A stretch of DNA of 64,000 nt from Saccharopolyspora erythraea NRRL 2338 (GTDB lineage Bacteria; Actinomycetota; Actinomycetes; Mycobacteriales; Pseudonocardiaceae), in NCBI RefSeq assembly GCF_000062885.1, contig NC_009142.1, positions 6,933,584 through 6,997,583 of the forward strand, given 5' to 3'. The notes under the pieces were generated by a model. That model was not told the origin of the DNA. It did not search any database and worked only from the letters and a program-made list of their open reading frames with translations. Below, one piece after another: positions 1-64,000 of this stretch. The stretch's first letter is position 1; each line of letters starts with the position of its first letter. Position numbers and translations under genes: made by a program.

Positions 1-160
1 GGACGGCGATTTCCACCATCCAGATCGCAATTCCCGCAACCGCGACGAAACGGGGCAAGACCGTTTCGCGAAAGGATTCGCCCGGTCGGTCCACCACAGG
101 TAGCGGCCGAATGGACCAGAACGAACGCGAATCCCGCGGCGGCGGAGCGGAGAAGCCCAT
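1..160 (-). CDS. partial membrane protein, N-terminal 53 residues
   Basis: The reverse strand is open from an ATG at 160 to the window edge and encodes 53 residues, so the gene continues outside. The first 35 or so residues are polar and rich in Pro and Arg (starting MGFSAPPPRD). A hydrophobic stretch, VAVAGIAIWMVEIAV, then looks like the start of a membrane segment. A GGTGGA run touches the ATG, so the ribosome site is poor and a TTG seven codons upstream (LQRAGG) could be used instead. Third positions are less GC-rich than in neighbouring genes. No family is recognisable from so short a piece. Confidence 0.35.
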   Translation of the reverse strand, partial: MGFSAPPPRDSRSFWSIRPLPVVDRPGESFRETVLPRFVAVAGIAIWMVEIAV

Positions 161-183
161 TCCACCGGCCCGCTGCAACCGCG

Positions 184-723
184 CTAGCGCGGGCCCGACA
201 CGAGGGCGGCGTGAGCCGCATCGACCGCAGCAGTGCGGAACACGCTCACGTCGCCCTCGTTCGTGACGCAGTCCTGCAGACCGCCCACGGCGACGGTGGC
301 CCGCGCCCACTGCTCCGGCGTGGCGTCGGCCCCGATGAGCAGCACGTTGAGCCTGCGGCGCCAGTCGAGCATGTCCTGGAACAGCTCCAGCCCGGCCAGC
401 ACGCTCACGTCGCGCAGGACCATCCACAGCACCTCGCGATGGCCGGCCATGACGTCGAAGTAGGACTCCAGCAGCGCGCGCCGGTCCACCTCGGCCGCGG
501 ACTCCGCCGACGACAGCAGCGCCGCGACGTCGTCGGCCAGCGGCTGCACGATGCCGCGCGCGAGCTCTGCCTTCGACGGGTAGTGGTAGTACAGCGCCGC
601 CTTGGTGATGCCGAGGCGTTCGGCGACCTCGCGCAGGCTGGTCTTCTCGAAGCCCTGGGCGGCGAACAGCTCCGCGGCGACCCGGCGGATCTCGCTCCTG
701 GTGTCGCCCCTGGCCCTGGGCAT
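184..723 (-). CDS. TetR-family transcriptional repressor
   Basis: Encodes 179 aa, the usual TetR length. The N-terminal helix-turn-helix is at about residues 29-48 (SLREVAERLGITKAALYYHY), followed by a helical ligand-binding half. The ATG at 723 is chosen because AGGAG lies eight bases upstream; another ATG at 756 would add eleven residues without a better site. It is divergent from the FAD monooxygenase at 866, and the 140-bp gap holds repeated GACCGGTAA elements. The simplest reading is a repressor of its own gene and of the monooxygenase, relieved by a substrate of that enzyme. The ligand cannot be predicted. Confidence 0.9.
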   Translation of the reverse strand: MPRARGDTRSEIRRVAAELFAAQGFEKTSLREVAERLGITKAALYYHYPSKAELARGIVQPLADDVAALLSSAESAAEVDRRALLESYFDVMAGHREVLWMVLRDVSVLAGLELFQDMLDWRRRLNVLLIGADATPEQWARATVAVGGLQDCVTNEGDVSVFRTAAVDAAHAALVSGPR

Positions 724-774
724 GCCGCTGCTCCTCTCACCGTCCGCTCGCGACATGGTACCCACCTGCCTGCC

Positions 775-818
775 GACCGGTAATTTACTTGACGACCGGT
801 AAGTAGCGTCCATACCTT
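775..818 (+). promoter_or_regulatory. monooxygenase promoter overlapped by TetR-type operator
   Basis: GACCGGTAA occurs twice in direct orientation (775-783 and 794-802). TACTT at 786-790 pairs with AAGTA at 801-805. Overlapping them is a good promoter facing the monooxygenase: TTGACG at 789-794, an 18-bp spacer and TACCTT at 813-818, about 50 bases before the start codon. Operator-like repeats sitting on the -35 box suit repression by the divergent TetR protein. The promoter is read directly; the operator role is inference. Confidence 0.55.
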
Positions 819-865
819 CGTGCTCACGGCGCCGAACGACAACCCTGCGAACACGGGAAGAGCAC

Positions 866-2071
866 ATGGACAACACCGACGTCCTCATCTCCGGCGCGAG
901 CGTCGCCGGACCGGCGCTCGCCCACCGGCTGCGCGCCCACGGCTTCAACCCGACCGTGGTCGAGCGCGCGCCCGCGCCGCGCGAAGGCGGCTACGCCGTG
1001 GACGTCCGCGGCGTCGCGGTCGACGTCGTCGAGCGGATGGGCGTGCTGGCGCAGGTTCGCGCCGGGGGGATCGACATGCGCGGCATCACCTACGTCGACG
1101 GTTCGAACCGGCCACTGGCCGAGATCAGCACCGAGCACTTCGACGGGCGCGGCAACGGCCGCGACCTGGAGATCATGCGCGGCGCGCTCAGCCGCATCCT
1201 CCACGACGCCACCGCGGACGGTGTCGAGTACGTCTTCGGCGACTCCGTCACCGGCCTCGAGCCCGACGACCAGGGAGTGCTCGTGACCTTCGAGCACGCC
1301 GCACCCCGGCGGTTCCACCTGGTGATCGGCGCTGACGGCCTGCACTCTCAGGTGCGGGCGCTGGCCTTCGGCGCGGAGGCGCGGTTCCGGCGCCACCTCG
1401 GACACCACATCTCGATCTTCGGCGTCGGCGGCCACCTCGCTCCGGAACGCTGGACGCTGGTGCACAACGTGCCCGGCAAGCTCGCGGGCGTCTACGCCTC
1501 CGGTGGTGAGCTCGGCGCCAAGGCGATCCTCGGCTTCGCGTCGGGGGAAATCCCCTTCGACCACCGGGATCCCGCGCAGCAGAAGCGGATTCTGCGCGAG
1601 GTGTTCGCCGGCGTGGGGTGGGAGGTGCCGCGGCTGCTCGAGGAGATGGAGCACGCGCCGGACTTCTACTTCGACTCGGTGAGCCAGGTCCACCTGGACC
1701 GCTGGTCCCGGGGCCGGATCGCGCTGGTGGGCGACGCGGGGTACTGCCCGTCGCCGTTGTCCGGCCAGGGCACCAGCCTCGCACTGGTGGGCGCGTACGT
1801 GCTCGCGGGAGAACTCCGGGTGGCGGACGGCGACCACCGCATCGCGTTCGCGCGGTACGAGGACCGGATGCGGGAGTACGTGCGGCAGAACCAGAAGATC
1901 GCCGAGTCGGGTGCGGAGGTGCTGATCCCTGCCGGCCGGACCCGGATCTGGCTGCGCAACCAGGTCATGCGGTTCATGTCGAGGTTCCCCGCGCTCGGCA
2001 GGCTCTCCGGCGGAATCCAGCGCGCCGCCAACGCGATCGAGCTTCCCGACTACGGCGGCGTGCGCCCGTAG
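866..2071 (+). CDS. FAD-dependent monooxygenase (group A, PHBH fold)
   Basis: A 401-aa flavoprotein hydroxylase with the three classic motifs. These are the N-terminal dinucleotide-binding loop GASVAG at residues 10-15, the central DG motif VIGADGLHSQVR, and the GD motif LVGDAGYCPSPLSGQG that contacts the FAD ribityl chain. Such enzymes use NAD(P)H and O2 to hydroxylate aromatics, polyketides or antibiotics (the TetX-like branch of the family). The ATG follows GGAAGAG. The divergent TetR gene suggests induction by a xenobiotic or an aromatic compound. The specific substrate is unknown, and nothing nearby forms a degradation pathway. Confidence 0.88.
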   Translation: MDNTDVLISGASVAGPALAHRLRAHGFNPTVVERAPAPREGGYAVDVRGVAVDVVERMGVLAQVRAGGIDMRGITYVDGSNRPLAEISTEHFDGRGNGRDLEIMRGALSRILHDATADGVEYVFGDSVTGLEPDDQGVLVTFEHAAPRRFHLVIGADGLHSQVRALAFGAEARFRRHLGHHISIFGVGGHLAPERWTLVHNVPGKLAGVYASGGELGAKAILGFASGEIPFDHRDPAQQKRILREVFAGVGWEVPRLLEEMEHAPDFYFDSVSQVHLDRWSRGRIALVGDAGYCPSPLSGQGTSLALVGAYVLAGELRVADGDHRIAFARYEDRMREYVRQNQKIAESGAEVLIPAGRTRIWLRNQVMRFMSRFPALGRLSGGIQRAANAIELPDYGGVRP

Positions 2072-2179
2072 CGCGGAGCGGCGCGGACCAGCGCGTCGCG
2101 GCGACAGCGACGGGAGGTGGCTCTGCGCGGGCGGCGAGGTCGGCCGGTCCGACGCGTTGACTCCCCTGGGGATTGTTCA

Positions 2180-2199
2180 CAAGCGGCGTCAGCCGCTTG
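2180..2199. terminator. small hairpin between convergent genes
   Basis: CAAGCGGC and GCCGCTTG form a perfect 8-bp stem around the loop GTCA. It lies between the convergent monooxygenase (ends 2071) and mnmA (ends 2240). There is no U-tract, as is common for actinomycete terminators, so it is a likely but unproven bidirectional terminator. The rest of 2072-2239 shows no gene. Confidence 0.45.
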
Positions 2200-2239
2200 C
2201 GGTGTTGGCCCCAGCTCGCACCGCCGCGGATGAACTCCC

Positions 2240-3328
2240 CTAGCGCGTCGCGGCGATCAGGGCGCTGCCGAGGACGAGGTCGCCCTCCTCCTCCGGCCGG
2301 TACAGCACGACGGCCTGCCCCGGCGCGACGCCGCGCAGCGGCCGGCGGAGCCGGATCGACATGCCGCCGTCGGCGACCTCGGCGACCGCGTCCGCGGTGC
2401 CGCCGTGGGCGCGGACCTGCACGACGCACTCGGTCGGGCCGTCGAGCTCCCGCTGCGACGGCCAGATCGGGCGCTTGGCGTCGATCTCGGTGACGCCGAG
2501 GTGGTCGGCGGAGCCGACCTTGACCGTGCCCGACACCGGCTCCAGCGACAGCACGTAGCGCGGCCGGCCGTCGGGTGCGGGCGCGTCGATGCCGAGCCCC
2601 TTGCGCTGCCCGACGGTGAAGCCGTGCACGCCGGTGTGCTCACCGAGCACCGCGCCGGTCTCGGCGTCGACCAGCTGCCCGGGCTTCTGCCCCAGCTTCG
2701 ACTCGAGGAACTTCTTCGTGTCGCCGTCGGGGATGAAGCAGATGTCGTGGCTGTCGGGCTTCTTGGCGACCGCGAGCCCGCGCTCGGCGGCCTCCTGCCG
2801 CACCTGCGACTTGAGCGAGTCGCCGAGCGGGAACATCGAGTGCCCCAGCTGCTCGGCGGTCAGCGAGGCCAGCACGTAGGACTGGTCCTTGCCCTCGTCC
2901 CGGCTGCGCCGCAGCACCGGCACGCCGTCCTCGACGGTGAGCCGCGCGTAGTGGCCGGTGCAGACCGCGTCGAAGCCCAGCGCCATCGCCTTCTCCAGCA
3001 ACGCCTCGAACTTGATCTTCTCATTGCAGGTCAGGCACGGGTTGGGGGTGCGGCCCGCGGCGTACTCGCCGACGAAGGTCTCGATGACCTCCTCGGTGAA
3101 CCGCTCTGCGAAGTCCCAGACGTAGAAGGGGATGCCCAGGATGTCGGCGGCCCGCCGCGCGTCGTGGGAGTCCTCGATCGTGCAGCAGCCGCGGGCACCG
3201 GTGCGCAGCGTGCCGGGTTTGGCCGACAGCGCCAGGTGCACGCCGACCACCTCGTGGCCGGCCTCCACCGCCCGCGCGGCGGCCACGGCGGAGTCCACCC
3301 CGCCGCTCATGGCAGCCAGTACTCGCAC
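2240..3328 (-). CDS. mnmA: tRNA-specific 2-thiouridylase MnmA
   Basis: Encodes 362 aa, the normal MnmA length. The N-terminus begins with the ATP-pyrophosphatase PP-loop SGGVDS. Later come the catalytic region [14 protein letters not shown] and the family signature [14 protein letters not shown], which carry the two active-site cysteines. MnmA adenylates C2 of the wobble uridine in tRNA for Lys, Glu and Gln and replaces oxygen by sulfur. Its start lies 3 bp after the stop of the cysteine desulfurase gene, which supplies the persulfide sulfur, so the two form a translationally close operon. The same pair (iscS-trmU) is adjacent in mycobacteria. Confidence 0.97.
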
Positions 3329-3331
3329 GCC

Positions 3332-4564
3332 TCACACCTCCGTCGGCGCGGACGCCCGCACCGAAGTCCTGCGCAGCCCGGCCGTACCGGCGCCGCGCGC
3401 TCGTTGCACCACCGGCCCGATCGCCTCGGTCAGCGCCTTGACGTCGGCCACCGTGGAGTTGTGGCCGAGGGAGAACCGCAGCGAACCCCGCGCCGCCTTC
3501 GGCTCGGCACCCATCGCCAGCAGGACGTGGCTGGGTTCGGCGACGCCCGCGGTGCAGGCCGAACCGGTGGAGCACTCGATGCCCTTGGCGTCGAGCAGCA
3601 TCAGCAGGCTGTCGCCCTCGCAGCCGGGGAAGGTGAAGTGCGCGTTGCCCGGCAGCCGCGACGGCCCACCGCCGACGGCACCGTCACCGGGGTCGCCGTT
3701 GAGCACGGCGTCCGGGACCACCTCGCGGACACCGCGGACCAGGTCGTCGCGCAGCGCGGTCAGCTCCGGCCCGTGCGACGTCCTGCTTTCGACGGCCTCC
3801 CGCACCGCACTGGCGAACCCCAGCACCGCGGGGACGTCGAGGGTGCCGGAGCGCACCTCGCGCTCCTGGCCGCCGCCGTGCAGCAGCGGCGTGCACCCGA
3901 CGTCCCGGGACAGCAGCAGCGCGCCGACGCCGTAGGGGCCGCCGACCTTGTGCCCGGTCATCGTCAGCGCCGAGACGCCGGAGGCCGCGAAGTCCACCGG
4001 CAACGTCTCGACCGCCTGCACCGCGTCGGTGTGCAGCGGCACCCCGTAGCGGTCGGCGACCGCGGCCAGCTCGGCCATGTCGTTGACCGTGCCGACCTCG
4101 TTGTTGGCCCACATCACCGTGACCAGGGCGATCTCGCCGGGCGCCGCGCGCAGCGCCGCCTCCAGCGTCTCGGGCCGCACCCGGCCAAGGGCGTCGACCT
4201 CCAGCCAGGTCACCTCGGCCGCCTCGTGCTCGACCAGCCACTCCACGGCATCGAGCACGGCGTGGTGCTCGACGGTGGAGGCCAGGATGCGGCGGCGGGC
4301 CGGATCGGCGGCCCGACGGGCCCAGAAGATGCCCTTGACCGCGAGGTTGTCGCTTTCGGTGCCGCCCGCGGTGAACAGCACCTCCGACGGACGCGCGCCC
4401 AGCGCGGCGGCCAGCGCCTCGCGGGACTCCTCGACCGCGCGCCGCGCCCGCCTGCCCGAAGTGTGCAGGGAGGAGGCGTTGCCCAGCCGGGCCAACGCCT
4501 CGCTCATCACCGCGACCGCCTCCGGTCGCATCGGAGTGGTGGCAGCGTGGTCAAGGTAAGTCAT
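3332..4564 (-). CDS. iscS: cysteine desulfurase (NifS/IscS type)
   Basis: Encodes 410 aa, a class V PLP aminotransferase fold. It starts with [13 protein letters not shown], the usual first motif. The PLP lysine is in [11 protein letters not shown], and the mobile persulfide cysteine in [15 protein letters not shown]. The enzyme turns L-cysteine into alanine and enzyme-bound persulfide, used here most likely for tRNA thiolation through the adjacent MnmA, and possibly for Fe-S assembly. The ATG at 4564 fits the conserved N-terminus, although only a weak GGAA precedes it. A much longer open frame upstream is an antisense shadow of the MFS gene and not part of this protein. Confidence 0.95.
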
Positions 4565-4629
4565 CGCCGTTCCAGGGTAATGCAGGCAGATGGCCGTGCC
4601 CGCCGTGGTCCGCAAGCGGAACGCGCTGG

Positions 4630-6000
4630 TCAGGCCATTTGTTCCCGCCGCGAGCGCAGGACCAGCGGCGCGGCGCAGCACGCGGCGGCCGTGAGCAGCA
4701 GGTCCAGCGGGACGACCCCCGCCGCCGGGGATCCCGTGGCCGCGAGCGAGGTCACCAGGACACCGCCGAGCCCCACCATCGCGGCCTGGCCGAGCATGTC
4801 GGAGAGTTGCAGCGCCGAGGAGTTGAACCCGCGCTCGTCGGCGGGCGACAGCTCCAGCACCCGCACCGAGGTGCTCGCCATGCCCAGCCCCATGCCCGAG
4901 CCCGCGACGAACCACAGCCCGAAGACCAGCCAGTGCGGTCCCCACTCCGGGGCGATCAGCGTGAGTCCGGCCACTCCGGCGCCCACCAGCAGCAGCCCGG
5001 TGGCCACCACCGCCTCCCGGCTCAGGGCGCGCTGCCCGCCCTGCCACAGCGCGCCGGCAGACCAGCCGAGCGAACCGACGGTGAGCGGCACGCCCGCCAT
5101 CGCGGGCGAGTAGTGGTGCACCGTCGACAGCGTCAGCGGCACGAACGCCTGCGCGGTGAAGAAGACCCCGGCCATCAGGCCCCGCGCGAGCACCATCACG
5201 GGCAGCCCCGGCCGCGCGATCAGCGTCCCGGCGGGCACCAGCACCCGGATCGACGCCCCGAGCGCGACGACCGCCGCCACGCCGAGGGAGAGCGAGAACA
5301 GCGACGGGTTCTGCGCCGACCAGGTCAGCGCCACCACGCCCGCCGACGCACCGAGCGCGGCCAGCGGCAGCCCCTTCCGCCTGGGCGCGGCGCCTTCCTC
5401 CGCGCCGGAACCGAAGCGGCGGACCGTCGGCGCGAGCAGCACCGCGCCGAGCAGCACCAGCGGTGCCAGGCCCAGGAAGACCCAACGCCAGCTCAGGTAC
5501 TCGGTGAGGAAGCCGGCGATCGCGGGCCCGACCAGCGCCGGGACCACCCACGCCGACGAGATCGCCCCGAACGCCTTCGGCCGGTGCTCCTCCGGGTAGG
5601 CGCGGGCGATCATCACGTACAGCGCGACGATCTGCGTCCCGCCGCCCAGGCCCTGCAGCACGCGGGCGACCAGCAGCGTCGGCATGTCCTGGGCGACACC
5701 GGCGACGACCAGCCCGAGCGCGAAGGTGGGCAGCGCCAGCAGCAGCGGGACCGCCGGGCCCCGGCGGTCGGCCAGGCGGCCGCCGAGCACCGTCCCGATG
5801 GCGCTCGCGGCCATGAACACCGTGAAGGGCCAGGAGTAGTAGCGGTGGCCGTCGAGCTCGGCGACGATCGTCGGCAGCGCCGTGCCCAGCCCCATCGCCT
5901 CGAACGCGGCGAGGGTGATGATCAGGATCAGGCCGACCGTGAAGTTGCGGCGTTCGGGTGCCCACAGGGCGCTGGTCTTCGCTCTCGTCTCGGTGCTCAC
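4630..6000 (-). CDS. MFS multidrug-type transporter
   Basis: Encodes a 456-aa integral membrane protein with about 12-14 hydrophobic segments. The cytoplasmic loop between TM2 and TM3 has the MFS signature [10 protein letters not shown], and the following region ([19 protein letters not shown]) is typical of drug/H+ antiporters of the DHA2 type. It is probably a proton-driven exporter in the plasma membrane; the substrate cannot be read from sequence. It lies 65 bp upstream of the cysteine desulfurase gene on the same strand, so readthrough is possible. The functions look unrelated, and the gene appears inserted into the conserved block. Confidence 0.9.
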
Positions 6001-6163
6001 CCGCCGAGCCTGCTACTTCGACCCCGGTGGAAGTCCAGCGGTTCGTGGCGAGTCATCCGCATGCCGCAACGCCGGGCCGCCGTCAGGCTGCGCTCCCGGG
6101 CGGCTCGCGCACGGGGGCTACCAGGCGCTTGGAACCGTTTCTATTTGTTGCGGCACAACAGAT

Positions 6164-6198
6164 CCGGCCCGCGACCGGCGTCGGCGGTCGCGGGCCGG
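6164..6198 (-). terminator. strong hairpin after the acyltransferase pair
   Basis: A perfect 14-bp GC-rich stem (6164-6177 with 6185-6198) and a 7-base loop begin ten bases after the acyltransferase stop at 6209. No U-run follows, as in many actinomycete terminators. The remaining bases of 6001-6208 contain no gene. Confidence 0.7.
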
Positions 6199-6208
6199 GT
6201 GCGGGGTG

Positions 6209-7045
6209 TCAGGCCGCTACGGGTTGCGCGACCGGTTCGGGAGGGGCGTGCGCCGTGGTCACGCCCGAGACGGCGGTTTCGGCCAGGCGGGCGAGTTCGC
6301 GGCGGTCGGTGATCCGCGTGGCGTCCAGCTCCGGCAGCAGCGACAGCTCGACCACCAGGCCGCGCAACCGTGCGACCGCGAGCACCGACTCGAGCAGGGT
6401 GGCCTCCCCGACGAAAGCCGCCGCCGTGGTCGGCTCTCCGCCGGAGGTGTGGAAGCGCAGCGCCATCGGCCGCACCACCGCTCCGGCGTCGACCGCCGCC
6501 TGGAACACCGCGGGCCGGTACCTGCCCGACGACCGCCCGCACCACGTGGTGCCCTCGGGGAACGCGCCGACGACCGCGTTCTCCCGCAACGCGTCCGCGA
6601 TGGTGCGGACCGCGTCGGGCAGCGTGGCGAGGCGGTCGCGGTCGATGTAGAGGGTGCCCGCCCGGCCGGCGAGCGGGCCGATCACCGGCCACGTCCGGAC
6701 CTCGGTCTTGGCCAGCAGCCGCATCGGGCACACCGCCTGCATGGCCACCACGTCGAGCCACGAGACGTGGTTGCTGACCACCAGCCCGCCACCCGCGCCG
6801 TGCTCGCCGCGCACGACGAGCCGGACGCCGAAAGCCCGCAGCAGCGCGCGGAACCACTCCCGGACCAGCCGCCGCCTGGCGGGGCCGGGGAGCACGGAGA
6901 TCACCACCGCGATGCCGATTCCGCCCACGAGCACGCACAGCGCGTGGCCGAGGCGCAGCGCGACGCGCGGCGGCGCGACCCGGCTCGGCCGCTGCGGGAG
7001 GCAGCCCGGCCCGCACGGCGAGGTCGGCATCCAGGGGTGCGTCAT
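6209..7045 (-). CDS. 1-acyl-glycerol-phosphate / lyso-ornithine-lipid acyltransferase (PlsC/OlsA family)
   Basis: Encodes 278 aa. An N-terminal hydrophobic segment (about residues 30-53) precedes the PlsC domain with catalytic NHVSWLD (the HX4D block, here NHVSW-D) and the substrate-binding block FPEGTTW. Such enzymes move an acyl chain from ACP or CoA onto a lyso-lipid hydroxyl at the membrane. Its ATG overlaps the stop of the upstream GNAT gene (ATGA), so the two are coupled. The pairing with an OlsB-like N-acyltransferase suggests it is OlsA, adding the second acyl chain in ornithine-lipid synthesis. Ordinary phosphatidic-acid synthesis is the alternative. Confidence 0.85.
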   Translation of the reverse strand: MTHPWMPTSPCGPGCLPQRPSRVAPPRVALRLGHALCVLVGGIGIAVVISVLPGPARRRLVREWFRALLRAFGVRLVVRGEHGAGGGLVVSNHVSWLDVVAMQAVCPMRLLAKTEVRTWPVIGPLAGRAGTLYIDRDRLATLPDAVRTIADALRENAVVGAFPEGTTWCGRSSGRYRPAVFQAAVDAGAVVRPMALRFHTSGGEPTTAAAFVGEATLLESVLAVARLRGLVVELSLLPELDATRITDRRELARLAETAVSGVTTAHAPPEPVAQPVAA

Positions 7046-7824
7046 GCCGCCGCGCCCAGGAAGAACCGCAGGTAGCGCTGGTCGACGGCCTTGAGGTCGA
7101 GCAGCACGAAGAAGTCGGCGACCCCGAAGTCCGGGTCGTGCGCGGGCCTTCCGCACACCCACGCGCCCAGCCGGAGGTAGCCCTTCAGCAGCGGCGGCAG
7201 CGGACCGCGGCCGGTGCGCTTGACCGGCTCCGGGTTCCACGGCTGGTACGGGTGCACCCGGTACTCCTCCGGCGCGAAGTGCTTGGCCGACACCTCGTCC
7301 CACACCCGCGCGGCCATCGGGCCGCCGTCCTCCAGCGGCACCGAGGCGCAGCCGGCCAGCCAGGAGTGCCCGTACAGCAGCATGTACCGGGCGATGCCCG
7401 CCCAGACGAGGCTGACGACCCCTCCGCTGCGGTGGTCGCGGTGCACGCAGGAACGGCCGGTCTCCACCAGAGCCGGGCGCAGCGCGTGCAACGCGGAAAG
7501 GTCGAACTCGGTCTCCGAATACAGCTTCCCGGCGGCCTGCGCGCGTTCCGGCGGCAGCATCCGGTAGGTGCCGACGATCTCCCCGGTGCGGTCGTCGCGC
7601 ACGATCAGGTGATCGCAGAAGTCGTCGAAGGCGTCGCTGTCGACGCCGGGCCGGTCCCCGGTGACGGTGGCGCCCATCTCCTCGGCGAACACCTGGTAGC
7701 GCAGGCGCTGCGCGGCCCGCACCTCGTCGGTGTCGCGGGCGACGAGAAGCGAGTAGTGGGCGTCGTCGGCCGAAGGGGCCGTCCCCGTGGGCGCGGTGCT
7801 GACAAGCACTTGCGACTCGGACAT
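7042..7824 (-). CDS. OlsB-like N-acyltransferase (hemolysin-type GNAT)
   Basis: Encodes 260 aa. The GNAT/autoinducer-synthase-like fold is recognisable from LRYQVFAEEMG, GTYRMLPPERA and the core ETGRSCVHRDHRSGGVVSLVWAG. These are typical of proteins annotated as hemolysin or L-ornithine N-alpha-acyltransferase, which move a 3-hydroxyacyl group from ACP to ornithine. The C-terminal half (PPLLKGYLRLGAWVCG) also matches that family. The ATG at 7824 is used because it opens a serine/threonine-rich leader; the ribosome site is weak. Translational coupling to the PlsC-type gene makes an ornithine-lipid pathway plausible. The function is inferred from family and context. Confidence 0.75.
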   Translation of the reverse strand: MSESQVLVSTAPTGTAPSADDAHYSLLVARDTDEVRAAQRLRYQVFAEEMGATVTGDRPGVDSDAFDDFCDHLIVRDDRTGEIVGTYRMLPPERAQAAGKLYSETEFDLSALHALRPALVETGRSCVHRDHRSGGVVSLVWAGIARYMLLYGHSWLAGCASVPLEDGGPMAARVWDEVSAKHFAPEEYRVHPYQPWNPEPVKRTGRGPLPPLLKGYLRLGAWVCGRPAHDPDFGVADFFVLLDLKAVDQRYLRFFLGAAA

Positions 7825-7952
7825 GCTGCCAGGTGTATCTCCGCGCGCCGAACGTCCAGAAGGCCGGAGGATGACACGAAGCAGGAATTTTCGGTTAATG
7901 ACCGGTGTTCGGCAACGCGGCGGGATGATCTCCGAGCGCACGGGAGACGCAG

Positions 7953-8591
7953 TTGGACCTGGCAGTTCTGGTCACGTTCGCGGGGGCGGCAGCGATCATC
8001 AGCATCGTGCCCGGCCCCGACATGTTCTACATAATGGCCAACGGAATCGCGTCCGGGGCGCGGGCGGGAGTCGTCGCGGCGGTCGGGATGTCCACCGGTC
8101 TGGCGGTGCACACCACCGCCGCCGCGCTCGGGCTCAGCGCCCTGCTGCAGGCGGCTCCGATGATGCTGGAGCTGGTGCGGATCTTCGGCGTGGTGTTCCT
8201 GGCCTACCTGGCGTTCGACGCGTTGCGGTCGCCAGGCACCGACCCGGGGACGACAGGACACGCGGTTCCCGCGCGCTCGCTGCGGCGGGTCTACGGGATG
8301 GCGGTGCTGACGAACCTGGCCAACCCCAAGGTGATCCTGTTCTTCCTCGCGTTCTTCCCGCAGTTCGTCACGCCCGGCTCGGAGTGGCCGGTACCGGTGC
8401 AGTTCATGGTGCTGGGCGCGGTGTTCATCGCGGTCGGGCTCACCGTGGACGGGCTGGCCGGCTTCGCGTCCGGACGCCTGTCGGACATGCTGGTCAGCCG
8501 CCGCGGCGTGCGGCGGTGGCTGGACCGGGTCTCCGCCGCCGTGTACGCGGGGCTGGCCGTCCGCCTCGCCGTGGACGACCCGGCCCGCTGA
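7953..8591 (+). CDS. LysE/RhtB-family amino-acid exporter
   Basis: Encodes a 212-aa inner-membrane protein with six hydrophobic segments. The family signature IVPGPDMFYIMANGIASG near the N-terminus and the mid-protein motif NLANPKVILFFLAFFPQF identify RhtB/LysE exporters, which expel amino acids or related metabolites. The start is a TTG preceded by GGGAGA at a six-base spacing; no ATG or GTG fits the conserved N-terminus. It is divergent from the OlsB-like gene and convergent with the glycosyltransferase remnant, so probably a single-gene unit. The exported compound is unknown. Confidence 0.88.
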   Translation: MDLAVLVTFAGAAAIISIVPGPDMFYIMANGIASGARAGVVAAVGMSTGLAVHTTAAALGLSALLQAAPMMLELVRIFGVVFLAYLAFDALRSPGTDPGTTGHAVPARSLRRVYGMAVLTNLANPKVILFFLAFFPQFVTPGSEWPVPVQFMVLGAVFIAVGLTVDGLAGFASGRLSDMLVSRRGVRRWLDRVSAAVYAGLAVRLAVDDPAR

Positions 8592-8614
8592 CGACCCGGC
8601 CCGGTGGCGGCGGC

Positions 8615-9797
8615 TCAGCCCAGGGCGTCCGCCACCCGCGCCACGACCTCGGACGGGCTCGGCTGCCCGGCCATCTCCTCGGCGACCTCGGCCGCCGCCG
8701 AGGAGAACCGAGGCTCCTCGAGCAGGCGCCGCACCATCTCCCGCACCGTCTCGACGTCCGCGGTGGCCGGGTCGAGCGACAGGCCCACGCCGCGATCGGC
8801 GACGCGCTTCGCCGACAGCGGGTTGTCGGCGAAGGCGGGCAGGACCAGTTGCGGCACCCCGTAGTGCAGCGGTGCGGCGGTGGTGCCCGAGCCCCCGTGG
8901 TGGACGATCAGGGAGCACGACGGCAGGAACGCCGACAGCGGCAGGAAGCCGACCGAGCGCACGTTCTCCGGCAGCGTCCCCAACGCCGTCAGGTCCGCGG
9001 TGCCGGCCGCGAGCACGACGTCGAGGTCCATGCCGCCGAGCGCCTCGACCACCACCTCGAGGTTGGTCGTCCCGCTGATCGCGGGCACCACCGTCCCCAG
9101 GGTCACGCACACCCTCGGCCGCGGCGGCGCTTGCATCGTCCAGGGCGGAAGCACCGCGCCGCCGTTGAACGGCACGAACCGCATCGGCCACCACGGGACG
9201 CCGTCGCGCGGGTCCGGCTCGTCGGCCTTGAGACCGCCCATGCTCGCCGGTCGCGGGTCGATGCGGGCGACCAGTCGCGGATCGCCGTCGGCGATGCCCA
9301 GCTCGCGCTGTAGGCCGCGCTCCAGCTCGCCGTCGAAGGAGTTGTGGTTCTCGCGGAAGTCGGCGTCGCGCAGCGACCAGGAGACGCGGTTGCCCACCTC
9401 CAGCCCGGGAACCCCGAACGCCTGCGCGGTGATCCGTCCCGCCGCGTGATCGGAGGTGAACACGACCAGGTCGGCCCCGAACGCCCGGCCGGCCTCGATC
9501 GTCCCCTCGGTCATGGTGAGTGAACAGGCCGAACGGGTTGCCCGACGCGGCGGCCCTGGCGTACTCGGCGGAGAGCCCCGCGCGGTCCTCGCCGACGACG
9601 CCGCGCATCAGCTCCTGCCAGACGTCGCGGTCCGGGAACACGTCGACCACCGGCAGGCCCGCCCGCGCGCCAACCTCGGTCATCTCCGAAGCCGTGGCGA
9701 GCAGCACCTCGTGGCCGGCCGCCCTGGCCGCCCAGACCAGCGGGACGACGGGCAGCATCAGCCCGTAGCCGGGCGCTGACGTGAAGAGGATTCGCAC
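8615..9797 (-). pseudogene. GT1 macrolide-type glycosyltransferase, frame-broken
   Basis: Two frames together make one GT-B glycosyltransferase of about 394 aa. Residues 1-95 start at a GTG at 9797 ([20 protein letters not shown]) and run to GNPFGLFT near 9515. The rest continues one frame over from about 9514 (MTEGTIEAGRAFGADLVVF) to 8615 and includes the nucleotide-sugar donor motif HHGGSGTTAAPLHYGVPQLV. The join needs one inserted base or two deleted ones around TTCACTCACCATGACC. Homologues are natural-product glycosyltransferases of the EryC/DesVII-like or macrolide-inactivating type. It is either a genuine pseudogene, two coupled pieces, or a sequencing error. Confidence 0.75.
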
Positions 9798-9834
9798 AGC
9801 GGGGAGCTTGGCAGACGCCCCGGACGCGGCGCAG

Positions 9835-9840
9835 TAGATT
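9835..9840 (+). promoter_or_regulatory. -10 box of leaderless rnhA transcript
   Basis: TAGATT fits TANNNT and ends seven bases before the rnhA ATG. No Shine-Dalgarno sequence is present, so transcription probably starts at the A of the start codon. Confidence 0.5.
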
Positions 9841-9847
9841 TTCCGGC

Positions 9848-10315
9848 ATGACGCAGCACAGCTCCGCCCAGAACGCCGTTGACCTCTACACCGACGGCGC
9901 GTGCAGCGGCAACCCCGGACCGGGCGGCTGGGGCGTCGTGCTGCGCTACGGGCACCACGAACGCGAGATGTACGGCGGCGAGACCGCCACCACCAACAAC
10001 AAGATGGAGCTGACCGCCGTCATCGAGGGACTGGCCGCGCTGACGCGCCCGGTGCCGCTGGTGCGGATCCACACCGACAGCACCTACGTGCTCAAGGGGA
10101 TCACCGAATGGATGCGCGGCTGGAAGCGCAACGGCTGGTTGACCTCGGCCAAGCAGCCGGTCAAGAACGCCGACCTGTGGCGCCGGCTGGACCAGGAGTG
10201 CGGCAGGCACGGCGAGATCACGTGGGAGTGGGTCAAGGGCCACGCCGGGCACCCGGAGAACGAGCGCGCCGACAAGCTCGCCTGCAAGGGCCGCGACGAG
10301 GCGAAGAAGTCCTGA
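9848..10315 (+). CDS. rnhA: ribonuclease HI
   Basis: Encodes 155 aa, the standard length. The first acidic residue is in [17 protein letters not shown], the glutamate in [11 protein letters not shown], the next aspartate in HTDSTYV. The C-terminal block [15 protein letters not shown] has the catalytic histidine and last aspartate. It cleaves the RNA strand of RNA-DNA hybrids in R-loops and at replication sites. The ATG has no ribosome site but a TANNNT box just upstream, indicating a leaderless mRNA. The gene is divergent from the broken glycosyltransferase and convergent with etfA. Confidence 0.97.
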
Positions 10316-10360
10316 GCCGCGACGAGGCGGTCAGCCACCGGGAACCGTGAGGCGCGAAGT

Positions 10361-10387
10361 GGCCGTGGGTCCGGCGGACCCACGGCC
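10361..10387. terminator. bidirectional terminator rnhA/etfA
   Basis: A perfect 12-bp GC-rich inverted repeat (10361-10372 with 10376-10387) with a 3-base loop, followed by TCTTCC on the plus strand. It lies between convergent rnhA and etfA. Confidence 0.75.
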
Positions 10388-10407
10388 TCTTCCGCGGCTG
10401 CGCGCGA

Positions 10408-11367
10408 TCAGCCCTTGCGCTTGCTGATCTCCTCGGTGAGCTGCGGGGCGACCTTGAACAGGTCGCCCACGACACCGAAGTCGGCGATCTCGAAGATCGG
10501 CGCCTCGGCGTCCTTGTTCACCGCCACGATCGTCTTGGAGGTCTGCATGCCGGCGCGGTGCTGGATGGCACCGGAGATGCCCAGGGCGATGTAGAGCTGC
10601 GGCGAGACGGTCTTGCCGGTCTGGCCGACCTGGAACTGGTGCGGGTAGTAGCCCGAGTCCACCGCCGCACGCGAGGCACCCACAGCCGCGCCCAGCGAGT
10701 CGGCCAGCTTCTCCACCACGTCGAACGACTCGGCCGAGCCGACACCGCGGCCACCCGAGACCACCACGGAGGCTTCGGTCAGCTCGGGGCGGTCCCCGGC
10801 CTCGACCGGCTGCGTACCGGTGATCTTGGCGTTCTTACCCGCATCGACGGCGGGGACCTCCACGGCCTGCTCGGCCGCCGCACCCTCGGCCTGCTCGGCC
10901 TCGACCGAGCCGGGCAGCACGGTGATCACCGGCGTGCCCGTGACGACCTTGGCCTTGGCGTCGTAGGTGCCACCGAACAGCGAGTGCGAACCGACACCCT
11001 CGCCGTCCAGGTCCACGACCTCCGAGAGCAGACCCGAGCCCAGGCGCACCGCCAGCCGGCCGGCGACCTCCTTGCCGTCCACCGACGCCGGTACCAGCAC
11101 CGCCGCCGGCGACACCTCACCGACCAGCTTGGCCAGCACGTCCACCTGCGGGGTCACCAGGAACTGGCCGGCCTCGGCCGACTCCGCCGCGTACACCTTC
11201 GCCGCGCCGTAGGACGCCAGCGCGTCCTTGAGCTTGCCGGTCGTACCCGGCTCGCCGACCACCACCGCCGACGGCTCACCGATGCGGCGCGCCGCGGTCA
11301 ACAGCTCCAGCGTGACCTTCTTGACCTCGCCGTCCACGTGGTCGACGAGGACCAGAACCTCAGACAT
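10408..11367 (-). CDS. etfA: electron transfer flavoprotein alpha subunit
   Basis: Encodes 319 aa (FixB/EtfA). The N-terminal domain begins [15 protein letters not shown]. The C-terminal FAD domain has the family block around [19 protein letters not shown], then [19 protein letters not shown] and [13 protein letters not shown]. With EtfB it forms a soluble heterodimer that carries electrons from acyl-CoA dehydrogenases to the quinone pool. GAGGAGAAG lies before the ATG. It follows etfB by 32 bp in one operon. The order etfB-etfA beside glucan genes matches mycobacterial fixA-fixB. Confidence 0.97.
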
Positions 11368-11399
11368 AACGACTTCTCCTCGCGAAACCAGTGGGACTG

Positions 11400-12182
11400 T
11401 CAGACCAGCTTCTGACCGGCCAGGAACTCGACGATCTGCACGCCGCCGGAACCTTCGTCGGTCACGCGCTGACCGGCCTGCTTCGGCGGCTTCGGCGCGG
11501 ACTCGACGACCTTCGAACCGGCGTTGGCCAGCCCCACCTCGGAAGCGTCAATGCCGGCGTCGGCCAGCGACAGCACCGTGACGGGCTTCTTCTTCGCGGC
11601 CATGATGCCCTTGAACGACGGGTAGCGCGGCTCGTTGATCTTCTCGGTCACGCTGACCACCGCGGGCAGGCTCGCCTCGACGTGCACGATGCCGGCGTCG
11701 GTCTCGCGCTCGACCTTGATCGTCGAGCCGTCGGTCTCCACCTTGCGCGCATACGTCAGCTGCGGCAGGCCCAGCACCTCGGCCAGCATCGCCGGCACCG
11801 CGCCGGTGCGGCCGTCGGTGGCCTCGTTGCCCGCGATCACCAGGTCGACCGACTCCACGGTGCCCACGACCTTGGCCAGCGCCCGCGCGGTCTGCACCGC
11901 ATCCGAGCCGTGCAGCGCCTCGTCCGAGAGGTGGATCGCCTTGTCCGCGCCCATCGACAACGCCTTGCGGATGGCGTCGGTGGCCCGCTCCGGGCCCATC
12001 GCCACGACCGTCACCTCGCCGCCCTGGGCCTCCTTGATCAGCAAGGCCTCCTCGACGGCACGCTCGTTGATCTCATCCAGCACAGCGTCCGCCGACTCGC
12101 GGTCGAGAGTGTGGTCCGAGTCGGTGAGCTTGCGCTCGGACCACGTGTCGGGCACCTGCTTGACCAGGACGACGATGTTCAT
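11400..12182 (-). CDS. etfB: electron transfer flavoprotein beta subunit
   Basis: Encodes 260 aa (FixA/EtfB), starting NIVVLVKQVPDTWSERKL with the signature VDLVIAGNEATDGRTGAVPA in the AMP-binding region. It pairs with EtfA downstream and forms the part of ETF that docks with dehydrogenase partners. A ribosome site (AGGAGGTCGAAGAGG) lies upstream. It is first in the etfB-etfA operon and divergent from degV. The 287-bp gap to degV contains AT-richer stretches that should hold both promoters. Confidence 0.97.
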   Translation of the reverse strand: MNIVVLVKQVPDTWSERKLTDSDHTLDRESADAVLDEINERAVEEALLIKEAQGGEVTVVAMGPERATDAIRKALSMGADKAIHLSDEALHGSDAVQTARALAKVVGTVESVDLVIAGNEATDGRTGAVPAMLAEVLGLPQLTYARKVETDGSTIKVERETDAGIVHVEASLPAVVSVTEKINEPRYPSFKGIMAAKKKPVTVLSLADAGIDASEVGLANAGSKVVESAPKPPKQAGQRVTDEGSGGVQIVEFLAGQKLV

Positions 12183-12456
12183 GGGTCCTCTTCGACCTCC
12201 TGCGGACTGACGGCTGGGAACGTTGGAAAGCTTGCTTCTCCCCGGCTTATCACCGGGATGGTTGACCTTGCCACGTCAGTACGGCAATAGCACGGTGACG
12301 CCAACCACGGCCGATGTTACCGGTCGGTAGCCCCAGCGCAACCGGGGTACGTGCGTGACAGTACTCACCTCCGGGCGCACCGGAGCGCCGGTCCGGCCGC
12401 GAACCGCCCCGGAAAGCCCCTCGGCAGGCCCGGTATGAAATGGCAATACCGGTTAG

Positions 12457-12462
12457 TAGCCT
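12457..12462 (+). promoter_or_regulatory. -10 box of leaderless degV transcript
   Basis: TAGCCT (TANNNT) ends seven bases before the degV ATG at 12470, and there is no ribosome-binding site. This is the same arrangement as at rnhA and other genes in the window. Nothing else is seen in the divergent gap 12183-12456. Confidence 0.45.
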
Positions 12463-12469
12463 GACCGTC

Positions 12470-13315
12470 ATGAGCCAACGCGTCGCCATCGTGACGGACT
12501 CCACCGCCTCGATCCCGCTCGACGTCGCCGACCAGCTCGGCATCTCCGTCGTCCAGCTCGAGCTCAAGGTCGGCGAGGAGTACAACGACGAGCGCCGCGT
12601 CCCGCATCCCGAGATGGCCGAGGCCATGCGCTCCGGCGTGCCGGTGGCCACCTCCGAGCCGCCCGCCCCGGCGTTCTTCTGGAACTACATGGACGCCGCG
12701 GCGGCGGGCGCCGAAGCGATCATCTCCATCCACATCTCCGAGGGCCTGTCCCAGACCTGCGCCTCCGCGCGCAAGGCCGCCGCCGAGATCGGCATCCCGG
12801 TCTACGTGGTCGACTCCCGGCTGGTCGGGCTCGGCCTGGGCTTCCCGGTCATCGCCGCCGCCGAGGCGGCCAGGGCCGGAGCCACCATGCAGGGCGTGAT
12901 GGGCGTGCTGGACCAGCGGCTGCGCACCACGACGCAGCTGCTCTACGTCGACACCCTGGAGTACCTCCAGCGCGGTGGCCGGATCGGACGGGCGCAGGCG
13001 TGGCTCGGCCAGACGCTGTCGATCAAGCCCGTCCTGCAGCTCAAGGACGGCGCGATCGACCAGCTCGGCAAGGCGATCGGTCCCGACCGCGCGCTGAAGA
13101 AGGCCCTCACCCACGCCATCCAGAAGGCCGGTGGCGGTCCGGTCGACATCGGGGTCGAGCACTTCCAGTTCGCAGAGCGGGCCGAGAAGCTGCTGCACGG
13201 CCTGCGCGACGCGCTGCCGCAGGCCCGGCGGATCACGCTGGAGGAGACCAGCGCGGTGCTGGGCGCGCACGCCGGTCCAGGCGCGCTCGGCGTGACCGTC
13301 TCGCCCGCGACGTGA
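12470..13315 (+). CDS. DegV family fatty-acid-binding protein
   Basis: Encodes 281 aa. The DegV fold is shown by the N-terminal RVAIVTDSTASIPLDVAD, the lipid head-group region TSEPPAPAFF, and YVVDSRLVGLGLGFPV, followed by TLEYLQRGGRIGRAQAWLG. In Firmicutes these proteins (FakB) present fatty acids to a DhaK-like kinase FakA; no kinase is visible here, so the role is open. The ATG at 12470 replaces an in-frame ATG ten codons upstream because of its leaderless -10 box. Its stop overlaps the GTG start of the GH57 gene, so it sits in the glucan operon, where mycobacteria have a methyltransferase gene. Confidence 0.88.
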   Translation: MSQRVAIVTDSTASIPLDVADQLGISVVQLELKVGEEYNDERRVPHPEMAEAMRSGVPVATSEPPAPAFFWNYMDAAAAGAEAIISIHISEGLSQTCASARKAAAEIGIPVYVVDSRLVGLGLGFPVIAAAEAARAGATMQGVMGVLDQRLRTTTQLLYVDTLEYLQRGGRIGRAQAWLGQTLSIKPVLQLKDGAIDQLGKAIGPDRALKKALTHAIQKAGGGPVDIGVEHFQFAERAEKLLHGLRDALPQARRITLEETSAVLGAHAGPGALGVTVSPAT

Positions 13316-14805
13316 ACGAACCCGTGGGCGACTTCGCCATGGTCCTGCACAGCCACCTGCCCTGGCTCGCCGGGCACGGCCGGTGGCCGGTCGGCGAGGA
13401 GTGGCTCTACCAGGCGTGGGCCTCCTCCTACCTGCCCGTGGTGGGGATGCTGGAGCGGCTGGCCGCCGAGGGCCACCGCGACGTGCTCACCTTCGGCCTC
13501 ACCCCGGTGCTGGCCGCGCAGCTCGACGACCCGCACTGCCTTCGCGGCTTCCACCACTGGCTGGGCAACTGGCGGCTGCGCGCCGAGGAGGCCGCGGCGC
13601 GCTGGCGCGGCTCGGGCGACGAGCTGGCCGCCGCCGAGTGCCGCGCGGCCTCGCGAGCGCTGGAGGAGTTCGAGCTGCGGTGGCGCCACGGCGCGTCGCC
13701 GGTGCTGCGGCCGCTGGTCGACTCGGACGTGGTCGAGCTGATCGGCGGGCCCGCCACGCACCCGTTCCAGCCGCTGCTCGACCCGCGGCTGCGCGAGTTC
13801 GCGCTCCGGCTCGGGCTGGCCGACACCCGGCTGCGCCTGGGCAGCGCGCCGGAGGGCATCTGGGCTCCGGAGTGCGCCTACGGCCCGGGCGTGGAGCGCG
13901 AGTACGCCGCGACGGGCGTGCGGCGCTTCCTGGTCGACGGCAGCGCGCTGGACGACGTCTCCGCCGCGCACACCGTCGGCCGCACCGACATCGTGTGCTT
14001 CGGGCGGGACGTGTCGATCAGCGACCTGGTGTGGTCCGACGGCGGCTACCCCTCGCACCCGGCCTACCGCGACTTCCACACCTTCGACCACGCCGTGGGC
14101 CTCAAGCCGTCGCGCATCACCGGCAAGGACGTCGCGCCGGAGGACAAGCAGCCCTACGCGCTCGGCCCGGCGGCGGCGGTGGCCGACGAGCACGCCGACG
14201 ACTTCGTGGCCGCCGTGCGGCAGCGACTGGAGGAGCACCGCGAACGCGGCGGCCGCCAGGGACTCGTGGTCGCGGCCTTCGACACCGAGCTGTTCGGGCA
14301 CTGGTGGTTCGAGGGTCCGCGCTGGCTGGAACGGGTGTTGCGCACGCTGCCCGAGGCCGGTGTCCGGGTGACGACGCTGCGCGGCGCGCTGGCCGTCGGC
14401 CACCTGGGCGAGCCGGTCGAGCTGCCGGAGACCTCGTGGGGCGTCGGGGGTGACTGGCGCGTGTGGGCGGGTGAGCCGGTCGCCGAGATCGCCGACGCGA
14501 ACCAGCGGCTCCAGGAACGCGTGCTGCGCCGGGCACCGCGGGCGGGCGCCGCCCGCGACCACGTCCTCGACCAGCTCCTGCGCGAGACCGTGCTCGCGCT
14601 GGCCAGCGACTGGGCGTTCATGGTCACCCACGACGCGGGAGCGGGCTACGCCCGCGAGCGCGCCCACGACCACACCTCGCGCGCCCACCGGCTGCTCGAC
14701 CTGCTGGAGTCGGGACGGTACGCCGACGCCGACGCGCTGGCCCGCGAGCTGCGCGGGCGCGACGGCGTGTTCGGCCACCTCGACGCCCGGCTGCTGCCCG
14801 GCTGA
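13312..14805 (+). CDS. GH57 1,4-alpha-glucan branching enzyme (Rv3031-like)
   Basis: Encodes 497 aa from a GTG that overlaps the degV stop (GTGA). The GH57 barrel is evident from FAMVLHSHLPWLAGHGRWP at the N-terminus. The nucleophile glutamate is at about residue 187 in GIWAPECAYGPG and the acid/base aspartate at about 324 in VVAAFDTELFGHWWFEG. GH57 branching enzymes create alpha-1,6 branches in alpha-glucans; the mycobacterial homologue takes part in methylglucose lipopolysaccharide synthesis. The GT4 alpha-glucosyltransferase follows at 15019 on the same strand, as in mycobacteria. Confidence 0.9.
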   Translation: MNEPVGDFAMVLHSHLPWLAGHGRWPVGEEWLYQAWASSYLPVVGMLERLAAEGHRDVLTFGLTPVLAAQLDDPHCLRGFHHWLGNWRLRAEEAAARWRGSGDELAAAECRAASRALEEFELRWRHGASPVLRPLVDSDVVELIGGPATHPFQPLLDPRLREFALRLGLADTRLRLGSAPEGIWAPECAYGPGVEREYAATGVRRFLVDGSALDDVSAAHTVGRTDIVCFGRDVSISDLVWSDGGYPSHPAYRDFHTFDHAVGLKPSRITGKDVAPEDKQPYALGPAAAVADEHADDFVAAVRQRLEEHRERGGRQGLVVAAFDTELFGHWWFEGPRWLERVLRTLPEAGVRVTTLRGALAVGHLGEPVELPETSWGVGGDWRVWAGEPVAEIADANQRLQERVLRRAPRAGAARDHVLDQLLRETVLALASDWAFMVTHDAGAGYARERAHDHTSRAHRLLDLLESGRYADADALARELRGRDGVFGHLDARLLPG

Positions 14806-15018
14806 AGCGGAGGCCCACGCGGGTTCAGCCGACGACCCCGGCAGGCCCAGCAGTTCGGGCACCACCCCGTTGACCTCCCCAGCCCTGCCCACCAGGGCCG
14901 TTGGCATGCCGGAACGGCCCGCGGAGATCCACTGGCGCCTGTTGGCTCCGCGCACGTGGCGCGCCGTACCGTACCGGGCGGTAACCTCGCTGGGGGTCTT
15001 TGGAAGGATTCACCTCCT

Positions 15019-16278
15019 ATGCGCGTGCTGATGCTGTCCTGGGAATACCCGCCGGTCGTGGTCGGCGGGCTCGGCCGCCATGTCCACGCGCTGGCCCGCA
15101 CCCTGGCCGGGCAGGGCCACGACGTCGTCGTGCTGTGCCGCCAGCCGGCCGGGACCGACCCGGAGACGCACCCGGCCAGTGACACCGTCGTCGACGGCGT
15201 CCGGCTGGTGCGGGTCGCCGAGGACCCGCCGCACCTGACCTTCGAACGCGACCTCGTCGCCTGGACGCTGGCGATGGGCCACGCGATGGTCCGCGCGGGC
15301 CAGCGCCTGCTGCGCGGATGGCGGCCGGACGTCGTGCACGCCCACGACTGGCTGGTCACCCACCCGGCCATCGCGCTGGCCGAAGCCGCCGAGGTGCCGC
15401 TGGTCGCCACCATCCACGCCACCGAGGCGGGACGGCACAGCGGCTGGCTGTCGCAGATCCACAGCCAGCAGATCCACTCGGTCGAGTGGTGGCTGGCGAA
15501 CCGGGCGGACGAGCTGATCACCTGCTCGGCGGCGATGCGGGCCGAGGCGGCCGAGCTGTTCGACGTCGATCCGGCGTCGATCACGGTGCTGCACAACGGG
15601 ATCGAGACGCGGACCTGGCAGGTCCGCGCCCACGACGTGGCCGCGGCGCGGCGCTCGCACGGGCGCGACGGCGCACCGCTGCTGCTCTACTTCGGCAGGC
15701 TGGAGTGGGAGAAGGGCGTCCAGGACCTGCTGGCCGCGCTGCCCGCCATCCGGGAGCGCCACCCCGGCACGACCGTGGCCATCGCGGGCTGCGGGACGCA
15801 CCAGGAGTGGCTCGTCGAGCGGGCCGCCGAGCACGGCGTCTCCGAGGCCGCGCGCTTCACCGGGCACCTGCCCGACACCGAGCTGGCCTCCCTGCTGGCG
15901 GCCGCGGACGCGGTGGTGCTGCCCAGCCGCTACGAGCCGTTCGGCATCGTCGCGCTGGAGGCCGCCGCCGCGAGCGCGCCGCTGGTCGCCTCCACCGCGG
16001 GCGGTCTCGGCGAGATCGTGCTCGACGGGAGCACCGGGCTGGCGTTCGCACCGGGGGACGTGGCCGGCCTCGCCGACGCGGTCGACCGGGTGCTGTGCGA
16101 CCCGGAGGCGGCCGAGCGCCGCGCCGAGGCGGCGAAGGCCCGGCTGAGCAGCGACTTCGACTGGGAACGCATCGCGGAGGGCACCGCCGCCGTCTACGCG
16201 GGCGCGCGCCGCCGTGAGCACGCGGAGCTGCCCCGCCCGAAGATCGCCACCGGCAACGTGCTGGGTCGCGGCGAATAG
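15019..16278 (+). CDS. GT4 alpha-glucan glycosyltransferase (Rv3032-like)
   Basis: Encodes 419 aa, a GT-B glycosyltransferase. The N-terminal glycine-rich loop [19 protein letters not shown] is typical of glycogen-synthase-like GT4 enzymes. The C-terminal half has [17 protein letters not shown] and the EX7E-type donor motif [18 protein letters not shown]. In mycobacteria the syntenic protein elongates alpha-1,4-glucan using ADP- or UDP-glucose for MGLP and glycogen. AAGGA precedes the ATG. The 213-bp gap after the branching enzyme suggests its own promoter as well as readthrough. It is convergent with the MarR gene. Confidence 0.9.
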
Positions 16279-16292
16279 AGCTCGGGCCGCTC

Positions 16293-16760
16293 TCAGCGGC
16301 TGAGGTTGGACACCAGGTTCTCCAGCGCCGGGACGGCGTCGGCGAGCCTGGCCCTGTCCGCCGCGCTGAGCCGGTCCATCGCCGTCCGCAGGATCTCCCG
16401 GCTCGCCCGGTCGTAGCGCTCCAGCAGGTCCAGCGCCTCCGCGGTGGCCGAGAGCCCCACCGCCCGCAGGTCCGACTCCGAGCGGCGGCGTTGCACCAGG
16501 CCCGCCGCCATCATCGAACGCACGAGGTTGCTGACCGTCGACGGCGAGATCCGCAACCGCTCCGCGACGGCGCTGGTGCCCAGCGGTCCTTCGGCGGCCA
16601 GCACCCGCAGCACTTCGATCTGCGCTTCGGGGAGGTCGGGCAGGTCCTCCGTGGCGCGGGTCGAGCGCAGCAGCGCCCTGCGCAGCGGTCCGAGCAGGCG
16701 GCCGAGGTCGGCGGCGGTGTCCACCAGGCCATCTTGCCAACCGAAGTGGTTTTGTGCCAA
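16293..16760 (-). CDS. MarR-family regulator divergent from padC
   Basis: Encodes up to 155 aa from a TTG at 16760. A GTG at 16724 giving 143 aa is an alternative, and neither has a strong ribosome site. The winged helix is clear: [20 protein letters not shown] for the recognition helices, then [20 protein letters not shown] for the wing. It is divergent from phenolic acid decarboxylase, with two operator-like inverted repeats in the gap. It probably represses padC until a hydroxycinnamate binds. Firmicutes use a PadR protein for this job, so the MarR pairing is worth noting. Confidence 0.85.
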
Positions 16761-16783
16761 AGTTGTTTTGTTGCAAAACTACT
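16745..16783. promoter_or_regulatory. MarR operators between marR and padC
   Basis: At 16761-16783 AGTTGTTTTG and CAAAACTACT form an inverted repeat around TTG with nine of ten positions matched. A second imperfect copy, TTTTG-TGC-CAAA, lies at about 16751-16759. AT-rich palindromes of this size are typical MarR sites. They lie 20-60 bases before the padC GTG and right at the marR start, which suits dual control. Confidence 0.6.
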
Positions 16784-16802
16784 CACGCGAGGAGGTGCGC
16801 AC

Positions 16803-17321
16803 GTGACCACCGTCGCGACCCCGGCCGGCCACGACGAACTGCGGGGCATCGTCGGCAAGCACTTCATCTACACCTACGCCAACGGCTGGCGGTACGAGAT
16901 GTACGTGAAGAACGCCGGCACGATCGACTACCGGATCCACAGCGGCATGGTCGGCGGGCGCTGGGTCCGCGACCAGCGGGTCGACCTCGTCCGCCTCGGT
17001 GAGGACGTCTACAAGGTGTCCTGGAGCGAGCCCACGGGCACGTCGGTGAGCGTCACCGTGCTGCCCGGCAGCCGCCGGCTGCACGGCGTGATCTTCTTCC
17101 CCCGCTGGGTGCACGAGCACCCCGAGCGCACGGTCTGCTTCCAGAACGACCACCTGGCGCGGATGGCCGCCTACCGCGAGGCGGGCCCGACCTACCCGGT
17201 CCACGTCGTGCCGGAGTTCGCCGAGATCACGTTCCTGGAGGACCGCGGCCCCGACGACGAGTCCGTGATCGCCGTCGGCCCCGCCGACCTGCCCGAGGGC
17301 TACGCCGACCGCGTCAACTGA
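16803..17321 (+). CDS. padC: phenolic acid decarboxylase
   Basis: Encodes 172 aa, the normal size for the PAD lipocalin-like barrel. The family blocks are present: [20 protein letters not shown] at the N-terminus, then [32 protein letters not shown], and [21 protein letters not shown] decarboxylates p-coumaric, ferulic and caffeic acid to vinyl phenols, which relieves phenolic stress. The GTG at 16803 is preceded by GAGGAGG at good spacing. Control by the divergent MarR protein is likely. A soil actinomycete would meet such acids from plant lignin. Confidence 0.93.
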
Positions 17322-17366
17322 CGCGCACCGAAGCCGTCCGCTCGCGCCCCCGCACCAGACCGGGCG

Positions 17367-20300
17367 TCAGCTCTTCTTCTGCGCCTTGTCCATCGCGCGG
17401 TGGACGCGCTTGAGCGAAACCGGGTGCGGGGTGCCGAGGGTCTGGGCGAACAGGCTCACGCGCAGCTCCTCGATCATCCACCCGACCTGCCGCAGCTCCT
17501 CGGGCACCGGCCGTCCCGCCGGCACCGCGTCGAGCATGTCCCGGTAGCGGTCCTGCACCTCGAACACCTGGTACATCCAGTCCTGGTCGCGCTGCGGGTG
17601 GAACTGGAGCTTGTCCACCCGCTGCTCGACGGCCTTGAGGTAGCGCACCACGTCGAGCAGCCGCGTCCACCCCGTGCCGGTCACGAAGCCGGGGTGCAGC
17701 AGGCCGGAGAGCTGGTCGGTGATGTCGGCCATCGACTCGGCGGGGAGGCGGCGCGTGCGGTCGGCGAGCAGGGCGTCGACCTGCTGGCGTGCCGTCAGCA
17801 CCCGCTCCACCTTGGACACCGTGTCGGCGGTGGCGCTGCCGAGCTGGGAGCCGACCCTGCCCAGCAACGTCGCGAAGGACGCCTGGTCCCAGACCGGACC
17901 GCCGTGGTCGGCGATCAGCTTGTCCACCGCGCACTTCAGGCAGTCGTCGAGGACGCCTGCCACGTCGCCGTGCGGGCTCGCGCCGAAGACCAGCCGGGTG
18001 GCGCCGCCCATGCCGCGCTGGATGGACTTCAGCGGCGAGGGCAGGTTGAGCAGCAGCAACCGCCGGGTTCCCCGCCAGTGCGCCTCGCGCTGCTCCTCCT
18101 CGGTGTCGAAGATGCGCACCGCGACGCTCTCGCCCTCGTCGACCAGCGCCGGGTACGCCTTGACCGCGTGCCCGGATCGCTGCGTCTGGAAGGTCCGCGG
18201 CAGCTCGCCGAAGTCCCACTCGCGCAGGCCGGACTTCTCGACCTCGTCGGCCGCCTTGGAGATCTCGGCCCGCACCTTGGGTTTCAGGCGCTGCTTGAGC
18301 GCGCCGAGGTCCTTGGACTCGGCGAGCTTGCGGCCCTTGCCGTCGACGACCCGGAAGGTCATCCGCAGGTGGTCGGGAATCCGGTCGAAGTCCCAGGACT
18401 CGCGCGGTACCGTGACGCCGGTCATCCGCCGCAGCTCCTGCTCCAGCGACTCCAGCAGGTCGCCGCCGGGCTCCATCCGGGCCAGCGCCGCGCGGGCGTG
18501 GTCGGGGACGGGGACGAAGTTGCGGCGCAGCTGCTTCGGCAGCGACTTGATCAGCGCGGTGACCAGTTCCTCCCGCATGCCGGGGATCTGGCGGTCGAAG
18601 CCGTCCGGGTCGATCTGGTTGAGCACCTGCAGCGGGATGTGCACGGTGACGCCGTCGGCGTCGGCACCTGGCTCGAACTGGTAGGAGAGCGGCAGCCGGT
18701 GGCCGCCCTGCTGCCAGGCGTCGGGGTAGTCGCGGTCGCTGACCGCCGCCGACTCCTGGTTGATCAGCATCGACTTCTCGAAGTTGAGCAGGTCGGGCTG
18801 CTCGCGGCGGGTCTTCTTCCACCACGAGTCGAAGTGCGCCCCGGAGACGACCTCCGCGCCGACCCGCTGGTCGTAGAAGTCGAACAGGGTCTGGTCGTCG
18901 ACGAGGATGTCGCGCCGCCGCGCCCGCTCCTCGAGGTCCTCGACCTCCTCCAGCAGCGCGCGGTTGGCGTGGAAGAACTCGTGCCTGGTGTTCCAGTCGC
19001 CCTCGACCAGGGCGTGCCGGATGAACAGCTCCCGCGACAGCTCGGGCTCGATGCGCCCGTACTGGACCTTGCGCCCGGCCACCAGCGGCACGCCGTAGAG
19101 CGTGACCTTCTCGTAGGCCATCACCGCGGCCCGGTCCTTCTCCCAGTGCGGCTCGCTGTAGCTGCGCTTGACCAGGTGCTGCGCGAGCTTCTCGATCCAC
19201 TCGGGCTCGACCCGGGCGGCGATGCGCGCCCACAGCCGCGAGGTCTCCACCAGCTCGGCGGCCATCACCCAGCGCGGCGGCTTCTTGAACAGCGCCGACC
19301 CCGGGAACACGGCGAACTTCGCGTTGCGCGCGCCGAGGTACTCGTTGCCGCCGCCGCGGTTCTGCGGTCCCTGCTTCTTGTCGGTGTCCTTGAGCCCGAT
19401 GTGCGACAGCAGACCCGCCAGCAGCGACTGGTGGATGTGGGCGGGGTCGGCGGGATGGCTGTTCGGCGTGATGCCCATGGACTTGGTCATCTGGCGCAGC
19501 TGCGCGTAGAGGTCCTGCCACTCCCGCACCCGCAGGTAGTTGAGGAACTCCGCCTTGCACAGCTTGCGGAACTGGTTGCCCGACAGCTCACGCTGCTGCT
19601 CCCGCAGGTACTGCCACAGGTTCAGGTAGGACAGGAAGTCCGACTCCTTGTCGGCGAAGCGCGCGTGCTTCTCCCCCGCCGCCTGCTGCTTGTCGGCGGG
19701 CCGCTCGCGGGGGTCCTGGATGGACAGCGCGGCGGCGATGACCAGCGTCTCGCGCACGCAGCCGTTGCGCTCGGCCTCCAGCACCATGCGCGCCAGCCGC
19801 GGGTCGACGGGCAGCTGCGCGAGCTTGCGGCCGGTGGAGGTCAGCCGCTTGTGCACGTCCTTTTGCGCCGGGTCGATGGCGCCGAGCTCGTGCAGCAGGT
19901 TCACGCCGTCGGTGACCTGCCTGCGGTCCGGCGGCTCGATGAACGGGAACGACGCGATGTCGCCGAGGCCCAGCGAGGTCATCTGCAGGATGACCGAGGC
20001 GAGGTTGGTGCGCAGGATCTCCGGGTCGGTGAACTCCGGCCGCGACTCGAAGTCCTGCTCGGAGTACAGCCGGATGCAGATGCCCTCCGACACCCGGCCG
20101 CAGCGGCCCTTGCGCTGGTTCGCCGATGCCTGCGACACCGGTTCGATCGGCAGCCGCTGCACCTTGGTGCGGAAGCTGTAGCGCGAGATGCGCGCGGTGC
20201 CCGGGTCGATGACGTACTTGATGCCCGGCACCGTCAGGGAGGTCTCGGCGACGTTGGTGGCCAGCACGATCCGCCTGCCCGCGTGCGGCTGGAACACCCG

Positions 20301-21311
20301 GTGCTGCTCGGCGGCCGACAACCGCGCGTACAGCGGCAGGATCTCGGTGTTTCGCAGGTTCTGCTGCTGCAGCGCCTCGGCGGTGTCGCGGATCTCCCGC
20401 TCACCGCTGAGGAAGACCAGGACGTCGCCGGGGCCTTCGGCGCCGAGCTCGTCGACGGCGTCGCAGATCGCCTGGACCTGGTCGCGCTCGACGTCCTCTT
20501 CGTCCGCGGAGTCGTCGACCAGCGGCCGGTACCGCACCTCCACCGGATAGGTGCGCCCGGAGACCTCGACGACCGGGGCGTCGTCGAAGTGCCGCGAGAA
20601 GCGCTCCGGGTCGATCGTCGCGGAGGTGATGATCACCTTGAGGTCGGGCCGGCGCGGCAGGAGCTGCTTGAGGTAGCCGAGGATGAAGTCGATGTTGAGA
20701 CTGCGCTCGTGCGCCTCGTCGATGATCAGCGTGTCGTAGCGGCGCAGCAGCCGGTCCTGCTGGATCTCGGCCAGCAGGATGCCGTCGGTCATCAGTTTGA
20801 CCAGCGTGTTCGACCCGGCGCGGTCGGTGAAGCGGACCTGGTAGCCGATGGCCTCGCCCAGCTCGGTGCCCAGCTCCTCGGCGACCCGCTCGGCCACCGT
20901 GCGCGCGGCGAGCCGCCGCGGCTGGGTGTGGCCGATCATGCCCTGCACACCGCGCCCGAGCTCCAGGCACATCTTCGGGATCTGCGTCGTCTTGCCCGAG
21001 CCGGTCTCGCCGGCCACGATCACGACCTGGTTGTCGCGGATCGCCGCCAGCAGGTCCTCCCTGCGCCGGCTGACCGGCAGCTCCTGCGGGTAGCGGATCT
21101 CCGGTACCGCGCCGCGGCGCTGCTGGACGCGCTGCTCGGCGGCGGCGAGGTCGGCGGAGATCTCGGCGACGACCGGCTCCAGGGCCTGCGCGTCGCGGAT
21201 CTTGCGGGCGCCCTCGATGCGGCGGCGCAGCCGCCGCTGGTCGTGCAGCATCAGGTCCGGCAGCCGCTCGCGCAGCGCGCCGAGCGGTCGTTCCACAGAT
21301 GAGGTGCCCAT
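17367..21311 (-). CDS. hrpA: ATP-dependent RNA helicase HrpA
   Basis: Encodes 1314 aa, matching the roughly 1300-aa HrpA family. After a helical N-terminus come Walker A GETGSGKTT (residues 101-109), motif Ia near TQPRRLAARTVAERVAEE, the DEAH box in LIIDEAHERSLN at about residue 200, and motif VI in QRKGRCGRVSEG. Then follow winged-helix, OB-like and the long DUF3418-type C-terminal domain special to bacterial HrpA. HrpA unwinds RNA and in E. coli resolves stalled ribosomes. The ATG at 21311 fits family starts. The whole plus strand opposite is open but is an antisense shadow. Confidence 0.96.
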   Translation of the reverse strand: MGTSSVERPLGALRERLPDLMLHDQRRLRRRIEGARKIRDAQALEPVVAEISADLAAAEQRVQQRRGAVPEIRYPQELPVSRRREDLLAAIRDNQVVIVAGETGSGKTTQIPKMCLELGRGVQGMIGHTQPRRLAARTVAERVAEELGTELGEAIGYQVRFTDRAGSNTLVKLMTDGILLAEIQQDRLLRRYDTLIIDEAHERSLNIDFILGYLKQLLPRRPDLKVIITSATIDPERFSRHFDDAPVVEVSGRTYPVEVRYRPLVDDSADEEDVERDQVQAICDAVDELGAEGPGDVLVFLSGEREIRDTAEALQQQNLRNTEILPLYARLSAAEQHRVFQPHAGRRIVLATNVAETSLTVPGIKYVIDPGTARISRYSFRTKVQRLPIEPVSQASANQRKGRCGRVSEGICIRLYSEQDFESRPEFTDPEILRTNLASVILQMTSLGLGDIASFPFIEPPDRRQVTDGVNLLHELGAIDPAQKDVHKRLTSTGRKLAQLPVDPRLARMVLEAERNGCVRETLVIAAALSIQDPRERPADKQQAAGEKHARFADKESDFLSYLNLWQYLREQQRELSGNQFRKLCKAEFLNYLRVREWQDLYAQLRQMTKSMGITPNSHPADPAHIHQSLLAGLLSHIGLKDTDKKQGPQNRGGGNEYLGARNAKFAVFPGSALFKKPPRWVMAAELVETSRLWARIAARVEPEWIEKLAQHLVKRSYSEPHWEKDRAAVMAYEKVTLYGVPLVAGRKVQYGRIEPELSRELFIRHALVEGDWNTRHEFFHANRALLEEVEDLEERARRRDILVDDQTLFDFYDQRVGAEVVSGAHFDSWWKKTRREQPDLLNFEKSMLINQESAAVSDRDYPDAWQQGGHRLPLSYQFEPGADADGVTVHIPLQVLNQIDPDGFDRQIPGMREELVTALIKSLPKQLRRNFVPVPDHARAALARMEPGGDLLESLEQELRRMTGVTVPRESWDFDRIPDHLRMTFRVVDGKGRKLAESKDLGALKQRLKPKVRAEISKAADEVEKSGLREWDFGELPRTFQTQRSGHAVKAYPALVDEGESVAVRIFDTEEEQREAHWRGTRRLLLLNLPSPLKSIQRGMGGATRLVFGASPHGDVAGVLDDCLKCAVDKLIADHGGPVWDQASFATLLGRVGSQLGSATADTVSKVERVLTARQQVDALLADRTRRLPAESMADITDQLSGLLHPGFVTGTGWTRLLDVVRYLKAVEQRVDKLQFHPQRDQDWMYQVFEVQDRYRDMLDAVPAGRPVPEELRQVGWMIEELRVSLFAQTLGTPHPVSLKRVHRAMDKAQKKS

Positions 21312-21440
21312 ACTCCGTCCAGGATAAAGTCGCCGCCGAGGCGCCCGCCTCCGGTTTTCGCCCGCCTCACACCGCCCGGCGGCAGCCGGCACCAGGGTCC
21401 GGCAGCCCAACGCGCCCCGGGTGTCGCGGCATTCCCGAGA

Positions 21441-22097
21441 TCACGCTCCGGCGTGGTCGTCGTCACCCGCCCGCCTGCGCACCACGCGCGCCGGGGACCC
21501 CACGGCGATCGAGTACTCCGGGATCTCGCCGCGCACCACGGCGTTGGCGCCCAGCACCGATCCGCGGCCCACGCGGGTGCCGCGCAGCACCGTCACCTTC
21601 GCCCCCAGCCAGCAGTCGGGCCCGATGCGAACCGGGGTCTTGACGATGCCCTGGTCCTTGATCGGCACGTCCACGTCGTCGGTGACGTGGTCGAAGTCGC
21701 ACACGTAGATCCAGTCCGCGACCAGCGTCGACGCGCCGATCTCCACGTCGAGCCAGCAGTTGACCGTGTTGTCCCGGCCGAAGACGACCTTGTCGCCGAT
21801 GCGCACCGAACCCTCGTGGCAGCGCAGGGCGGTGCCGTCGCCGATGTGCGCCCACCGGCCGATCTCCATCCGGCCGAACCCGGGACGGCAGGTGATCTCC
21901 ACGCCGCGGCCGAGGAACACCATGCCGCGCAGCACGATGTGGGGCTGGGTGACGCGCAGCTTCAGCAGCCGCCAGTAGCGCAGCAGGTACCAGGGCGTGA
22001 AAGCGCGGTGGCGCAGCACCCAGCGCAGCGATCCGGCGGTCAGGAACCGGGCCTGCCGCGGATCACGACGCACCAGCGCGCACAGCCATGACCACAT
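21441..22097 (-). CDS. hexapeptide-repeat (LbH) acyltransferase (Rv3034c-like)
   Basis: Encodes 218 aa. The left-handed beta-helix is visible as spaced hexapeptides: IGRWAHIGDGTALRCHEG, VRIGDKVVFGRDNTVNCW, IGPDCWLGAKVTVLRGTRVG and GSVLGANAVVRGEIPEYSI. The end GSPARVVRRR is typical of sugar O-acetyltransferases. An N-terminal basic, hydrophobic helix (about residues 25-45) may bind membrane. The ATG at 22097 opens this helix. In mycobacteria a similar gene lies in the MGLP cluster, whose product carries acetyl and short acyl groups, so a role in acylating a polysaccharide is plausible. The substrate is not determined. Confidence 0.82.
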   Translation of the reverse strand: MWSWLCALVRRDPRQARFLTAGSLRWVLRHRAFTPWYLLRYWRLLKLRVTQPHIVLRGMVFLGRGVEITCRPGFGRMEIGRWAHIGDGTALRCHEGSVRIGDKVVFGRDNTVNCWLDVEIGASTLVADWIYVCDFDHVTDDVDVPIKDQGIVKTPVRIGPDCWLGAKVTVLRGTRVGRGSVLGANAVVRGEIPEYSIAVGSPARVVRRRAGDDDHAGA

Positions 22098-22506
22098 GGA
22101 AACCGAGCGTAAAGACCGGTGCGCACGCACGCTGCCGCGGCCCCTGCCACGGCCGGGGGACGGAACGCGGCGGTCGTCGGTCAGCACCGGCGTCACCACC
22201 GCAACAGGAGTTCCCGCGTTTCCTCATGACACTTGCAGAAGCCAACGCTCTGCCCCGGCGCCGTACCCGGCGTCGCGGGTTGCGTCTGTGTGCGGGGAAC
22301 GGGGGGCGGTGGCTACCGCGCGGACGTGCGCCGGTCGCGGGCCGCCGATGCGGGCATCCGATGGCGGGACGAGATGCGATGAGCTGGCGAGGTCGCCACC
22401 CCGCAGCGCGCGGAAAGACGCTGTGGCCCGATCCTGTGCTCCTGTTGCTCTGTCCGATGATCGCTGCGGGTCGGGCTGTGATCACCGACGTCCCGGAACA
22501 CCACAC
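22098..22506. other. 409-bp gap without a convincing gene
   Basis: Both flanking genes read leftward, so this holds the promoter region of the acyltransferase gene. Open frames exist on both strands (for example 22226-22510 plus), but they have arginine-rich random composition, poor ribosome sites and no family features. I see no clear structure. Confidence 0.4.
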
Positions 22507-23664
22507 CTAGGTCCGCTCCGCGCGGGTGAGGACCATCGTCGGAGCGTCGCCGATCCTGGTCAACACCGCGGTCGCCTCCTGCGCGCCCTTGAGCTTGAGC
22601 CTGCGGCGCAGCGCGTCCGGGTCGATGTCGAGCCCGCGCACCAGGATCTCCAGGCGCCCCACGTCGTGGCGGCGCAGCAGCGCGCGCAGGGCCTTCTCGT
22701 TGTAGTGCCCGTGGTCGATCACGCGGAACGCCCGGATGCCGGGCGGCGGGGTGTCGCCGGTGAGGTAGGCGATGCGGCGATCGATCTGCGCGAGCCCGTG
22801 GCGCGCCGCGTAGTGGCGCACGAGCCCCGCCCGCACGACCGCACCGTCCGGATCGACGACCCACTGCCCGACCTCCAGCACGGGGCAGTCGTCGGACTCG
22901 GCGTCGGTGAAGGTCTCGCCCGTGCTCAGCACGCTCGCCCGGCGCCGGACGCCACCGGCGAGCCCGCCGAGCCACAGCGCCGCCTCCCGGACCTGGCCGG
23001 CCAGCGACACGACCTCGACCTCGGCCTCCTGCGGCACCTGCTCGAAGTCCAGTCCCGGCGCGCACTTGACCACCAGGTCGCGTCCGGAGTAGACGGCCAG
23101 CAACTCGTCCAGCGGCGGGACCAGGTCGGCGGGGTTCCAGCGGCGCCTGCCCGCGTCGTCCCGGCGGGCAGGGTCCGCGACGACCGCGGTCCCCCTGGTG
23201 ACCGGCCGCAGCGCGTCGGCCCGAACGATCGCCGCCGCCTCGGCGAGGTTGTGGCGCGCCATCTCCAGCCGCACCGGGTCGAGGTCGGAACCCACGCAGC
23301 GCGCGGCGACCTTCGCGGTCTCGTGCAGGTCGGCGCCGATCGAGCAGGTCACGTCGTGCACGTCCCGGCCGGCCAGGCGGGCCGCCCGGTGCCGCGCCAC
23401 CTCGCTCGCGGTCGCCTGCTGGAGGGCGTCGGCGGTGAGCAGCCACCCGCCCGCGTCGTCCAGCTTGGACCCGGCCTTGCGCCGCAGCACCGCGGTCTCC
23501 AGCGCGGCGGCGGCGAAGCGCGGCCCGACCAGCTTGCGCGCTGCGGCCACGTCGGCCAGCCGCGACGAGGCGGTCAGCGGCAGCCGGGACAGCTCGGCCA
23601 CCGCCCCCGCGCCCTCCGGGGAACGCAGGAAAGCCACGTCATCGAGGTCGAAGTCGTACCCCAA
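22507..23664 (-). CDS. class I SAM methyltransferase with THUMP-like C-terminal domain (Rv3037c-like)
   Basis: Encodes 385 aa from a TTG with GGGAGGAA upstream. A helical N-terminus precedes the Rossmann-type methyltransferase core: VHDVTCSIGADLHETA, then CVGSDLDPVRLEMARHN and the catalytic-region VVADPARRD. The C-terminal region (GRLEILVRGLDIDPDALRRR) corresponds to the THUMP-like extension of actinobacterial proteins. The core resembles RNA methyltransferases, yet in mycobacteria the gene lies in the methylglucose-polysaccharide cluster. Either RNA or a glucan could be the substrate; sequence alone does not decide. Confidence 0.8.
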   Translation of the reverse strand: MGYDFDLDDVAFLRSPEGAGAVAELSRLPLTASSRLADVAAARKLVGPRFAAAALETAVLRRKAGSKLDDAGGWLLTADALQQATASEVARHRAARLAGRDVHDVTCSIGADLHETAKVAARCVGSDLDPVRLEMARHNLAEAAAIVRADALRPVTRGTAVVADPARRDDAGRRRWNPADLVPPLDELLAVYSGRDLVVKCAPGLDFEQVPQEAEVEVVSLAGQVREAALWLGGLAGGVRRRASVLSTGETFTDAESDDCPVLEVGQWVVDPDGAVVRAGLVRHYAARHGLAQIDRRIAYLTGDTPPPGIRAFRVIDHGHYNEKALRALLRRHDVGRLEILVRGLDIDPDALRRRLKLKGAQEATAVLTRIGDAPTMVLTRAERT

Positions 23665-23741
23665 CTGCGGGGTTCCTCCCTGTTCGCGGTCGCCTCCAGT
23701 ATCCGCGCACGGCGCTGGACCGCCGCCCGCGGGATGCCGGA

Positions 23742-23827
23742 GGCCGCGCCCGGCTCAGCTCGCGGGCCGCGCCCGGCTCAGCTCGCGGACGTGCCCGGCT
23801 CAGCTCGCGGCCGCGCCCGGCTCAGCT
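23742..23827. repeat. four tandem copies of a ~22-bp GC-rich unit
   Basis: CCCGGCTCAGCT recurs at 23749, 23772, 23794 and 23816, embedded in a 22-23-bp unit with GCGCGG flanks. The last copy covers the stop codon of the methyltransferase gene ending at 23822, so the array begins inside that gene and extends downstream between two same-strand genes. Confidence 0.85.
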
Positions 23828-24805
23828 ACCGGGCCTGCCCGCCGTGCCGTCCGGCTTCCGGCCGGTGACCAGCACGTTGTAGAACAGGTCCCGCGGCAGC
23901 ACCTTCGACAGCACGTCCTGGTCGAACTTCGCCAGCTTCTGCCAGGTCCGGTAGGCGAACATGCCCCAGCCGAAGCCCAGCCGCTCCTTGGGCACCGCCG
24001 CCTCGAACGTGCGCACCGGCCAGCCGAACAGCGCCGCCGACAGCTCCTCGGTCACCGCGCGGACGTCGACCGCGCCCGCGCCCAGCGCCATGCCCTCCAG
24101 CTTCGACGGCTCGAAGGTGTGCAGGTCGACGACGGCCTCCAGCGCCGCCGCCCGCGAGGACTCGTCGAGCTCCTCCTGCGGACGGCGCCACTGCGACAGC
24201 GGTCCGAGCTTGGTGATGTTCGTGGTCAGCCACCAGGTCAGGCGGCCGAGCCTGCGGGCGTAGTAGTCGCCCACCTTGGTCGGGTCGCCTGCGAAGACGA
24301 AGCGGCCGCCGGGCTTGAGCACCCGCAGCACCTCCCGCATCGCCGCGGGCACGTCCGGGATGTGGTGCAGCACGGCGTGGCCCACGACGAGGTCGAAGGT
24401 GTCGTCGTCGTAGGGGATCGTCTCGGCGTCGGTGACCCGGCCGTCGACTTCGAGGTCCAACGACTTCGCGTTGCGCAACGCGACCTCGACCATGCCCGGC
24501 GACAGGTCGGTGACCGAGCCGCGCTCGACCAGCCCGCCCTGCATCAGGTTCAGCAGGAAGAACCCGGTGCCGCAGCCCAGTTCCAGGGCCCGCCCGTAGC
24601 GGCCGGTGCCGCCGGTCGCGACCCGGAACCGGTCCACCGCGTAGTCGATGCAGCGCTGGTCGTAGGAGATGGACCACTTCTCGTCGTAGGTGCCCGCTTC
24701 CCAGTCGTGGTAGAGCACGTTGGCGAGCTTGGGGTCCGAGTACGCCTCCTGCACCTGCTCTGCGGTGGCGTGCGGGTTCGGCGCCGGGTCACGGTCGGTC
24801 GTCAC
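23822..24805 (-). CDS. class I SAM-dependent methyltransferase (Rv3038c-like)
   Basis: Encodes 327 aa. Motif I is ALELGCGTGFFLLNLMQGG, followed by VTDLSPGMVEVALRNAK (motif II) and FDLVVGHAVLHHIPDVP with LKPGGRFVFAGDPT (post-motifs). These identify a small-molecule or lipid methyltransferase of the Methyltransf_11 type. A conserved N-terminus, YHDWEAGTYDEKWSISYD, binds or covers the active site. It lies upstream of the THUMP-like methyltransferase on the same strand and 43 bp after the enoyl-CoA hydratase gene, so they are probably cotranscribed. The substrate is unknown; the syntenic mycobacterial gene is also uncharacterised as far as I recall. Confidence 0.85.
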   Translation of the reverse strand: MTTDRDPAPNPHATAEQVQEAYSDPKLANVLYHDWEAGTYDEKWSISYDQRCIDYAVDRFRVATGGTGRYGRALELGCGTGFFLLNLMQGGLVERGSVTDLSPGMVEVALRNAKSLDLEVDGRVTDAETIPYDDDTFDLVVGHAVLHHIPDVPAAMREVLRVLKPGGRFVFAGDPTKVGDYYARRLGRLTWWLTTNITKLGPLSQWRRPQEELDESSRAAALEAVVDLHTFEPSKLEGMALGAGAVDVRAVTEELSAALFGWPVRTFEAAVPKERLGFGWGMFAYRTWQKLAKFDQDVLSKVLPRDLFYNVLVTGRKPDGTAGRPGS

Positions 24806-24848
24806 GTCGGTTCCTGTCGGTGGTGGGCGGATTGCCGTGGGTCGGCTG

Positions 24849-25631
24849 CTACTTGCCGGTGAACTTCGCCTTGCCGGGACCGTTCTCGATGAACGAGCGC
24901 ATCCCGATCTTCTGGTCCTCGGTGGCGAACGTGCCCGCGAACAGGTGCGTCTCCAGCTTCAGGCCGCTGTCGAGGTCGACGTCGAGACCGCCGTCGATGG
25001 CGGCCTTGGCCGCGGCCAGGGCCCGCGCGGCGCCGTTAGCGAACTGCTCGGCCCAGCGCCGGGCCGCCGCGTAGACGTCGTCGGGCGCGACGACCTCGTC
25101 GACCATTCCCAGCGCCAGCGCCTCCTGGGCCTCGACGAACCGTCCGGTGTAGACGATGTCCTTGGCCTTGCTGGGGCCGACGAGCCGGGCCAGCCGCTGG
25201 GTGCCGCCCGCGCCGGGGATCACGCCGAGCAGGATCTCGGGCTGGCCGACCTTGACGTTGTCGCCGGCGATGCGGCGGTCGCAGGTCAGAGCCAGCTCGA
25301 ACCCGCCGCCGAGGGCGTAGCCGGTCAGCGCCGCCACCGTGGGCTTCGGGATCGCCGCGACCGCGCTCATCGCCGCCGACAGGCCGCGCTGCTCCTTGGC
25401 CGCCATGTCCCCGTAGGACATCTCGGCCATCTCCTTGATGTCGGCGCCCGCCGCGAAGACCTTCTCGCCGCCGTAGACGATCACGGCGCGGACGTCGTCG
25501 CGCTCGGCCGCCTCGATCGCGACGTCGTGCAGTTCCCGCTCGATCTGCCGGTTCAGCGCGTTCATCGGCGGCCGATCCAGCCGGATCGTGCCGATCGCAC
25601 CGTCAACCTCAAGCCTGACGAACTCGCCCAC
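24849..25631 (-). CDS. enoyl-CoA hydratase/isomerase (EchA17-like)
   Basis: Encodes 260 aa of the crotonase fold. The oxyanion-hole loops are KVFAAGADIKEMA and ALGGGFELALTCD. The two glutamates needed for hydration are seen in GGGFELAL and in GQPEILLGVIPGAGGTQRL, so a true hydratase is likely. It acts in fatty-acid or branched-chain beta-oxidation in the cytoplasm. It sits between the ABC ATPase gene and a methyltransferase gene on the same strand. This position matches echA17 in mycobacteria. Confidence 0.92.
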   Translation of the reverse strand: MGEFVRLEVDGAIGTIRLDRPPMNALNRQIERELHDVAIEAAERDDVRAVIVYGGEKVFAAGADIKEMAEMSYGDMAAKEQRGLSAAMSAVAAIPKPTVAALTGYALGGGFELALTCDRRIAGDNVKVGQPEILLGVIPGAGGTQRLARLVGPSKAKDIVYTGRFVEAQEALALGMVDEVVAPDDVYAAARRWAEQFANGAARALAAAKAAIDGGLDVDLDSGLKLETHLFAGTFATEDQKIGMRSFIENGPGKAKFTGK

Positions 25632-25743
25632 GCCGCAACCTCCTCGTCGAACTGCCGCTTGGGCGGCAGGTTATCTCGCGTCACACCGAAACGTCAGTGT
25701 TCTGCATCTCAGCCGGCACGACGACCCGCCGAGCGGTCCGGCT

Positions 25744-26529
25744 CTAGCGCCTGCGGGCGAAGTAGCGGTCGCCGCTGCGCGTCAGCTCCAAGTCCTGGTC
25801 GAAGGTCTTGGACAGGTTGTCCTCGGTGATCACGTCACCGAGCAGTCCCTGGGCGACGACCGCGCCGTCGCGCAGCAGCAGGGCGTGGGTGAAGCCCGGC
25901 GGGATCTCCTCGACGTGGTGGGTGACCAGCACCGATGCCGGGGCGTCGGGGTCCATGGCCAGCGCCGAGAGCCGGGCGACCAGGTCTTCCCGGCCGCCGA
26001 GGTCGAGTCCGGCGGCCGGCTCGTCCAGCAGTAGCAGCTCGGGATCGGTCATCAGGGCGCGGGCGATCAGGGCGCGCTTGCGCTCGCCCTCCGACAGCGT
26101 CCCGAAGGCCCGGTCGGCGAGGTGTGCGACGCCGAGCAGATCCAGCAGCTCCGCGGCGCGGTCGGTGTCCATCTCGTCGTACTGCTCGCGCCAGCGGCCG
26201 ACCACCGACCAGCCCGCGCTGACCACGACGTCGCGCACCGGCTCCTCGCCGGGCACGCGCGCCGCCAACGCGGCCGAGCACAGCCCGATGCGCGGGCGCA
26301 GCTCGAACACGTTGGTGCGGCCCATGCGTTCGGAGAGCACGTCGACGGTGCCCTCGCTCGGGTGCATCTCGGCGCCCGCCATCTTCAGCAGGGTCGTCTT
26401 GCCCGCACCGTTGGGGCCCAGCACGACCCATCGCTCATCGAGCTCGACCGACCAGTTCACGTCGGCCACCAGCGTGGTCTCGCCCCGCCGGACGCCGACG
26501 CCATCCATCCGGATGACCAGGTCGTCCAC
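25744..26529 (-). CDS. stand-alone ABC ATPase (Rv3041c-like)
   Basis: Encodes 261 aa from a GTG with GGGAGGT upstream. One nucleotide-binding domain has Walker A GPNGAGKTT, signature TLSEGERKRALIARAL, Walker B LLLLDEPAAG and the switch histidine in VLVTHHVEEIP. It resembles the ModF/YlmA group of soluble ABC ATPases. No permease or binding protein is adjacent, so the partner, if any, lies elsewhere. Its neighbour in mycobacteria is a NUDIX hydrolase, absent here. Confidence 0.88.
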   Translation of the reverse strand: MDDLVIRMDGVGVRRGETTLVADVNWSVELDERWVVLGPNGAGKTTLLKMAGAEMHPSEGTVDVLSERMGRTNVFELRPRIGLCSAALAARVPGEEPVRDVVVSAGWSVVGRWREQYDEMDTDRAAELLDLLGVAHLADRAFGTLSEGERKRALIARALMTDPELLLLDEPAAGLDLGGREDLVARLSALAMDPDAPASVLVTHHVEEIPPGFTHALLLRDGAVVAQGLLGDVITEDNLSKTFDQDLELTRSGDRYFARRR

Positions 26530-26629
26530 GTCTACCTCCCAGCCGTGATTGCCCGCGGCTAGCGGCCCGGTCCGTCGCGCATGCGACCGCCGCGGCTACC
26601 GGCGAGCCCCTCCGCCGCCCATTCTTCCG

Positions 26630-26680
26630 CCTAGGCGCCGGGCGCCTGCGGCGGGGTTTCACCTGGCCGGGTGATCTAGG
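26630..26680. other. compact double-hairpin intergenic structure
   Basis: Outer CCTA/TAGG ends (26630-26633, 26677-26680) enclose two perfect hairpins. AGGCGC-CGG-GCGCCT is at 26633-26647, and TCACC/GGTGA surrounds TGGCCG at 26659-26674. It lies in the divergent 439-bp gap between the ABC ATPase and cysteine dioxygenase genes, where no terminator is expected. Function unknown. Confidence 0.4.
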
Positions 26681-26757
26681 TCGCACAGGCGCCCAGCATC
26701 CGGAACACCGGCCGCAGCGGTGGCCACGGCCCTGCGGCGAGTGCCAGGATCGGTGGC

Positions 26758-26829
26758 GTGTCCGGTTCGTTGCTCACACGTGATCGCGTGGTCGACCTGC
26801 TGATGGTCGTCACCTCCGCGTGTCGCTGA
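26758..26829 (+). CDS. cysteine-containing leader peptide of the cdo operon (23 aa)
   Basis: A 23-codon frame starts at a GTG eight bases after AGGA and ends TCC GCG TGT CGC TGA. The peptide starts MSGSLLTRDRVVDLL and ends TSACR. This fits the pattern of actinomycete sulfur-gene leader peptides, which end in a basic/HVDL-like segment and then Ser-Ala-Cys-Arg/Cys. It lies 139 bp upstream of cysteine dioxygenase. A ribosome stalling at the single Cys codon when Cys-tRNA is scarce would alter the downstream hairpin. The frame is seen directly; the regulatory role is inference from the family pattern. Confidence 0.65.
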   Translation: MSGSLLTRDRVVDLLMVVTSACR

Positions 26830-26830
26830 C

Positions 26831-26868
26831 GCGTTCGTCCTGCTGACCCCTCTTCCGGGTCCCAACGC
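26831..26868 (+). promoter_or_regulatory. hairpin after the leader peptide (attenuator candidate)
   Basis: Immediately after the leader stop, GCGTT (26831-26835) pairs with AACGC (26864-26868), and GACCC (26845-26849) pairs with GGGTC (26857-26861). A ribosome paused at the Cys codon would cover the 5' arm. No U-run follows, so it could act on Rho access or translation rather than as an intrinsic terminator. Confidence 0.4.
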
Positions 26869-26968
26869 GCGGCACAGCGAATCAAGCACACCCTCGCCAC
26901 CCACATCGCGACGGGTGCGTCGTGTCGCGCCGAATTCCACCGGTCTGACACGAAATCTGGAGCCATCC

Positions 26969-27562
26969 ATGACCTCCGTGCACCCGCACATCTCCCAGTA
27001 CACCCCGACCGAAGAACTGCCCGAGCCCGGCCAGGTGCAGTTGCACCCCGAACTCGACGTACCTCTGCTGCGCGACCTGGTCCCAGCCGACCGTCTGCTG
27101 TGGACACCCCATGAGCTGCGCGATCTGACCAGCACCGTCACTTCCGAGCTCACCGGGCTGCTGTTGGACGTCGTGCGCGTCGACGACGAGGAGCGCTGGT
27201 GGGCGCGGCTCGGCCTCACCGCGGGCGTCGAGCTGTGGCTGCTGTCGTGGGCGCCGGGTCAGGGCACCAAGCCGCACGACCACGGCGGCGCCTCCGGCTC
27301 GTTCGCGGTGCTGTTCGGCGAACTGCGCGAGGACTACGTCTACCCAGGCGGACCCGTGCGCACCGCCCGGCACGACATCGGCTCGGCGATCGGCTTCGGC
27401 AGCGGGCGCGCGCACCAGGTGCGCAACGTCAGCTCGGTCAACGCGGCCAGCGTGCACGCGTACTCGCCACCCCTGCTGCCGGTGCGGCACTACGCCGACC
27501 TGGCCGACGTACCGCCGGTCCCGCCGCAGCGGCACCCGTTCCAGCCGGAGGTCATCCGATGA
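26969..27562 (+). CDS. cysteine dioxygenase
   Basis: Encodes 197 aa of the CDO cupin family. The iron ligands are His103 and His105 in PHDHGGASGSFAVLFGELRE and His149 in SGRAHQVRN. CDO oxidises L-cysteine to cysteine sulfinate, the first step of cysteine breakdown. GGAG lies eight bases before the ATG at 26969; in-frame codons upstream are part of the leader. Its stop overlaps the ATG of the rhodanese gene (ATGA), so the two are coupled. The Cys-containing leader peptide upstream suggests control by cysteine supply. Confidence 0.93.
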   Translation: MTSVHPHISQYTPTEELPEPGQVQLHPELDVPLLRDLVPADRLLWTPHELRDLTSTVTSELTGLLLDVVRVDDEERWWARLGLTAGVELWLLSWAPGQGTKPHDHGGASGSFAVLFGELREDYVYPGGPVRTARHDIGSAIGFGSGRAHQVRNVSSVNAASVHAYSPPLLPVRHYADLADVPPVPPQRHPFQPEVIR

Positions 27563-27969
27563 GCGCGCCCACCACCGGCCCCTACGGCGTCGAGCACCTG
27601 CTGGCGGAGTCCCGCACCGAGCTGGAGCGGGTGAGCCCGCGGGAGGCGGCGGAGCTGCAACGGCAGGGCGGGCTGATCATCGACATCCGCCCGGACGCCA
27701 ACCGCCTCGCGGAGGGTGAGATCCCCGGGGCGCTCACCGTCGAGCGGATCGTCCTGGAGTGGCGGCTCGATCCGTCCAGCCCGCACCGGCTGGCCGGGCT
27801 GCGCCCGCACCAACCGGTCGTGCTGGTCTGCAACGAGGGCTACGCCTCCAGCCTCGCCGCCGCCCAGGCCCGCGAGCTCGGCCTGACCCGCGCGACCGAC
27901 CTCGACGGCGGCTTCCGCGCCTGGAAGGCCGCCGGCCTTCCCGTCACCACCGCCACCGCAGCGGCCTGA
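27559..27969 (+). CDS. rhodanese-like sulfurtransferase
   Basis: Encodes 136 aa, a single rhodanese domain. CH2A-like LIIDIRPDANRLAEGEIPGA is followed by the active-site loop VVLVCNEGYASS, with the catalytic cysteine at residue 91. It probably moves sulfane sulfur, for instance from thiosulfate or persulfides, during cysteine turnover. Start and stop codons overlap with cysteine dioxygenase, and the pair is common in actinobacteria. The acceptor is not known. Confidence 0.92.
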   Translation: MSAPTTGPYGVEHLLAESRTELERVSPREAAELQRQGGLIIDIRPDANRLAEGEIPGALTVERIVLEWRLDPSSPHRLAGLRPHQPVVLVCNEGYASSLAAAQARELGLTRATDLDGGFRAWKAAGLPVTTATAAA

Positions 27970-27973
27970 CGGC

Positions 27974-28016
27974 AACCGTGGGGGCCTCCGCCAACGCCCG
28001 GGTGGACCCCACGGTT
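27974..28016 (+). terminator. terminator of the cdo-rhodanese operon
   Basis: AACCGTGGGG (27974-27983) pairs perfectly with CCCCACGGTT (28007-28016) around a 23-base loop, five bases after the rhodanese stop. Confidence 0.65.
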
Positions 28017-28174
28017 CCCATAACGCCCGAATATCACTCAATCGAATAATTCCCTCGAACTTCTGTTCAGTTCACCCCAGCCGTCACCGATGTTCAAGCC
28101 AACGGCAGCCGTGGGATCCCGGATTGGCGATCCCATGTGGACAGTGAGGTGGTCGACGATGTGCAGGGGTGATC

Positions 28175-29011
28175 ATGAGCAGCGGGAACAGCCCGACCTG
28201 GTGGCGCCGCAAACTCGGACGCCGCGTGCGAGCGATGCGCGAAGGCGCCGGTCTCACGCTGGAAGCGGCCGCGGCCGCGCTCGACTTCTCCAGCAGCAAA
28301 CTCGCCCGCCTCGAAGCCGGCGTCCAGGGCATCGACGTCCACTGGGTGCGCTCGATGATGGACCTCTACGACCAGCGCGACGACGAGCTGGTCGAGATGG
28401 CGCGGCGGTCCAAGCAGAAGGGCTGGTGGCACAAGCACGGTTTCAACGACCAGGGCTACGTAGGACTGGAGACCGAGGCCGTGCTGGTCCACTGCTTCTA
28501 CGCCGCGTTGGTCCCCGGCCTGCTCCAGACCGACGAATACGCGAGGGCGGTGTTCAAGGGATCGCACGTGCGGCGTTCCGAGGAGTGGATCAACAGTCAG
28601 GTCACCGTGCGCGCCCACCGCCAGAGACGACTGCACGACGCGGCGAAGCCACTTCGGCTCAACGCCGTGACCACCGACTCCGCGTTGCGCCAGTGCATCG
28701 GCGACGCACACGTGCTCCGAAGGCAGATGCAGCGGCTCTTGGAGCTCGCCGCGCTCCCCAGCGTCGAATTTCGGATCCTCCCAGCGGCCGCCGGTATGCA
28801 CGACGGGTTGAACGGCCCGTTCACGATGCTGCACTTCGCCGAGCCCGAGGACGGCGCTGTCGTATACGCCGAACACGCACTGGGAGCGATTCACACGGAC
28901 AAGCCATCGGAAGTCCACGCCTGTAGGGTCAAATTCGAGCACCTCCGCACCATCGCGCTCTCCCCAGCGGATTCGACGGCCGTGGTCGGCGAGGTGATGA
29001 ACGCGTTGTGA
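28175..29011 (+). CDS. XRE-family regulator with DUF5753 domain
   Basis: Encodes 278 aa. An N-terminal helix-turn-helix (RRVRAMREGAGLTLEAAAAA, then SSSKLARLEAGVQGI) is followed by the large DUF5753 region with VLVHCFYAALVPGLLQTDEY and VEFRILPAAAGMHDGLNGPF. This is the Scr1-like class, abundant in actinomycetes and often paired with a DUF397 gene, which is exactly what follows 16 bp downstream. They are thought to act in development or antibiotic control. AGGGG five bases before the ATG at 28175 decides the start; a GTG two codons upstream is possible. An inverted repeat at 28112-28135 may be its operator. Confidence 0.9.
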   Translation: MSSGNSPTWWRRKLGRRVRAMREGAGLTLEAAAAALDFSSSKLARLEAGVQGIDVHWVRSMMDLYDQRDDELVEMARRSKQKGWWHKHGFNDQGYVGLETEAVLVHCFYAALVPGLLQTDEYARAVFKGSHVRRSEEWINSQVTVRAHRQRRLHDAAKPLRLNAVTTDSALRQCIGDAHVLRRQMQRLLELAALPSVEFRILPAAAGMHDGLNGPFTMLHFAEPEDGAVVYAEHALGAIHTDKPSEVHACRVKFEHLRTIALSPADSTAVVGEVMNAL

Positions 29012-29027
29012 AACGGAAGCGTGGTGG

Positions 29028-29240
29028 GTGGTCATGTTCGCCGTGGATCTCTCCCGGGCGCGCTGGCGCAAGAGCAGCAGAAGCGACACCGGCAGCGGCG
29101 GCAACTGCGTCGAGGTCGCATTCGCAGCCACGGTGACGGCGGTCCGCGACTCCAAAGAACCCCACGGCCCAAAGTTGATCTTCACCGCCGCGCAATGGCG
29201 CCAGTTCCTCACCACGACCCAACGCGGCGACCTCGACTGA
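29028..29240 (+). CDS. DUF397 small protein
   Basis: Encodes 70 aa from a GTG with GGAAG eight bases upstream; an ATG two codons later is an alternative. The family signature is plain: ARWRKSSRSDTGSGGNCVEV, then AVRDSKEPHGPKLIFTAAQW. DUF397 proteins nearly always follow an XRE/DUF5753 gene, as here. Their molecular role is unsettled; a partner or modulator of the regulator is the usual suggestion. Confidence 0.9.
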   Translation: MVMFAVDLSRARWRKSSRSDTGSGGNCVEVAFAATVTAVRDSKEPHGPKLIFTAAQWRQFLTTTQRGDLD

Positions 29241-29352
29241 CAACCGGCCAAACGACCTCGCCACGCACACGGGTGGCGCCGTGGTTCTCATCCCGTCGAC
29301 CTGGCGGGAATCTGGGGGCGGCGAGCGCCCCAGAAACCCCCGCTGAAGGTGC

Positions 29353-29630
29353 CCCGCAAGGCCAGGGTGAGTACGTCGAAAATCCGTGCGCCCCCGCACC
29401 CAAAGCGACCCGCAAGGCCAGGGTGAGTACGTCGAAAACTGGCGCGCCCCGCGCGGAAGGTGACCCGCCAGTCCTACTGGATGCGTCGAAAACCGGCGCG
29501 CCTTCGCTCCTCAGGTGAGCCGCTAGGCCAGGGGGAGTCCCTTAAAAACCCACGTGCCCCCTCAAAGCGCCCCGCCGGGCCAAGCCGCTGCCTCAAAAAC
29601 CCACGGACCCCCGCTCCCAAGGCGACCAAC
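29353..29630. repeat. six degenerate ~55-bp direct repeats
   Basis: The block CCCGCAAGGCCAGGGTGAGT plus its extension to GTCGAAAA is identical over 30 bp at 29353-29382 and 29409-29438. Weaker copies begin near 29464, 29519, 29571 and 29624, giving spacings of 52-56 bp. Each copy has a G/C core, then a run of A, then GCGCGCC-like sequence. No gene with family features covers it. The units are too degenerate and the 'spacers' too similar for CRISPR. Confidence 0.75.
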
Positions 29631-29722
29631 AAGGCCAACCCACCCACGATGCGACCATCCCCAACCCCTCCCCGCCTCATCACACCTGCGCCAAACCGCA
29701 CCTGCCCCCTCCCCCGATCGCC

Positions 29723-29728
29723 TAAAGT
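29723..29728 (+). promoter_or_regulatory. -10 box of leaderless TPR gene
   Basis: TAAAGT (TANNNT) ends nine bases before the GTG at 29738, and there is no ribosome site. The interval 29241-29722 is otherwise filled by the repeat array. Confidence 0.45.
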
Positions 29729-29737
29729 CCTGGCCTC

Positions 29738-30922
29738 GTGCGAAGGCTGCTAGAGCTCCCTGGACTGCAAGGGCTCCGCCGGTTCGTCCGGCCGTGGATG
29801 GTCATCGCCGTCGCGGGGTTGCTCGCGGTCGGCGTCGTCGAGGTGGTCGCGGGCAGCGGCCCGGCCGGGTACCTGCTCGGTGCCTTGGGGGCGCTGGTCG
29901 GGGTGATCCTGCTACCTATGGCCACCCAGCTCGGGTTGCTCGCCGGCTCGTTCGTCTTCGGACTGCGAGTGCGGCACATCGTGTTCGGGGCGATGCGGGC
30001 GCTGGGTTCCTGGACGGTCGGCAGGGTCACGATCACGCTCCGCGCGCTGCCGGTGACCATCGGCTCCGAGATCGGTCCGTGGCGCAAGCCGGTGATCCTG
30101 CGCTGCTGGCTTGCCGGTTTGGTGTCCGCCCTCACCGGAATCGGCATCGTCGTGGTGTCGTGGCTGCTGGCCGACGGGCCTTTCGGGCGCGGGTTCGTGC
30201 TCGCCGCGACACCGCTGATGCTCTACAAGCTGTGGCCTCGGCGCGTTCCGCTGGCCACCTCGACCGGCTGGTTGCTGTTCGGGCTGCCCCGCATGCCGGA
30301 ACCCAAGCGGACCGAGTTCTGCGCCGGGCCGATGGCCGCCCGTGCATACGAGGCGTTGCGCGAGGGCGACCTCGATCGGGCCCAAGCTGTCACCGACGAA
30401 CTCACCGCCGAGCACCCCGAACTGAACACGACGGTGTCGTGCCGGGTCTCGATGCATGAGGCGCGCGGCGAGTACGCGCAGGCCGTGATGATGCTGCTCC
30501 AGCACATCTCCGCCGCCGACATCCCGCCGCGCGAGATGTCGTACACGCTGGCGGGTATGGCCGGCCTCGGCTTCGCCGCCGTGGAGGCCGGGCAGTTGCC
30601 CGCCGACGACCTGCTCCCCCTGTCGAAGAAGGCGCTCGACGACGCCGTGAAGCTCGGGTTCCCGCCGTTCGACCTCAGCGGCACGCGGGGACTGCTGGCA
30701 CTCGTGGAGGGCGACGTGGACGAAGCCGCGCGGCTGGCGGCCGTCGGCTCTGACCACAACACCTCGCCGCTGGCCCGCGCCGACTGCTACGCGACGCTGG
30801 CCCGCGCCCACATGGCCCAGCACGACAACGCCGCGGCACGCGAAGCGCTCACCAAGGCCGAGGAACTCGCCGCGTGGTGGCCCCGCGTCCGCGAGACGCG
30901 CGCACGCCTCCAGGTCAGCTGA
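29738..30922 (+). CDS. membrane protein with cytoplasmic TPR-like domain, unknown function
   Basis: Encodes 394 aa. The N-terminal half has about four hydrophobic segments (PWMVIAVAGLLAVGVVEVV; LLGALGALVGVILLPMAT; a third near CWLAGLVSALTGIGIVVV; a short fourth). From about residue 195 the protein is alanine-rich and helical with TPR-like units, such as AARAYEALREGDLDRAQAVT and DCYATLARAHMAQHDNAAAR. I do not recognise a specific family. It could scaffold a membrane complex. The start is a leaderless GTG. It overlaps the convergent TetR gene by 8 bp at the 3' ends. Confidence 0.75.
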   Translation: MRRLLELPGLQGLRRFVRPWMVIAVAGLLAVGVVEVVAGSGPAGYLLGALGALVGVILLPMATQLGLLAGSFVFGLRVRHIVFGAMRALGSWTVGRVTITLRALPVTIGSEIGPWRKPVILRCWLAGLVSALTGIGIVVVSWLLADGPFGRGFVLAATPLMLYKLWPRRVPLATSTGWLLFGLPRMPEPKRTEFCAGPMAARAYEALREGDLDRAQAVTDELTAEHPELNTTVSCRVSMHEARGEYAQAVMMLLQHISAADIPPREMSYTLAGMAGLGFAAVEAGQLPADDLLPLSKKALDDAVKLGFPPFDLSGTRGLLALVEGDVDEAARLAAVGSDHNTSPLARADCYATLARAHMAQHDNAAAREALTKAEELAAWWPRVRETRARLQVS

Positions 30923-31724
30923 AGCTTTCCGCCGAACCGCCGAAAGTTTCCGCCGAACCGCCCAAAGTTTCCGCCGAATCACCAGAGGTCCCCGCCGGAC
31001 CACGGAAAGCCCCCGTCGACCCGCGGAAGTCCGCCGACCCACCAAAGCTTCCCGCCGAACCACCTAGGTCCGCCGACCCGCCGGAATCCGCCGAAGCGCC
31101 GGAATCCTCCGCCCCGGCCGCGATCGCCGCCAGCTCGTCCCGCACGAGTTCGCGGGTCCGCTCCACCGCGAGCTCCCCGGGGAACACCGCCGCCTGGAGC
31201 GTCAGGCCGTCCACGAACACATGCAGGCGCGCAGACCGCTGCTCCAGGGCGGGGTCCGGTAGCTGCTCGCCGACCGCTTCGGGCGGGCGCACACCACGAC
31301 AGCACGCGACGGCGATGCGGCAGAGGTGACGCTCACCGCCCCAGCTCGCCCGGCACATCTCCGCGAGCGAGTCGTCGACGCAACTGCGCACCAGGAAGGC
31401 CAGCCACACGTCCGCCTCGCGACGCCGGTCCGCATCCAGCGGAAGCAGTTCCTCGAGCACCCGTTGCGCGCGCTCCTGCCCGGGCAACTCCGCCCGCAGG
31501 TGGTCAGCGACGCGGGCCGCCACGTGTTTGCCCATCTCCTGCGCCGCGAACCTCAGCAAGCCGCGCTGGCTGTCGAAGTAGTGCCGCAGGCCGCCGACGG
31601 AAACACCCGCTTCCTCCGCGACCTTGCGCACCGTGGCGCCCTCGATGCCGTCGCGGGCGATGACCTGCCAGACGACGCGGGTGAGCTCCGCCCGCCGCTG
31701 GTCGTGGTCGACGAGCTTCGGCAC
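30915..31724 (-). CDS. TetR-family regulator with Ser/Gly repeat tail
   Basis: Encodes 269 aa from a leaderless-type GTG. Residues 1-204 are a normal TetR protein, with helix-turn-helix ATVRKVAEEAGVSVGGLRHY. The last 65 residues are unusual: low-complexity Ser-Ala-Gly-Asp repeats such as GGSADLGGSAGSFGGSADF, encoded by about nine degenerate 18-21-nt units. No domain is known there, and it is likely disordered. It is divergent from the CPBP protease gene with a CACACGTGTG palindrome between them, so it probably represses that gene and itself. The tail may simply be a repeat expansion through an ancestral stop. Confidence 0.88.
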   Translation of the reverse strand: MPKLVDHDQRRAELTRVVWQVIARDGIEGATVRKVAEEAGVSVGGLRHYFDSQRGLLRFAAQEMGKHVAARVADHLRAELPGQERAQRVLEELLPLDADRRREADVWLAFLVRSCVDDSLAEMCRASWGGERHLCRIAVACCRGVRPPEAVGEQLPDPALEQRSARLHVFVDGLTLQAAVFPGELAVERTRELVRDELAAIAAGAEDSGASADSGGSADLGGSAGSFGGSADFRGSTGAFRGPAGTSGDSAETLGGSAETFGGSAESFS

Positions 31725-31730
31725 GGGCCG

Positions 31731-31794
31731 TTTATAGCACCGCACCCGGCGGGCCCACATCTTCACCACACACGTGTGCGATTTAAGTTACAGT
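31731..31794. promoter_or_regulatory. divergent leaderless promoters and CACACGTGTG palindrome
   Basis: On the minus strand TATAAA (31736-31731) ends six bases before the TetR GTG at 31724. On the plus strand TACAGT (31789-31794) ends six bases before the CPBP GTG at 31801. Neither gene has a ribosome site. The perfect 10-bp palindrome CACACGTGTG at 31769-31778 lies between the two and is a reasonable TetR operator. Confidence 0.6.
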
Positions 31795-31800
31795 ACTCCT

Positions 31801-32946
31801 GTGCGAAATAAGACCGCCCGGGACAGTCGAGCGCGAGGTCTGCCCGCGGCCCCTCCGAGCCGGAACCTCCACTGGGGAACAGCAGTCCTGATCGCCGGAG
31901 GGGCGCTGATCGTGGGATCAGCCGTGTATCTGGTGCTCACCGGCAACACCGGGATCAGGTTCTCCGCGGACCACACCGACACGGTCCCGATGTGGACCCG
32001 ATGGGTGCCCGCCCTCGCCGGGCTCGCCCTGGCAGCCCTGCTACCCGCCGGAAGCCGCGCAATACCCGCGCAATACCGCGCAACACCCGCAGAAAGCCAC
32101 AAAACACCCGGCGGAAGCCGCGAAACACCCGCGGAAAGCCGCGCAATACCGGCAGAAAGCCGCGAAACACCAGCCGCAAACGGCGCAATGCCGCCCGGGA
32201 ACCGCGAAGCCACGACGCGACAGCCCGCCCCACCCCGGACACCGCCCTATCCACAGGCTCTGGTCCTGATCAGCGCGGCTGTCGCGTTCGCCGTGTCGCT
32301 GCGACTCGCCGGCGGCGGCGAGCCGGCGCACACGATCCTCAAGCTGGCCCTGCTCCTCGGCGTCCCGGCCACGATGTTCTGGCTCCTGCGCAGGCACCAC
32401 CGCCTGCGCCGCAGCCACGACGGGCTACACCCCTCGCGCGAGGGGCTGCGCCGCAGACACGACGCCCCGCAGCCCGACCACCGCAAGAGCGAGCCCAGGA
32501 CCTCCACCGAACCCCGGCACCGCTTCGGCCCGTTGATCCCCGTCGCCGCCTGGTTCGCGATCAGCTCCGTCGGCCCGTTCGCCACGCCGCCCAGCGACTA
32601 CGGGCGCACGGTCGACCCCGTCACGCTGCTGGTCACCATCGCCGTCGTGTTCGCTGTGAACGCCGTCCTCGAAGAGGTCTTCTACCGGCGCTGGCTGCAG
32701 TCCTCCTGCGAGGCACTCCTGGGCCGGTGGCCCGCGATCGTGCTCGCGTCACTGCTCTGGGCTTCGTGGCACATCGGCATCCAGGGCACCGGCCCCCTGC
32801 CGGACGACCTCGCCTCGGTGCTGGTCAACCAGGGCGTCCAAGGCCTCTTCCTCGGCTACCTCTACAGCAAGCACCGCCGGATGTGGCCGATCCTCACCGT
32901 CCACGGCCTGACCAACTCCGCCCCGATCCTGCTGGGCCTGCTCTGA
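31801..32946 (+). CDS. CPBP-family intramembrane metalloprotease with repeat-expanded linker
   Basis: Encodes 381 aa. The CPBP/Abi motifs lie in the C-terminal half: EEVFYRRWLQ (metal-binding and catalytic glutamates), WASWHIG and TVHGLTNSAP (histidines), set in about eight hydrophobic segments. Such proteases process prenylated or membrane proteins, and in bacteria sometimes give bacteriocin immunity. Residues 84-141 form a hydrophilic linker of 7-codon repeats such as GSRETPAESRAIPAESRET, absent from usual members. A GTG start six bases after TACAGT suggests leaderless expression. Control by the divergent TetR protein is likely. Confidence 0.88.
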   Translation: MRNKTARDSRARGLPAAPPSRNLHWGTAVLIAGGALIVGSAVYLVLTGNTGIRFSADHTDTVPMWTRWVPALAGLALAALLPAGSRAIPAQYRATPAESHKTPGGSRETPAESRAIPAESRETPAANGAMPPGNREATTRQPAPPRTPPYPQALVLISAAVAFAVSLRLAGGGEPAHTILKLALLLGVPATMFWLLRRHHRLRRSHDGLHPSREGLRRRHDAPQPDHRKSEPRTSTEPRHRFGPLIPVAAWFAISSVGPFATPPSDYGRTVDPVTLLVTIAVVFAVNAVLEEVFYRRWLQSSCEALLGRWPAIVLASLLWASWHIGIQGTGPLPDDLASVLVNQGVQGLFLGYLYSKHRRMWPILTVHGLTNSAPILLGLL

Positions 32947-32974
32947 AAGCCCAGAAGGATCCGAGAGCCGCCCC

Positions 32975-35530
32975 TCACGCCCCCGCGAGCACGACCTTGC
33001 CGAGCTCAGCCGGGCCCGACAGCAGCGGGTGCTTCGGGAGCACCCGCACGGTGTAGCCCGCCGGCCCTGCGTGCGGCAGGGTCACCGTCGCCGAGTAGTG
33101 CCCCTCCGCCGTCGGCTCCATCGGCTCGGTGACGAAGTCGTGCAGCTCGTCGGAGTCGTCGACCCTGCCGACCACGACCTCGACGTTGACGTCCGACGGG
33201 TCCAGGCCCGCGAGGTCGACCTGCGCCCGCACGACCACCTGACCGCCCAGCAGCGGCGTGCCGCCGTCCTCGACGGCCATCTCGGTGTCGTGGATGCGCA
33301 CCCAGGTCCACGCCGCGGAGAGCCGGCTGCGGTAGTCGGCGATCTCCTTCGCCCCGCGGTAGCCCTGCACCGCGACCGCGGCGGCCGAGCGCGCGGCGGG
33401 CGCGTAGTGGTGGTCGACGTACTCCCGCACCATCCGCGACGACTGCACGCGCGGCCCGAGCGTGGCGAGGGTGTGGCGCACCATCGACATCCACTTGCCC
33501 GGCACGCCGTCGGTGTTGCGCTCGTAGAAGGCCGGTGCGACCTGGGTGGAGATCAGTTCGTAGAGCGCCGCGGCCTCAAGGTCGTCACGGCGGTTCGGGT
33601 CGGTGACGCCGTCGGCGTCGGGGATCGCCCACCCGTTGTGGCCGTCGAACATCTCGTCCCACCAGCCGTCGCGCACCGAGAGGTTCAGGCCGCCGTTGAG
33701 CGCGGCCTTCATACCCGACGTTCCGCACGCCTCCAGCGGGCGCACCGGGTTGTTCAGCCAGACGTCGCAGCCGGACACCAGGTACCGGGCGAGCGCCATG
33801 TCGTAGTCGGGCAGGAACACGATGCGGTGGCGGACGTCGGCCTGGTCGGCGAACTGGACGATCTTCTGGATCATCACCTTGCCGCCCTCGTCGGCGGGGT
33901 GCGACTTGCCCGCCACGACCACCTGCACCGGGCGCTCGGGGTCGAGCAGCAGCTCCCGGAGCAGCTCGGTGTCGCGCAGCATCAGCGTCAGCCGCTTGTA
34001 GGTCGGGACCCGGCGGGCGAAGCCGATCGTCAGCACGTCGGGGTCGAAGACCGAGTCGCACCAGCCCAGCTCGAGATCGGAGGCACCGCGCTGCCGCCAT
34101 GCGTGGCGGAGCCTGCGGCGGACCTCGTCGACCAGCCGCTGGCGCAGCGAGCAGCGCAGCTCCCACAGCAGCGAGTCGCTGACCGGTTCCATGCCGCGCA
34201 GCCCGGCCCCGCTGTCCATTTCGGACTCACCGAGCAGCTTGCCCAGCTCGCGCGCCGACCAGGTCGGTCCGTGCACGCCGTTGGTGACCGACCCGATCGG
34301 GACCTCCTCGGTCCCGAACCCCGGCCACAGGCCGCGGAACATCTTGCGGCTCACCCCGCCGTGCAGCTGGGAGACGCCGTTGGCGCGCTGGGCGAGCCGC
34401 AGGCCCATGTGGGCCATGTTGAACATGCCCGGGTTCTCCTCGGCGCCCAGCGCCAGAACGCGTTCCGTGGGCACCCCCGGCACCAGCGCCTGCGGCGATC
34501 CGTCGCCGAAGTAGTGGCGCACGAGGTCGACCGGGAAGCGGTCGATCCCGGCCGGGACCGGGGTGTGGGTGGTGAACACCGTGCCCGCCCGGACGGCGAC
34601 GACGGCCTCGTCGAACTGCAGGCCGTGGTCGTCCTGGAGCTCGCGCACGCGTTCCAGGCCGAGGAACCCGGCGTGTCCCTCGTTGGTGTGAAAGACCGCG
34701 GGCTGCGGGTGGCCGGACAGCTCGCAGTAGGCACGCACGGCGCGCATGCCGCCGACCCCGGCCAGGATCTCCTGGCGGATGCGGTGGTCTGCGTCGCCGC
34801 CGTAGAGGCGGTCGGTGGTGCCGCGCAGGTCGTCGTCGTTCTCCGGCAGGTCGGTGTCGAGCAGCAGCAGCGGCACCCGTCCGACCTGGGCCTTCCAGAT
34901 CCGCGCGCGCAGCGTGCGGCCCTCGGGCATCGCGACCCGCACAAGCACCGGCGAGCCCGCACGGTCGTTCACCGTCTCCAGCGGCAGCGCGCGAGGGTCC
35001 AGAACCGGGTAGTGCTCCACCTGCCATCCTTCGCTGGACAGCGCCTGGCGGAAGTAGCCCGACCGGTAGAGCAGCCCGACGCCGACCAACGGCACCCCGA
35101 GGTCCGATGCGGACTTGAGGTGGTCGCCCGCCAGCACGCCCAGCCCGCCCGAGTAGTTCGGCAGCGCCTCGGCGACGCCGAACTCCATGGAGAAGTAGGC
35201 GACCGAGTCCGGCAGCAGCCCGCCCTCGTCCTGGCGCTGCTGGTACCAGCGCGGGACGGTGAGGTAGCGGCGCAGGTCGTCGTCGACGGCGCGGGTGCGG
35301 GCCAGGAAGTCCTCGTCGCGGGCGAGCCTGCTGAGCCGCCCCGCGGGCACCTCCGCCAGCAGCCGCAGCGGGTCGCCGCCCACCGCCGACCACACCTCCG
35401 GGTCGACCGACGCGAACAGGTCCTGCGTCGGCGGATGCCACGTCCAGCGGAGGTTGGTGGCCAGGGTGCCCAGCGCGGACAGCGCCTCCGGGAGGTGGGC
35501 GCGGACGGTGAAGCGGTGGACGGCTCGCAT
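32975..35530 (-). CDS. glgP: alpha-glucan (glycogen/maltodextrin) phosphorylase
   Basis: Encodes 851 aa of the GT35 type with the N-terminal DUF3417 region (SALGTLATNLRWTWHPPTQD). Phosphorylase blocks follow: YFSMEFGVAEALPNYSGGLG, TTHTPVPAGIDRFP, FARRVPTYKRLTLMLRD, and the PLP site ACGTSGMKAALNGGLNLSV with the Schiff-base lysine. It releases glucose-1-phosphate from alpha-1,4-glucan ends using phosphate. The ATG at 35530 matches the conserved RAVHRFTVRA start; ribosome-site support is weak. It is divergent from the first metallopeptidase gene (84-bp gap). It may turn over the glucan made by the enzymes at 13-16 kb. Confidence 0.95.
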   Translation of the reverse strand: MRAVHRFTVRAHLPEALSALGTLATNLRWTWHPPTQDLFASVDPEVWSAVGGDPLRLLAEVPAGRLSRLARDEDFLARTRAVDDDLRRYLTVPRWYQQRQDEGGLLPDSVAYFSMEFGVAEALPNYSGGLGVLAGDHLKSASDLGVPLVGVGLLYRSGYFRQALSSEGWQVEHYPVLDPRALPLETVNDRAGSPVLVRVAMPEGRTLRARIWKAQVGRVPLLLLDTDLPENDDDLRGTTDRLYGGDADHRIRQEILAGVGGMRAVRAYCELSGHPQPAVFHTNEGHAGFLGLERVRELQDDHGLQFDEAVVAVRAGTVFTTHTPVPAGIDRFPVDLVRHYFGDGSPQALVPGVPTERVLALGAEENPGMFNMAHMGLRLAQRANGVSQLHGGVSRKMFRGLWPGFGTEEVPIGSVTNGVHGPTWSARELGKLLGESEMDSGAGLRGMEPVSDSLLWELRCSLRQRLVDEVRRRLRHAWRQRGASDLELGWCDSVFDPDVLTIGFARRVPTYKRLTLMLRDTELLRELLLDPERPVQVVVAGKSHPADEGGKVMIQKIVQFADQADVRHRIVFLPDYDMALARYLVSGCDVWLNNPVRPLEACGTSGMKAALNGGLNLSVRDGWWDEMFDGHNGWAIPDADGVTDPNRRDDLEAAALYELISTQVAPAFYERNTDGVPGKWMSMVRHTLATLGPRVQSSRMVREYVDHHYAPAARSAAAVAVQGYRGAKEIADYRSRLSAAWTWVRIHDTEMAVEDGGTPLLGGQVVVRAQVDLAGLDPSDVNVEVVVGRVDDSDELHDFVTEPMEPTAEGHYSATVTLPHAGPAGYTVRVLPKHPLLSGPAELGKVVLAGA

Positions 35531-35614
35531 GGGAGCGGACCATATCTCGACACCCGCGCGGCCGTGCGGTGATGCCGCCGCCGTCACATCGCACCGCGAT
35601 GCGAAGCTGGTGCC

Positions 35615-36874
35615 GTGGGTGCACGGCGGTTCTTGGCGGCGCTGATCGCGCCGGTGGCTGCGCTGGGCGCGTGTGCGACGCCTCCCGCGCAGGCTCCGAG
35701 CGTGGCGGTCCGGGCCGTCGATCCGTCCTTCGTGCACGGAACCGACGGCGGCGAGACCGACCGGCTCGCGGCCACCGTCGTCACCGACGTGCAGGAGTAC
35801 TGGAAGGCGCAGTACCCGGCGACCTTCGGCGGGCCGTGGCGGCCGGTCGACGGCGGCTTCTTCTCGGTCGACACCGCGAACACGAGCGCCGCCGCGCCGC
35901 CGTGCTCGGGCGATGCCGCCGACGTCGAGGGCAACGCCTACTACTGCGCGACCGTCGACGCCGTCGCCTGGGACCGCACCGCGCTGCTGCCGGTGCTGCG
36001 CGAGCACTACGGGGAGGCCGCCGTCGTGGTCGTGCTCGCCCACGAGCTCGGCCACGCCGTGCAGCAGCGCTCCGGCGCGGGCACCGACGACCCGCGGCGC
36101 ACCGAGGCGATGGCCGACTGCTACGCCGGTTCGTTCGTCCGGTGGGCGGCCGACGGGCGCGCCCCGCACCTGCGCGTGCGGCCGGACCAGCTCGACGGCG
36201 CGATGCGCGCGCTCACCGTCTTCCGCGACCCGGTCGGCGGCGGGCAGGCCGCCGACCCGCACGGAAGCGCCTTCGACCGGGTCGCCGCGTTCCAGGACGG
36301 CTACCGCGGAGGTCCCGGGCGCTGCGCGCAGCCGAGCCCCGCGCTGCCCGCGAAGGCGCCGGAGGAACCGAACCGGCCGGTGCCCGAGGTGCTGGCCGCG
36401 CCGGACGTCCGCGACTACTTCACCGGGCTGGTGAGCCGCCGCGGCGCGCGGTGGTCGGCTCCCCCGGTCGTCGACGACCCGGGCTCGCGATGCGGGGAGA
36501 CGGCCGTGGAGTACTGCACCGACCCCGCGCGGGTGGCCGTCGACGAACCCGCGCTGGCCGCGCTCGACCACGACATCGGTGACCAGGCGATCACCACGCT
36601 CGTCGCGTCCCGGTACGCCGTCGCCGCGCTCGACGCCCTGGGCCTGCCCGCGCACGGCGTGGAAGGCGGGCGCCGCGTCTCCTGCCTGGCGGGCGCCTAC
36701 ACCGGCCGGGCCGCGCTGTCCCCCGGCGACCTCGACGAGGCGGTCGAGGTGCTGCTCGCGGGCAACGGCGTCTCGCGCGACGTCGACGGCGTCAACGCGC
36801 TCACCGGCTTCGACCGGTTCCTCTCCTTCCGCGGAGGCGCGCTCGGCGGTCCGGGCGCCTGCGGTCTGCGCTGA
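35615..36874 (+). CDS. putative neutral zinc metallopeptidase lipoprotein (first copy)
   Basis: Encodes 419 aa from a GTG. An N-terminal signal with lipobox LGAC (lipidated Cys20) places it on the outer face of the membrane. The zinc motif HELGH is at residues 143-147, followed by the third-ligand region RRTEAMADCYAGSFV, which identifies the YpfJ-type neutral zinc metallopeptidase family (PF04228). Paired cysteines suggest disulfides. A paralogue follows 139 bp downstream with the same architecture, and both keep the DXDGXN-like DVDGVNALTGFDRF end. The substrate is unknown; a cell-envelope role is likely. Confidence 0.88.
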   Translation: MGARRFLAALIAPVAALGACATPPAQAPSVAVRAVDPSFVHGTDGGETDRLAATVVTDVQEYWKAQYPATFGGPWRPVDGGFFSVDTANTSAAAPPCSGDAADVEGNAYYCATVDAVAWDRTALLPVLREHYGEAAVVVVLAHELGHAVQQRSGAGTDDPRRTEAMADCYAGSFVRWAADGRAPHLRVRPDQLDGAMRALTVFRDPVGGGQAADPHGSAFDRVAAFQDGYRGGPGRCAQPSPALPAKAPEEPNRPVPEVLAAPDVRDYFTGLVSRRGARWSAPPVVDDPGSRCGETAVEYCTDPARVAVDEPALAALDHDIGDQAITTLVASRYAVAALDALGLPAHGVEGGRRVSCLAGAYTGRAALSPGDLDEAVEVLLAGNGVSRDVDGVNALTGFDRFLSFRGGALGGPGACGLR

Positions 36875-37013
36875 CACCCGTCGCGGGCGGTACGCCCGAT
36901 GCGGTCGATCCCGCCTGGCGCCGGGGACCCACCAGATAGGCTGCTGCGGGCGCAGGCGGGCGCGGTACCCGGCGTCGCCCGACGGGACTTTTCGGCAGGG
37001 ATGGGAAACGTCA

Positions 37014-38483
37014 GTGGAAGCGGTATCGGCACGCAACCGGAGACGCCGGCGCATCATCGGCACGACGACCGCGGTGATCACGTGCGCCGCGCTGGTCGCC
37101 GGATGCTCGCAGGCGGTCAGCGGCACCCCGACCACTCCCGGCGGGTTCGCCACCGACACGGTGGCCGGACTGCCCGCCGCCAACGGACCCAGCGGCCCGA
37201 AGGCGGGCGCGCCGGAGTCGAGCCTGCCGGTCGAGGGCACCGACAACGGCGAGATGGACAAGCTCGCCCGCAACGCCGTCGCCGACGTCGACGAGTTCTG
37301 GGCCGAGGAGTTCCCGAAGGCCTTCGGCGGCAAGAAGTTCGACCCCGTCAAGCGACTGGTCTCCTACGACTCGGAGGGGCCCGGCGCCACCGTGTGCGGT
37401 GAGAACACCGCCGGTCTGGTCAACGCCTTCTACTGCCCCACCGACGACCTGATCGCGTGGGACCGCGCCGGGCTGCTTCCGCAGCTCGAAAGCAGCTTCG
37501 GCTCGATGTCGGTGGTCGCGGTCATCGCGCACGAGATGGGCCACGCCATCCAGCACCGGGCGGGCATCGTCTCGGCGAACGACCCGACGATCGTGCTGGA
37601 GCAGCAGGCGGACTGCTTCACCGGCGCGTTCTTCCGGCACGTCGCCGAGGACGAGTCCCAGTACTTCGAGGTCTCCACCGGTGAGGGCCTCAACCAGGTG
37701 ATGGGCGTGCTCAGCTCGATCCGCGACCCGATCGGCAGCGACTTCAAGGACACCAGCGCGCACGGCAGCTCGTTCGACCGGGTCACCGCCTTCCAGTACG
37801 GCTTCTCCGACGGCGCGAAGCGCTGCGCCGACATGGACGCCGCCGACGTCAAGCAGCGGACCACCCAGTTCGAGTTCTGGAAGCAGGGCCAGGAGTCCGA
37901 CCTGCCCATCTCGCAGGAGAACATCGACGTCGTCGAGAAGAGCCTGCAGGAGGTCTTCAAGGACACCGGCGCCGAGCCGCCGTCGATCACCACGAGCCAG
38001 ACCGCGTGCAGCGGTGTCGAGGCGACGACCCCCGCGGCCTACTGCCCGGACACCAACACGGTGTCGCTGAACCTGGAGGAACTGCGCAAGATCGGCACGC
38101 CGCCGGCGCAGGACGAGGCCGCCACCGGTTACGGCGACTTCGCCGCCTACGCCCAGGTCGCGTCCAGGTACGCGCTGTCGGTGCAGAAGGCCGCCGGGCT
38201 CTCGCTCGACGACGAGGCCGCGGGCCTGCGCACCGCCTGCCTGGTCGGGTCGTGGAGCGGGTTGCTGATCGAGGACCCGATCGGCCAGCGCAACCCGGTC
38301 GGCAAGCTGCGGGTCGCCCCCGGCGACATCGACGAGGGCGTGGCCGCGCTGCTCGGCGAGGACAGCCTGATCGCGGCGAACGTCAACGGCGAGCAGGTGC
38401 CCGCGGGCTTCGCCCGGGTGGAGGCGTTCCGGGTCGGCTTCCAGGAGGGCTTCGCCCCCTGCAGCGCCAAGTACGGCGGCTGA
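37014..38483 (+). CDS. putative neutral zinc metallopeptidase lipoprotein (second copy)
   Basis: Encodes 489 aa from a GTG preceded by GGGAAA. The signal ends in lipobox VAGC (Cys31). A Pro/Gly linker leads to the peptidase domain with HEMGH at 173-177 and the ligand helix LEQQADCFTGAFFR. The C-terminal half (AAYAQVASRYALSVQKAAGL, then FARVEAFRVGFQEGF) corresponds to the same region in the upstream paralogue, so the pair arose by duplication. A textbook intrinsic terminator ends the unit. The biological substrate is unknown. Confidence 0.9.
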   Translation: MEAVSARNRRRRRIIGTTTAVITCAALVAGCSQAVSGTPTTPGGFATDTVAGLPAANGPSGPKAGAPESSLPVEGTDNGEMDKLARNAVADVDEFWAEEFPKAFGGKKFDPVKRLVSYDSEGPGATVCGENTAGLVNAFYCPTDDLIAWDRAGLLPQLESSFGSMSVVAVIAHEMGHAIQHRAGIVSANDPTIVLEQQADCFTGAFFRHVAEDESQYFEVSTGEGLNQVMGVLSSIRDPIGSDFKDTSAHGSSFDRVTAFQYGFSDGAKRCADMDAADVKQRTTQFEFWKQGQESDLPISQENIDVVEKSLQEVFKDTGAEPPSITTSQTACSGVEATTPAAYCPDTNTVSLNLEELRKIGTPPAQDEAATGYGDFAAYAQVASRYALSVQKAAGLSLDDEAAGLRTACLVGSWSGLLIEDPIGQRNPVGKLRVAPGDIDEGVAALLGEDSLIAANVNGEQVPAGFARVEAFRVGFQEGFAPCSAKYGG

Positions 38484-38499
38484 GCACCTCCGAACGCGA

Positions 38500-38534
38500 A
38501 AGGTCCCTCCCCACTGCGGGGAGGGACCTTTTTT
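38500..38534 (+). terminator. intrinsic terminator after metallopeptidase pair
   Basis: A perfect 13-bp stem (38500-38512 with 38518-38530), loop ACTGC, then a T-run: the best rho-independent terminator in the window. Confidence 0.92.
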
Positions 38535-38543
38535 CGTACCTGT

Positions 38544-38579
38544 GGGTCTTCCGGGTTGCCGTGGCATCCCGGAAGACCC
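38544..38579 (-). terminator. hairpin terminating the thioredoxin-like gene
   Basis: GGGTCTTCCGGG (38544-38555) pairs perfectly with CCCGGAAGACCC (38568-38579) around a 12-base loop. It begins eight bases beyond the stop of the leftward gene at 38587. Confidence 0.7.
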
Positions 38580-38586
38580 CACGGGG

Positions 38587-39555
38587 TCAGAACAGGGCGC
38601 TGGCCAGTGCGCGGCGGGCGGCGGTCACGCGCTCGTCGCCGTCGGGGAACAGCTCGAACATCTCCACCAGGTGCTGGCGGACGCGGTTGCGGTCGTCGCC
38701 CGAGGTGCGCTTGACGGTGCGCACCAGCCGGTCGAAGGCCTCCTCGACCCGCTGGGCCGCGACCTCGGCGTCGGCGGCGGCCAACTGGGCGTCGAGGTCG
38801 TCCGGCGCGGCGTCGGCGCGCTCGACCGCCGACGGGTCGGCGCTCTCGGCGCGGGCGCTGAAGCGCACCTGCGCCAGCGCGGCCTTGGCCTGCTCGTTGG
38901 CCGGCTCGGATTCGAGGATCTGCTGGTAGGCCGACTCGGCCGCCGCGTAGTCGCCGCGCTCGAGCGCCTCCTCGGCCGCGGTGAACCGGGGGTCCTCCTG
39001 CTCGGCCGGGGCGGCACCGCCCGCGGCGGCCTCGGCCTCCCGGATACCGGGGAGCTGGTCGCGCATGGCGTCCAGCAGCGAGTTGATCCACTGCCGGATC
39101 TGCGGCTCCGGCTGCGCCCCCGCGAAGGCCTCGACCGGCTGGCCACCCGCGATGGCGATCACCATCGGCACCGACTGCACCTGGAACAGCTGCGCGATCC
39201 GGGGGTTGGCGTCGACGTCGATCTTGGCCAGCACCCAGCTGCCGCCCGCCTCGGCCGCCAGCCGCTCCAGCATCGGGGAGAGCTGCTTGCACGGCCCGCA
39301 CCAGGTGGCCCACAGGTCCACCACGACGGGCACCTGCATGGAGCGCTCGACGACCTCGGCCTGGAAGGTCGCCTCGGTCACGTCGATGACCGAACCGCCC
39401 GCCGGGGGCGCCGCGCCCGCCTCGCCTTTGGCGGCGGGCTGCTGGTCACCGGCGCGTGCGGTGGCGTCGGCCCTGCTCTTGAGGGCCGACAGGTCGACTG
39501 CACCCGCCATCGCGGCGGACATTGCTGCGTTCTGGCGTGGATCGGGCCTCGTCAC
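38587..39555 (-). CDS. thioredoxin-TPR co-chaperone (CnoX/YbbN type)
   Basis: Encodes 322 aa. An N-terminal alanine-rich segment precedes a thioredoxin domain with active site WATWCGPCK (Cys86, Cys89). A TPR-like half follows, including [21 protein letters not shown]. coli CnoX has a degenerate active site and hands clients to chaperones; here an intact CGPC keeps redox activity possible. The GTG at 39555 is chosen because AGGA/GGAGG lies just upstream; ATGs twelve and sixteen codons later have no site. It is convergent with the metallopeptidases. Confidence 0.9.
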
Positions 39556-39755
39556 ACCTCCATCCTGACACGACACGCCGGGCGGGCGGTGCCTGGGCGC
39601 CCCATGTCCGGCCTGCACGGTTGCGCACTGGGCAGCGACGACACGCCGAGGCGACTCGGAGATCAAGTCGAAGCAGTGAACAAATGTCACTCGTCCAGGT
39701 GATATCGGAAGAAAGTCCTCAGGTCGCGGCGGATTGGTCGCCGAAGCAGTCACCG

Positions 39756-39787
39756 GGCTCGCGAACGAGCGTGTTCGCCCGCGAGCC
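39756..39787 (+). promoter_or_regulatory. stem-loop in the 5' region of the small secreted gene
   Basis: GGCTCGCG (39756-39763) pairs with CGCGAGCC (39780-39787), and GAAC pairs with GTTC inside. It lies about 80 bp before the GTG at 39869 within the 313-bp gap 39556-39868, which holds no other gene. A structured leader or a hairpin in the promoter region are both possible. Confidence 0.35.
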
Positions 39788-39868
39788 GTGCGTGATCACA
39801 CGCGGGCCGTGCGGGGGACTCCAGCGCGGGATTTCCCTGCCCGAAGTTCAACGAGAGGTACGAAGACA

Positions 39869-40126
39869 GTGCGTATTGGAACCCGTGTCGCCGCAGCCGC
39901 CGGCGTCGCAGCCGTGGGCGTTATGACCCTCGGCGCCCCCGCCTTCGCCGACAGCGTCGACAACAACGGCGTCAACGTCGTGAACGACAACAACATCAGC
40001 GCCGTGCCGGTCCAGGCCTGCGGCAACGACATCGGCGCCATCGTCGGCGTCATCCTCAAGCTCGGGTCGGAGCAGACCACCAGCTGCGTCAACGCCCCGA
40101 TCGTCGACCACGCGCAGCAGCGCTGA
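39869..40126 (+). CDS. small secreted two-cysteine protein (chaplin-like character)
   Basis: Encodes 85 aa from a GTG with GAGAGG upstream. A Sec signal (RVAAAAGVAAVGVMTLGAPA, cleavage near AFA-DS) leaves a mature peptide of about 57 residues. It is rich in Asn and Val and has exactly two cysteines: NNGVNVVNDNNISAVPVQAC followed by GNDIGAIVGVILKLG and TTSCVN. Spacing and the VPVQ-C-GN pattern recall chaplin repeats, though the core is not a full match. It could be a surface-active aerial-hyphae protein. A long, structured upstream region suggests developmental control. Confidence 0.7.
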   Translation: MRIGTRVAAAAGVAAVGVMTLGAPAFADSVDNNGVNVVNDNNISAVPVQACGNDIGAIVGVILKLGSEQTTSCVNAPIVDHAQQR

Positions 40127-40146
40127 CGTCCCGACGGCAGCACCAC

Positions 40147-40186
40147 CGAAGGGCGGCGCCGGCCCAGGCCGGTGCCGCCCTTCGGC
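40147..40186. terminator. bidirectional terminator
   Basis: A 17-bp stem with one G-U pair (40147-40163 with 40170-40186) and a 6-base loop lies between the convergent small secreted gene and the thiamine-binding-type gene. Confidence 0.8.
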
Positions 40187-40194
40187 GTCCGCGC

Positions 40195-40491
40195 TCAGTC
40201 CTGCTCGAGGTGCTCGTTGACCCGCTCGACCTTCTGCCGCAGCTGGTCGGTGTAGCCGGGGCGGATGTCGGCCTTGATCACCAGGCTGGTGCGCGGCGAA
40301 CGCGAGGACACCGCCTCGGTGGCCCGCTTGACGACGTCCATCACCTCGTCCCACTCGCCCTCGATGGTGGTGAACATCGCGGTCGTCTCATATGGCAGAC
40401 CCGAGTCGCGCACCACCCGGACCGCCGCGGCGACCGCCTCGCTGACGCCGTCACCCGAGTTCGCCGGAGCCACGCTGAATGCCAGCAGCAC
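40195..40491 (-). CDS. MTH1187/YkoF-type thiamine-binding protein
   Basis: Encodes 98 aa from a GTG with GGAGGAGGAAC upstream, the normal length of the family (PF01910). Diagnostic parts are [19 protein letters not shown], the ligand-region [18 protein letters not shown], and the C-terminal [19 protein letters not shown]. Members form tetramers and some bind thiamine or hydroxymethylpyrimidine, so a role in thiamine-precursor handling is likely but unproven. No thiamine genes or THI riboswitch are nearby. It is divergent from the MarR gene at 40622. Confidence 0.88.
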
Positions 40492-40621
40492 GTCTGTTCC
40501 TCCTCCACCTCTGGTTCTTCGCACGATCCGCACCGTGCAGCGCCGATCGTGGCCGGTTTTCTTCCCGCGGCCAGACCACACTTCCCGACGGGGCCGCCGC
40601 GCGCTGCTAGCGTCGAGCAAC

Positions 40622-41122
40622 ATGAGCACTCGTAGTCCGCTGCCCTTCGACCCCATCGCCCGCGCGGCGGAGCTCTGGGCCGAGCGGGTCGGCCCGTCCA
40701 CGACGATGGCCGCCGTCACCAGCGTGATGCGAGTCCAGCAGATCCTGCAGTCCGCGGTGGACACCGCGCTGCGCCCGCACAACCTGACCTTCGCCCGCTA
40801 CGAGGCGCTGGTGCTGCTGAGCTTCTCTCGCCGGGGCAGCCTGCCGATGCGGGTGATGGGCGACCGCCTCCAGCTGCACCCGACCAGCGTCACCAACATC
40901 GTCGACCGGCTGGAGCAGGACGACCTGGTCCGGCGGGTGCCGCATCCGACCGACCGCCGCACGACCCTGGTGGAGATCACCGACGAGGGGCGCGACCTGG
41001 TCAAGCGGGCCACCGAGTCGGTGACCGAGATCGACTTCGGCCTGCGCGGGGTCACCGAGCGCCAGACCCAGCAGCTCACCGAGCTGCTCGGCAGGGTCCG
41101 GCACGCCGCGGGCGACTTCTGA
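40622..41122 (+). CDS. MarR-family transcriptional regulator
   Basis: Encodes 166 aa. The winged helix is evident: [20 protein letters not shown] (recognition helix) and [20 protein letters not shown] (wing with the DXRXX-like DRR motif). The ATG has no ribosome site, but TAGCGT ends eight bases upstream, so a leaderless transcript is likely; the same TAGCGT arrangement precedes the gene at 59447. No obvious divergent target has a palindrome here. The ligand is unknown. Following DNA to 41396 carries short repeats. Confidence 0.9.
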
Positions 41123-41168
41123 GTCCGGCGCGGGTGGGTCGCGAACCGGCGTGGGCGGCCACAAGCCC

Positions 41169-41231
41169 AAGCGCGAATGAATCTTGAGCCCGACGCGGGT
41201 GACCACGCGCCGAAGCGCGGATGAATCCTGA
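41169..41231. repeat. two copies of a 44-bp-spaced imperfect repeat
   Basis: AAGCGCGAATGAATCTTGA (41169-41187) recurs as AAGCGCGGATGAATCCTGA (41213-41231), with similar GC-rich flanks. It lies in the 274-bp gap 41123-41396, which otherwise shows only the upstream region of the secreted gene. Confidence 0.6.
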
Positions 41232-41396
41232 ACGGGCGGCTTCCGTCCCCTTGCTGCCGTCGCGCCCGAATTGGCGTTCGCTTTCGCAAACACCTCGCCG
41301 TCCGGTGGAACCCCGGTTGATCTTGCGTGCATCCCAGCCCGCACAACACGCCGTAGTACCCGGCGTCCGGACACCACTGGAGGGACGACGAGCCAC

Positions 41397-42578
41397 ATGC
41401 GATTGCGAACCGCACTGATCGCCGCCGGAGTGGCGGTCGCGACGGCGGCGGTGACCACGCCCGCCGGCCAGGCCGCCGCCCCCGACTCGCTGGAGGCGAT
41501 CTCCGCCGAGCCGTTCGCGCTCAACGACCAGCACGACACCTACGCCGACCGCGTGCGCGCGCTCGACGAGAAGCTGCCCAACGCCAAGGTCGGCGACGTC
41601 CTCGCCGACACCAACCGCACCGGCGGGCAGGGCTGCTCCTACCCGGGTTCCTCCGAAGCCGAGGGCTTCTGCTGGGGCCAGGGCGACGACTCCACCGAGG
41701 CCTGGATCCCGCAGGGTCTGACCGCATCGTGGGACGCCGACCCCAGCGGGAAGGTCGACGGGCACCGCGCGCTGGTCACGAGCTGGTACGAGAAGGGCGG
41801 CGCCGACCGCGGCGTACGGGTCACCTTCGCCAACCACGACGACCCGAAGAAGCCGAAGTACCGGCACGCGATCCTGGTCGCGCCGACGGCCGACGGCGGC
41901 ATCGCGCCGGTGAAGACGCACGCCGGGGGCATCGCCTGGGTCGGCGACAACCTCTACGTGGCCGACACGTGGGGCGGGCTGCGGGTGTTCGACCTGCGCC
42001 ACATCTGGAAGGGCGCGGCCGACCCGACGCACGAGGCGTTCAAGGTCGACGGCGACAAGGTGCTGGCCGCCGACTACCGGTACGTGATCCCGCAGGTGGG
42101 CCGGTACTGCGTGCCGTCGCCCTCCGACGCCTCGAAGTGCAACGGCGACGGCGGCTCCCCGAGCAAGGACGTGCTGCGCACCTCGTTCATCGGCGTCGAC
42201 CGCCAGTCGGGCAGGCTGGTGACCGGCGAGTTCCACGACCAGGACACCGGCAAGCGGCTGGTCCGCTGGCCGCTGGCCGCCGACGGCTCGCTGAAGGCCG
42301 ACGGCGGCAAGGTCAAGGCCGCCGAGGCCTACCGGGTGCCGCACGCCCGGATGCAGGGCGGCGTGTCGGTCGGCGACACCTTCTACACCACCAGCAGCGA
42401 GAACGGTGCCCCCGGCGCGTGGCACCGGATGCGGGCCGGCGAGAAGCCGGCGACGGAGGGCCTGGGCATCCAGGGGCCGGAGGACATGACCTACGACCCC
42501 GCGTCGAAGCGGGTCTGGACGCTGAGCGAGCACGCGAACAAGCGCGCCGTGTTCCCGATCCCGGGCGCGGGCGGCTGA
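41397..42578 (+). CDS. secreted protein of unknown function
   Basis: Encodes 393 aa. A Sec signal (MRLRTALIAAGVAVATAAVT, cleavage near GQAAA) is followed by a soluble protein with no membrane segment. Repeated GG-aromatic patterns such as AGGIAWVGDNLYVADTWGGL, LVTGEFHDQDTGKRL and EDMTYDPASKRVWTLSEHAN suggest a beta-propeller of the SMP-30/YncE kind. Four cysteines could form disulfides. I do not recognise a specific family. A strong terminator follows, so it is transcribed alone. Its ATG lacks a good ribosome site. Confidence 0.8.
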   Translation: MRLRTALIAAGVAVATAAVTTPAGQAAAPDSLEAISAEPFALNDQHDTYADRVRALDEKLPNAKVGDVLADTNRTGGQGCSYPGSSEAEGFCWGQGDDSTEAWIPQGLTASWDADPSGKVDGHRALVTSWYEKGGADRGVRVTFANHDDPKKPKYRHAILVAPTADGGIAPVKTHAGGIAWVGDNLYVADTWGGLRVFDLRHIWKGAADPTHEAFKVDGDKVLAADYRYVIPQVGRYCVPSPSDASKCNGDGGSPSKDVLRTSFIGVDRQSGRLVTGEFHDQDTGKRLVRWPLAADGSLKADGGKVKAAEAYRVPHARMQGGVSVGDTFYTTSSENGAPGAWHRMRAGEKPATEGLGIQGPEDMTYDPASKRVWTLSEHANKRAVFPIPGAGG

Positions 42579-42594
42579 CGCACCGCACCGACGT

Positions 42595-42628
42595 CGAAGG
42601 GCCTGTCCACCCGTGGACAGGCCCTTCG
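42595..42628. terminator. bidirectional terminator
   Basis: A perfect 16-bp inverted repeat (42595-42610 with 42613-42628) with a minimal loop lies between the convergent secreted-protein and DUF3817 genes. Confidence 0.85.
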
Positions 42629-42639
42629 CACTGCACGCG

Positions 42640-42999
42640 TCAGTTCAGGGTTCGCAGGGCGTAGCCGACACGGCCCCAGAACGTCGGCTCCTGCGACTCG
42701 CGCCGCTCCAGCAGACCGCGCCGCCGGGCCCAGCGCTCGAACCACACCGACGCCAGCGGCGGCACCGACGCGACCAGCGCGAGCACCAGCACCCGGAACC
42801 TCCACCGCAGCGGGCTGAACACGACCAGGCAGGTCACCACGTAGGCGGTGAACACCACGCCGTGCACCCAGCCCGCGACGGTGACGCCGAGCGGCTGCCC
42901 GAGGCCGTACTTCGCGGCCATCGCCAGCAGCAGCGCCGCCCAGGACACCGCCTCCGCGACCGCGACCAACCGGAACCAACCGCCATGCGAACTCGGCAC
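42640..42999 (-). CDS. DUF3817 integral membrane protein
   Basis: Encodes 119 aa from a GTG with AGGTG upstream. Three hydrophobic segments include the family block RLVAVAEAVSWAALLLAMAA, then QPLGVTVAGWVHGVVFTAY and VLVLALVASVPPLASVW. DUF3817 (YdzA-like) proteins are common in actinobacteria and have no known biochemical role. It lies 55 bp downstream of cutA on the same strand and may be cotranscribed. Confidence 0.88.
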   Translation of the reverse strand: MPSSHGGWFRLVAVAEAVSWAALLLAMAAKYGLGQPLGVTVAGWVHGVVFTAYVVTCLVVFSPLRWRFRVLVLALVASVPPLASVWFERWARRRGLLERRESQEPTFWGRVGYALRTLN

Positions 43000-43054
43000 G
43001 CTGCACCTGCTTTCGAGAAGGATTCCCCCTTCCGAGTGTGCCGGGTGCCGCCGC

Positions 43055-43378
43055 TCACACCGCCGGGCGGGTCTCCTGGTCGACCCACGCCAGGTAGTCG
43101 GCGTTGCCCGTGATAATCGGGGTGGCGATGATCTCCGGCACGTCGTAGGAGTGCCGGGCCTTGATGTGCTCGACCAGCGCCTCCATCCGGGTGGCCGAGG
43201 TCTTGATCTGCAACTGCCATTCGGGGTCGTCCTGGGCGGCGCCCTCCCACACGTAGAAGCTGCGGATCGGCACCACCTGGACGCACGCGCCGAGGTGGGC
43301 CTCGACCACCCCGCGCGCCAGTTCCGCGGCGGCCTGCTCGGAATCGACGGTTGTCACGACCTGCACGTGGTCAGCCAT
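43055..43378 (-). CDS. cutA: divalent-cation tolerance protein CutA
   Basis: Encodes 107 aa, a typical CutA1 of the ferredoxin-like trimer fold. The signature blocks are EAHLGACVQVVPIRSFYVWE, EWQLQIKTSATRMEALVEHI, and SYDVPEIIATPIITGNADYL. CutA has been linked to copper tolerance in E. coli, but its general function is not established. Its start codon lies 34 bp from the end of the GH47 gene on the same strand, so transcription from the mannosidase promoter could continue through it. Confidence 0.95.
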   Translation of the reverse strand: MADHVQVVTTVDSEQAAAELARGVVEAHLGACVQVVPIRSFYVWEGAAQDDPEWQLQIKTSATRMEALVEHIKARHSYDVPEIIATPIITGNADYLAWVDQETRPAV

Positions 43379-43412
43379 GCCTCCCAGCGTATGCGCGAGC
43401 CGGGATGCGGGG

Positions 43413-44846
43413 TCAGGACCGCCGGGCGCCCCGCAGCAGGTTGGCCTCGGTGGACAGGTAGAGCTCGCGGTAGTCCGCGCGCGGGGTGCCCGAGAAGAGC
43501 AGCCAGTAGTACTTCATCTGCTCCGACCACCAGTAGCCCGGACAGGTGTCCTCCTGCGCGGGCGGTTTCGCGGTGACGTCGGTCAGGCTCGCGAAGCCGT
43601 GCCGGGTCTTCGAGCTCGCCACCATGTTGCGGAAGTGGGTGTGCGCGCGTTCGCGGAAGATCTCGTCGCCGGTGGCCAGCCAGAGCGCAAGCGCCGAGTC
43701 CGCGAACTCCGGCCGGAGCGCGTTGCTTGGGTCCGGCGCGGACATCGTGCGGTAGTCCAGCGTCGAGGGCAGCACGCCGAACCGGTCCTGGGCCGCGTTC
43801 CACCCGTCGTGGTAGGCGCGGCCCTGCTCCACGCGCCCGGACTCGCCGAGCAGCCCGGCGTAGAAGGACGCCAGCACGCTCTGCCCGCGGTCGGCGACCG
43901 CGCCCGTGTGCGCGTCGACCTGCGGGAACCACAGGTGCCCGTCGTGCTCCTCGGCCTGGTGGGCGAGGATCGCGTCGGTCAGGGTGTCGTACCATTGCCG
44001 CATCTCCTCGTCGCCGAAGAGCGCGTAGCCGTCCCACAGGTACTCGTAGTAGGAGTCGCCGGGCGGGCCGACTGTGGCGATCCGGTTGCGCCACCGCCCG
44101 GTTTCGGCGTCGATGTCGTGCGGCAGGAGGCCGAGCGGAGTCCGCTTGTCGTGGACGACCCGCATCGCCTCCTTCGCGACGTCGAAGTAGCGGCGGTCGC
44201 CGGTCCACTCGGACAGCACGCCGAACTCCGCGACGTAGGTGCCCACCTCGACGATGTTGGTGTCCGGGCGGCTGACCGCGCCGGTCGCGAGGTTGACGTA
44301 GCGGTACGGCAGCCCGGTCGGCGACTCGGTGAAGGCGGGCATGAGCCGGTCGGCGACGTCGACGGCGAGCTCCAGCAGCCGCCGGTCGCCGGTGCAGTGG
44401 TAGGCCGCGGCCAGGCCGCCGACCATCCGGATGTTGGTCTCGAAGACCTGGAACGGCGCGTCGATGTCGAAGTCGAGGTTGCCGGTGATCCAGTCGACGG
44501 CCTGGCCGACCTCCTCGTCGGCCTCCATCAGCCACAGCGTGTCCACCGCCTCGACGGCGCTGAGGCCGACGGAGTGGCCCGGCACGAAGAAGTCCTCTCG
44601 GCCACCGGAGATCGGCTTGATGTGGTCGGCGCCCAGCGCGTGCTCCACGTACTGCCGCCACGCCCACAGGAACTCGCGGCGGACGTCCTCGGCGACCGGC
44701 TTCCAGTTCCGGCCGTCCCCTTCCGCCGCGGCGGAGGCGACCGGCGCTCCGGCGGCCAGGGCACCGCCCGCGACGGCCGCGCCGCCGAGCAGTCGCAGCA
44801 CGCTTCTCCTCGGCAGTACCGAACTCCTGGGCAGTACCGGGTCCAT
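43413..44846 (-). CDS. secreted GH47 alpha-1,2-mannosidase-type glycoside hydrolase
   Basis: Encodes 477 aa. A twin-arginine signal (PRRSVLRLLGGAAVAGG) ends at ASAAA. The mature part is a single (alpha/alpha)7 GH47 domain: LSAVEAVDTLWLMEADEEV, the hallmark FETNIRMVGGLAAAYHCTGD, YEYLWDGYALF, and at the end LSTEANLL, which matches the calcium-binding threonine motif of the family. GH47 enzymes remove alpha-1,2-linked mannose; most are eukaryotic N-glycan processors, and bacterial ones are rare. GGGAGA precedes the ATG. A GACGACGTCGTC palindrome lies 20 bp upstream. The divergent LacI gene, ManA and sugar transporter fit mannan or glycoprotein mannose use. Confidence 0.9.
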   Translation of the reverse strand: MDPVLPRSSVLPRRSVLRLLGGAAVAGGALAAGAPVASAAAEGDGRNWKPVAEDVRREFLWAWRQYVEHALGADHIKPISGGREDFFVPGHSVGLSAVEAVDTLWLMEADEEVGQAVDWITGNLDFDIDAPFQVFETNIRMVGGLAAAYHCTGDRRLLELAVDVADRLMPAFTESPTGLPYRYVNLATGAVSRPDTNIVEVGTYVAEFGVLSEWTGDRRYFDVAKEAMRVVHDKRTPLGLLPHDIDAETGRWRNRIATVGPPGDSYYEYLWDGYALFGDEEMRQWYDTLTDAILAHQAEEHDGHLWFPQVDAHTGAVADRGQSVLASFYAGLLGESGRVEQGRAYHDGWNAAQDRFGVLPSTLDYRTMSAPDPSNALRPEFADSALALWLATGDEIFRERAHTHFRNMVASSKTRHGFASLTDVTAKPPAQEDTCPGYWWSEQMKYYWLLFSGTPRADYRELYLSTEANLLRGARRS

Positions 44847-44866
44847 CGCCGTCTCCCGTCGTGTCC

Positions 44867-44878
44867 GACGACGTCGTC
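44867..44878. promoter_or_regulatory. LacI-type palindrome before the GH47 gene
   Basis: GACGACGTCGTC, a perfect 12-bp palindrome 20 bp before the GH47 ATG. It differs from the element at the lacI start at only two symmetric positions. Confidence 0.5.
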
Positions 44879-45018
44879 GAGCCGACTCACCGTCGCGGGC
44901 CGGTGCCGCCAGGTCAACGGAGATCGCAGTTCCTGTCCGGTTTCGACACCGCGCATAGCCCGATCAGCGGCGCCAGGAGCGCCCGGAGGCGGTCTTGACC
45001 GTTCTCCATCCCGCGTTG

Positions 45019-45030
45019 GACAACCTTGTC
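45019..45030. promoter_or_regulatory. LacI-type near-palindrome in the divergent gap
   Basis: GACAACCTTGTC matches the lacI-start element at eleven of twelve positions, and a half-site AACTTGTC follows at 45033-45040. It lies centrally in the 363-bp GH47/lacI gap. Confidence 0.5.
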
Positions 45031-45170
45031 AGAACTTGTCGGATCGCCGGTTGCCGCCAGCACCGCGGAGGAGCCTCTGGGCAACTCGCACGTCCAGTGC
45101 GAAGTCCACACGATTACGCCGTTCATCAGCACAAACATGCTCCGGGAGGCGGCTTGACCAGTCGTCGGCA

Positions 45171-45199
45171 TTGACAGCGCGCGACGGGTGATGTGGAAT
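45171..45199 (+). promoter_or_regulatory. lacI promoter with consensus -35
   Basis: TTGACA at 45171-45176, a 17-bp spacer and TGGAAT at 45194-45199. Predicted initiation at about 45206-45210 favours the ATG at 45210 and a near-leaderless transcript. Confidence 0.5.
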
Positions 45200-45209
45200 G
45201 CCGCCCACC

Positions 45210-46226
45210 ATGACAACGTTGTCCGAACCCGGGAACGTCCGGCGCGCCACGATGAACGACGTGGCGCGTCTGGCAGGCGTGAGCATCAAGACCGTCTCCC
45301 GCGTCGTCAACGACGAGAGCGGCGTGCACCCGGCGACCGCCGAGCGCGTGCTGACCGCCATCGAGCAGCTCGGCTTCCGCCGCAACCTCAGCGCCCGGCA
45401 CCTGCGCCGCGGCACCGAGACCGGCACCATCGGGCTGGTCCTGGAGGACGTAGCCAACCCCTTCTACTCGGTGCTCACCCGGGCGGCGGAGGAAGTCGCC
45501 AGGGCCCACGGCAGGCAGGTGCTCACCGGATCGTCCGACGAGGACCCGGCCCGCGAACGCGAGCTGGTGCTGGAGTTCTGCGCGCGCCGGGTGGACGGGC
45601 TGCTGGTCGTTCCCGCCGGGCACCAGCAGGGCTACATCGCCCACGAGATCAACGCGGGCACGCCGGTGGTCTTCCTGGACCGCCCGGCTGGCAACGTCGA
45701 GGCCGACACCGTGCTGGTCGACAACGTCGGCGGCACCGCGCTGGCGGCCCGGCACCTGGCCGCGCACGGGCACCGCTCGATCGCCTTCCTCGGCGACGCG
45801 CCCGAGATCCACACCGCCGCCGAGCGGCTGCGCGGCTTCCGCGAGGGCTGCGCGCAGGCGGGCGTGGCCTTCGACCCCGCGCTGGTGCGGATGGGCCCGC
45901 ACACCACCGAGACGGTCCGCGCCGCGCTCGAACTCATGCTCCCGCGCGCGACCGCCCTGGTGACCGGCAACAACCGGATCACCGTCGAGGCGTTGCGCGT
46001 GCTGGCAGGCCGGGCCGACCGGCCTGCGCTGGTCGGGTTCGACGACTTCGAACTCGCCGACCTGCTCGACCCGCCGATCACGGTGATCACCCACGACACC
46101 CGGGAGCTGGGGCGGTCGGCGGCCGAGCTGTTGTTCGCGCGGCTCGGCGGTGACACCGCGCCGCCGCGCCGCCACGTCCTGCCCACGCGGCTGCTGCCCC
46201 GAGGTTCCGGAGAGGTAACACCTTGA
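45210..46226 (+). CDS. LacI-family regulator of the mannose locus
   Basis: Encodes 338 aa from the ATG at 45210; an ATG at 45198 would add four residues but lies in the predicted -10 box. The helix-turn-helix and hinge are TMNDVARLAGVSIKTVSRVV and NLSARHLRRGTETGTIGLV. The periplasmic-binding-protein-like domain follows, with VDGLLVVPAGHQQGYI and ALVGFDDFELADLLDPPITV. It heads an operon with manA (TTGA overlap) and a sugar ABC importer and is divergent from GH47. Palindromes at all three promoter positions mark it as the probable local repressor, likely induced by a mannose-type sugar. Confidence 0.93.
   Translation: MTTLSEPGNVRRATMNDVARLAGVSIKTVSRVVNDESGVHPATAERVLTAIEQLGFRRNLSARHLRRGTETGTIGLVLEDVANPFYSVLTRAAEEVARAHGRQVLTGSSDEDPARERELVLEFCARRVDGLLVVPAGHQQGYIAHEINAGTPVVFLDRPAGNVEADTVLVDNVGGTALAARHLAAHGHRSIAFLGDAPEIHTAAERLRGFREGCAQAGVAFDPALVRMGPHTTETVRAALELMLPRATALVTGNNRITVEALRVLAGRADRPALVGFDDFELADLLDPPITVITHDTRELGRSAAELLFARLGGDTAPPRRHVLPTRLLPRGSGEVTP
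45212..45223. promoter_or_regulatory. perfect LacI-type palindrome on the lacI start codon
   Basis: GACAACGTTGTC is a perfect 12-bp palindrome with the central CG typical of LacI/GalR operators. It covers codons 1-5 of the regulator gene, just downstream of the predicted start site, which suits autorepression of the lacI-manA-transporter operon. Confidence 0.6.
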
Positions 46227-47266
46227 CTTCTGCCCACACTGACCAGCACCCGGTGGTGCTCCCGGCCAACCAGCCGGAGCAGTTCTACCGGGGCGGCGCG
46301 TCCATCGCGGCCCTGCGCGGTGCCGGCGACGACCGCGACTTCGGCCCCGAGGACTGGGTGGCCTCGACCACCACGCGGTTCGGGCAGCCCGAGGCCGGGT
46401 TGTCGCGGCTGCCCGACGGCAGGCTGCTGCGCGACGCCGTCGCGGCGGCGCCCGAGTCGTGGCTGGGCGCCGACCACGTCGGCGACTTCGGCGACAGCAC
46501 CGCCCTGCTGGTCAAGCTGCTCGACGCCGGGCAGCGGCTGCCCGTGCACTGCCACCCCTCCGACGGCTTCGCCCGGCAGCACCTGGGATCGCGCTTCGGC
46601 AAGACCGAAGCGTGGATCGTGGTCGGCACCACCGGGCCGAACCCCGTGGTGTACCTGGGTTTCCGGGAGGACGTCGCGCCGGAGACCGTCGCGCACTGGG
46701 TCGCCACCCAGGACTCGTCGGCGATGCTGGGCTCCCTCAACGAGATCCCGGTGAAGCCCGGCGACACCGTGCACGTGCCCGCGGGCACCCCGCACGCGAT
46801 CGGCGCCGGGGTCTTCATCGTCGAGCTCCAGCAGCCGACCGACTTCTCGATCACGCTGGAGTGGCAGGGTTTCCTCGCCGACGCCGAGGGCGCGTTCCTC
46901 GGCATGGACCACGAGACCGCCCTGCGGACGGTGAACCGCGCGGGGTTCGGCGACGCGACCCTCGCCTCGCTCATCAAGCACACCGCGGGTCAGGACGACC
47001 CGCGCGTGCCCCTGCTCGCCGAGGACGCGGCCGAGTTCTTCCTCGCCGACCGGCTGCACCCGCGCGGCGGTCTCGAGCTCGACCCGTCCTTCGGCGTGCT
47101 GATCGTTCTCGACGGTGCGGGAACGCTGCGCGCCGGAAGCGGTTCGGCGACCGAGCTCCGGCGCGGCCACACCGTCGTCGTGCCGCACTCGGCGGGAACC
47201 GCGGTGCTCGAAGGCGAGCTCACCGCCGTGCACTGCCGCCCACCCGCTCCGCGCGGAACGCGCTGA
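46223..47266 (+). CDS. manA: class I mannose-6-phosphate isomerase
   Basis: Encodes 347 aa from a TTG overlapping the lacI stop, with GGAGAGG upstream. The cupin zinc sites are seen in LPVHCHPSDGFARQHLGSRF and GKTEAWIVVG, and in the conserved HVPAGTPHAIGAGVFIVELQ. The enzyme interconverts mannose-6-phosphate and fructose-6-phosphate. Its place after the regulator and before a FrcABC-type importer fits catabolism of imported mannose. No sugar kinase is present in the locus, so phosphorylation must use an enzyme coded elsewhere. Confidence 0.92.
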   Translation: MTSAHTDQHPVVLPANQPEQFYRGGASIAALRGAGDDRDFGPEDWVASTTTRFGQPEAGLSRLPDGRLLRDAVAAAPESWLGADHVGDFGDSTALLVKLLDAGQRLPVHCHPSDGFARQHLGSRFGKTEAWIVVGTTGPNPVVYLGFREDVAPETVAHWVATQDSSAMLGSLNEIPVKPGDTVHVPAGTPHAIGAGVFIVELQQPTDFSITLEWQGFLADAEGAFLGMDHETALRTVNRAGFGDATLASLIKHTAGQDDPRVPLLAEDAAEFFLADRLHPRGGLELDPSFGVLIVLDGAGTLRAGSGSATELRRGHTVVVPHSAGTAVLEGELTAVHCRPPAPRGTR

Positions 47267-47327
47267 CCCGTGCGCTCCCCGGGCGGTGCGCGTCCGGGGA
47301 GCACGCGGCCGCTTCGAGGAGGAACCC

Positions 47328-48092
47328 ATGAGCCAACCGCTGCTGGAGGCGCGCGAGCTCGTCAAGCACTACGGGAGCGTGGAGGCGCTGCGCGGCGCCT
47401 CCTTCTCGGCCCACCCCGGCGAGGTCGTCGCGCTCATCGGCGACAACGGGGCGGGCAAGTCCACACTGGTCAAATGCCTCTCCGGGGTCGAGCAGCCGGA
47501 CTCGGGATCCATCGAGGTGGCCGGGAAACCGGTGACGCTGGACTCGCCCGGCGCCGCCCGCTCCCACGGCATCGAGACCGCCTACCAGGACCTCGCGGTG
47601 GCACCGGACCTCGACCCGGCCGCGAACCTGTTCCTGGGGCGCGAGATCCGCCGCGGTGGTCTGCTGGGCAAGCTCGGCATGCTCGACAAGCCGGCGATGC
47701 GCACCCGCGCCGCCGAGCAGTTCGAGAAGTTCGGCGTGACGTTGCAGAACCTCGACGTGCCGATCGGCTCGCTGTCCGGCGGCCAGCGCCAGAGCGTCGC
47801 GGTCGCGCGCTCGGTGGCGTGGGCCGACAAGCTGGTGTTCATGGACGAGCCGACCGCCGCGCTCGGCGTGGTGCAGCGGGAGCGGGTCCTCGACGTCATC
47901 CGCCGCGTCCGCGACTCGGGCATCGCGGTGGTGCTGATCAGCCACAACATGCCGGAGGTGCTCTCGGTCGCCGACCGGGTGGAGGTGCTGCGGCTGGGCA
48001 GGCGGGTGGCGCGGCTGCGCGCCGCCGACGCGACCCTGGAAGACCTCGTCGGCGCCATGACCGGTGCCCTGTCCACGGAGGACGAGAGCTGA
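47328..48092 (+). CDS. sugar ABC transporter ATPase (single-domain, FrcA-like)
   Basis: Encodes 254 aa with GAGGAGGAAC before the ATG. Walker A is GDNGAGKST, signature LSGGQRQSVAVARSV, Walker B FMDEPTAALGVVQR. The last is the variant D-loop of CUT2-family sugar importers. Most CUT2 ATPases (RbsA) are double; the single-domain form is that of the rhizobial fructose/mannose/ribose transporter FrcA. The stop overlaps the permease start (TGATG). Import of mannose is inferred from the neighbours. Confidence 0.92.
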   Translation: MSQPLLEARELVKHYGSVEALRGASFSAHPGEVVALIGDNGAGKSTLVKCLSGVEQPDSGSIEVAGKPVTLDSPGAARSHGIETAYQDLAVAPDLDPAANLFLGREIRRGGLLGKLGMLDKPAMRTRAAEQFEKFGVTLQNLDVPIGSLSGGQRQSVAVARSVAWADKLVFMDEPTAALGVVQRERVLDVIRRVRDSGIAVVLISHNMPEVLSVADRVEVLRLGRRVARLRAADATLEDLVGAMTGALSTEDES

Positions 48093-49132
48093 TGAGCGCC
48101 ACCCAGAAGACTCCGGTGCAGGCGACCCCCGACGACGCGCAGAAGGGCCTGGCGGCCCGGCTCTCCGGCTCCAACACGCTGTGGACCGGTCTGGTGCTCG
48201 TCGCGCTGTGCCTGCTGTTCAGCGCGCTGCGGCCGGACGCCTTCCCCACCCTGTTCAACATCCAGACCCTGCTGGTGCAGGCCGCACCGCTGCTCATGCT
48301 CGCGGTCGGGATGACCTTCGTGATCATCACCTCCGGCATCGACCTGTCGGTCGGCTCGGTCCTGGTCTTCGCCGGCGTCGTCTCGGCGCAGACCATGGAG
48401 GCGCTCTCCGGCGGCGACGCGACCCACGCCGGCTGGGGCGTCATCGCGGCCGGGCTCGTGGTCGCGCTGGCAGGCGGCGCGGTGTGGGGCGTGCTCAACG
48501 GGCTGCTGGTCGCGGTGGCCCGGGTGCCCGCGCTCATCGTCACGCTCGGCTCGTTCGGCGCCGCTCTCGGCGCGGCGCAGCTGCTGACCAACGGCATCGA
48601 CGTCCGGACAGTGCCGACCGCGCTGCGCCAGACCCTCGGCACCGGCACCTCCTTCGGCGTGGTGCCGAACCTCGTCATCCTCGCGGCGGTGGTCACGTTG
48701 CTCGGGGCGTGGCTGCTGCACACCACGGTCTTCGGCCGCTACACCTACGCGATCGGCTCCAACGCCGAGGCGGCCCGGCGCTCCGGCATCAGGGTCACCC
48801 GCCACCTGGTCGCGGTCTACGCGCTGACCGGGGTGCTGTCGGGCCTGGCCGGGTTCATGTCGCTGGCCTACTTCGGCACCACCACGATCAGCGGGCACAG
48901 CAACGACAACCTGAACGCCATCGCCGCGGTGGTGCTCGGCGGCACCAGCCTCTTCGGCGGTGTCGGCACCGTGCTGGGCAGCGTGATCGGCGTGTTCATC
49001 CCGGCGGTGCTGGACACCGGCTTCGTGATGGCGGGCGTGCGCCCCTTCTGGCAGCCCATCGCGGTCGGCGCGGTGCTGGTCGCGGCGGTGTGGATGGACC
49101 AGCGGCGGAGGCGGGCGCGCAACAGCCGCTGA
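48092..49132 (+). CDS. sugar ABC transporter permease (FrcC/RbsC-like)
   Basis: Encodes 346 aa with eight to ten hydrophobic segments. The CUT2 permease hallmarks are AAPLLMLAVGMTFVIITSGI and DLSVGSVLVFAGV at the second and third segments, then VPALIVTLGSFGAALGAA. The cytoplasmic loop AIGSNAEAARRSGIRVTRH is the ATPase contact, and AAVVLGGTSLFGGVGTVLGS follows near the C-terminus. It is coupled to the ATPase gene by a one-base overlap. With the lipoprotein downstream it makes a complete importer. Confidence 0.93.
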   Translation: MSATQKTPVQATPDDAQKGLAARLSGSNTLWTGLVLVALCLLFSALRPDAFPTLFNIQTLLVQAAPLLMLAVGMTFVIITSGIDLSVGSVLVFAGVVSAQTMEALSGGDATHAGWGVIAAGLVVALAGGAVWGVLNGLLVAVARVPALIVTLGSFGAALGAAQLLTNGIDVRTVPTALRQTLGTGTSFGVVPNLVILAAVVTLLGAWLLHTTVFGRYTYAIGSNAEAARRSGIRVTRHLVAVYALTGVLSGLAGFMSLAYFGTTTISGHSNDNLNAIAAVVLGGTSLFGGVGTVLGSVIGVFIPAVLDTGFVMAGVRPFWQPIAVGAVLVAAVWMDQRRRRARNSR

Positions 49133-49182
49133 CGCCTGGACTTCGGCAGAGCTTTCGGCACAACGGCGTGTGGAGGTAATCG

Positions 49183-50154
49183 ATGAGAAGGCACATCCTG
49201 GCGGTGGCGTCGGTGCTGCTGCTGGCCGGCTGCGGCTCGGGGCAGATCGGCGACACCGGTGGCGGCCAGACCGACCCGAACAACAGGAACCTCGCCCTGC
49301 TGACCGGGATGCGCGGCGAACCGTTCTACGTCTCCATGGAGTGCGCCGCGAAGCAGCAGGCCGCCGCCGCGGGCTACAACATCAACGCGCAGGCCCCGGA
49401 GAAGTTCGAGCAGGCCGAGCAGTCCCAGATGCTCACCGGCATCATCGGCACCCGGCCGGGTGCGGTGATCATCGCCCCCACCGACGACAAGGCGCTGGCC
49501 GCGCCGTTGCAGCAGGCCAAGAACAACGGCGTCCAGGTCGTGGAGGTCGACACCGCGCTGGAGGACCGCTCCATCGCCGTCGCGTCGCTGTCGTCGGACA
49601 ACTACGCGGGCGGCAAGCTCGCCGCCCAGACCCTCGCACAGCTCACCGGCGGCAAGCCGGGCGCGGTGCTCGCGCTCAACACCAAGGCGGGCACCTCCAC
49701 CACCGACGAGCGGGCCAAGGGCTTCGAGGAGGAGATCGCCAAGCACCCGAACCTGCGGCTGCTGCCGACCCAGTACACCGAGAACGAGCCCGCGACGGCG
49801 GCGCAGATCGTCTCGGCGACCCTGGCCGCCAACCCCGACCTGGTCGGGGTGTTCGCCACCAACCTCAACACCGGTGAGGGCGCGGGCACCGCGCTGGCCA
49901 ACGCCGGGCGGTCGGGCCAGGTGCAGCTCGTCGGCTTCGACGCCAGCCCCAAGCAGGTCGAGGACCTGCGCAACGGGCGGGTGCAGGCGCTGATCGCGCA
50001 GGACCCGGCGGCCATCGGCCGCGAAGGCGTCGACCGCGCCATCGCGGCGATCAAGGGCCAGCCGGTCGAGCGGGAGACCAGGACCAACATGATCGCCATC
50101 ACCAAGGACAACATGCAGGCGCAGTCCCAGTACTTCTACAAGTCGGAGTGCTGA
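49183..50154 (+). CDS. sugar ABC transporter substrate-binding lipoprotein
   Basis: Encodes 323 aa with GGAGGTAATCG before the ATG. Lipobox LLAGC (Cys17) anchors it on the outer face. The mature part is a type-1 periplasmic-binding fold: NLALLTGMRGEPFYVSMECA, GAVIIAPTDDKALAAPLQQA, VQLVGFDASPKQVEDLRNG and VQALIAQDPAAIGREGVDRA, as in ribose- and fructose-binding proteins. It should catch monosaccharide outside the cell, mannose by context. A terminator follows, closing the lacI-manA-ABC operon. Confidence 0.93.
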   Translation: MRRHILAVASVLLLAGCGSGQIGDTGGGQTDPNNRNLALLTGMRGEPFYVSMECAAKQQAAAAGYNINAQAPEKFEQAEQSQMLTGIIGTRPGAVIIAPTDDKALAAPLQQAKNNGVQVVEVDTALEDRSIAVASLSSDNYAGGKLAAQTLAQLTGGKPGAVLALNTKAGTSTTDERAKGFEEEIAKHPNLRLLPTQYTENEPATAAQIVSATLAANPDLVGVFATNLNTGEGAGTALANAGRSGQVQLVGFDASPKQVEDLRNGRVQALIAQDPAAIGREGVDRAIAAIKGQPVERETRTNMIAITKDNMQAQSQYFYKSEC

Positions 50155-50170
50155 GTTCGCCGGACACCTG

Positions 50171-50202
50171 CGCCCCCGCCGCGGCTAAGCGTGGCGGGGG
50201 CG
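50171..50202 (+). terminator. terminator of the mannose operon
   Basis: CGCCCCCGCC (50171-50180) pairs with GGCGGGGGCG (50193-50202) around a 12-base loop, 16 bases after the binding-protein stop. Confidence 0.75.
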
Positions 50203-50365
50203 TTCGCCGTCGGTGGGGCGGTTCCCGGTGGCGCGGACCTCAGGGGGCCGGTCGTCGGTGGCGGGCCGATGGTCGATGGCGGCCGGGGGCAGGCAGGCAC
50301 TGAGGTTCCGCCACCCACACCGCCACGCAAACCACTTCTGAAACATTTCCTGGTAGGAAGGCCGG

Positions 50366-51097
50366 GTGCTCGTACGCCGCGCCTACATCCCGCGGGCCGA
50401 CCGGCCCGACTCGTTCGATGTCTGGCCCTACACCGTGCCGTGCGTGGCCGAGCTCGCCGAGCGCGGGCTGGGCTTCGACTCGCCGGTCACCATGCTGGTC
50501 GGCGAGAACGGCTCGGGGAAGTCGACGCTGGTCGAGGCGATCGCCGAGGGGTTCAAGCTCGACTCGCACGGCGGCAAGGCAGGGCGCAAGTACGCCAACG
50601 ACCGGCCTCGAACCCCGTTGGGCGAGGTCCTCAAGCTGGAGACCACCGCGGCGGGCGCGCGGATGCTTTCGGGTCCCCGCAACAGGAAGAAGGGCTTCTT
50701 CCTGCGCGCCGAGACGGCGTTCGGGCTGCTGAACAGCGTCAGCGGGCTCCCCGGCTACTGGGACGACGACACCGGCACCATGAGCCACGGCGAGGGCTTC
50801 CTGACCGTCTTCTCCGCGATGTTCCGCGAGCGCGGCTTCTACGTCCTCGACGAGCCCGAGGCCGCGCTGAGCTTCACCTCGTGCCTGCAACTGGTCGGCC
50901 TCATGCGCGAGCTCGCGCGAAGCGGGGCGCAGGTCGTCTGCGCCACCCACTCGCCGATCCTCGCCGCGACTCCGGGCGCCGACATCGTCGAGGTCGGCGA
51001 GCACGGCACGCGGCGCACCACGTGGGCCGACCTGGACGTGGTCGACCACTGGCGCCGCTACCTCACCGACCCCGACCTCTACCTGCGGCACATGTGA
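50366..51097 (+). CDS. orphan AAA-family ATPase (RecF/SMC-like nucleotide-binding fold)
   Basis: Encodes 243 aa from a GTG with GGAAGG upstream. Walker A is MLVGENGSGKSTLVEAIAEG, the signature-like region GTMSHGEGFLTVFSAMF, Walker B FYVLDEPEAALSF, and the switch histidine lies in VCATHSPILAATPGADI. This is the compact AAA_15/AAA_21 group related to ABC, SMC and OLD ATPases. No coiled coil or TOPRIM nuclease domain is present, and no partner nuclease, reverse transcriptase or HNH gene lies beside it. The function is therefore open; defence-system ATPases share this fold, but there is no contextual support. Confidence 0.85.
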   Translation: MLVRRAYIPRADRPDSFDVWPYTVPCVAELAERGLGFDSPVTMLVGENGSGKSTLVEAIAEGFKLDSHGGKAGRKYANDRPRTPLGEVLKLETTAAGARMLSGPRNRKKGFFLRAETAFGLLNSVSGLPGYWDDDTGTMSHGEGFLTVFSAMFRERGFYVLDEPEAALSFTSCLQLVGLMRELARSGAQVVCATHSPILAATPGADIVEVGEHGTRRTTWADLDVVDHWRRYLTDPDLYLRHM

Positions 51098-51115
51098 CCC
51101 GGCCGCCGTCGCCGC

Positions 51116-51532
51116 TCAGCGCAGGCGGGACCAGGCGTAGGCCGTCATCGCGTCCCGCATGTAGGCGGCCATGCCGCGGGGCTTCTTGCGCTCGATGCGG
51201 TGGCGGAACTTGGGGTGGCTCACGTAGAGCGTGGCCAGGCGCAGGTAGGAGTCGCGGTCCGGGGTCCAGAAGTGGCAGATCCACCGGTAGTGGTCGTGGA
51301 TGGCGTGCTGCGTGCGCGGGTCGTTGTCGGGGACACCGGTGCTGAACAGCTCCGCGATGCGGGCGCTGATGCGGTTCCAGTCGCGCCCGATCTGCTCGGG
51401 CGTCGGCTCCTGCGGCCTGCCGCCGACCACCCGGGTCGGCTGCGGCGTCATGTGACCGATCAGCGCGGTGCCGTCCTCCACCGCTTCGGCCTGGTCCAGG
51501 CCGGACCCCGGGTACGACTCCTGCGGCTGCAC
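51116..51532 (-). CDS. stand-alone TipAS antibiotic-recognition domain protein
   Basis: Encodes 138 aa from a GTG with GGAGGAG upstream. The C-terminal 90 residues match the TipAS globin-like domain: IGRDWNRISARIAELFSTGV, AIHDHYRWICHFWTPDRDSY, and FRHRIERKKPRGMAAYMRDA. In TipAL this domain follows a MerR DNA-binding part and traps thiopeptide antibiotics such as thiostrepton; TipAS alone is the short sequestering form. Here there is no MerR part, and the N-terminal 45 residues are polar. It may bind thiopeptides or a related ligand. It is convergent with the AAA ATPase gene. Confidence 0.8.
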   Translation of the reverse strand: MQPQESYPGSGLDQAEAVEDGTALIGHMTPQPTRVVGGRPQEPTPEQIGRDWNRISARIAELFSTGVPDNDPRTQHAIHDHYRWICHFWTPDRDSYLRLATLYVSHPKFRHRIERKKPRGMAAYMRDAMTAYAWSRLR

Positions 51533-51765
51533 GACGTCCGCTCCTCCGTTCCACACGCGGCGAGGCCACCGAAATCGGACACGCGCGGTGACGCACACCA
51601 CGCGCGCTCCAACTTCGGTGGCCACCTGTTCCGGGGAACAGTAACGGAGCGGAACGCGCATCGACGCCGGCTTGCCCGATCCGAGTCCCGGCTGTGATGA
51701 CCCGTCAGCCAACCTGCCCGGGGCAGATCAGCGGGCGAGACGCGGAAGAGCCCGAGTGCTCCGCC

Positions 51766-52008
51766 TCAGTCCGGGACGGGCCCGTCTTCGCCGCTGTCGT
51801 CACGGGTGTCGGCAGCCACGTCGTCCTCTTCGGCGCCGGTCGACGCCTGCTCGGAAGGCTGCGCGGCGTCCTGGTTCGGCGGTGCGAGGAAGACCACACC
51901 GCGGTCGAGGTCCAGCGGCCCGCCCGGGTCGTGCTCGCGCCCGGGTGCGCCCTGGTCGCCCTCGTGCCTGAGCTTGCGGCCGGGGAAGAGTGCACCGACA
52001 AAGCCCAT
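51766..52008 (-). CDS. small conserved protein (DUF6191-like)
   Basis: Encodes 80 aa. The N-terminus GFVGALFPGRKLRHEGDQGA and the following GGPLDLDRGVVFLAPP resemble short actinobacterial proteins with an 'LFAPGRKH...PLDLDSG-V' pattern. The rest is acidic (TGAEEDDVAADTRDDSGEDG) and probably disordered. GGAG nine bases upstream supports the ATG at 52008 over one three codons earlier. Function unknown. It is divergent from dinB, 160 bp away. Confidence 0.6.
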   Translation of the reverse strand: MGFVGALFPGRKLRHEGDQGAPGREHDPGGPLDLDRGVVFLAPPNQDAAQPSEQASTGAEEDDVAADTRDDSGEDGPVPD

Positions 52009-52167
52009 GGAGACCATCTCCGTCGGATCGGCGATCGCTGACCGGAGACACCATCCTCCGGAAGCACCATCCTACCGGCGGACCAGCCATCCGATTCGCG
52101 TTCAGCGGACCCGCCGGTCCGCCGTACCGGCTCCTGCGATGTCGGTCGCACACCGTTCAATGGAGTC

Positions 52168-53496
52168 ATGCGGAGGTGGGTGCTGCACATGGACATGGAC
52201 GCGTTCTTCGCGTCCGTGGAGCAGCTCACCCGGCCGACCGTCCGCGGGCGGCCCGTGCTCGTCGGCGGCCTCGGGCCGCGCGGCACGGTCGCCGGCGCCA
52301 GCTACGAGGCCCGCACCTACGGCGCTCGGTCGGCGATGCCGATGGCCGAGGCCCGGCGGCTCTGCCCGGTGGCGGTGGTGCTGCCGCCGCGGTTCCGGGT
52401 CTACTCGGCGGTCAGCGAGCGCGTGCTGGGCATCGTTCGCGACGTCTCCGAGGTGGTGCAGCAGGTGTCGATCGACGAGGCGTTCATGGAGCCCGCGGAG
52501 CTGGCCGGTGCCGAGCCCGCGACCGTCGAGCGCTTCGCGGCCCGGCTGCGGGAGCGGGTGCGGCGCGAGACCGGGGTGACCGCGTCGATCGGCGCCGGCT
52601 CCGGCAAACAGCTCGCCAAGATCGCCTCCGGCCTGGCCAAACCCGACGGCGCGCTGGTGGTGCCGCCGCAGGAGGAGATCGAGCTGCTGTCCGCGCTACC
52701 GGTGCGGAAGCTGTGGGGCATCGGGCCGGTCACCGAGGGGAAGCTGCACCGGATCGGCGTGCACACCATCGGCGAACTCGCCGCGCTGCACCTGGGCGAC
52801 GTCACTTCCCTGCTCGGCCAGGCGCACGGCACCGAGCTGCACCGGCTCGCCCACGGCATCGACGACCACCCCGTGGAGGAGCGCGCGGAGGCCAAGCAGG
52901 TCAGCGCCGAGACGACGTTCGACGTCGACATCACCGACCAGGGGCGGCTGCTGGCCGAGGTCGCCGGGATGGCCGACAACGCGCACCGCAGGCTGGTCTC
53001 CTCCGGCCGCGCCGCCAAGACGGTGACCGTGAAGGTGCGCGACTCCGACTTCACCACCATCAGCCGCGCCGAGACGTTCGCGAGCGCCACCAGCGACGCC
53101 GCGACGCTCGCGGCTGCCGCGCGCAGGCTGACCTCGGTCGCGGTGCCGCCCGGCACCCCGATCCGGCTGGTCGGGGTCTCCTACTCCGGCCTGGCGAACT
53201 CCGAGCAGGAGGCGCTTTTCGAGAGCCCCGGTGCCGAGGTCGTGGTCAGCACCCAGTCGGTCGAGCACACCCAGGTACCCGAGGCCGCGCCGACGGCGCG
53301 GGGTTGGCGGGCGGGCGACGACGTCCGGCACGACGAGCACGGGCACGGCTGGGTGCAGGGAGCCGGGCTGGGACGGGTCACGGTGCGGTTCGAGACCGCG
53401 ACCACCGGTCGCGGCGTGGCGCGCACGTTCGCCTCGGACGAACCGCTGCTCCACCCGGGCGACCCGCTCGACAGCCTCGGTTGGCAGTCGGACTGA
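52168..53496 (+). CDS. dinB: DNA polymerase IV with extended C-terminus
   Basis: Encodes 442 aa, about 90 longer than the usual 350. The Y-family palm has [13 protein letters not shown] and VSIDEAFME for the catalytic acids. HhH segments ([19 protein letters not shown]) and the little-finger domain follow. The clamp-binding motif QEALF is at 347-351 and is normally the end of the protein; here a further 91 residues follow, with [20 protein letters not shown] like an SH3-type barrel. It copies past damaged DNA. GGAG lies just before the ATG. No LexA box is evident to me. Confidence 0.94.
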
Positions 53497-53543
53497 GGAG
53501 CGCGCCGCGCCTCGACGGCCGCCGAGAAGGTGTTTCAGCCGCT

Positions 53544-53569
53544 GCGGTGCGGGACTCAGCCCGCACCGC
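53544..53569. terminator. bidirectional terminator after dinB
   Basis: GCGGTGCGGG (53544-53553) pairs perfectly with CCCGCACCGC (53560-53569), loop ACTCAG, between the convergent dinB and membrane-protein genes. Confidence 0.75.
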
Positions 53570-53586
53570 TTCGCAAGCGGCCCCGG

Positions 53587-54369
53587 TCAGGTTGCCGTCG
53601 GCGCGGGCAGCTCGCGCTTGTAGTGCCCGACCCACTTGCGCGGCGCCACCGTCTGCACGGCGTGCTCGACCGAACGCGCCAGCTTGCTGAACGGCGGCAG
53701 GTGGAAGCGGTACCGCTCGCCGGGCAGGCCGGGCATCGACGGCGGCTCCTCGATCCGCCAGCGGTCGAACTCCGGGTGCCGGGCGGCGAAGCCGGCGTCG
53801 GCCGGGTAGAACTCCAGCGCCACCCTGCGGTCCGGCGGCACCGGCCGGTTGTGCTGGATCCACGGCAGGGTGCCCACGCCCACGGCCGCGATCTCGTCCC
53901 ACGACACGCCCACGACCTCACCGCGCGTGCGGGCGTAGAAACCGCCGCGGTCGAACAGGAAACCCCGGCTGCTGAGCATGCCCCGCGACGAGGTGGCGAA
54001 CCACAGGAAGATCACGCCGAACACGAGCTGCCAGATCCACATGCCGACCGTGGAGCCCTTGTTGGCCAGCGTCGCCGCGCACAGCACGGTGAGCAGACCG
54101 CTGATGCCGCCACCGATCAGCAGCGTGCGGAAGCTGCTCGCGCTGACGTCGACGTCCTGCGCGTCGGCGCCCAGCACCACCGGCACCGCCCGGCCCGGCG
54201 GTGGCGCGGAGTGCGGCGGCTGCGCGCGGACGGTCCGGTCCTCACCCCGCGCGGACTGCTCGGAGGTGTAGCGCGCGGTGCCCCGGTCACCGACCTCGCC
54301 CCGAGGCACCGTCTTGCGCGCGTCGTTCGCCGAGTCGGCCCGCTGCCATCCGCCTGGAAGCCACTTCAT
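53587..54369 (-). CDS. membrane protein of unknown function
   Basis: Encodes 260 aa. About 80 polar residues precede two membrane segments (TLLIGGGISGLLTVLCAATL and GMWIWQLVFGVIFLWFATSS). The C-terminal half is soluble, with GFYARTRGEVVGVSWDEIAA, a pattern seen in PH-like membrane proteins of actinobacteria. I do not recognise a named family. Its ATG lies about 85 bp from the end of the thiolase gene on the same strand. Expression and role are uncertain. Confidence 0.75.
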   Translation of the reverse strand: MKWLPGGWQRADSANDARKTVPRGEVGDRGTARYTSEQSARGEDRTVRAQPPHSAPPPGRAVPVVLGADAQDVDVSASSFRTLLIGGGISGLLTVLCAATLANKGSTVGMWIWQLVFGVIFLWFATSSRGMLSSRGFLFDRGGFYARTRGEVVGVSWDEIAAVGVGTLPWIQHNRPVPPDRRVALEFYPADAGFAARHPEFDRWRIEEPPSMPGLPGERYRFHLPPFSKLARSVEHAVQTVAPRKWVGHYKRELPAPTAT

Positions 54370-54453
54370 GGCCCCCAGGGTAGCGGCGACCCGTCCAGTT
54401 GATCATGTTCCTACCCGGATTTCCGGGTTCGGTCAGGGTTTCCCCGAGTCCGG

Positions 54454-55641
54454 TCAGCTCCGAGGCACGCGCACGACGAGCGCGTCGCCCTGACCGCCGC
54501 CGCCGCACAGGGCCGCCGCGCCGGTTCCGCCGCCGCGGCGCTTGAGCTCCAGCGCCAGGTGCAGGGCGAGCCGGGCGCCCGACATGCCGATCGGGTGACC
54601 GAGGGCGATCGCGCCACCGTTGACGTTGACCTTGTCCTCGCCGAGGCCCAGCGCCTTGCTGGAGACCACGCCGACCGCGGCGAACGCCTCGTTGATCTCG
54701 ACGAGGTCGAGCGCGCCGGGCTCGATGCCCTCCTTGGCGCAGGCCGCCCTGATCGCGTTCGACGGCTGCTCGTGCAGGCTGGCGTCGGGGCCGGAGACCA
54801 CACCGTGCGCGCCGATCTCGGCCAGCCAGGTCAGGCCCAGCTCCTCGGCCTTGGCCTTGCTCATGACCACCACGGCGGCGGCACCGTCGGAGATCTGCGA
54901 GGCCGAGCCCGCGGTGATCGTGCCGTCGGGCGCGAACGCCGGACGCAGCTTGGCCAGACCCTCGGCGGTGGTGTCCGGGCGAACGCCCTCGTCGGTGTCG
55001 ACCACGACCGGGTCGCCCTTGCGCTGCGGCACGGTGACCGGCGCGATCTCCTCGGCGAACACGCCCGAGTTCGCCGCCGCGCCCGCCCGCTGGTGCGAGC
55101 GGGCGGCGAAGGCGTCCTGCTCCTCGCGGGTGATGCCGTAGCGGGAGTTGTACTTCTCGGTCGACGCGCCCATCGCGACCTGGTCGAACGCGCAGAACAG
55201 GCCGTCGTGGGCCATGTGGTCCAGCATCTGCACGTCGCCGTACTTGAAGCCCTCGCGCGACTTGCCGAGCAGGTGCGGCGCCTGGGTCATCGACTCCTGG
55301 CCGCCCGCGACCACGATCTCGAACTCGCCCGCGCGGATGAGCTGGTCGGCCAGCGCGATCGCGTCGAGGCCGGACAGGCAGACCTTGTTGATCGTCAGGG
55401 CCGGGACGTCCATCGGGATGCCCGCCGCGACCGCCGCCTGCCGGGCGGGGATCTGCCCGGCGCCCGCGGTCAGCACCTGGCCCATGATCGTGTACTGCAC
55501 CTGCTCGGGCTCGACCCCGGCGCGCTCCAGGGCGGCCTTGATCGCCACCCCGCCGAGCTGGGCGCCGGAGAAGTCCTTGAGCGAGCCGAGCAGCCGCCCC
55601 ATCGGGGTGCGCGCCCCGGCCACGATCACAGAAGTTCCCAC
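54454..55641 (-). CDS. acetyl-CoA C-acetyltransferase (thiolase)
   Basis: Encodes 395 aa from a GTG with GGGAGG upstream. Thiolase catalytic residues are all present: nucleophile Cys88 in [18 protein letters not shown], His in [17 protein letters not shown], and Cys in [28 protein letters not shown] is the typical middle block. It condenses or cleaves acetoacetyl-CoA. A methylmalonyl-CoA epimerase gene lies 1.4 kb away, and the two are often close in actinomycetes, linking acetyl- and propionyl-CoA pools. Biosynthetic versus degradative direction cannot be told. Confidence 0.94.
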
Positions 55642-55863
55642 CGCTGCCTCCCGGTCCGTTCGTCGACGTGCTGCGTTGCCGCGTCGCACCACCATCATGG
55701 GGTCTCGGACGCACTGGGGACCATACCCAGCGTGGCACGCCGTGCCGCTTGTGAGGACGCCCACAGAGCGGGACGCGCTGGGACTGGTGCTGACACCAGG
55801 CCGCGCTTGACCTCGGTGAGCCGCCCGCACCCCGACGGCGCGGGCGGCTCTCCGAGGCGCCGG

Positions 55864-56868
55864 TCAGCAGTTGCCGCGTCCCGCGGTCGTGTCGCACAGC
55901 GTCGTCTCGTCGGCCCACGAGAGCTTGCTGCGCGCGTTCACGCCGAGCTCGCGCGAGGCGGAGACGTCGCCGCTCGCCCCGGAGTCGCCCTTGAGCCAGT
56001 AGCGGACCTCGTAGTCCTTGCCGCCCTCGGCGTAAGTGAAGACGTAGAACGGCGCGGGCACCGGTGCGGGCCCGAAGTCCGGCGAGGTCCAGGCGTCCTC
56101 GCCCTCGGCCTTGGCCGGATCGACGTACAGGCAGTCGTACTGGGCTCCCTCGTAGGTGCACTTGCGCGGTTCGGCGCCGCCGTAGCGGCCCACGCCGTCC
56201 ACCTTGGTCACCTGCTGCGAGCCGAGCCGCTGGAAGATCTTCTCGCAGGCGCCGCCGTCGCAGGCGTGCCAGTCCTTCCAGGCCGCGGAGCGGGCCGACG
56301 CCGTCGACGCGCCGCCGTTCACCGCGTCGCAGAACTTGCCGAGCATGTAGGGCGCCATCTTCTCGGCCGCCGTCACCGAGTCGATCGCGGTTGCCGCGGT
56401 CTCCTTCGCGCCGAGCCCCGCCGAGTCGAGCTGCCAGATGCCCACGCCGGGGTTGAAGAACAGCCCGTCGGCGCGCTGCTCGGGATCGGCCAGCGACGCC
56501 TGGTCGTCGTACCGGGAAAGAGTCATGGGCGAGGGCGGCTCGCCCGACCCAGCCACCTCCGGCCAGGTGGTGGCCAGCGTCAGGTTGGTCGCCGCCTCGG
56601 CGCTGACCTGGCATTCCGCCTGCTCGACGGCCTTGGCGGCGGCGGCCTGGACCGCGGCGTAGGGCTCGGCGCCGAACTGCAGCGGCGCGTTCTCGGCCAC
56701 CCACGCCCGTTCGCGTTTCAGCCGGACTTCCTCGGGATTCTCCCCGCCACCGCCCGAGATGGTCCCGTCCGCCCCGGCAGCCGAGGCGACCGGCGCGAAC
56801 ACCGTGGTGGCCCCCAGCAGAACGGCGAGCAGGACGGAGCACGGGCGGACAGGTTGCTTGGTAACCAT
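55864..56868 (-). CDS. secreted protein, possibly lysozyme-like, unknown
   Basis: Encodes 334 aa. The Sec signal runs to the ASA-AG site at about residue 30 (VLLAVLLGATTVFAPVASA). AAGGGGG gives a good ribosome site. The mature part has several cysteines. The stretch LFFNPGVGIWQLDSAGLGAK, then TAAEKMAPYMLGKFC, recalls lysozyme-like or transglycosylase folds (a 'G-WQLD' block), but this is weak evidence. It separates the thiolase gene from the divergent epimerase gene, so it may be a lineage-specific insertion. Biochemical function not determined. Confidence 0.75.
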   Translation of the reverse strand: MVTKQPVRPCSVLLAVLLGATTVFAPVASAAGADGTISGGGGENPEEVRLKRERAWVAENAPLQFGAEPYAAVQAAAAKAVEQAECQVSAEAATNLTLATTWPEVAGSGEPPSPMTLSRYDDQASLADPEQRADGLFFNPGVGIWQLDSAGLGAKETAATAIDSVTAAEKMAPYMLGKFCDAVNGGASTASARSAAWKDWHACDGGACEKIFQRLGSQQVTKVDGVGRYGGAEPRKCTYEGAQYDCLYVDPAKAEGEDAWTSPDFGPAPVPAPFYVFTYAEGGKDYEVRYWLKGDSGASGDVSASRELGVNARSKLSWADETTLCDTTAGRGNC

Positions 56869-57021
56869 AGTGCCCCCTTCGGTCGTGAATTATCGACATG
56901 CTCGTTCGGGACGTGCTCGTCGAACTCCACCGATCGGGGCAACTCGATCAAGGAAAGAGACTGTTCATTTGCCGCTTTTCACCTGTTTCCCGCCACATCG
57001 GACGCGGGCTAGGCTCGCGGC

Positions 57022-57462
57022 ATGCACGAGGACCTGAGCGGGCTGGTGACCGCCATCGACCACGTCGGCATCGCGGTGCCCGACCTGGACGCAGCCATCG
57101 AGTTCCAGCGGCGGACCTTCGGCCTGGAGGTCGCCCACATCGAGGTCAACGAGGAGCAGGGCGTGCACGAGGCGATGCTGCGCGCGCCCGGCGACGCCTC
57201 GGGTGCCACGCAGATCCAGCTGCTCGCACCGATGCGGGACGACTCGGCGATCGCGAAGTTCATCGGCCGCAGCGGGCCCGGCCTGCAGCAGCTCGCCTAC
57301 CGCGTCACCGACGTCGAGGCGGCCTCGGAGGCGTTGCGCGCCAAGGGTTTTCGACTGCTCTACGACTCGCCGCGGCGCGGTACCGCCGACAGCCGCATCA
57401 ACTTCGTGCACCCGAAGGACGCGGGCGGCGTGCTCGTGGAACTGGTCGAGCCGGCGCAGTAA
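57022..57462 (+). CDS. methylmalonyl-CoA epimerase
   Basis: Encodes 146 aa of the glyoxalase/VOC fold. TAIDHVGIAVPDLDAAIEFQ carries the first metal histidine (His14), and then come EEQGVHEAMLRAPG, GPGLQQLAYRVTDVEAASEA and INFVHPKDAGGVLVELVEP, with the last glutamate ligand. It interconverts (2R)- and (2S)-methylmalonyl-CoA, feeding extender units to polyketide synthesis or propionate to succinyl-CoA. TAGGCT ends six bases before the ATG and no ribosome site is seen, so the mRNA is probably leaderless. Confidence 0.95.
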   Translation: MHEDLSGLVTAIDHVGIAVPDLDAAIEFQRRTFGLEVAHIEVNEEQGVHEAMLRAPGDASGATQIQLLAPMRDDSAIAKFIGRSGPGLQQLAYRVTDVEAASEALRAKGFRLLYDSPRRGTADSRINFVHPKDAGGVLVELVEPAQ

Positions 57463-57820
57463 CGACACGGCGTGCCGCGGCGCGTAGCGGCGCGGCGGAG
57501 ATCCGTAGCGGCGCGGGGATGCGGCGCGGCGCGGCGGCGCGGCGGGATGCGGCGGCACTCCGATGTGGACACCGTGGAGGATTGCGTCGTGAATTTCCGT
57601 CCGCGACGCCGGACTGCGGCCTCAACGCGGAAGCGTGACACGCGAAAGTGCGCGACACCGTGCTTCCGATGACCGAGCGTGCGGTAAACCCTCTCGGGAG
57701 CGCGCGAGCGTGTTAGCACGGAAGCATGGCGCGCGGCTCGACCGCGCCGTGCGAGCAGCGCCGCACGAGAGCCGCGGCAACGCGAGCGCCGCCGCATGAC
57801 CACCGCGAGAACGGCATGGG
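57463..57820. other. 358-bp GC-rich gap without a gene
   Basis: The epimerase and TetR genes converge here. The first 90 bases are near-simple repeats of GCGGCGCGG and GATGCGG; frames across it encode only Arg/Ala-rich nonsense. A distant inverted pair, GTGCTTCCG near 57659 and CGGAAGCAT near 57720, could form a long-range stem. No clear terminator was found. Confidence 0.5.
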
Positions 57821-58483
57821 TCAGGCGGGCTTCGGGGCCTTCGTCATCCCGCCGACGCTGAGTTCCAGAGCGCGCGCGATGAAGCCGATCTCGCGCTCCA
57901 GTTCGTCGTCGTGCTCTCCCCGGCGCGCGACGGCGTGCCGGTAGTTGATCAGCCGCGCGAAGAGCATCGCGGCGGTGTCCACGTCGCCGCCCTTGCGTCC
58001 GGTCGGCAGCGCCGCCTCCATCACCCGCCTGACCTGGTCCACGACGGCCTGGAAGCGCGTCTGCAACGCCTCCCGCAACGCGACGTGGGTGTCGGCCTCG
58101 CGCCACAGCAGGTGGCTCAGCAGCAGCGACGACTCCAGCCGCGTGTCGAACTCGAGCACCAGCCTGCGCAGGCTGCCCGCGACGTCACCGCGCACCGCGA
58201 CCCCGTCGGACTCGACCGCCTCCTCCGGCAACCGGTCGACCAGCGCGGTCAGCAGGTCCTGCTTGTGGCGGAAGTAGTAGTGGATCAGTCCTTTGGGCAC
58301 CTGCGCCCGCTCGGCGATCCGGGAGGTCGGCGTCGCGTCGAAGCCGTGCTCGGCGAACAGCTCACCTGCCGCCGTGAGGATCCGCTCGCGCGCACCCACC
58401 TCCTGGTCCGTACCGCCGGCTCCGGGTTCGTCCGCTTTGGACCTCCGGCCCGCCGCGTTCGCCGCACCTGGTCCCCGTGCCAT
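57821..58483 (-). CDS. TetR-family transcriptional regulator
   Basis: Encodes 220 aa with GGAGGT eight bases before the ATG at 58483. After a charged 30-residue lead, the helix-turn-helix is ATPTSRIAERAQVPKGLIHY with the usual YYFRHKQDLL extension. The rest is a helical ligand domain. It lies 150 bp downstream of the SPW-protein gene on the same strand. No palindrome stands out next to it, so its targets and ligand are unknown. Confidence 0.9.
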   Translation of the reverse strand: MARGPGAANAAGRRSKADEPGAGGTDQEVGARERILTAAGELFAEHGFDATPTSRIAERAQVPKGLIHYYFRHKQDLLTALVDRLPEEAVESDGVAVRGDVAGSLRRLVLEFDTRLESSLLLSHLLWREADTHVALREALQTRFQAVVDQVRRVMEAALPTGRKGGDVDTAAMLFARLINYRHAVARRGEHDDELEREIGFIARALELSVGGMTKAPKPA

Positions 58484-58633
58484 CGGCGCGACCTCCAGCC
58501 TCCGGGCATCCGGTGTGGAGCTCCTTCGCCTGCCGCTGCATCGCATGCAGCCCTGGAAAGTCGCCGTCCGCCGAGGTGCGGCGCGGCCCGGAGTGCGCCC
58601 GGACCGCGCCGACCTCGCTCGGACGCCCCTGCG

Positions 58634-59020
58634 TCAGTGCTGTCCGGCCACTCCCCGCTGGTGCGCGGCGTTGGCCTCGGGGAGCGCGGCGGCACCGGCG
58701 ATCACGGCCAGCACGCCGACCACCCAGGAGGTCCACGCGGCGCCCATGTAGTCGGTGTAGCCCAGTGCCCAGGGCGAGATGAACAGCAGGACTCCGAGCA
58801 GCATGTGGGCGTACTCGCTGGTCATCGAGCCCGGCATGGCCAACGACCACACGCTGGCGATCACCAGCAGCGCGCCCAGCACGATCATCGCCGACATCGC
58901 GTTGCCGTTGGTGGACGTCCACAGCGTCGCGAGCACGAGGTAGGCACCCAGCACCACGCCGACCCAGTCCTGCCACCGCATCCACGGCTTCGCAGTCGCT
59001 CCTTCGGACCTACTGGCCAC
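58634..59020 (-). CDS. SPW-repeat membrane protein
   Basis: Encodes 128 aa from the GTG at 59020, chosen because GGAGGTGAT lies directly upstream; a GTG five codons earlier sits in that site. Four hydrophobic segments are arranged as two repeats: WMRWQDWVGVVLGAYLVLA and, in the second, LLGVLLFISPWALGYTD with the name-giving SPW. Such proteins (PF03779) are of unknown function, common in actinobacteria and often stress-associated. An AT-richer promoter region lies at 59021-59160. Confidence 0.88.
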   Translation of the reverse strand: MASRSEGATAKPWMRWQDWVGVVLGAYLVLATLWTSTNGNAMSAMIVLGALLVIASVWSLAMPGSMTSEYAHMLLGVLLFISPWALGYTDYMGAAWTSWVVGVLAVIAGAAALPEANAAHQRGVAGQH

Positions 59021-59185
59021 GTCGATCACCTCCACAGACGGGATGTCCTACTCCAAATGGTCGTATTGGTTGGCCAGCCGGTCAAGACTCCCTGAACGGG
59101 TATTTTTCCCCGTTTGAGCGGCGAATCGCGTCCATCCGACACTCGACTACGTACTGCGTTCGACGGCACGGGCACCCGATTGGTA

Positions 59186-59203
59186 CTAGTCCAAACGGAC
59201 TAG
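59186..59203. promoter_or_regulatory. operator-like inverted repeat
   Basis: CTAGTCC (59186-59192) and GGACTAG (59197-59203) form a perfect 7-bp inverted repeat around AAAC. It lies in the 426-bp gap 59021-59446 between the divergent SPW and coiled-coil genes. Its binding protein is unknown. No gene is otherwise seen in the gap. Confidence 0.4.
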
Positions 59204-59446
59204 CCCTGCACGCTTGGTCATCGCCCCGGGAGCGCGCTCCGAAGCCCTGTGGGGCGAAAGGCCCAATCCGATCGGACCACCGGTCCGCGACCGCTTCCGA
59301 CAGCCCTACGGCACCCGGCGGACGGGCGCCGCCACACCGCCGTGGCCGCCGCTCGTCGCCCACCTGGAGACGTGCGCGCCACGAAATCCGGTCATCAGGC
59401 CCACACCTCCCACAACACGGCCGAGTTCCAGGTAGCGTTGAGTGCC

Positions 59447-61216
59447 ATGGGCCTTGCCGACGACCGTGACCTGCTACCACTGGGATCAGGCTTCGACCTC
59501 GCTCGAAAGAACGGGTACGACCGCGCACAGGTCGACGAACACCTGGAGCGAATCGACGCCGATCTCCGGATCCTCACCGCCGACCGGGATGCCGCCGTCT
59601 CCCAGGCGAACGATCTGTCCAAGCAGCTGGAGTCGGCGCGTTCGGAGATCGAGAACCTGCGCGGCCAGGTCGAGCGGCTGTCCAAGCCCCCGACAACGCT
59701 GGAGGGGCTCAGCGAGCGGTTGCAGCGCATGCTGCGGCTGGCCCAGGACGAGGCCAACGACATCCGCGCCCGCGCGGAGAAGGACGCCGCCGAGACGCGC
59801 GCCCGCTCCGAGGCCGAGGCGAGCAACCTGCGCACCCGCTACGAGAAGCTGATCGCCGAGGTCGACCAGCGGCGCGGTGAGATGGAGACCGAGCACCGCG
59901 CGCTGATGGACAAGGCCAAGGCCGAGGCCGAGCGGATCACGCGGGAGGCCGAGGAGAACCGCAAGCGCGCGGACGAGGAGTCCGAGGCGCGGCGGGTCCA
60001 GGTCGAAGAGGACTTCGAGATCGCCATGGCGGCCCGGCGGACCGAGTCCATGCGCACCCTCGCCGAGCAGGAGGCGACCAGCAAGGCCGACGCCGAGCGC
60101 CGCGTCCGCGAGGCCACCGAGGAGGCCAACCGGCGCCTGCGCGAGGGCACCAACGAGGCGCACCGGCGGGTCCGCGAGGCGACCGACGAGGCGAACCGGC
60201 TGGTCAGCGATGCCACCGCGAAGGCGGAGAAGCTCACCCGCGAATCCACCGAAGCCGCCGAGAAGCGCGAGCGCGAGTCCACCGACGCCGCGACGCGCCG
60301 CGAGCAGAAGTCGCAGCAGGTGGCCGAGCGGATGGTCCGGGAGGCCACCGACAAGTCCGAGCTGATGGTCAAGGAGTGCACCGAGGAGGCCACCCGGCTC
60401 ATCGACGACGCCAGGCGCGAGAGCAAGCGGCTGGTCGACGAGGCGACCCAGGAGCACAAGCGGCTGCTGGACGAGGCCGACCGGGAGAGCAGGCGCCTGG
60501 TCGACGAGGCGCGCAAGGACGCCGAGCGGCGGCTGGGCGCGACGACCGAGGAGGTCCAGCGCAGGCTCACCAAGGCCGACGAGCAGGTGCACTCGCTCAC
60601 CGAGCTGCGCGACACCGTCGCGGCGAAGCTGCGCGACGCCGCCGGCCTGCTCGGCCAGACCACTCCGCTGCTGGAGCGGCTGGCCGAGGAGGACACCGAG
60701 GAGGCCAAGCTGCGGGAGGCCGCGGCCGAGGCGCGCGAGCACGCGCGCAAGGTCGCCGAGGCAAACGTCGCGGCCGACCGGCCCGGCGGCTCGGGCCCGG
60801 AGGGCGCGACCGGTGCCTCCGCCAACGGCGGCCCGTCCGGCAACGGCGGCGCGTCGGCCAACGGTGGTGCCGCGGGCAATGGCGGAAACGGTGGCGGTGC
60901 GGCGAACTCCGGACACGGCGGCGCGCAGTCCCAGCAGCCTTCCCAGGGCAAGGCCAAGCCCACGGGGCAGGTGAAGCCGGTGGGGCCGACTGGAGCCTCG
61001 CAGCCTGGAACTCCGCAGACCGGGCCCGCCAAGCAGGAGGCGGCCAAGACCACCGCCGACGACGGTCCGACCGAGAAGATCCAGCGCGGCGCCTTCCAGG
61101 GCGGGACCAACCCGCACGACCCGCCGACCCGGCGGATCCAGCTCCCGGTGCCCGACGGCACGGCCGGCAAGGGCGGACCGGCCAAAGTGGACAAGCGGTC
61201 CCGGCCGGGCGGCTGA
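59447..61216 (+). CDS. DivIVA/Scy/FilP-like coiled-coil protein with hendecad repeats
   Basis: Encodes 589 aa. The N-terminus FDLARKNGYDRAQVDEHLER matches the DivIVA membrane-binding domain. A long coiled coil follows to about residue 440. Within it, residues 221-363 are thirteen consecutive 11-residue units, for example REATEEANRRL, REGTNEAHRRV and DEARKDAERRL. Hendecads give a nearly straight or right-handed coil, as in the Streptomyces polarity protein Scy. The tail is Gly/Asn/Ala-rich, then Pro-rich and disordered. It probably helps organise hyphal tips or cell poles. TAGCGT eight bases before the ATG indicates leaderless expression. Confidence 0.88.
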   Translation: MGLADDRDLLPLGSGFDLARKNGYDRAQVDEHLERIDADLRILTADRDAAVSQANDLSKQLESARSEIENLRGQVERLSKPPTTLEGLSERLQRMLRLAQDEANDIRARAEKDAAETRARSEAEASNLRTRYEKLIAEVDQRRGEMETEHRALMDKAKAEAERITREAEENRKRADEESEARRVQVEEDFEIAMAARRTESMRTLAEQEATSKADAERRVREATEEANRRLREGTNEAHRRVREATDEANRLVSDATAKAEKLTRESTEAAEKRERESTDAATRREQKSQQVAERMVREATDKSELMVKECTEEATRLIDDARRESKRLVDEATQEHKRLLDEADRESRRLVDEARKDAERRLGATTEEVQRRLTKADEQVHSLTELRDTVAAKLRDAAGLLGQTTPLLERLAEEDTEEAKLREAAAEAREHARKVAEANVAADRPGGSGPEGATGASANGGPSGNGGASANGGAAGNGGNGGGAANSGHGGAQSQQPSQGKAKPTGQVKPVGPTGASQPGTPQTGPAKQEAAKTTADDGPTEKIQRGAFQGGTNPHDPPTRRIQLPVPDGTAGKGGPAKVDKRSRPGG

Positions 61217-61730
61217 CCCGCCGCCCAGGCCGGGCGACCGGTCGAAGTCCCGGACGGGCGCCCAGGCCCAGGCTCGTCCGGCGCGACTACCGGCCCCCCG
61301 GCCGGGATGGACCCTCGCTGACACGCAGCGCGGTCCCGGAAAGCTCAGGCCGCCAGGCCGGTCGCCAACGCGCATCCGGCCTGGCGGCCAAGCATTTGGA
61401 CCGGCCGCCGAACCGTCCGGACCGCTGACGTATGCGGCGGCAAGACCAGCCGGCGGGATCGGCGGCCGACAATCCTCGCCAGCGGCCGAACCCGCCCGGC
61501 CCGCTCCCTGATCGGCCACACCAGTCGAACCGGCGGCGGCCGAACAACCTTGGCCGTCCACCAGACCCGACGTGGCCGCTCCGAGCTCAGCCGGACCACT
61601 CGAACCGGCGGCAGCCGAAGCTATCCGGACCAGCGACCGGAGTGGACGTGCCCCGCGACCTGATCGGCCCGACCGGCGGCCAAAGGCCATCCGGACCGGC
61701 GGCTGGACCTATGACCTATGTGCCCGCGGG
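61217..61730. repeat. 514-bp non-coding, CCGG-rich degenerate repeat region
   Basis: Convergent genes end on both sides. The DNA is filled with variants of GGACCGGCGGC and CGAACCGGCGGCNGCCGAA; the latter occurs at 61525-61544 and 61600-61619, 75 bp apart. Open frames here (such as 61432-61734 plus) encode Pro/Arg-rich sequence with no family features. I see no classical terminator. Confidence 0.6.
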
Positions 61731-62549
61731 TTAGGAGATCCGGCCGAGCCAGGAGGCGACGGCCTCGCTGAAGGCGGCCGGGGTCTCGACCGGCGAGAGG
61801 TGCCCGGCCCCGGGGATGCGCACGAGTTCGGCGTTGGGCAGCGTTCCCGCGAGTTCCGCCGCGCTGTCGGGCGGGGTCATGACGTCCTCCTCGCCCACGA
61901 CAACCAGCACCGGACCGCTGTATCCGCGCAGCAGCTCGGTGCTGTCCGGGCGGTCGGCCATCGCGCGTTGCGCCCACGCGACGCCCTCCGGCGGCTGGGT
62001 CTCGATGATGTCGCGGACCTCGTTGACGACCTCGAGGCGGTCGGCGCGGGTGGTGGTGCCGAGGACGTTCGGCAGCGTGCTCTCCGACAGCCACCCGTCG
62101 GTGCCCTCGCGTTCGGCGCGGTCGGCCGCGCTCAGCCGGTTCGCGCGCTGCTCCTCGTTGTCGGTGACGGCCTTGGTGTCGGCCAGCACCAGCCCGGCGA
62201 CGCGCTCGGGCGCGGCGCGCAACACCGCCATCGCCACGTAGCCGCCCATCGAGCAGCCGCCCAGCACGACCCGCTCCAGACCCAGCTCGTCGAGCAGGGC
62301 GATGACGTCGGCCGCCGCGGCGGCCATGCTCGGCCGGTCCCGCACGACGGGACCGGCGGGCTCGTCGACACCGGTGGAGGCGCCGTGCAGCGCGCTCTCG
62401 CCCAGCCCGCGCTGGTCGGGGGCGATGACTCTGGCGTGCTCCTCCAACGACGTCCGCGCCGCGTTCCACATGCGCGCGTCGACCGGGAAGGCGTGCAGCA
62501 GTACCAGTGGAGTTCCGACTCCGGATTCGATGAAATGCACGAGCCCCAT
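61731..62549 (-). CDS. alpha/beta-hydrolase (3-oxoadipate enol-lactonase-like)
   Basis: Encodes 272 aa. The nucleophile elbow is GGCSMGGYVAMAVL, with the aspartate in VLVVVGEEDVMTPP and the histidine in RIPGAGHLSPVETP, a complete catalytic triad. The N-terminal GTPLVLLHAFPVDARMWNA has the oxyanion HG-like loop. It resembles enol-lactonases and BphD-type hydrolases, but no aromatic-degradation genes are near, so the substrate is open. The ATG at 62549 has GGCAGG close upstream. It follows the second hydrolase gene by 50 bp on the same strand. Confidence 0.9.
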   Translation of the reverse strand: MGLVHFIESGVGTPLVLLHAFPVDARMWNAARTSLEEHARVIAPDQRGLGESALHGASTGVDEPAGPVVRDRPSMAAAAADVIALLDELGLERVVLGGCSMGGYVAMAVLRAAPERVAGLVLADTKAVTDNEEQRANRLSAADRAEREGTDGWLSESTLPNVLGTTTRADRLEVVNEVRDIIETQPPEGVAWAQRAMADRPDSTELLRGYSGPVLVVVGEEDVMTPPDSAAELAGTLPNAELVRIPGAGHLSPVETPAAFSEAVASWLGRIS

Positions 62550-62599
62550 CCTGCCGGAGACGCGCCGCCGTCGCGGCCCTGCGCCTGTGCGCCGGGGGA

Positions 62600-63349
62600 T
62601 CAGGACTCGACGATGGTGACCTGCCGGGTCTCCGACGGGCCGTCCCAGGTCCGGGGCAGCGGCGTCGGGACGTCGGGCGCCACCGCGCCCGCGATCGCGT
62701 CGAGCGCGTCCTCGGCCTTGCCGACCCACAGGTGCTTGGTGTCGGGGAAGCCGGTGACCTGGGCCTGCGGGATCGCGGCGAACCGGCGCCGGGCCTCGTC
62801 CGGACGCAGGTAGTCGTCGTACTCCGGGATGAGCGCGTGCACCGGTTTGCCCGACTCCGCCCACGCGCGCAGGTCGTCCTCGGTGCTCCAGCGCAACGGC
62901 GGCGAGATCAGCACCGCGCCCCGCACCAGCGGGTCGAGGCCGTGCACGAGGGTCAGGTCGGTACCGAACGACCAGCCGACCAGCCACACGTTCGGCAGGT
63001 CGCTGAACTCGGCGTACTCCAGTGCCGCCGCGACGTCGAAACGCTCGGACTTGCCGCCGTCGAAACTGCCCTCGCTGCGGCCGGCCTCGCTGGCTGTGCC
63101 CCGCGTGTTGAACCGCAGCACAGCGAGATCGGCCAACGCCGGCAACCGCCAGGCGGCCTTGCGGAAGATGTGCGAGTCCATCATGCCGCCGTGAGTGGGC
63201 AGCGGGTGCAGGCAGACCAGGGTGGCCTTCGGCTCGCCGCTCTCCGGCAGCGCCAGCTCGCCGACCAGCTTGAGATCGTCGGCGGTGTGCAGCGTGATCG
63301 GCTCGCGCCGGGCCGGCAGCACCGTGTTCGCGCGGATCGGAGTACTCAT
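62600..63349 (-). CDS. alpha/beta-hydrolase (dienelactone-hydrolase/lipase-like)
   Basis: Encodes 249 aa. The N-terminal block ATLVCLHPLPTHGGMMDSHI is characteristic of a small hydrolase group often called alpha/beta superfamily hydrolases of the YheT/KANL3-like type. The nucleophile elbow is VGWSFGTD, and the conserved LRFNTRGTASEAG precedes it. The later acid and histidine are around ALIPEYDDYLRPDE and DTKHLWVGK. It is upstream of the other hydrolase and probably in one operon. Substrate unknown. Confidence 0.87.
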   Translation of the reverse strand: MSTPIRANTVLPARREPITLHTADDLKLVGELALPESGEPKATLVCLHPLPTHGGMMDSHIFRKAAWRLPALADLAVLRFNTRGTASEAGRSEGSFDGGKSERFDVAAALEYAEFSDLPNVWLVGWSFGTDLTLVHGLDPLVRGAVLISPPLRWSTEDDLRAWAESGKPVHALIPEYDDYLRPDEARRRFAAIPQAQVTGFPDTKHLWVGKAEDALDAIAGAVAPDVPTPLPRTWDGPSETRQVTIVES

Positions 63350-63531
63350 CGCCTCGATCCTGCCACGAACGGGTGGCGCGCACGGTGTGATGTGCGGCCG
63401 TGCCGGATCCGCGCGTCGGCAGAAGCCACCGGCGGCGCTGACCAGGCGTTCGTGTCGGCTGCGGAAAAGTCGTGCCCGTCGTCACAACGGCCACGGCGGC
63501 ATGCGGCGCTAGCGCCGAGACGGTGCGCGGG

Positions 63532-63846
63532 TCACGACCACCGGCGGGTCGGTCCGCGGCGGCTGCGGGCGTTCCAGCAGCCGGTGTGCCAGTGCCTGCG
63601 GTCGTCCACGCCGCCGTGGTCGGCCGCGGGCCAGGCCACCACGTGCCCGATGCCGGCGCGGATCTCGTGGTCGCAGCCGGGGCACCGGTAGTCCTTCGTC
63701 GCCTGGGCGGCCGGGACGGTGCGGACCATCCAGTCGCCGTCCGGGCCCTCCTCCACGCGCGACCAACCGAAACCGGTGCCCATCGGACGTGCACCGCCGC
63801 CGGTGGCAGGCCCGTTCGGGCGACGGGGACGGTTTCGGCGGGGCAT
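63532..63846 (-). CDS. small conserved protein with zinc-ribbon-like Cys/His sites
   Basis: Encodes 104 aa. After a basic, Pro/Arg-rich start, the core GFGWSRVEEGPDGDWMVRTV leads to YRCPGCDHEIRAGIGHVVAW and RRHWHTGCWNARSRR. The CPGC pair with the later His and Cys is a likely zinc site. This is a widespread actinobacterial family sometimes annotated as ATP/GTP-binding, without experimental support I know of. It lies 182 bp upstream of the hydrolase genes on the same strand. Confidence 0.8.
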   Translation of the reverse strand: MPRRNRPRRPNGPATGGGARPMGTGFGWSRVEEGPDGDWMVRTVPAAQATKDYRCPGCDHEIRAGIGHVVAWPAADHGGVDDRRHWHTGCWNARSRRGPTRRWS

Positions 63847-63855
63847 GGCCCCACG

Positions 63856-64000
63856 TTAACCGCTGCCTCCCGACGAGGGCAGACGCGGCCATGCCGACTG
63901 CGCCAGGCCCCTGGCGTACTCGCACGCCTCGATGCCGTCCGCGCCCGGGACCGCCACGACCAGCATCGCCACCTCCACCTGCCGCCCGGCCGGGTCGCCG
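63856..64000 (-). CDS. C-terminal end of an unidentified protein
   Basis: The reverse strand is open from the window edge to a TAA at 63856-63858 and gives 48 residues. These include RQVEVAMLVVAVPGADGIEA and CEYARGLAQSAWPRLP before a Ser/Gly end. Codon use is typical of real genes here. The single Cys in a CEYARGLA helix resembles the ends of actinobacterial DUF3558-type lipoproteins, but this is only suggestive. It stops nine bases before the small zinc-site gene on the same strand, so the two are probably cotranscribed. Confidence 0.6.
   Translation of the reverse strand, partial: GDPAGRQVEVAMLVVAVPGADGIEACEYARGLAQSAWPRLPSSGGSG

Follow-up and report, generated by a model that had tools for sequence, protein, structure and literature searches.

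Does the short cysteine-bearing reading frame ahead of a cysteine dioxygenase gene of Saccharopolyspora erythraea NRRL 2338 control the breakdown of cysteine, and if so, in which sense? The frame lies in a 64,000-nt stretch (NC_009142.1, positions 6,933,584 to 6,997,583; hereafter the window) of a genome that consists of one contig of 8,212,805 bases; the features described below are all on the plus strand and are numbered from the first base of the window. The frame (VSGSLLTRDRVVDLLMVVTSACR-stop) runs for 23 codons from a GTG start to a TGA stop (26758–26829), with its sole Cys codon, TGT at 26821–26823, two codons ahead of the stop, and the stop is 139 nt from the start ATG (26969) of cdo, the cysteine dioxygenase gene (26969–27562; Pfam CDO_I, 58 bits against a cut-off of 23), which has its Shine-Dalgarno (SD) sequence, GGAG, at 26959–26962. 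The cdo stop is overlapped (ATGA) by the start of a gene for a rhodanese-domain protein (27559–27969; Pfam Rhodanese, 58.3 bits), and a rhodanese gene lies downstream of cdo in all 51 loci checked, among them that of the window. The frame with one Cys codon, the 139-bp leader and the cysteine dioxygenase–rhodanese operon of the original prediction were thus all found. The 23-codon leader very probably adjusts cysteine breakdown to cysteine supply, because it is kept in nearly every close relative with the same rare Cys codon. With moderate confidence, we take it to be a cis-acting, probably leaderless Cys-codon ORF that would adjust cdo–rhodanese expression through the position of the ribosome at one fixed UGU.

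Conservation of the leader among close relatives

Searches for CDO homologues gave a match in 51 of 60 relatives, a close match in at least 188 of 297 evenly drawn genomes of the family, and eight loci in a named collection. We inspected the region upstream of the gene at 119 close homologous loci (26 from the 60 relatives, six from the named collection, and 27 and 60 from the family set, the 60 hand-picked to spread over genera) and found the leader upstream of cdo in 118, the sole exception being L027; the core pattern recovered 114 of these leaders, a slightly wider pattern two, and inspection of the reading frames the last two. The loci outnumber the genomes, as at least two pairs (L056/L077 and L057/L073) look like the same genome, having identical folding values; L060 was omitted as a duplicate of L020. 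The set of 115 leaders used for most tallies holds 111 distinct 120-nt leader regions and 100 distinct cores, and L177 and L178, which were filtered out of it, were read separately and both have TGT. Outside the 119, the core pattern found no leader at six further loci, namely two Catenulispora bins and four weaker matches outside the family (L030–L033). At 34 more distant CDO loci, the slightly wider pattern found none; another scan of 34 more distant loci showed a leader in L054, L055 and L118 only, the last being one that the wider pattern had failed to pick up.

By these counts, the leader is conserved beyond chance, and it marks a cdo–rhodanese operon that occurs in over 20 of the family's genera. 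That the frame is a chance ORF is hardly credible, being refuted by a conservation in which nearly every close locus has the leader as against 0/34 distant loci by the slightly wider pattern. Comparison of upstream cdo regions in relatives had been put forward as a check on the original prediction, and it found the TGT codon and the frame kept rather than lost, so that the proposed Cys leader peptide in the style of actinomycete sulfur genes is borne out as a conserved Cys-codon ORF.

The core of the cdo leaders reads RDRx(V/I)DLxxVxSxxC. Part of the constancy of Cys, at its fixed spacing, and of Asp was built in by the search pattern and by a filter, respectively; the 115 leaders encode the kept Arg, Leu and Val positions with several codons each, so it is the peptide itself that is conserved. 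From 1 to 49 residues follow the Cys, and the fixed point is therefore the Cys codon, not the stop. Leaders end in SACR, SACH, AACC, SCGC and other ways, and SACR, the ending named in the original prediction, is ruled out as a conserved unit because both the residue after Cys and the length of the tail vary. In L019 and L175 the frame lacks an early stop and continues into the start of cdo, which suggests that the leader–cdo arrangement differs there. Conservation at the peptide level would suit a leader peptide acting in trans as a small protein, but its fixed place before cdo, its variable C-terminal tail, the two loci in which the frame runs into cdo and the overlap of an RNA stem with the end of the frame make such a role very improbable.

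The leader start and its UGU codon

The leader had also been credited with a ribosome site of its own. The AGGA concerned (26746–26749) sits within TGCCAGGAT (26742–26750), 7 nt upstream of the leader start codon, and a 4-base SD-like word stands at that place in just 14 of the 115 leaders. All 115 have a hexamer xAxxxT ending 6 or 7 nt ahead of the start codon, a count that is not independent, as the hexamer helped to choose among start codons; the two bases before it played no part in that choice and read T in 114 and G in 115 leaders, and within the hexamer the first base is C in 102 and the fifth A in 109. On the plus strand of the window, a TG-extended element at this 6–7 nt spacing precedes only 3 of 1533 ATG or GTG codons. 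A scan for the sigma-70 consensus in 26600–27100 found none, the −10 element there having no TTGACA partner. An extended −10 promoter element is the better reading of the supposed ribosome site, and the leader ORF is therefore probably leaderless. Sulfite reductase (sir) leaders, which were found in 29 of 30 loci (L209–L237), have the extended −10 element in 26 of the 29. The element is ruled out as a general rule for leaders, since it accompanies 1 of 13 matches in the host genome to NF042934, the NCBIfam cis_reg_atten family of a “putative leader peptide”, and that one is a sir leader.

All 118 cdo leaders (the set of 115 plus the three read separately) have TGT as their Cys codon; TGT, unlike Cys itself, was not demanded by the leader search, and it accounts for 12 of the 155 Cys codons across 42 window frames that look like genes. 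Two codons before the conserved Cys, the commonest residue is again Cys, there encoded by TGC in 54 leaders and by TGT in six. Among the best 30 NF042934 loci, the matching Cys is TGT in all 28 with a recognizable core (L201 and L202, where it could not be recognized, were left out), and the other Cys codons in these frames are TGC (52) and TGT (14); in the host genome, 12 of 13 NF042934 matches have TGT as their last Cys codon. The matching Cys of the sir leaders is TGC in 22 of 29 and TGT in seven, by which UGU is ruled out as a rule for the whole leader family. Wobble decoding is one idea for why UGU is used. Its constancy in GC-rich genomes offers a simple, testable handle on cysteine sensing by such leaders.

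This constancy also bears on whether the nascent peptide could be the sensor, with RDRxVDLLxVxS in the exit tunnel, much as in TnaC, stalling the ribosome at Cys when free cysteine or some other ligand is sensed, and not through a lack of charged tRNA. Residues well ahead of the Cys are conserved with varied codons, where a hungry-codon attenuator would need the Cys codon only. Yet UGU is invariant even though UGC also encodes Cys, a sign that decoding or RNA matters and not the peptide alone, and we consider nascent-peptide arrest unlikely.

RNA structure and the sense of control

Outside the Saccharopolyspora-like clade to which the window belongs, a stretch about 6–16 nt past the Cys codon forms pairs with an arm that precedes the ribosome site of cdo; the leader-end arm is often ACGCG(A/G)CG, read as TRR, and its partner CG(T/C)CGCGT. 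At Cys+14, the pair is A-U in 32, G-C in 29 and G-U in 12 of 77 loci, with both sides varying, a tally that alone is no test because the partner was picked as the best duplex. Over 106 loci (identical loci and those with a Cys-to-start gap below 60 nt were left out of the pairing and masking analyses), downstream pairing of the leader-end arm has a median z of −1.71, with 47 loci below −2, versus −0.11 and 11 loci for a control window. In an alignment of the leader stem from 22 sequences of three genera, 97.9% of cells are paired, 12 cells are two-sided and the covariation score is 0.181 versus 0.102, each of these three values being matched by none of 500 shuffles; the remaining two of the five measures, pairs with two-sided change (72/500) and further pair types (316/500), are not above shuffles, and the RNAalifold covariation term on this alignment is −0.04.

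Masking the leader end lowers the probability that the cdo SD is unpaired from 0.259 (leader end free) to 0.120 in 22 sequences of groups g8, g21 and g22 (shuffle difference 0.014, sd 0.022, maximum 0.084) and from 0.307 to 0.226 in 55 others (shuffle maximum 0.054), among which the g21 loci L022, L128 and L129 are counted; in both sets the effect exceeds all 30 shuffle means. By genus, with inferred labels for L056–L059 and L063, the effect is positive in 19 of 22, negative in three, and above the shuffle mean of 0.014 in 15. By locus (n = 115), 31 shift by more than 0.1 in this direction, six in the opposite direction and 78 in neither. The proposed sequestor of the SD is 90.3% paired (matched by 2/500 shuffles) and without covariation (370/500). 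The same masking leaves the 29 sir loci unchanged (0.276 versus 0.280; shuffles were run for the cdo sets only). The sequences are related, so these tests overstate independence, and the folding takes no account of the order of transcription or of ribosomes that follow. For the sister genera, the folding predicts that a free leader end would make the cdo ribosome site freer, giving more expression when cysteine is plentiful.

Scarce Cys-tRNA would leave the ribosome waiting at the UGU, where it would cover the RNA just 3′ of that codon; in the sister genera, the covered leader end would free the 3′ arm to form structure around the cdo ribosome site, keeping cdo low. With plentiful cysteine, the ribosome would finish and leave, the leader-end stem would form, the ribosome site would be freer and the breakdown enzymes would be made. 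The original prediction had raised the puzzle that a leader for cysteine breakdown would have to work in the opposite sense to leaders for acquisition, with more cysteine giving more expression. In the sister genera, the predicted wiring, a free leader end with an open ribosome site, meets this puzzle; the window's own clade shows no direction in folding, and for the window species we infer it from the sister genera only, with the control point itself likely to be the same.

In the window, a single predicted fold pairs TCGCTG-A-CGCG (26823–26833) with CGCG (26866–26869) and CAGCGA (26875–26880), forming a stem that spans 26823–26880 and encloses an inner hairpin of GACCC (26845–26849) and GGGTC (26857–26861) with a 7-nt loop. 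The hairpin that had been placed right after the stop therefore exists, but it begins at the 16th base past it, and covariation is not above shuffles in this clade. The 162-nt RNA of 26824–26985 folds better than its shuffles (z −2.54), and its minimum-energy fold keeps the inner hairpin and not the outer stem. Pairing of the leader-end arm in the Saccharopolyspora-like clade is near z 0, not above shuffles. A conserved post-leader element, CGCGCGGCACAGCGAATC (26866–26883; alignment A1, RNAalifold), is also able to pair with leader codons 3–9, and this alternative helix has 96.9% of its cells paired in the window's clade, but with no measure above shuffles and no covariation. Masking the leader end in 29 Saccharopolyspora-like sequences gives an SD unpaired probability of 0.195, versus 0.217 when it is free (shuffle difference 0.010, sd 0.019, maximum 0.050). 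The folding thus does not decide the sense of control in the window's own clade. No intrinsic terminator (a GC-rich hairpin with a T run) was found in 26600–27100, and an Rfam scan of the leader gave one match at E ≤ 10, whose 16.5 bits fall short of the gathering score of 60.

The same leader might instead act in the ordinary sense, with cysteine shortage stalling the ribosome and raising cdo–rhodanese as is expected of sulfur assimilation leaders; the enzymes would then serve to salvage sulfur, as sulfite from thiols, or to keep redox balance, and not to dispose of excess cysteine. The post-leader element of the Saccharopolyspora-like clade, for which both the leader start and sequence further 3′ are possible pairing partners, could wire the leader either way, and weaker relatives of the leader elsewhere in this genome stand before sulfite reductase, luciferase-like monooxygenase, FMN reductase and transport genes. 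Against this, SD accessibility shifts the opposite way in 19 of the 22 genera, and the CDO_I assignment, with its predicted substrate, points to cysteine oxidation; we regard the ordinary sense as doubtful.

Relation to other leaders

The window peptide has no match to the NF042934 model at E ≤ 10 (curated cut-off, 27 bits), nor have three other cdo leaders that were tried; it is also absent from the 21 matches at E ≤ 10 that the host genome gave among 150 candidates scored of 296, of which three pass the family cut-off. It is nonetheless a short ORF upstream of sulfur/cysteine genes (CDO_I, Rhodanese), and its C-terminal part holds the gapless V-D-L-x2-V-x4-C core. By spacing and setting, we take the cdo leader to be a divergent relative of the NF042934 kind that would work like one; we stop short of counting it as a member because it does not reach the model's cut-off, and it is thus an element that the current family model overlooks. 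It differs from that family in having RDRxV where R-x-H-V is usual, often xxTRR after the Cys, and cysteine breakdown as its target.

Mycobacteria reportedly carry polycysteine leaderless short ORFs, with Cys codons, before sulfur operons (work attributed to Canestrari, 2020), which we take to be what NF042936 and NF042933 describe. The cdo leaders resemble them as short, probably leaderless ORFs, but mostly have one or two Cys (the window leader has one, and no run of three or more occurs in the cdo leaders found by the core pattern), a catabolic target and a predicted opposite sense. The TnaC leader of the Escherichia coli tryptophanase operon controls a catabolic operon of the amino acid that is sensed; the logic is the same, a leader for a breakdown operon, but the tail of the cdo leader varies in length, with no sign of stalling at the stop codon. 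Actinobacterial cys/cbs leader peptides (PMC1262725) likewise bear Cys, and no conserved terminator hairpin was found for them, but their Cys codons form runs close to the stop and the genes that follow are biosynthetic. The uORFC-8-2 attenuator of cysS in Rhodobacterales (PMC8632094) shares a Cys-codon uORF with downstream stems, but there UGC dominates, the Cys codons are in tandem, a terminator with a U run follows, and the target is an aminoacyl-tRNA synthetase. No cdo leader was found in the titles or abstract openings of the literature matches listed.

The host genome's NF042934 matches, many of which are weak, stand upstream of genes that have Pfam matches to sulfite reductase, SDF symporter, TauE, a second CDO, luciferase-like monooxygenase, DUF4395, FMN reductase and two solute-binding proteins (nine frames, chosen by base composition, were scanned, and L041 was called luciferase-like by eye alone). 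It is conceivable, at somewhat less than an even chance, that one genome wires such leaders oppositely, so that plentiful cysteine would lower acquisition genes and, through the anti-sequestor stem, raise cdo–rhodanese, one ribosome-at-Cys sensor setting both supply and disposal. If so, amino-acid breakdown and supply would be set by the same ribosome-at-a-codon sensor, its sign reversed by RNA wiring.

Leader-like frames with TGT were also seen at L036, L039 and L043 of the host genome, L036 and L043 lying ∼140 bases apart on opposite strands. The second CDO gene of the host genome, which lies outside the window, has an NF042934-type leader of 24.4 bits, below the 27-bit cut-off. In two genomes of the window's genus (L054 and L055), the second CDO gene has the leader GHIDLRRVASALCPSR, with TGT and a stop 115–117 nt before the match, and two cdo genes of one genome thus carry such leaders. 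In the class relative G500, which belongs to another family, a CDO homologue (L118) has a classical leader, RVHMDLVRYAGCVC, with TGT, ∼220 nt upstream, and in two further genomes of that genus (G479:C15 and G425:C19) a CDO match is preceded, at a distance of a few hundred bases, by an NF042934 match.
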